Source: a virus
IMG/VR virus record: IMGVR_UViG_3300021962_000787
Span: 1-20,848 of that record
DNA length: 20,848 nt
Direction: 5' to 3' (one strand)
Both the position numbers and the translations under genes were made by a program. Of the stretch, positions 1-20,848 are shown one piece after another. The notes beneath the pieces were generated by a model that worked only from the letters and a program-made list of their open reading frames with translations, was not told the DNA's origin and ran no database searches. The first letter of the stretch is position 1; each line of letters starts with the position of its first letter.

Positions 1-379
1 AGTCTACAATCTCTCCTGTACTCTCATCAACAACCTCTTGGAACTCAAGGCCCATCTCACGAGCATGTTCCCAAGACCATTTCATCTCGGTGATAATGAA
101 CACCGGCAAGATTCCCATCTTCTGTGCAGAAACAGCTGCCTCTAGTAGAGCAGTAGTCTTACCGGTGTCACTATGACCTCTTAATAATGTAATATGACCT
201 TCGGGAATGCCTGGGATAGAAGTAATCTCCTGGAAGGCTTTAGATAGAGGAATCCAGCGCTGCTCCTTAAACTTAATACTGCTATTGGAGAGGCCTTTGC
301 TCTTCTTAAACTTATCCAGGCTAAAACTCTTCTTAATCGCCGCTTCGGCGTTCTCAGATATTCCTTTTCTTTTGGCCAT
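1..379 (-). CDS. uvsX: UvsX/RecA-like recombinase, N-terminal part (gene runs off the left edge)
   Basis: The first 126 codons of a RecA-fold strand-exchange ATPase, which would form filaments on single-stranded DNA for recombination-dependent replication and repair. A basic N-terminal stretch (residues 1-40) leads into a P-loop GHSDTGKTT at residues 68-76, preceded by the RecA-like 'GIPEGHITLLRG'. The following strand, PVFIITEM, places E98 where RecA has its catalytic Glu (the E of 'DAEHA'), and 'HAREMGLEF' fits the RecA helix after it. The ATG at 379 lies 2 nt after the stop of the gp32-like gene, so the two are probably co-transcribed; UvsX and gp32 work together in T4. There is no Shine-Dalgarno. 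The P-loop is closer to cellular RecA (GxxxxGKTT) than to the T4 UvsX version. A DnaB-type helicase was considered but the Glu region fits RecA better. The C-terminal DNA-binding loops are outside the window. Confidence 0.8.
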   Translation of the reverse strand, partial: MAKRKGISENAEAAIKKSFSLDKFKKSKGLSNSSIKFKEQRWIPLSKAFQEITSIPGIPEGHITLLRGHSDTGKTTALLEAAVSAQKMGILPVFIITEMKWSWEHAREMGLEFQEVVDESTGEIVD

Positions 380-381
380 AC

Positions 382-1191
382 TTAGAAGGGTAGATCGTCG
401 TCTTTAAACAAATCGTCAAACTGACTTACAGTGTCTTGCTTAGGAGCTTGATTCTCCAAAGTAAACGACTGCTTCGGGGCTTGCGTTACAGCAGGTGCTG
501 CTACAACAGGTGCAGGTGCTGCATCATCTCCTTCTTCGTTACCAGAAAGCCAGCCTTCAAGCTGCTTCTTAACGAAGTTAAAGTCGTACTTAGTAAAGCA
601 CTTCAAAGGATCTGGTTGGTTTTTCAACCAAGTATCTACGTGAGTGTTATTCTCACTCAAAGTAGACTGCTTAGGCTTGATACGAACTGCAGTCTGAGGA
701 TATGGATTACCTTGAGTAACTTCTACTACTACGTCGAAGCCGTTCATTACATCGGTAAAATCACCTACATCTTCGTCAGCAGCTAATTGAAGCAAGGTAT
801 TATAAACCTGCTTACCAAAGCCCCATAGACGTACTCCTTTGTCTTCTTCACCACGAACAACTACAGGTGCGAATACACGCATCTTAGGTGCAAGCTTACC
901 AGATAGTGACCAGTTGTCACGATCAGAAGTCTTACGAAGTTCATTAACGAAATCTACAACAGGGTCTTGCTCACCGAAGTTTGAGAGAGCAATCATCGGA
1001 TACTTTCCGATGCCATAGTGGAAGTACAATTCACTGAAAGGATAGTCAGGGTTGTACATTGAAGGAACTACACGAATCTGATGCTTACCTACGCTAGGCT
1101 TCCAAAAGACTGCCTCGTAGTCGATCTTCTCGCGTTCCGGTCGATTACTTGACATTGCGTCAAGCTTCTGCTTAATTGCGGATAAATCCAT
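382..1191 (-). CDS. 32: Single-stranded DNA binding protein, T4 gp32-like
   Basis: A 269-residue gp32-type protein that coats single-stranded DNA at phage forks and recombination sites; T4 gp32 is 301 residues. Residues 1-20 form the N-terminal cooperativity arm. The OB-fold core spans about 25-210 and contains the family signature 'VVVRGEEDKGVRLWGFGKQVY' split over residues 110-130. An Ala/Pro/Gln linker (about 222-250) leads to an acidic tail ending FDDLFKDDDLPF, typical of single-stranded DNA binding proteins that recruit partners through the tail. The zinc ligands of T4 gp32 appear lost: where T4 has Cys-Pro-Val-Cys this protein reads DPVVDF (76-81), and its only Cys is C198. The leader (1192-1270) holds a perfect palindrome and a 13-mer shared with the polymerase leader. 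Immediately followed by the uvsX-like gene. Confidence 0.92.
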   Translation of the reverse strand: MDLSAIKQKLDAMSSNRPEREKIDYEAVFWKPSVGKHQIRVVPSMYNPDYPFSELYFHYGIGKYPMIALSNFGEQDPVVDFVNELRKTSDRDNWSLSGKLAPKMRVFAPVVVRGEEDKGVRLWGFGKQVYNTLLQLAADEDVGDFTDVMNGFDVVVEVTQGNPYPQTAVRIKPKQSTLSENNTHVDTWLKNQPDPLKCFTKYDFNFVKKQLEGWLSGNEEGDDAAPAPVVAAPAVTQAPKQSFTLENQAPKQDTVSQFDDLFKDDDLPF

Positions 1192-1270
1192 AATAAAACT
1201 AATTTAAGATAACTGATTAAAAAAATATGTTTTCGTATACAATATACGAACTTGTTCTCTAAGATACAAC
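1192..1270 (-). promoter_or_regulatory. gp32 leader with perfect palindrome
   Basis: This 79-base gap holds TTCGTATA-CAA-TATACGAA at 1232-1250, a perfect 8+3+8 inverted repeat. On the coding strand it is followed by AAACATATTTTTTT. It could be an operator, a promoter core, or a weak hairpin terminator for the upstream gene with read-through into gp32. T4 gp32 controls its own translation through its leader, so an RNA role is also possible. What is seen is the palindrome; the function is inferred. Confidence 0.5.
1241..1253 (-). promoter_or_regulatory. Shared 13-mer AAGTTCGTATATT, copy in gp32 leader
   Basis: The coding strand reads AAGTTCGTATATT here and again at 3107-3119 ahead of the DNA polymerase. 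I see no third copy in the window. The two copies lie 49 and 24 nt upstream of their ATGs. Both precede replication genes that lack the TATTTATA box, so this is a candidate early/middle promoter or regulator site. It overlaps one arm of the palindrome at 1232-1250. Confidence 0.45.
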
Positions 1271-1726
1271 TTAAAGTTCAATAATTTTATGAAGGCGGGT
1301 GTTGATACGCTTAAGTTCTGTACCGCGAGTGAGTAGTATACAGTTACGATAGTCATTCCAATCTACTCTATAGTTAGGGTCAGCATGACCTCCGTTTAAC
1401 TCTTTGATGAGAGTGTTAAGAGCGTTAATTGTGTAAAGCGTATTAGATTCTTTCTTGCGATGTACAAGAATAGTGTTATCCAGGAAGTTGGCTACATTAC
1501 CAAAGTCCACGTTATAAGTACATACGTACTCATCATTGCTTTTAGCATGAAGAACAAAGATCTTATTGTACATAATATCGTACTTACCTTTGATCGTCTC
1601 TACTAAATTGTCTATATTATCTTCTGTCGTAAAAGTACAGAATAGTTTATTACTCATATCGTCATTCCAAATTGTGGTATCTGTGACGAAGTCATAACCA
1701 AATATTGGCATTGTATCAACTTCCAT
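1271..1726 (-). CDS. Hypothetical protein between polymerase and gp32
   Basis: I do not recognise this 151-residue protein. It is mixed alpha/beta in appearance, with no signal peptide or membrane segment and no catalytic motif I can name. The C-terminal third is the most family-like part: 'YTINALNTLIKELNGG', then 'VDWNDYRNCILLTRG' and a final amphipathic helix 'LKRINTRLHKIIEL'. It resembles neither T4 RegA, gp33 nor DsbA in what I recall of them. Its place between a DNA polymerase and gp32 suggests a replication or regulatory role, by context only. The first ATG (1726) directly abuts a TATTTATA box; a second in-frame ATG at 1711 (residue 6, giving 146 residues) lies 15 nt below the box and has GGAAG upstream, so it may be the real start. 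Confidence 0.65.
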   Translation of the reverse strand: MEVDTMPIFGYDFVTDTTIWNDDMSNKLFCTFTTEDNIDNLVETIKGKYDIMYNKIFVLHAKSNDEYVCTYNVDFGNVANFLDNTILVHRKKESNTLYTINALNTLIKELNGGHADPNYRVDWNDYRNCILLTRGTELKRINTRLHKIIEL

Positions 1727-1734
1727 TATAAATA
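1727..1734 (-). promoter_or_regulatory. TATTTATA box (candidate late promoter)
   Basis: The coding strand reads TTCTATTTATA directly before the ATG at 1726. It matches the box upstream of six virion genes. As a promoter it would make the ATG at 1711 the usable start. It is the least certain of the seven copies because of the missing spacing and because the neighbouring genes are for replication. Confidence 0.4.
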
Positions 1735-1741
1735 GAATTTA

Positions 1742-3082
1742 CTAGTCTAAAACTAAATTATTACTGTATTTGAATTTAACAGGGTATCTCCCTTGTGTTT
1801 CTAAGATTTTCTTTAAGTCTTCTAAGGTTTCTTTACCATCCTCAAGGTAGAAATCAAATAGGATAGCATCATAAGTATATAACGTAACCTTTGTTTTCTT
1901 AGCTCTTAGATAGCTCAGCACTTCTTTTAATATAAGAACGTTTCTTGAGGTCTCCAACGATTGAATCACATAATTGAATAATTTTTGCGGATTCATATCT
2001 TTTAACGTAGAGTAGAAGGGCTTTTGTGAGATAGGAGCATAGACTACACCATTCTCTACGTACTCCTTCCATAATTTATTAATATACTCAGCTACCTTAT
2101 CAAAGAATTCAATATGACGATACTTATCCGGCACTCCTCCGTACATAATCTGGAAAGTAGTCTGTTTGGACTGTTTATACTCCTCTTCAGTTAAGGTTTC
2201 TTTGTCAAAGTACATCCTTCCTAGCTGAGTATGTACACTTTCAGGTGTAAACTCGTAGCCGACTACCTCTCCAATGAGTCTTATATGGTAGCCATCAAAG
2301 TCAAACTCTACAAACTTGTCTCCTTTTGGGATGAAGCACTTTCGGTACTCCTCCTTCTTGGGGATTGCAGCATAGTTGACAGAATTAAAGGCAGAAGTAG
2401 GACGGCTAGTGGGATTATAGAGATTGTAATTAGTATAAGCAATATTATTCGCAATACTAAAGCGAGGATTTGCAGGGGTAAACTTCTCCAGAAACTGTTC
2501 ATACGTTACTCTTATACCTGATTGTTCAGATAAATAGAAGACTCCCATGGCTAGGTTGTTGTAGAACTTCCAGGCCGGCAAGTCTAGTATATATTTACTA
2601 TCCTCTATAACATCTAACAGGCTTCTATAGTTTCTCTCGCACTTCTCAAAAAGTTTAGGTAGAGGGATAATAGAATTAAGATCTTCTTTATCCTGTAGTC
2701 TATTATAAAACCACTGTATGGTCTGAGGAGGGTCTGGAAGCTGTAAGCTTTCATACTCTCTCATAGAGTACATTAGGTTGATATCATTGATATTACCGTG
2801 AGAGAAATGATATAAGAACGTCTTCTTGTTAAACGTATACAGTGTATCAAAGCAATTTAGGATGCTCTGTATGCGATCTTTAGTTACATTAAGTCCTTCG
2901 GTGTGATTTACTGGAATAATGTATCCCTCATGGTAGCCGATAGGGCGTATATAAGCAGCCACAGTCCCAGTAAGTAGACTATGATAACGGTCATTCCCCG
3001 AAATAATCTCAACGTACGCTTCATTTCGTCCTAATGCACATAAATAATTTAGCTGTTCGTCGCTTTCAACGATATAAAACAT
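1742..3082 (-). CDS. Family A DNA polymerase with degenerate exonuclease-like N-terminus
   Basis: A 446-residue pol I-family polymerase, probably the phage replicase. Polymerase motifs are clear: 'TSRPTSAFNSVNYAAIP' (225-241, with R227 matching Pol I R668); motif A DFDGYHIR (261-268, catalytic D261); motif B K306-x3-F310-x3-Y314; N370/Q374 matching Pol I N845/Q849; motif C YTYDAILFD (402-410, catalytic D405). Departures from the family: the steric-gate Glu (Pol I E710) is His266, the HDE of motif C is Tyr-Asp-Ala, and the Arg754 position is Tyr. Residues 20-110 follow the 3'-5' exonuclease fold ('GYIIPVNHTEGL', 'FNKKTFLYHF') but the metal-binding Asp/Glu positions read E25, I27 and F89, so proofreading is probably lost. 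No 5' nuclease domain. T4 itself uses a family B enzyme. The start at 3082 follows a 40-base leader with the shared 13-mer and no Shine-Dalgarno. Confidence 0.85.
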   Translation of the reverse strand: MFYIVESDEQLNYLCALGRNEAYVEIISGNDRYHSLLTGTVAAYIRPIGYHEGYIIPVNHTEGLNVTKDRIQSILNCFDTLYTFNKKTFLYHFSHGNINDINLMYSMREYESLQLPDPPQTIQWFYNRLQDKEDLNSIIPLPKLFEKCERNYRSLLDVIEDSKYILDLPAWKFYNNLAMGVFYLSEQSGIRVTYEQFLEKFTPANPRFSIANNIAYTNYNLYNPTSRPTSAFNSVNYAAIPKKEEYRKCFIPKGDKFVEFDFDGYHIRLIGEVVGYEFTPESVHTQLGRMYFDKETLTEEEYKQSKQTTFQIMYGGVPDKYRHIEFFDKVAEYINKLWKEYVENGVVYAPISQKPFYSTLKDMNPQKLFNYVIQSLETSRNVLILKEVLSYLRAKKTKVTLYTYDAILFDFYLEDGKETLEDLKKILETQGRYPVKFKYSNNLVLD

Positions 3083-3106
3083 AACTCATTAATATAACCT
3101 TTCATA

Positions 3107-3119
3107 ATATACGAACTTA
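3107..3119 (-). promoter_or_regulatory. Shared 13-mer AAGTTCGTATATT, copy in polymerase leader
   Basis: It lies in the 40-base gap between the structural operon (ending 3123) and the polymerase start (3082). It is identical to 1241-1253 but here not part of a full palindrome: the coding strand continues ATGAAAGG. The best candidate for a promoter that separates the replication genes from the late virion operon. Confidence 0.45.
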
Positions 3120-3122
3120 TTT

Positions 3123-3680
3123 TCATTTTACAAACTGAGCAGGATCTTTTAAGTAAGAGCTAATACCTGGGAGTCTTTTTTCTGCTAACTGCATAACTGT
3201 ACGGTTACTTCCTATATTGCGTAAGCTCCAACTTAAAGCTAACAGTTCATATTTAGGGTAGTAGTACTTGATTTCTTTTTTACTAATTGATTCGTAGACG
3301 TCTTTACGAACTTCTAAGATTCTTCCAATAGTTTTATCTCTAAGAAAGTATCTTAGTAATTCTCCCTTAGTGTAGTTTTCTTGTGAAGGCACAGGGTAGT
3401 ATATATTTACAGGTTCTGTAACGCGTAGTTTAAGAGCTTCTACATCTTGTCTTATAATATCGTACTGTTCAGGTGTAATCAGTACTGGGGGCTGTTCAGA
3501 GACGGTTTCATTAAAGACTAACTTCTGGGCTCCTTTCTGTAACGGGGAAGTACCTGTGTATATTTCTCCACTAAATGTTTCAAAATAAGGACCGGTATAA
3601 GGTTCTCTTGTACTCTCAATCAGCAGACTATTTCCTGCTGTCTGTAGACCTGTTTTATATTTGCTTTTGGGTAAATACAT
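3123..3680 (-). CDS. Unrecognised protein at the end of the baseplate operon
   Basis: A 185-residue protein that starts MYLPKSKYKTGLQT. The open frame extends upstream to a TTG at 3704 inside the hub gene, but the ATG at 3680 lies one base after the hub stop (TAA-C-ATG), which fits the tight spacing of this operon and is preferred. Residues 1-70 are rich in Gly, Thr, Tyr and Pro ('EPYTGPYFETFSGEIYTG') and look like beta structure or an extended arm. Residues about 80-185 are helical and basic, including 'RYFLRDKTIGRILEV' and 'LLALSWSLRNIG'. There is no signal peptide, membrane segment or enzymatic motif. As the last gene after tape measure, LysM protein and hub, a baseplate or tail-tip part is likely, but only by position. 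Confidence 0.75.
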   Translation of the reverse strand: MYLPKSKYKTGLQTAGNSLLIESTREPYTGPYFETFSGEIYTGTSPLQKGAQKLVFNETVSEQPPVLITPEQYDIIRQDVEALKLRVTEPVNIYYPVPSQENYTKGELLRYFLRDKTIGRILEVRKDVYESISKKEIKYYYPKYELLALSWSLRNIGSNRTVMQLAEKRLPGISSYLKDPAQFVK

Positions 3681-3681
3681 G

Positions 3682-6600
3682 TTAAGCGAATTGTTCAGCA
3701 GCAAGAGTATACGTCGGTTTGAAATTCTCTAATACATATGCATCATATTCTGCCTGAGATGGGTACTTATCTTTTAATCCTTGGTAATTATTTCTCCAGT
3801 GTGCTCGAGCTCCGAATCCATTCCATTTTTCGTACCAAACTTTAGCACATTCTTCAGCATTAGTAGCTCTATCGAATCCTTTGTCTGTAAAATCTTTAAC
3901 TTTTTGCGCCATAAATTTCTCAAGTGATACAAAACTTACAAAAGCTTTTTTTAGACCTGTACCGCCTTCTGTTGCATAAGTAAATCCATTAGATATATTC
4001 TCACCAAAAGTTGTAAAACTCCAACCACCACTGGTTATATCGTAGCCGCCAAAGTTGTAGTTAAATCCTTTTATAGTTTTATTACTACCGCCTTGTTCTC
4101 TAATCATTACCGCTAGAACTGCTTTTCGAAGATTCACGTTAGTGGTTGCAGCTTTGACTGCTGTTACCGCTTGAGCATATGTAATAGTTGTTTGCTTAAA
4201 TTCCTGTTCTTTTCCTTCCCAGCCTTTATCTAAGTTCTTACGCGGGTCAACATCACCTACTGGAGGAGGGGATAAAGATTGCTCTGCATCTTTGATAATT
4301 GGAGCACCTGCTCTACCTTTGTCATTAGTGTTGTAGATCTGAGCTTTTACTGTGGTTGTCCATCCACCTGTTGAAACAGCTTGCTGTATACCTGTAACAA
4401 TAAATCCGATTCCGTTCTTAGAATTAGCTTTGTAACTATCTGGTATAATACTGTCAAGTATCTTAAAGCTTTCCATTACATTAAATCCGCTTATACCGTC
4501 TACAGTTATGCTGAGTTCGTAAGGTATAATAAATCCAAAGTCTTGTCCTCCTTGAATCTGCTCTACTAACTGTCTTTGGCAGAAAGTAGCATACTGTGGT
4601 ATTACAGACTCAACTGCTCTCCTGTAGTAGTAGCTTGCAGTACCTCCTTCAGGGTAGGTAGCTCGTAAATAATCAAATACGTCTGCGTAATCTTTTAGTT
4701 TAGCTTCTTTATCTGCTTTAGCTGTTGCTGCTTCGGCAGCGACAATCTGTCTACGAGTAACATCGTCTACCTTTTGCTCAATAAACCTATCTTTTAAGTT
4801 CTTATTAAAGTATTTCCAAGCGGTTCCTTCTATTCCATTAGATTCAGGATTAGCTTGAGCGGCGATTGCTAATTGAGCTCCGATTGCTGGGCTGAGTTTG
4901 CTTGTTAGGTTTAGGTTTCTAACAAAGCTATTCTTACCAAATATACTAAACGTTGCGTACTCATTTTTAAAAGCATCGGGATCTAAAATTTCTCTATCAA
5001 CAACGTGGAAGGTATTGTCCAGTTCAAAGTATTGAAGTTCGAAACTGTTAAAGTTACCAATAGCTATTACAATATCCTTAAGTATAGTGTCTATTAAATC
5101 ATATAAACGTACTTGACCGCTACTATAAAAACTTTCTACTACGTCTCCAATGTAATCGATTTCAACAAATATACTTAGTATATCTACAGCACCCTGTTCT
5201 GGTGGGAGTAGGCATTTACTTGTATCCACGGAGTAGTGGAAGGCTTTTAGGGTTTTAATAAAATGCGTTACGCTCTTTTTGGTATGAAACTTAAAGAGCT
5301 CTTCTCCTTTTGCTCCATCTCTTGGTAAAAGAGTGTTTAAAGTATCTAGTAAGAACCCTAACTGTATGTAACTATAGTAGATTAGCTCTGTAGAGTCAGT
5401 TCCTTCTCCGGTTTTAATTGTAACGGATTTAGACCGTAAAGTTCTATACTCACTAGGTACTTTGTAGTACTTCATGTCGGCATCTTGCAAAGTATGTACT
5501 CCGTTACGTTTTACTTCACTTGCGGGCCTATCTTGAGATATTTTGTATTTTGCCTGGTGTAGTATGTAGTGTATACGTGACTGTAGAGGTTCTTTATCCG
5601 TAGCTATAATTTCAAAAATGTCGACCGGTTCCTGTTCTGGTACTTTATCTTCTGGTTTTTCTTGGGTCTCGCTTGCACTTGCTCCTACGTCTACGGTAAA
5701 CTCAAAATCAATAGGTGTAAGAGTGTATACATACTCATGTACAGCTGCCTGATACTCTACGTCTCCTAGTTTCATCCTCCTTAGAGTCTCTATCTGGTTT
5801 GCTTGGAGTTTAAGTTGAAAGTTTCCCCCTGATGTTTCTGCAAATAACATCGCTGACTCTATTGGTAGACGGTAGTAAGTTTCTGATGCTAGTCTAAGTT
5901 TATTACTTACAGCGGTACCTCCACGTAACGATATAGGCTGTATTCCTCCTTTTCCGTTATCCTGTTTTGCTTGGGATAGTGCGCCGGTATGATCTACTAT
6001 AATTAGTTCATCATTTTTTACGTTATAGTAGATCGGAGGGGTTATAATTCTAATAGTAGGTGCTGGTGAATTTTTTACTCCAATCAGTCGGAAAGATTTT
6101 TCATCACTGTACCACACATTTCCGGTCTTTGTGAAGTTACCAGGGGATGCTTCAGTCACACCAGATATTTGATCGTATGCTGCTTTATATCCGTAGAGTT
6201 TTATACCGCGAGTTTGACTTGCTAGTTTGTTATCTAGAAGGTATTGTTTAAACCCGGCAAGTTCTGTAAGGTACTCTTCTACCAGTTTAGCTAGTTGAAG
6301 ATCTGATTCAGTTGTAGGTTTATCGGGGTTAATTACTTCAGTTACAGTACCGCCTTCATTTTCAATCTCTTGCTCCTCTCTTAACTTTGTAATGATATTA
6401 CTACGTTCAATTTCTGCAGCAAATTTACTATACGCTTGTATTTCACTGTTAGTAACCGCTACGTTAATGTTGAGAGATTCAAGCGTAGATCCAATAGAAA
6501 CAATATCTACACTACAGGCATACGTACCGTCTTGCTGTATACTCCAGCTAAAGTTCTTAATCAGCCCGTACATCCCATCGTAGTTGTAATTATACTCTTT

Positions 6601-7155
6601 ACGTAGGGCGTCAATCTTACCGTATAGTTCTGTTTTAGTCTTAGGGCTACCTTCTCCTTTAAAGAAATCAATAAGGGTTGGAATATCTTTTACTTTATAT
6701 GCAGATGTTTTAGCATCTAAGTACTTAGAATGTCCCCATTCCAGTAGTGCGGAGTAGCCCGGACGCATAAATAACTGCTCATAGATATTAAGCTGCTCAA
6801 CTGAATGTATAATAAACTGAACTGTAGCTGTTCTTAAACTACCGTACCTGTTGTGGGTATTTAGGTTCATTGAAGTGATACCTGGTTTAGGTCTAATTCC
6901 TAAACTTGTGTCCTGATATCCAGCTACTTCGCTTGAACCTGCTAAATTGATTCCGTTAGTAAGTATATTAAGCCTTGCTAACTCATCAGAGCTACCTACA
7001 TTAATTGCTGAGGTTAGTTTTATCCACGGCATTTTTTGCAGAAAAAAGCTATAGTCGCCTTCGACAACTCTATCAGAATTGCCGAGAATCTTTTGGCGAG
7101 CTTCTACCTGCTTTACTAATAAGCTATCAATAGGTTTACCTAAAACAAAACTCAT
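3682..7155 (-). CDS. Large baseplate hub protein with C-terminal cell-wall-hydrolase-like domain
   Basis: A 1157-residue protein that probably forms the central hub under the tail tube and carries the tail lysin. The N-terminal ~230 residues look like the beta-barrel hub fold (gp27/gpD class), with 'VEQLNIYEQLFMRPGYSALLEWGHS' near residues 120-145 and 'DGTYACSVDIVSIGS' near 210. A long middle part contains acidic linkers (about 255-280 and 500-515). From about residue 980 a separate helical domain begins; VMIREQGG (1016-1023) puts E1020 where lysozyme-like glycosidases carry the catalytic Glu, followed by 'NYNFGGYD' and a helix-rich end, as in glucosaminidase/transglycosylase domains. T4 splits these roles between gp27 and gp5; here they appear fused. 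The ATG at 7155 overlaps the LysM gene stop (ATGA). Family assignment is by context and fold-like signatures; the enzyme activity is inferred. Confidence 0.75.
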   Translation of the reverse strand: MSFVLGKPIDSLLVKQVEARQKILGNSDRVVEGDYSFFLQKMPWIKLTSAINVGSSDELARLNILTNGINLAGSSEVAGYQDTSLGIRPKPGITSMNLNTHNRYGSLRTATVQFIIHSVEQLNIYEQLFMRPGYSALLEWGHSKYLDAKTSAYKVKDIPTLIDFFKGEGSPKTKTELYGKIDALRKEYNYNYDGMYGLIKNFSWSIQQDGTYACSVDIVSIGSTLESLNINVAVTNSEIQAYSKFAAEIERSNIITKLREEQEIENEGGTVTEVINPDKPTTESDLQLAKLVEEYLTELAGFKQYLLDNKLASQTRGIKLYGYKAAYDQISGVTEASPGNFTKTGNVWYSDEKSFRLIGVKNSPAPTIRIITPPIYYNVKNDELIIVDHTGALSQAKQDNGKGGIQPISLRGGTAVSNKLRLASETYYRLPIESAMLFAETSGGNFQLKLQANQIETLRRMKLGDVEYQAAVHEYVYTLTPIDFEFTVDVGASASETQEKPEDKVPEQEPVDIFEIIATDKEPLQSRIHYILHQAKYKISQDRPASEVKRNGVHTLQDADMKYYKVPSEYRTLRSKSVTIKTGEGTDSTELIYYSYIQLGFLLDTLNTLLPRDGAKGEELFKFHTKKSVTHFIKTLKAFHYSVDTSKCLLPPEQGAVDILSIFVEIDYIGDVVESFYSSGQVRLYDLIDTILKDIVIAIGNFNSFELQYFELDNTFHVVDREILDPDAFKNEYATFSIFGKNSFVRNLNLTSKLSPAIGAQLAIAAQANPESNGIEGTAWKYFNKNLKDRFIEQKVDDVTRRQIVAAEAATAKADKEAKLKDYADVFDYLRATYPEGGTASYYYRRAVESVIPQYATFCQRQLVEQIQGGQDFGFIIPYELSITVDGISGFNVMESFKILDSIIPDSYKANSKNGIGFIVTGIQQAVSTGGWTTTVKAQIYNTNDKGRAGAPIIKDAEQSLSPPPVGDVDPRKNLDKGWEGKEQEFKQTTITYAQAVTAVKAATTNVNLRKAVLAVMIREQGGSNKTIKGFNYNFGGYDITSGGWSFTTFGENISNGFTYATEGGTGLKKAFVSFVSLEKFMAQKVKDFTDKGFDRATNAEECAKVWYEKWNGFGARAHWRNNYQGLKDKYPSQAEYDAYVLENFKPTYTLAAEQFA

Positions 7156-7454
7156 CTGTTAGCGTTTTCGTTATCTATTGCTGTTAATACTCTGGATAGC
7201 GGCATTGGAATTCTTATCTGGTACCCTGGTTCAATGAATAAAGTATCTCTACGCACGGTAGGATTAGCAGCTGCAATAATATACCATAGAGAGGAATCTC
7301 TATAAAATTGATTAGCTAAAATATCAAAACGGTCTCCTACTGTTGTAATTACATAGTAGTCTTCTGGTGATGCTTCTACATCCTTATACACGGTAGTTCC
7401 TCTTAGAGGTTGTCCTTCACGTATAACAGTGCTTATTTTATCGTACCTGCTCAT
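7152..7454 (-). CDS. LysM-domain baseplate protein (gp53 / tail protein X-like)
   Basis: A 100-residue protein made almost entirely of one LysM module, residues 33-83: 'YYVITTVGDRFDILANQFY', then 'LWYIIAAANP' and 'IEPGYQIRIP'. Small LysM proteins beside the hub gene are a fixed part of contractile tails (P2 gpX; T4 gp53 also carries a LysM-like domain), where they link hub and wedges rather than binding peptidoglycan. Its place between the tube-cap candidate and the hub fits this well. The first 30 residues form an extended arm. The stop overlaps the start of the hub gene by 4 bases (ATGA), suggesting translational coupling. The start at 7454 is 8 nt after the previous stop with no Shine-Dalgarno. 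Confidence 0.82.
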   Translation of the reverse strand: MSRYDKISTVIREGQPLRGTTVYKDVEASPEDYYVITTVGDRFDILANQFYRDSSLWYIIAAANPTVRRDTLFIEPGYQIRIPMPLSRVLTAIDNENANR

Positions 7455-7462
7455 TAATATTA

Positions 7463-8527
7463 TTATTTAAAGGCCGGTAAGCCGTTTGCAATAAAAGGTA
7501 ATTCAAAATCTGTACTATCTCCTGTGAATCTTTGAGGTAGCTTATAATGAATAATATTCATAGAAATCTGCAATTTAATAACTTGAGGTAGTAGTACAGG
7601 TACATCATCTTTCTCATTACTTGACCACGGTACATCTACTTCCACAGTGTCTGCAATGCTTGTAATAACTCCATACTGGGATAGATAATCTCCTATTCTA
7701 ATAGCTGTAACAGTACCTTGTGGTAGGTTGTCAACGTATTTAGGGTATGTATGTGATATTAACGAATTCACTTTTTGATATGCAGCGTGTTGTTCAGCTT
7801 CACTAAAGATAGGAACTGTTAACCCAAAAGACAACGTTCTGCCGGTATTTGTGTAAGTATAGAGAGGTTCTCCTCTACCTACATACTGTACAGTAGTCCA
7901 GCTAGGATTAAAACTATTTGAAATTCCTTGTATAAAACCTCTAAAAAGTAATGTTGAATTAGTTTCACCTACTATTCGAAAGACAACCGGCAGTGACTCT
8001 TTCTTAAGTAGTTCTTGTACATTACTACTGATTCCAACGGTACCTATTTCATCAGAAGTACCTGCTCCTGCGAATCCTTGCTCATCCCAGGTTTGAGCTC
8101 CTTTCATTCGTTTATTATTCTTACTAATAAACACCTTACCGGAGTACTTAGCCTCTGAAGCAGCATTAGTAGAATTAATATAGGTAACGTATTCTCTTCT
8201 TAGTAAAGCTGCTACTTCGTTTGCCGCAAAATGGGTGCCGGTTCCTGAGACTGGTACCTGAGCTAAGATAGCTGCTAAAGCTGAAGCGTATCCAACTGCT
8301 CCATTTTGAGCTGACTTTAGTAGATCTTGCCTACCTTGTCCAGTAGCAAAAGATGCTTTATTTAAAGTATCTGCTGTTTCAGAAGCTCTTAAGATAGTCT
8401 GATTGATTGCAAAGTTAGCTCCGGTAGTAGTTAACGGATTAAGAATTTTAGCAATTCTAATCGTATCATCTCTACGAGCTCTAGTCTGTAGAGTTAGGTT
8501 ATCTTTAAAATCTCGAATTAGTGGCAT
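7463..8527 (-). CDS. Probable baseplate tube-junction protein (gp48/gp54-like candidate)
   Basis: A 354-residue virion protein. The N-terminal ~110 residues are polar and helical, with many Ala and Thr. The C-terminal two thirds is beta-rich, with 'FRGFIQGISNSFNPSWTTVQYVGRGEPLYTY' followed by 'GRTLSFGLTVPIF', 'IRIGDYLSQYGVITSI' and 'VEVDVPW'. This pattern (deviation from a tube-like barrel, with a Y-x-GRGEP turn) is what I associate with baseplate proteins that cap or start the tail tube. It lies between tape measure and LysM protein, where tube-initiator genes such as T4 48 and 54 or P2/Mu-type equivalents are found. The ATG overlaps the tape measure stop by one base (TAATG). Exact equivalence to gp48 or gp54 is not shown; structural role is fairly sure. 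Confidence 0.6.
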   Translation of the reverse strand: MPLIRDFKDNLTLQTRARRDDTIRIAKILNPLTTTGANFAINQTILRASETADTLNKASFATGQGRQDLLKSAQNGAVGYASALAAILAQVPVSGTGTHFAANEVAALLRREYVTYINSTNAASEAKYSGKVFISKNNKRMKGAQTWDEQGFAGAGTSDEIGTVGISSNVQELLKKESLPVVFRIVGETNSTLLFRGFIQGISNSFNPSWTTVQYVGRGEPLYTYTNTGRTLSFGLTVPIFSEAEQHAAYQKVNSLISHTYPKYVDNLPQGTVTAIRIGDYLSQYGVITSIADTVEVDVPWSSNEKDDVPVLLPQVIKLQISMNIIHYKLPQRFTGDSTDFELPFIANGLPAFK

Positions 8528-10824
8528 TAGATTGCGTAGTTATTTCCTGAGGCTAATCCTAACCCCACCTGGTTACTGTCCATATAAATTCTAGCTTCTT
8601 TTTCTGCTAACTTACGTAGAGCATCTTCTTGTTTTTTGTTTTGCTCTTCTTCTCTTCTCTTACGCTCTTCTTCTCTTTGTTCAGCGCCTCTTTCAGATGC
8701 CTCTAATGCTCCAGAAAGCAATCCGATTGCTCCTCCAACAATAGCACCTGCTGCTGTACCAATACCCGGTACGATAGATCCTATAGCAGCTCCGTATAAT
8801 GCTCCTTGACCAGCTCCTGATACTACATCTGTAGTTTTTGCAGCTGCTATGTTACCTTCCTCTTCAAATTCGTCGGCAAAGTAATTACCTCCCATTTGAA
8901 CTAAAGCTCCTCCGAGAGCAAAACCGCCTGCTCTCATCATATTACCTTTACTGAGGTTGAGCATCTTACCTGCAGAACCAGGCGTTCCGCCTCCGGCTCC
9001 TCCTAATCCAACTTCTTTAGTGAACATTGGGGTTAACGGAGTTGCACCTTTAAGTCCTCCTAAGAGTGACTTACCTAGAGCAACTACAGCCATTCCAGTA
9101 CCTCCCATACCCATCACAAACTTAGTAATAGGGCTAGAAGCTAGACTTGAGATGAAGTCAGCAATCTTGTCTATAGTACCACTTTCGTCTAATTCAGCAA
9201 AGAAGTCTGCAAATGCTCCTTGAAGTTTAATTACAACATCTTCAAACTTTTTAGTTGCATCAGCTTGCTCCTGTACCTGTCTTAATGCTTCACCTATCGA
9301 TAATTCTTCATTACGAGCTTTAGCAGCATCTACTAATGCTTGAGCATTTTGTAACTGTTCGTCAGAAGCTGCTTTAGCTCTATCTCCTAACTTATTAATC
9401 ATGTCCTGCCTTAAAAGGACTGTACCCATTTGATCAGCAGTCATACCTAAAGCTTTCGCAATAGATTCACGCTGGATAACGGACATGTTTTGGAAGTCGT
9501 TTAGTGTACCTACCTCACGGTTAAGTTCTCTCATTAGAGTTACATCGTCACCTCTTAGCGATGCTAAACGAGCTTGTTCTAAATTAAGATCTTTACCAGT
9601 TAGTACTTCTGCTTCTAGTTCATCTGAGATAGATTGTTCGAAGTTAAGAAGTTGATTTGCAGTGTTTCTTATTTGCTCGAAAGACATTCCTAGCTTTTCA
9701 GCCATTACAATGCCTTCTGCTAAAGCTTTTGGACTATTCCTGAAGTTGAGTAATGTTGTAGTAGAGAGACCTTTAATCTTCTCCATTATTTGACTCAACG
9801 GCATATGGACTTTTAGGTTCTGTCCTGCCTCATTAGCAGCAGACGCCAGACTTGAAGCATATTCACTAGAACTTACTCCTAAGTTCATAGAAAGCTGCTC
9901 TACTTTTGCAGCAGCTTCTGCTGATGCTCCTAAGTATTCTGTATTTCTTATGAAGTTTTTAGTTGCATCGCCACTAAACTCTACCGATACTCCGAGAGAC
10001 TTATTAAGTTCTCCATTAGCTTTTACTAACTTAATAGTAGCGATTCTAGCGTCTTCAGAATTTTCTGCTACTTCCCTAAAGCGGTTAGCCATTTCTCGGC
10101 CACCTTGCATCCCAATACCGAGCTGCTTATTAAAGTCCCCAGCTACTGTACTAGCAGTAAATAGAGACTTAATTATAGCTGCGGGACCTATGAGTTTTGC
10201 AAACTCTCCTGCTGCTACTGCAGCACCTTTGAGATTTGCTTGTAACTTACTAGCTCCGTTCTCAGCTGCGTCTTTTGCAGAGGCTGCTGCTTTTTCAAAT
10301 GGTGCGCTTAACGTTCGACCGAGTACGGGTATTGAACCTAATGCATCTGCAAGTTTTTGAAATCCTTTGCCTGCTTCTACTACTTTTTTAGATTGATCAG
10401 CAACTGCTTCCATTCCTTTAGCTGATGCTTTGACTGTTTGTTCAAAATCAAGAAGAGTCTCTAAGGTCTTCATTATAGCCTTAGTTTCGTCTTCAGTAGC
10501 AGTTTTTACTTTTTCTAAAAGAATGATTCTTTGAACTTCAGTCTTAAGGAGAGCTTTTTTAATTTTATTGTTAGATTCGATTATTTTTTCATAATCTCTT
10601 TCACTCTCAATATTTTTATTTAGCTCATCAGCAATACTCTGGTATGCCTTCTTAGTCTCGGTAATATTACGACGGGCACGAGTACTTATACCGTCTGTGG
10701 CTTGCGCCAAACCGGCAAGCTGCTTAGACATACTTGCAATCTGTGAAGCGGTTTGTTCTGCTTCAACAGCCATTTGTTTTGCGTCTAAGTTTCCTAAAGG
10801 TATTCTTTGTGGATCGTCGGCCAT
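8527..10824 (-). CDS. Tail tape measure protein
   Basis: A 765-residue protein with the features of a tape measure: long helical, Ala/Lys/Glu-rich coiled coil at residues 10-170, further helices to about 560, then hydrophobic Gly/Ala-rich segments near 575-605 ('FVMGMGGTGMAVVALGKSLLGGL') and 680-710 ('GAAIGSIVPGIGTAAGAIVGG'), and a very charged helix (about 715-745) before the end. Tape measures fix tail length and leave through the tube at infection, where the hydrophobic parts may cross membrane. At about 1.5 angstrom per residue the tail would be roughly 110 nm, similar to T4 (gp29, 590 residues, about 100 nm). No lysozyme domain is seen. It follows the chaperone gene pair, as in most long-tailed phages, and has its own TATTTATA box 17 nt upstream. 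First gene of a five-gene overlapping operon. Confidence 0.88.
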   Translation of the reverse strand: MADDPQRIPLGNLDAKQMAVEAEQTASQIASMSKQLAGLAQATDGISTRARRNITETKKAYQSIADELNKNIESERDYEKIIESNNKIKKALLKTEVQRIILLEKVKTATEDETKAIMKTLETLLDFEQTVKASAKGMEAVADQSKKVVEAGKGFQKLADALGSIPVLGRTLSAPFEKAAASAKDAAENGASKLQANLKGAAVAAGEFAKLIGPAAIIKSLFTASTVAGDFNKQLGIGMQGGREMANRFREVAENSEDARIATIKLVKANGELNKSLGVSVEFSGDATKNFIRNTEYLGASAEAAAKVEQLSMNLGVSSSEYASSLASAANEAGQNLKVHMPLSQIMEKIKGLSTTTLLNFRNSPKALAEGIVMAEKLGMSFEQIRNTANQLLNFEQSISDELEAEVLTGKDLNLEQARLASLRGDDVTLMRELNREVGTLNDFQNMSVIQRESIAKALGMTADQMGTVLLRQDMINKLGDRAKAASDEQLQNAQALVDAAKARNEELSIGEALRQVQEQADATKKFEDVVIKLQGAFADFFAELDESGTIDKIADFISSLASSPITKFVMGMGGTGMAVVALGKSLLGGLKGATPLTPMFTKEVGLGGAGGGTPGSAGKMLNLSKGNMMRAGGFALGGALVQMGGNYFADEFEEEGNIAAAKTTDVVSGAGQGALYGAAIGSIVPGIGTAAGAIVGGAIGLLSGALEASERGAEQREEERKRREEEQNKKQEDALRKLAEKEARIYMDSNQVGLGLASGNNYAI

Positions 10825-10841
10825 ACGTAGTTACAATATAT

Positions 10842-10849
10842 TATAAATA
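10842..10849 (-). promoter_or_regulatory. TATTTATA box upstream of the tape measure gene
   Basis: The coding strand reads CCTATTTATAATATATTG, 17 nt before the ATG at 10824 and just after a hairpin at the end of the preceding gene. Candidate late promoter for the tape measure-to-hub operon. Confidence 0.6.
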
Positions 10850-10854
10850 GGAAA

Positions 10855-10873
10855 GCCTCTATTTTGTAGAGGC
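10855..10873 (-). terminator. Hairpin at the end of the chaperone extension
   Basis: The coding strand reads GCCTCTA-CAAAA-TAGAGGC, a perfect 7-bp stem with a 5-base loop, followed by TTTCC. The stop codon TAG (10861-10859) lies in the 3' arm. The T-tract is short, so it is a weak terminator or an mRNA 3'-end/processing hairpin. It sits directly upstream of the tape measure promoter candidate. Confidence 0.5.
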
Positions 10874-11044
10874 CTTCGTAGTATAAGTTGGTTTAGGTAT
10901 TGGAGGACGTACTAGACTACTGTTTTGAGGGGTTGCTTGCTGGATACCTTGGGCTTTTCTTTGAGCTTCTTCCTGGGCTTCTCTCTGCTTATCGTAGTAT
11001 TCTTTAATGGATTGTGCAGTAAACTTTCTTAACCATATAGGCAT
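10859..11044 (-). CDS. gp51-like downstream chaperone domain, probably made only by frameshift
   Basis: A 61-codon frame starting MPIWLRKFTAQSIKEYYDKQ, then a Gln/Ala/Glu-rich helix and a Pro/Thr tail. The frame is open much further upstream: from 11140 there are 32 more sense codons (GLTREYRTQVFNQVHEIVFH, then GNGGYDWQTVYN) before this ATG. The extended peptide looks like the conserved second half of tail assembly chaperones in T4-like phages, so the internal ATG is probably not the start. No Shine-Dalgarno lies near it; GGAGGA is about 19 nt upstream, too far. Expression is therefore best explained as an extension of the gp26-like gene by frameshift. Independent translation from 11044 remains possible. 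The last codons overlap a hairpin. Confidence 0.7.
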   Translation of the reverse strand: MPIWLRKFTAQSIKEYYDKQREAQEEAQRKAQGIQQATPQNSSLVRPPIPKPTYTTKASTK

Positions 11045-11126
11045 ATTGTAAACTGTCTGCCAATCGTATCCTCCGTTACCATGAAATACTATTTCATGTA
11101 CCTGATTAAATACTTGGGTTCTATAC

Positions 11127-11858
11127 TCACGCGTCAGGCCAAAAAAAGCTAATAGTTATAGGGAGAGCGACCTCCTCTTCGCTCCCATCTGAATTAGTGT
11201 AAGTAAACTTAAGATCTAGGTCTGGTGCAGTATTAGAGTAAGCTTCTCTGATCGCTCTAGCATCTTTGGCAAGTAAGAACTGATCTACAAATTTTCTAAT
11301 GTCACCTAACTCTCTACTACCGTTAACAGAAGTTACCATATACTTTAGACGAGTGGTTACTTCAGCAATGTTTTCTTTATTAATCTTCTGTAGACCTTTA
11401 ATCTCTTTTTCAATATCTACTTCGTCTTTATGTGTTAAGAGTCTATAGGTAATTTCATATTTAGAGACCGGTAGTATTAAGCTAAATTCGTTTTGACCTC
11501 TAACGTACTCAATATCAGTCTTTTTAGGCTCCATTAACGAAAGATCTACTGTAATCTCTTCGCTGTTGTAATTCACCGGGTAGTCTTTACCGTAGGATAA
11601 AATTCTAGCTGCTATCATAATAGCATTTTTATCACCTATAAGTAGGTCACCGTAGTCAAATTTAGTAATAAGTAAAGATTGAAGTAACTTATCAATTACA
11701 ACACCGCTCTTAATATAATTTTGGTTTGTTAAGATATCTTCTTCTTTAGCAGTCATGTACTTCATTTCAACTGTACCGCTTGCTAGTGGGTGACCTTCTG
11801 GGTAGAGTAGTCCTTTAGAAGGTAATTCGATAGTCTCTGTTGGTAGATTAAATTCCAT
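11127..11858 (-). CDS. gp26-like baseplate/tail assembly chaperone (T4_baseplate family)
   Basis: A 243-residue protein of the family that includes T4 gp26. The start 'TIELPSKGLLYPEGHPLASGTVEMKYMTAKEEDILTN' spans residues 9-45 and, with 'SGVVIDKLLQSLL' after it, is the recognisable signature. A central region has 'LSYGKDYPV' and 'FSLILPVSKYEITYRLLTHKDE'. Long classed as a hub assembly protein, this family takes the place of the tail assembly chaperone upstream of the tape measure in many phages, and acts on tape measure/hub assembly in the cytoplasm. The end 'ISFFWPDA' is encoded by AGC TTT TTT TGG, a slippery run, then stop at 11127; a second open frame continues beyond. Its leader has a terminator and a TATTTATA box, so it is its own transcription unit with the extension. 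Confidence 0.82.
   Translation of the reverse strand: MEFNLPTETIELPSKGLLYPEGHPLASGTVEMKYMTAKEEDILTNQNYIKSGVVIDKLLQSLLITKFDYGDLLIGDKNAIMIAARILSYGKDYPVNYNSEEITVDLSLMEPKKTDIEYVRGQNEFSLILPVSKYEITYRLLTHKDEVDIEKEIKGLQKINKENIAEVTTRLKYMVTSVNGSRELGDIRKFVDQFLLAKDARAIREAYSNTAPDLDLKFTYTNSDGSEEEVALPITISFFWPDA
11141..11147 (-). promoter_or_regulatory. Slippery T7 run for +1/-2 programmed frameshift
   Basis: The coding strand reads AGC TTT TTT TGG CCT GAC GCG TGA. A -1 shift meets TGA after TTG GCC and is useless; a +1 (skip one T) or -2 shift gives TTT GGC CTG or GGC CTG and enters the long open second frame. Phage Mu is known to use -2 and phage PSA +1 in the same gene pair. Confidence 0.7.
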
Positions 11859-11882
11859 AAACTATTAGTTATAACGTTTATA

Positions 11883-11890
11883 TATAAATA
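11883..11890 (-). promoter_or_regulatory. TATTTATA box upstream of the gp26-like gene
   Basis: The coding strand reads CATATATTTATATATAAACG, ending 24-26 nt before the ATG at 11858 and starting directly after a terminator T-tract. The long form (CATATATTTATATATAA) also occurs upstream of the 95-residue gene at 15585. Confidence 0.6.
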
Positions 11891-11894
11891 TATG

Positions 11895-11925
11895 AAAATA
11901 AAAAACCCGGCCATAAAGACCGGGC
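11895..11925 (-). terminator. Intrinsic terminator after the tail tube gene
   Basis: The coding strand reads GCCCGGTCTTTATGGCCGGGTTTTTTATTTT: a GC-rich stem CCCGG/CCGGG with a 9-base loop followed by six T. It lies 28 bases after the tail tube stop and would end that very abundant message before the chaperone gene. Confidence 0.8.
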
Positions 11926-11952
11926 TTCTTTTGTTGACAAGGCGGGGGTATA

Positions 11953-12438
11953 TTAGAAGTTCAGTACGCAGTAGTCCATCGCAATTGTTAATTCAACTGA
12001 GATAGCTTCGTCTGTAGACCAGTTGTACTGTCCAAAGTTAGAAGACTGTACGAATGCACCTTTGATGACCCATTCACCAATAATATCACCTACAGGACCT
12101 AACATGTTAAGAGTTATAATCTTCTTGTAGAAGTCTGCGTATCCAGCACGACCAGTTACTGATTCGTATCCTAAACGAGCCCACTCCATAACAGCCTGTG
12201 CACCAGAAGGAGTAATCGGATCGTAAAGGCTAAGAGTCATATTCTGCCACTCTCTCTTACCGCGGAGCTTTCTATAAGTGTTGATATGATCAAGCTTGAT
12301 AACACCGTCAGTGAAGGAAGGTGAAGTTACGCTCTTAACCATATATGATGGAATTCCATCGATGTACATGATAAATCTGTTCGTTACCTTCGGTTCGAAG
12401 GCTGTGAACATGATTTCGTTTGGATCTAGTACTGGCAT
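11953..12438 (-). CDS. 19: Tail tube protein, gp19-like
   Basis: The 161-residue inner tube subunit of the contractile tail; T4 gp19 has 163 residues. The start 'DPNEIMFTAFEPKVTNRFIMYIDGIPSYMVKSV' and the core 'INTYRKLRGKREWQNMTLSLYDPITPSGAQAVMEW' (residues about 48-85) match the T4-like tube family, which also includes type VI secretion Hcp in fold. The end 'AISVELTIAMDYCVLNF' fits the final beta strand. It stacks in rings inside the sheath and is the channel for DNA. It follows the sheath gene as in T4, has its own TATTTATA box 22 nt upstream and is followed by a strong terminator, as expected for a protein needed in many copies. There is no Shine-Dalgarno; the leader is A-rich. Confidence 0.93.
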   Translation of the reverse strand: MPVLDPNEIMFTAFEPKVTNRFIMYIDGIPSYMVKSVTSPSFTDGVIKLDHINTYRKLRGKREWQNMTLSLYDPITPSGAQAVMEWARLGYESVTGRAGYADFYKKIITLNMLGPVGDIIGEWVIKGAFVQSSNFGQYNWSTDEAISVELTIAMDYCVLNF

Positions 12439-12460
12439 GTTACTTCTTTTTTTACTTTAT

Positions 12461-12468
12461 TATAAATA
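12461..12468 (-). promoter_or_regulatory. TATTTATA box upstream of the tail tube gene
   Basis: The coding strand reads CTATTTATAATAAAG immediately after the sheath stop and 22 nt before the ATG at 12438. It would give extra tube mRNA beyond read-through from the sheath gene. Confidence 0.6.
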
Positions 12469-12469
12469 G

Positions 12470-14215
12470 TTACGCTCCAAATGTTGCACCTGTAGGTTGT
12501 ACTACGAAGTCGAGTACGATAAATTCTGCAGTTTTAGCTGGCTGGATAAAAATCTGACCTACTAACTGGTTTCTATCGATAACGTCAGCAGTGTTGTTGG
12601 TGTCATCCATTACAACTCTGTAAGCGTAAAGTCCTTGTCTTTGAACTACTGTCTCCAAGTATGGGTTAACAGCAGCTAAGAATCTATTTCTAGTTGCGAT
12701 TGTATTTTGCTCGAATACTAGGTTGTTAGCTTGATCGCCGATGAAGTTCTTAAGGTTGATAAGAAGTCTTCTAACGTTTACACGATCAAGAGCAGAAGCT
12801 TTAGTCTGTAAGGTCTTCTGACCGTAAGCAACTACGCCTGAACCTGGGAAGGTAGCAAGTGGGTTAACTTTTCCTAAGTATAGTGTATCTCTATCAGATT
12901 GAGAAAGCTTTCTTTCTGCCATTACTACTGAAGGAATACCGCCTCTGATGAGACCAGCAGGAGCAAACCATTCAGCACCAACGTTATCAGTGAAGGCGTA
13001 AACACCTCCCATTACTGTAGAAGCTGGAGCCCATACGTTTCTTCCTAGTTCTCCGCTAACAAGCTTAACCCAAGGCCAGTAAGCAGCTGCATAAGAGCTG
13101 TTCATACCAGCAGCAACACCTGTTACCTGTCCTACTGTACTTCCGTACTGGCGTAGGTCAGCTACATAAACTGCATCTCCTCTAGTCTCTACCATGCTAG
13201 TTAAAGCAGTTACAGCAGAAGAATGTTGGTTTTTGTTAATACCTGGTGTTAGTAATACGTTGAATCTGTATTCGTCTCTGTTAGCAAGGATTGTTGCAAC
13301 GCTTACTCCTTTGTTATCTACGTTAGTATAAGCAGTAGCAGCAACACCTTGAGTGTCTGTACCGTTTACATTTTCAAAGAAGTTAGCAGTAGTGCCAGCT
13401 TGGAATAAAGTACCTGTACCTTCTAAGAATGTACCGTGGTAAGAACCAGAGCCAACTGAGAAGTTATCAAAGGAGCTAGAGTAAGCAGGCTTAGCAGCAC
13501 CTGTGTTATCTAAGTAGTCAGGAGTTTTGAAAGCTACACTAGATACGTAAACGTATTTAGAAGCATTAGGATAATCACCATTAACAGTTACTACTCCGTC
13601 AGTACCTAGTACCTTATATTGGTCACCAATTCTCTTGGCAATGTAATTGTCTGATTTTGGATCAAGAGATAAGTTAGAGTATGTCTCTAAGATAACTTTA
13701 CTTCTCTCGTTATCGTCACCCCTTCTAATGACAAGTGAGATAGTACCTTGACTAGAATCTACATTAGTTACTTCCCATCTAACGTTATCTGCAGAGCCAC
13801 TTAGTAGAGCATTGTCGGCTAAGTTCTCAGCAGCAGAACCGCTGTTATTCATGATCTCACCTTCAGCAAGAGTTTTTAAAGTAAACCATGCAGTAGATCC
13901 GCTGTATACCGTAGCAGAAGCACCGTCAAATGCTTGCTCAGATACTCTGGTTACTAATAAAGAACTGCCGCCTTGCTCGAAATACTTCTCAGCTGCTAAG
14001 GTTGTAAAGTGTGTATAGTAGTCACTACCTGATTTGAATGCACCACCAAATACGTTTACGTATTCGCCGTATGAACGAACTACAGTTGGAATACCAACAG
14101 GACCTTTAGCTGCAGGTCCTACAAGAGCTGTAGAGATCTCGCCGGCGGCTGGTGTGATGAAAGATAGGTCATTCTCTCTTGAGAATACACCTGGTGATAA
14201 AATTCTTTCTGCCAT
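12470..14215 (-). CDS. 18: Tail sheath protein, gp18-like
   Basis: The 581-residue contractile sheath subunit (T4 gp18 is 659). The start 'ILSPGVFSRENDLSFITPAAGEISTALVGPAAKGPVGIPTVV' (residues 4-45) is the classic sheath arm and first domain. A variable, Gly/Ser-rich protruding insert spans about 80-330. The conserved C-terminal domain includes 'YWPWVKLVSGELGRNVWAPASTVMGGVYAFTD' (about 384-415), 'VNVRRLLINLKNFIG' and the closing 'FIQPAKTAEFIVLDFVVQPTGATFGA', whose end donates strands to neighbouring subunits. Sheath contraction drives the tube through the envelope. Shorter than T4 gp18, so probably one protrusion domain fewer. The start at 14215 has a TATTTATA box 26 nt upstream; the tail tube gene follows after 31 bases. 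Confidence 0.95.
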   Translation of the reverse strand: MAERILSPGVFSRENDLSFITPAAGEISTALVGPAAKGPVGIPTVVRSYGEYVNVFGGAFKSGSDYYTHFTTLAAEKYFEQGGSSLLVTRVSEQAFDGASATVYSGSTAWFTLKTLAEGEIMNNSGSAAENLADNALLSGSADNVRWEVTNVDSSQGTISLVIRRGDDNERSKVILETYSNLSLDPKSDNYIAKRIGDQYKVLGTDGVVTVNGDYPNASKYVYVSSVAFKTPDYLDNTGAAKPAYSSSFDNFSVGSGSYHGTFLEGTGTLFQAGTTANFFENVNGTDTQGVAATAYTNVDNKGVSVATILANRDEYRFNVLLTPGINKNQHSSAVTALTSMVETRGDAVYVADLRQYGSTVGQVTGVAAGMNSSYAAAYWPWVKLVSGELGRNVWAPASTVMGGVYAFTDNVGAEWFAPAGLIRGGIPSVVMAERKLSQSDRDTLYLGKVNPLATFPGSGVVAYGQKTLQTKASALDRVNVRRLLINLKNFIGDQANNLVFEQNTIATRNRFLAAVNPYLETVVQRQGLYAYRVVMDDTNNTADVIDRNQLVGQIFIQPAKTAEFIVLDFVVQPTGATFGA

Positions 14216-14241
14216 CTTTATGAAGGGTTAATTATTCTTTA

Positions 14242-14249
14242 TATAAATA
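14242..14249 (-). promoter_or_regulatory. TATTTATA box upstream of the tail sheath gene
   Basis: The coding strand reads ACATATTTATATAAAGAATAA, 26 nt before the ATG at 14215, in the 54-base gap after the LamG-like gene. No terminator is obvious in this gap. Confidence 0.6.
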
Positions 14250-14269
14250 TGTTAGTGAAGTGCAAACCA

Positions 14270-15223
14270 TTAATAGTATCCAGTAGTAGTAGAATAGCTC
14301 CCAGTTACTCCTAAAGTAACATTAACATTTGCTAATGTACCTGGGTCTTCAATTGCGCCAGCTCCATCAAAAGTATAAGCTCTAACCTGAGGTATGATAG
14401 ATCCTGCAGTTATTTTACTGTCCCCTAAGTCATTGTATTGTACGGATGTTAGTCGAGTATTACCTTTGATCATTGCAAATGCAATAGATCCTGAGAAGTT
14501 AGATCCGGCTGTATAAGGAGTACCTCCGATATAAAGCTGGTCTGCTAAAGGAAGATCGTGTGAGGTTACTATACCGTTACCTTTAGGAATTAGGTTATAT
14601 GCTCTATTTCCAACTCTAGCATAGAAGCTTGTCCATGCTAAAGGCATATTTGGTGCGTTAACGGACTGTGGGTTTCTACCAATTTCAATTAATGTATACC
14701 CGTTATCTTGGTTTCCCCATACGTTAGCAGGAATAGTAGCGTAAAATCTTGAATACTTACCTGCATTTGTGCCTCTAATCTCTAAGTTATATCCGTTTAA
14801 TGTTACTTCCAGAGAATGACTAGCAAAAGAGCCTGTATAAGCATGTAATAGGTATTGCTTCTCTCTAGTAGGTACTGCATCAGGCTTAATCATAAATACA
14901 AATGATAAAGAACCTGATGTTACTCCGTTAAGATCGATATCACCAATAGAAGAAGTAAAGTAGGTGTTTCCGCCAAATACACCTGCTGATGTTCTGTATA
15001 CCTTCTCAGTAGTAGGGGCTTGAACCGGCTGTGCTACAGGAGCAGCTAGAGCTACTGGTGCTGGTCTGCCAGCAAACTGGGAGGTGTTCGGTACAAGTCC
15101 AGCAGCACGGTTATACGTGGTAGCTTGGCTAGCTCTATCTTGCAAGTTCGAATACTGTAGTCTGTATTGCTGAGCTTGAATAGTAGTAGGCTGGAGTTGA
15201 GATTTTTTATTTTCTAATGCCAT
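14270..15223 (-). CDS. Virion protein with a LamG/concanavalin-like domain
   Basis: A 317-residue protein. Residues 1-50 are Gln/Thr/Ala-rich ('QPTTIQAQQYRLQYSNLQDRAS' in part), then an Ala/Pro/Val linker (about 52-72, 'PAPVALAAPVAQPVQAP'). Residues about 75-270 read as a jelly-roll sandwich of the LamG/concanavalin type: 'GNTYFTSSIGDIDLNG', 'GSLSFVFMIKPDA', 'SHSLEVTLNGYNLEIRG', 'DQLYIGGTPYTAGSNFSGSIAFAMI'. The final part (270-317) is Gly/Thr/Val-rich. Such domains on virions often bind glycans, so a tail or capsid decoration that helps host attachment is plausible. It sits between the fibre genes and the sheath gene with its own promoter candidate, showing it is made late and probably in quantity. 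No signal peptide, so not secreted. I do not recognise a specific family. Confidence 0.65.
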   Translation of the reverse strand: MALENKKSQLQPTTIQAQQYRLQYSNLQDRASQATTYNRAAGLVPNTSQFAGRPAPVALAAPVAQPVQAPTTEKVYRTSAGVFGGNTYFTSSIGDIDLNGVTSGSLSFVFMIKPDAVPTREKQYLLHAYTGSFASHSLEVTLNGYNLEIRGTNAGKYSRFYATIPANVWGNQDNGYTLIEIGRNPQSVNAPNMPLAWTSFYARVGNRAYNLIPKGNGIVTSHDLPLADQLYIGGTPYTAGSNFSGSIAFAMIKGNTRLTSVQYNDLGDSKITAGSIIPQVRAYTFDGAGAIEDPGTLANVNVTLGVTGSYSTTTGYY

Positions 15224-15239
15224 ATCCGGGAATGTTTTT

Positions 15240-15247
15240 TATAAATA
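15240..15247 (-). promoter_or_regulatory. TATTTATA box upstream of the LamG-like gene
   Basis: The coding strand reads TTCTATTTATAAAAAAC, 16 nt before the ATG at 15223 and directly after the T-tract of a terminator. This terminator-promoter pairing matches the one ahead of the gp26-like gene. Confidence 0.6.
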
Positions 15248-15271
15248 GAAAAAGAGGGCCGAAACCCTCTT
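15248..15271 (-). terminator. Intrinsic terminator after the 95-residue gene
   Basis: The coding strand reads AAGAGGG-TTTCGG-CCCTCTTTTTC: a perfect 7-bp stem, 6-base loop and five T. It lies 26 bases after the stop at 15298 and before the promoter candidate of the next gene. Confidence 0.82.
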
Positions 15272-15297
15272 AATCATCCCCCTGGAGTGCGTAAAGC

Positions 15298-15585
15298 TTA
15301 TTCTGCAGCTGGTTCTTCAGCTGGAGCTTCTGGTTGTGGTGCAGGAACGAACTCTCCTGATTGAAGGTCTACAGTTCCGTCACCGTACTTTTCAGAAAGC
15401 TCTTTACCGAAAGCGTTTTCTTCTTCACGAAGCTCGGTTAAGAACTTCTCAGCATTAGTACGTCTACGCTCGATGTTCATTTTGATTAATTCGATCTCGC
15501 CGAATTCTGCAACGATTGCGCGATTCTTGTCTTGAAGTTCAGCAATCTGCTGAAGCTCTTCTTGAGTTAATTTCTGGTTTTCCAT
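15298..15585 (-). CDS. Small charged helical protein of unknown role
   Basis: A 95-residue acidic protein. Residues 1-70 look like one or two long helices with heptad spacing ('ELQQIAELQDKNRAIVAEFG', 'MNIERRRTNAEKFLTELREE'), so a coiled coil is likely. Residues 71-80 ('DGTVDLQSGEFVPA') form a short beta-like segment, and the end is an Ala/Pro/Glu tail. There is no membrane segment or signal peptide. Its own TATTTATA box upstream and terminator downstream make it a single-gene late unit between fibre genes and the LamG-like gene, so a virion part or an assembly helper is likely. I do not recognise a characterised family. Confidence 0.72.
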   Translation of the reverse strand: MENQKLTQEELQQIAELQDKNRAIVAEFGEIELIKMNIERRRTNAEKFLTELREEENAFGKELSEKYGDGTVDLQSGEFVPAPQPEAPAEEPAAE

Positions 15586-15616
15586 GTAACAAATTTAATT
15601 TAACCGGTTAGTTATA

Positions 15617-15624
15617 TATAAATA
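15617..15624 (-). promoter_or_regulatory. TATTTATA box upstream of the 95-residue gene
   Basis: The coding strand reads TCATATATTTATATATAACTAACC, about 31-33 nt before the ATG at 15585, in the 70-base gap after the fibre genes. It is nearly the same 17-base core as at the gp26-like gene. Confidence 0.6.
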
Positions 15625-15655
15625 TATGAATAAAATCTTTCTTAGGCAACTTTAA

Positions 15656-18631
15656 TTATCCTGCGAGCATTACACTGAATTTATTCCCGGACGTTGTGGT
15701 AAATTCTGCTCTCTGTTCTTCTTGTAATACTACAATAGATGCAAGATTACCCAGCGCCTCGCCATCTTGTGTTACTGGGATAGCATCTCCTTTAGCATTA
15801 AGTAGACTGTTAACTTCTGATTCTGTATAGTATCTATCGTCGTGAGTGTGGGAAGACGGGCTAAAAGTAGTTGGCTTACCTGATACGTTGCTCCAAGCAA
15901 CTGAACCAGCGCTGTCTGCATACCCTGCGGATATTTTTTGCCATCCTCCTAATACCCTGTTTTCTTCAAAGCGAACAGAAATATAAGGACTAGCAGTGTT
16001 CCTAGGGATAGCTAACTGCATTCCATATGTATTGTAGTCGTACTCATTTCCTAATCCTACTGTAAGTGCATAGAATTGGTTAGGGCTAGTGTCAGTACCC
16101 GGGCCGTTGGTGTTTCCTTGAACGAATCTCCACCCAAAGCCAGTGCTTAGAGTTCCGCCAGCAGCATCAAAGGATGTTCTAGTACTGTGGTTATCCCCGA
16201 AGTTATTCCACCATCTACTAGCATCAGTGATTGATCCAATACCGTGAGTATGTGAAGATGCTGCTTTAGTACCTAATAGAGTATCTACTTCCGATTCTGT
16301 ATAGTAACGGTCATCGTGAGTGTGAGAAACTGCTGCTGCATAACTCCCAATATTTGAGCTATCTAGAATCTTTCTCCATCCGTACTGTGTTCCGTTAGTC
16401 ATTCTACTTACATAGAAATCATCTCCGTGGAAGTTATGAGCAAGTTTAAAATCGTAGTTATTATCACTTGTCCATGAAGCGCCGGCAATTGTTATCCAGT
16501 TCCACCATTCTGTATATGGTGCTCCACCTGGGTTATACCCGTAGAAGAATCCTCCCTCTTGAGCTCGAGAAACCATACTGCTATCGTTTCTGGTAGATTT
16601 TCTAGAGTTTGCACCGTAAACAATTCTCGATGAATCTATACCGTCTATAAGTTCTGAATCTGCTGCTTTTGCAGTTGATCCTAGTTTACCGGCTAATAAA
16701 GTATCTACCTCCGATTCTGTATAGTAACGGTCATCGTGAGTGTGAGAAGGTAAGGCTGTTAAAGCATAGTTTCCAACATTAGAGCTATCTAAAATAGTTT
16801 TCCATTCAGTCCAGCTATCTGATACTGCTGCATCATTATCTGCGCTTCTTACTCTTAAGGAAGTACCTCCGTAGTTTGAACCATGGCCCATATAGAGCTG
16901 AAAGTCACCTCCTGCATCGCTTCCTCCGCGTGCTCCTACATGAAGCACTGCGCCGTAGTTTGGCCAGCCGTTAGCGGCTTGTACAAATGAGGTTTGAATT
17001 CCAGTAGTATAATCTCCTGCTCTAGTGTCTGCACTCCATACATAGTTTCCTTGTGTAAGAACTATATTGTGAGTATGTGAGGATGCTGCTTTGGTACCTA
17101 ATAAAGTATCTACTTCTGATTCAGTATAATAACGGTCATCGTGAGTGTGATTACCAGCAGCTGCATCAGTAGCTCCAGTACCTAAAGGTCTCCAGGTATT
17201 AGTGTCGGTGTCTGTGGAAGTAATAGTTATAGTACCAGCGTTCTTAGTAACTGTGGTAGCTCCAGCTCCTCTAATTACTATATCTCCAGATGATACATCA
17301 TCCGCTACACCTACTCTAGTTACAGTATTAACATACGAAGTGATATATCCTGAGTCATTGGTAAATGAAGATACGTTTGTAGGTCTGTCTGTTATATCAG
17401 TCCATACGTGAGTATGTGAAGGTAGAGATGTTAAAGCATATGAGCTAACATTACGGGAGGTTACTGTTACAGCAGCAGGGCGCTCTTGTTCAACAGTATC
17501 AAAAGAGGTTACCGGTGTGATTGACCATCCTGTTGCCCAATCGGAATCAATAGAATTATACCCAGATTGGAATTCAGTTACATATACTTGAGGGTAAGAC
17601 CAAGAAGAATTTGTCTCTCCGATCCATATACAATCCCCAGTACTGTCGTATCCAAATCTTACTGTTAACTGTACTCCAGCATCACTTATCTGGTGTGCAA
17701 ATAAATTATACCAGTTTCCTCCTGCGTAGTTATAACCTCCTAGTTCAATGGTGTAAGAATTACCGGTATTGTACTGGTAGATCTTTACAGTCATTCTCAT
17801 CATTGTAGATGAGTTGTTTTTACGTGTAGGTAGCTTAATTTTAAATGCTCCTGTTACTGTAGAAGTACTTGTTGTATAAACAGCACCTTCAGGAGCATAC
17901 ACTCTAGCACCTTCAAAACCAACTGTAGTGCCTCGGAAGAACGGGTATCCTCCGTTACGGTATATGGTAGTATTCCACCCGTCATTAGATGCATTAAGTG
18001 TTCTATAATCACCAGCGTTTTGAATCCACGATCCTACTTCAAATCCTGCATTAACATATACGCTTTTACTTCCGTATGAACGAATCCATGAAGAATCAAT
18101 CATGTACCAGCCACCGCCATGGGTCTCAAAGTATAATCCGTCGTTACCGGAAACTCTTACCCAACCTCCGTTTGCATAGATATCTCCTTTTACGTGAAGC
18201 TTGTAGTCAGGGTCAGCAGCACTAAAGTTACCAATTCCTAATTTATTTCCTTGTATAGCTAAACCGTCGGTTGGTCTGGCGATATCAGCAGGTTCTCCGT
18301 CATATCCTGTAGCTAAGAAAATCATACCGTCAGCACTCTTAGCCCAAATTCTTAACTCTGCATCAGCATCATCGTGTTGGCGAATACCTGTTCTCCAAGT
18401 TGAAACACTACCAAACACAATAGACCCCTCGTAGTTTCCAGCATGAAGGTTAAGTTTTCCTGTTAATGTTCCTCCTGCTAGTGGAAGGTAGTCGTGAGTA
18501 TGAGAAGCTGCAGCGAAGGCGGTAGCTTGGTTCCCGTCTAGAGTATCTGCATCTAGGCCAGAGCTAGCTCCATCATTAGCCGATGTCCAGATCTGTCCTC
18601 CTGATATGTAGACTGTATCTTTAAGTTTCAT
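15656..18631 (-). CDS. Tail fibre protein with HxH repeats and knob-like modules
   Basis: A 991-residue receptor-binding or fibre-shaft protein. Eight His-x-His motifs are present, four of them in the fuller repeat 'SHTHDDRYYTESEVDTLL'. In T4 gp37, HxH motifs bind iron along a trimeric shaft, so the same build is likely. 'YLPLAGGTLTGKLNL' near residue 50 is a tail-fibre strand repeat. Three modules between the repeats end in a knob signature: 'SWTEWKTILDSS', 'YGWRKILDSS' and 'LGGWQKIS', like pyocin-knob domains. Residues about 160-400 form a different beta-rich region. The C-terminus ('IPVTQDGEALGNLASIVVL') shows no obvious chaperone/autocleavage domain. The ATG at 18631 overlaps the stop of the preceding fibre gene by one base (TAATG), so the two are co-translated. 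DNA repeats inside match those in the neighbouring gene. Confidence 0.85.
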   Translation of the reverse strand: MKLKDTVYISGGQIWTSANDGASSGLDADTLDGNQATAFAAASHTHDYLPLAGGTLTGKLNLHAGNYEGSIVFGSVSTWRTGIRQHDDADAELRIWAKSADGMIFLATGYDGEPADIARPTDGLAIQGNKLGIGNFSAADPDYKLHVKGDIYANGGWVRVSGNDGLYFETHGGGWYMIDSSWIRSYGSKSVYVNAGFEVGSWIQNAGDYRTLNASNDGWNTTIYRNGGYPFFRGTTVGFEGARVYAPEGAVYTTSTSTVTGAFKIKLPTRKNNSSTMMRMTVKIYQYNTGNSYTIELGGYNYAGGNWYNLFAHQISDAGVQLTVRFGYDSTGDCIWIGETNSSWSYPQVYVTEFQSGYNSIDSDWATGWSITPVTSFDTVEQERPAAVTVTSRNVSSYALTSLPSHTHVWTDITDRPTNVSSFTNDSGYITSYVNTVTRVGVADDVSSGDIVIRGAGATTVTKNAGTITITSTDTDTNTWRPLGTGATDAAAGNHTHDDRYYTESEVDTLLGTKAASSHTHNIVLTQGNYVWSADTRAGDYTTGIQTSFVQAANGWPNYGAVLHVGARGGSDAGGDFQLYMGHGSNYGGTSLRVRSADNDAAVSDSWTEWKTILDSSNVGNYALTALPSHTHDDRYYTESEVDTLLAGKLGSTAKAADSELIDGIDSSRIVYGANSRKSTRNDSSMVSRAQEGGFFYGYNPGGAPYTEWWNWITIAGASWTSDNNYDFKLAHNFHGDDFYVSRMTNGTQYGWRKILDSSNIGSYAAAVSHTHDDRYYTESEVDTLLGTKAASSHTHGIGSITDASRWWNNFGDNHSTRTSFDAAGGTLSTGFGWRFVQGNTNGPGTDTSPNQFYALTVGLGNEYDYNTYGMQLAIPRNTASPYISVRFEENRVLGGWQKISAGYADSAGSVAWSNVSGKPTTFSPSSHTHDDRYYTESEVNSLLNAKGDAIPVTQDGEALGNLASIVVLQEEQRAEFTTTSGNKFSVMLAG
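15816..17152 (-). repeat. DNA repeats coding 'HTHDDRYYTESEVD' in the downstream fibre gene
   Basis: Four copies lie near 15816-15850, 16291-16327, 16711-16747 and 17116-17150. The second and third are identical over 37 bases and differ at one base over about 47. A wider block at 16246-16291 also matches 17071-17116 with few changes. Identity at the DNA level beyond the protein need suggests recent duplication or homogenising recombination. Confidence 0.8.
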
Positions 18632-20848
18632 TATATTAACCTTCTAAATTTAAACACATACCTTGAACTTCCAGTATTGTCTGTATCCCCTGCCATCTCT
18701 AAATACATATTTCCATCATTTGCTCCTGGTGTACGTTTTGTACGTAGGTAAATTCTACCACTATTTGGAGCGTGACCAGCTCTGTGCAGCACTATTTCGT
18801 CTGTAACAGTTGAATTTGTTGCTGTTCCGAACCAGGACATTGTACCTGAGTAGTACTCTGTGTAATGTCCTCCTCCTACTGCGTAGTCATTTACATATAC
18901 CTGTACTATGTAGGTACCTGTTGATAAGGTATTACCTCTAATACTTGTAGCCTGCCAGTCTGTTCTTAACGTCATATCTACGTTGACTGTAACTAATCCC
19001 AATAGGTCTGCTGAATCTGTAGAATCTTTTCTGGCAAATCTAGTATCAGATTCAGTTTCTGTGTAGTAACGGTCATCGTGAGTGTGGTTACCAGCAGCTG
19101 CATCAGTAGCTCCAGTTCCTAGCGGTCTCCAAGTGTTAGTATCAGTAGAACTAACTACTCCGTTTGTATCAATACTTAAGTTTGTACCAATCTTAATACC
19201 TCCTAAAGTACTAGCTGATGCTATAGGTAGTGAGTAATTGTTTGCATTAGCAGCAATACCGTCTAACTTTGTACCATCAGTAGCTATATCTCTACCGTCT
19301 ACTGTACCTGCTAAAGTTATATTACCTCCTATGTAAAGGTTACTATTAACTGCCCATTGTCTGGATGTTTTTACAATATCGTTACTGTCTCCAGATGGCT
19401 CTTCTGCCTGGCCGGCGGCTGTTCCAAAAGTTAATGCTCTATTCTCTTCTTCCCAGAACTCAACCTCCATTGTAAAGGTATCTCTCCAGTCACCAGCCAT
19501 CTGAGCCCATACCTCGTATGAGTTTCTAAGCCCGGATGCTGATGTTCTAATGGATTTTACTGCTTTAAATATAGAAGCTGTATTATCAATAGAGTACCAG
19601 TATAGGTCGTGGTTTTCTTGAGTACTTCCTCCGTTTTCATATAGAACATGAATAACTTCTGTACCGATTGCTACATCGTCGTATCCATTTAACTTAGCTT
19701 TAATGAGAGCTTTATCGTAAGATCCTACTATCTCTACGCTAAATAAATGTACCCATTTTCCGTTGATACTTCCACCGTTTACTCCTACTGATCTAACCTT
19801 AAAGTACTTTCTCCATCCGTAAGCATAGTGGAATAATGTAGGGACTATAGTAGGAGCAGTTAAAGTACCGGTCATAGTACCTCCTGCTAATTTTAAGAAC
19901 CTACTATCAGATTCAGTCTCAGTAAAATAGCGATCATCGTGATCGTGAGAAGGTAAGGATGTTAGGTAGGTACCTGATGCTTGTTTACCGGCTAATAGAG
20001 TATCTACTTCTGTCTCGGTGTAGTAACGATCGTCATGGGTATGAGACGGTAAAGATGTTAGGGCGTAAGAGCCAATATTTCCCGATGTAAGTATAGTGCT
20101 AGGAGAGTATACGTTATCTATGTGTACAAATCCGTTAAACGAATCACCTCCTCCTCTTTCTTTAGTCCAGCCTACACCCTGTAGGTGTAGTCTACCTACA
20201 CGTCCTTTAAGCCTTATGGTAGTAAACCTGTCAACGCCTTCAACCTTGTACATATGGGATCCAGCGTGATCGAGGCTAACACTTTCATGTTGTACATCCT
20301 GGAAATCGTTTATACGTTTAATCCATAATGCTGTTCCGTTGGATTTGACTCCGTAGACGTCAAAATACCCTGTGTTCGACCATGCTAATGTAGAGATATG
20401 CATCATCTTCATACCGGACGGTACAGCAAAGTCAATACTATAACCACTAGCATCTGCAGTTCTACCGCTAACATCAGTATATATTCTACCAGAAGTACTT
20501 CTTAAAGTAGCATCCCAATAGTTATCATCTGAGGGGTTCCATCCTCCTACTCTATCGGAAAATCCGTTGCTTACATTAGTAGTACTATCCCAAGTATTAG
20601 TTAATTTACCATCTAAATAACTATTAACTTCAGTTTCGGTGTAGTATCGGTCATCGTGAGTGTGATTACCGGCTGCGGCATCAGTAGCACCGGTACCTAG
20701 CGGTCTCCAAGTGTTAGTATCCGTAGAGCTTAATACTCCTTCAGATATTGAGAGATTAGTTCCTACCTTAATACCGCCTAGCACACTAGCAGAAGCTACA
20801 GGTAGTGAGTAATTATTAGCACTTGCTGCTATACCGTCTAGCTTAGAC
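18631..20848 (-). CDS. Tail fibre protein, C-terminal part (gene runs off the right edge)
   Basis: At least 738 residues of a second fibre protein. An apparent GTG start at 20784 is internal: the frame stays open to the window end and encodes SKLDGIAASANNYSLPVASA, the same block that recurs within this protein as 'TKLDGIAANANNYSLPIASASTLGGIKIGTNLSI'. Four HxH repeats ('HTHDDRYYTET', once 'HDHDDRYFTET') divide it. 'LKLAGGTMTGTLTAP' is a fibre strand repeat as in T4 gp12/gp37-type proteins. Between repeats lie three unlike beta-rich domains: one ending 'RLHLQGVGWTKERGGG', one starting 'GWRKYFKVRSVG' and rich in Trp, and the C-terminal one ending 'SSRYVFKFRRLI'. It is the first of the two fibre genes and its stop overlaps the next ATG. 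Likely role: host-range fibre, shaft or joint partner of the downstream protein. Confidence 0.85.
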   Translation of the reverse strand, partial: SKLDGIAASANNYSLPVASASVLGGIKVGTNLSISEGVLSSTDTNTWRPLGTGATDAAAGNHTHDDRYYTETEVNSYLDGKLTNTWDSTTNVSNGFSDRVGGWNPSDDNYWDATLRSTSGRIYTDVSGRTADASGYSIDFAVPSGMKMMHISTLAWSNTGYFDVYGVKSNGTALWIKRINDFQDVQHESVSLDHAGSHMYKVEGVDRFTTIRLKGRVGRLHLQGVGWTKERGGGDSFNGFVHIDNVYSPSTILTSGNIGSYALTSLPSHTHDDRYYTETEVDTLLAGKQASGTYLTSLPSHDHDDRYFTETESDSRFLKLAGGTMTGTLTAPTIVPTLFHYAYGWRKYFKVRSVGVNGGSINGKWVHLFSVEIVGSYDKALIKAKLNGYDDVAIGTEVIHVLYENGGSTQENHDLYWYSIDNTASIFKAVKSIRTSASGLRNSYEVWAQMAGDWRDTFTMEVEFWEEENRALTFGTAAGQAEEPSGDSNDIVKTSRQWAVNSNLYIGGNITLAGTVDGRDIATDGTKLDGIAANANNYSLPIASASTLGGIKIGTNLSIDTNGVVSSTDTNTWRPLGTGATDAAAGNHTHDDRYYTETESDTRFARKDSTDSADLLGLVTVNVDMTLRTDWQATSIRGNTLSTGTYIVQVYVNDYAVGGGHYTEYYSGTMSWFGTATNSTVTDEIVLHRAGHAPNSGRIYLRTKRTPGANDGNMYLEMAGDTDNTGSSRYVFKFRRLI
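19049..20784 (-). repeat. DNA repeats in the upstream fibre gene
   Basis: 'HTHDDRYYTE' units lie near 19049-19087, 19905-19950, 20005-20045 and 20629-20665. A longer block coding 'GGIKxGTNLSI ... DTNTWRPLGTGATDAAAGN' is present at about 20665-20784 and 19087-19205, and its second half again in the next gene at 17150-17215. Modules have thus been copied within and between the two genes. Confidence 0.75.

Follow-up and report, generated by a model that had tools for sequence, protein, structure and literature searches.

A conserved UUU_Y site predicted to fuse gp26-like and gp51-type tail assembly chaperone frames by +1 frameshifting in T4-like phages

The phage analysed here very probably makes two tail assembly chaperones (TACs) from one mRNA, by a programmed +1 slip at a UUU_Y site. 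That programmed frameshifting joins a gp26-like frame (TAC-N) to a gp51-type frame (TAC-C), as the original prediction proposed, is strongly supported by sequence comparison: site and second frame are conserved among relatives, coding constraint extends upstream of an internal ATG, and two relatives have lost site and fused frame together. Most ribosomes would stop at the TGA of TAC-N and release a protein of 243 aa, while a fraction would slip one base forward at the U-run and produce a long form, TAC-NC. By analogy with lambda gpG/gpGT, many copies of TAC-N and few of TAC-NC would coat the tape measure, and TAC-C would recruit tail tube subunits. We infer the occurrence of slippage, its rate and the chaperone function of the products from the anatomy of the locus, its conservation, the coding constraint and a spectrum of +1-compatible sites, all of which are observed.

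Anatomy of the locus and identity of its proteins

The window is the whole 20,848-nt stretch of IMG/VR record IMGVR_UViG_3300021962_000787. Its features at and around the chaperone locus are as follows.

11127..11858, minus strand: TAC-N, gp26-like tail assembly chaperone of 243 aa, the product of standard decoding (ORF, PF12322, phrog_150, AF2 model)
11141..11147, minus strand: slip site, seven T in AGC TTT TTT TGG, with UUU then U at both in-frame Phe codons (sequence)
10859..11140, minus strand: TAC-C, +1 frame of 93 codons (GLTREYR...STK), ending at TAG 10861-10859
11127..11129, minus strand: TGA, terminator of TAC-N without a shift (sequence)
11042..11044, minus strand: internal ATG, Met of MPIWLRKF, in phase with TAC-C (sequence)
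11171..11175, minus strand: GGAGG element, candidate stimulator, 23 nt 5' of the first slip codon (enrichment in relatives)
11953..12438, minus strand: tail tube protein, gp19-like, upstream neighbour (phrog_4542, E 5.5e-21)
8527..10824, minus strand: tape measure-like protein of 765 aa, downstream neighbour (position as in immuto; weak phrog_1047 match)

The 3' end of the gp26-like gene reads AGC TTT TTT TGG CCT GAC GCG TGA on the minus strand, with the T-run and its codons where they had been predicted. The distance from the run to the TGA, given earlier as 13 nt, is 11 nt. The frame reached by +1 or -2 is indeed open from 11140 to 10861. It spans 93 codons, includes the ATG at 11044 in phase, and its product begins GLTREYRTQVFNQVHEIVFHGNGGYDWQTVYNMPIWLRKF; a -1 shift meets a stop after two codons, again as anticipated. 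Joined to TAC-N through Phe239, TAC-C would give a TAC-NC of ~332 aa. The tail genes of the window run from sheath and tube through TAC-N and TAC-C to tape measure, the tape measure-like gene being placed where Flavobacterium phage immuto has its annotated tape measure, and a TAC pair also lies between tube and tape measure in annotated immuto, SP-15 and LIS04. Tail assembly chaperones are encoded at this position. Elsewhere in the window, 1742-3082 (minus strand) encodes a 446-aa protein that adjoins a gp32-like single-strand binding protein and has a sub-threshold match to family A DNA polymerase, whereas T4's own polymerase belongs to family B. Two very long tail-fibre-like genes with common repeats such as WRPLGTGATDAAAGNHTHDDRYYTE occupy 15656-20847 (minus strand).

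TAC-N matches PF12322 (T4_baseplate) with 37.9 bits (cut-off 24.5) and phrog_150 with E 7.9e-15. The N-terminal 200 residues of T4 gp26 and of T4 gp51 also match both families, and T4 gp51 has an additional C-terminal domain beyond that region. The second frame, described earlier as gp51-like, corresponds only to this C-terminal domain, and the whole of gp51 corresponds to the whole TAC-NC fusion. The AF2 model of TAC-N has a pLDDT of 93.6. In a Foldseek search of the PDB its sole sensible match, of low confidence, was the HK97 TAC (2ob9; prob 0.63, TM 0.50 on target, E 0.56); matches to actin in the same search were dismissed as noise. Distant TAC-N relatives carry two CxxC pairs resembling a zinc ribbon, and the cysteines have been lost in the window's lineage.

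TAC-C is modelled by AF2 as a confident helical domain (helices 4-20, 27-31 and 35-69) with no disordered stretch at its start. Profiles of TAC-C and of the C-terminal domains found in T4 gp51 and cyanophage TAC-C matched weakly in hhalign (59.5%, E 9e-5), which makes homology suggestive, not firm. Pfam and NCBIfam held no usable family for TAC-C, and phrog_634 was weakly matched by 3 of 39 TAC-C sequences (best E 0.012). Ten of the 39 matched Pfam DUF6760 weakly (best E 0.002), a domain on which a literature search returned nothing.

Conservation of the slip site and the open second frame

We assembled 217 distinct loci from six IMG/VR scans and phage records; these are related sequences, not independent samples. 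In 215 of them the corresponding Phe-Phe or Phe-Leu codons retain an in-frame UUU with U or C after it, and the +1 frame is open; this count includes two contigs (L248 and L264) that end soon after the slip site. The commonest site is TTT TTT TGG (139 loci), followed by TTT CTT TGG (53), TTC TTT TGG (11) and CTT TTT TGG (3); the others are TTT TTT TAC/TAT/TTC (5), TTT CTA TGG (2), TTT CTA TTC (1) and TTC TTT CGT (1). Relatives with a broken T-run, part of a case named beforehand as damaging to the prediction, therefore exist (TTT CTT TGG, TTC TTT TGG, TTT CTA TGG), and these too keep both UUU_Y and the open frame. Where the second slip codon encodes Phe it is UUU in 153/153 cases; elsewhere in gp26, Phe codons are 80% UUU and 20% UUC. 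The -1 frame is shut after two codons in 126/157 relatives. A search of genome contigs for more distant, non-phage relatives yielded just four phage-like contigs from bacterial bins, and the arrangement is kept in these as well.

UUU_Y is lost only in L105 and L110, whose sites read TTC TTG TAT and TTC CTT TGG, respectively. In both, the +1 frame is closed and TAC-C (L105 2193-2543, L110 2193-2510) starts at an ATG of its own, 2-5 nt past the gp26 stop. The two form one clade in the TAC-N tree (100/100). UUU and the fused frame have thus been lost together, as judged from these sequences, in a single evolutionary event. Since one clade lives without it, the fusion is not strictly required.

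Shift direction, alternative explanations and a candidate stimulator

The original prediction left the choice between +1 and -2 open. It had the frame right, and the sites of relatives favour +1. On seven-T sites alone, -2 re-pairing is as good as +1: tRNA-Phe in the P site finds equally good pairing after moving back two bases, and a -2 shift into the same frame, adding one Phe, has a precedent in phage Mu (PMC5009743). Other sites separate the two. TTC TTT TGG (11 loci), TTC TTT CGT (GXN1), CTG TTT CGC (GiJojo, BRock) and CTG TTT CAG (LuckySocke) all allow perfect +1 re-pairing, from UUU to UUU or UUC, and poor re-pairing on -2, which would land tRNA-Phe on UCU or UGU. TTT CTA TGG and TTT CTA TTC mispair under -2 too and are compatible with +1 only if the slip occurs at the first Phe codon, and SP-15 (TTT TTT CAC) and LIS04 (TTT TTT AGT) also fit +1. 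A -2 shift is thus very unlikely, and a single rule covers all sites: tRNA-Phe slipping by +1 from a P-site UUU that precedes a pyrimidine. In the A site UGG predominates, which is not obviously slow. Slippage of RNA polymerase on the T-run, with mixed mRNAs yielding both products, is highly improbable. Seven T is close to a slip-prone length, but the same open frame is found with runs of four T (TTCTTTTGG) or three T (TTTCTTTGG, 53 loci), so that transcriptional slippage is excluded as a general mechanism. Gain or loss of one base would moreover reach both other frames, and -1 is mostly closed at once.

That TAC-C might instead be a separate small gene, read from the internal ATG at 11044 or by coupled reinitiation, is very unlikely, although it has precedents close at hand: a small separate ORF is annotated in immuto (GenBank), Cygsa01 has a TAATG overlap, and L105 and L110 use their own ATG. 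Against it, the sequence from the gp26 stop to the MPxW motif evolves as +1-frame coding sequence: over 93 sister pairs, differences at codon positions 1, 2 and 3 number 278:171:793, and residues upstream of the ATG are conserved. From slip site to motif, 141/203 loci have no ATG, GTG or TTG, and in 66/203 all three are absent as far back as the upstream stop; in 19/203 relatives there is no ATG up to the internal-ATG point, where some have L, F or W. With start codons so scarce, a separate start is not the general solution. The internal ATG probably does not begin a gene of its own: initiation there, at residue 33, would drop the first two, confidently modelled helices of TAC-C. This ATG does lack a Shine-Dalgarno sequence, as noted originally, but that has no bearing on the matter, since almost all genes of the window, gp26 included, lack one. 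A homopolymer sequencing error splitting one gene is scarcely credible: homopolymers are error-prone, but the same arrangement occurs in >200 contigs and in the isolates RM378, immuto, SP-15 and GXN1, and also where no long homopolymer is present.

Returning to +1 slippage at UUU_Y, a candidate stimulator lies upstream of the site. GGAGG occurs 5' of the first slip codon in 129/217 loci, against 24.7 expected from synonymous shuffling, and in 48/88 loci of a non-redundant set, against 4.8 expected; every other 24-nt bin of gp26 holds 0-4 occurrences in these 88. Its spacing is nearly always 23-29 nt and it occurs in more than one codon phase, which indicates a constraint acting on nucleotides. 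Pairing with rRNA stimulates frameshifting at 3 nt in prfB and at about 10 nt in dnaX. The spacing of 23-29 nt is too wide for a Shine-Dalgarno stimulator like either of these. RNAalifold on 20 relatives found no supported conserved structure and no downstream RNA structure; the lone helix it proposed, pairing GGAGG with the T-run, was rejected, as it had no covariation and would melt under the ribosome.

Relation to known frameshifting systems

The gp26 genes of cyanophages, pelagiphages and jumbo phages resemble that of the window in having a homologous TAC-N, a slip at the homologous Phe-Phe codons and TAC-C downstream, and differ in keeping the -1 frame open, with U UUU UUC or something close to it at the site. 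That heptamer, the canonical one for -1 shifts, occurs together with a -1-frame TAC-C in cyanophages S-RIM8 and S-CAM8, pelagiphage Mosig, BUCT-ZZ01, Moby, RaK2, Atu_ph07, MIJ3 and Vibrio phage Bakedbeans. LR756511 also carries the heptamer, and RHph_I46 and XacN1 carry variants of it. The Phe codons of the -1 phages, of the window and of T4 gp26 (EFFELL) share one alignment position. In a TAC-N tree of 53 sequences, the +1 members, apart from the Streptomyces phages, are all placed on one branch (97/96) that also holds L105, L110 and LR756511, and T4, the cyanophages and their allies fall on a different branch; the deeper joins are unsure, with long branches. Synechococcus phage S-SCSM1 has TCT TTT TTC near 3185 (L089), yet its TAC-C lies in the +1/-2 frame, unlike the -1 of other cyanophages, which may be genuine or may reflect an error in the sequence.

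Lambda gpG/gpGT, a short form and a form extended by -1 frameshifting (PMC5009743), occupies the same place in the tail operon and likewise pairs short and extended products; lambda shifts by -1 where the window would shift by +1 on UUU_Y, and no sequence similarity was detected. Other phage tail genes reach the +1 frame, namely those of Mu (-2), of archaeal myovirus HSTV-2 (+1, predicted) and of Listeria PSA/A118 (tsh, +1) (PMC5009743, PMC3498833). Mu differs from the window in its -2 shift, PSA in shifting at CCC_UGA in its major tail protein, not in a TAC, and none of these genes was matched to the T4 gp26 family. A parallel in the site itself is influenza A PA-X (UCC_UUU_CGU), with P-site UUU, then C, and a +1 shift: experiments have proven +1 shifting at UUU_CGU, and the authors of that work predicted a broader class of UUU_C sites (PMC3498833). 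GXN1 carries a UUU_CGU identical to the influenza A site and two Streptomyces phages carry UUU_CGC. The influenza A case differs in its eukaryotic ribosomes and unrelated protein, and most sites in the window's group are UUU_U with UGG in the A site.

We tentatively offer a broader reading, which is possible but rather doubtful. A large T4-like lineage, with hosts among Bacteroidota, cyanobacteria, Firmicutes and Streptomyces, would use a +1 slip of tRNA-Phe on UUU_Y, the class predicted from influenza PA-X, at the Phe-Phe codons where its sisters use -1; the direction would have switched on a homologous site, and GGAGG 23-29 nt upstream, beyond known Shine-Dalgarno effects, would stimulate the shift by an undescribed route.

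The original prediction considered a T4-type pair expressed by frameshifting in the rare direction to be notable, and the frameshifting part was anticipated: Vladimirov, Gautam and Davidson (2022, Virology 566:9-15) are said to have recognised the gp26/gp51 family as TAC-N and TAC-NC, and reportedly proposed TAC frameshifting in several T4-like groups, with separate genes in T4. Their TAC work is cited in PMC12846349 and PMC10885494, and a citing paper calls their poly-T sites -1. Set against those T4-like TACs, as that citing paper portrays them, the window locus differs in its use of the +1 frame and in having its gene placed between tube and tape measure. For T4-like groups, frameshifting of TACs has thus been proposed already, and the +1 UUU_Y mode is apparently new. 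The papers that we searched contained no description of this mode, of the switch in direction or of a GGAGG ~25 nt upstream, which is not proof of absence. The long fused chaperone is unannotated in all the isolate genomes of the +1 group that we examined, so that their annotation can be corrected. In immuto (L001 3001-3243), GXN1 (L004 3216-3497), LIS04 (L277), RM378 (L005) and SP-15 (L276) the fusion has been missed, and the deposited records either list TAC-C as a short hypothetical protein that begins at a start codon of its own or leave it unannotated.
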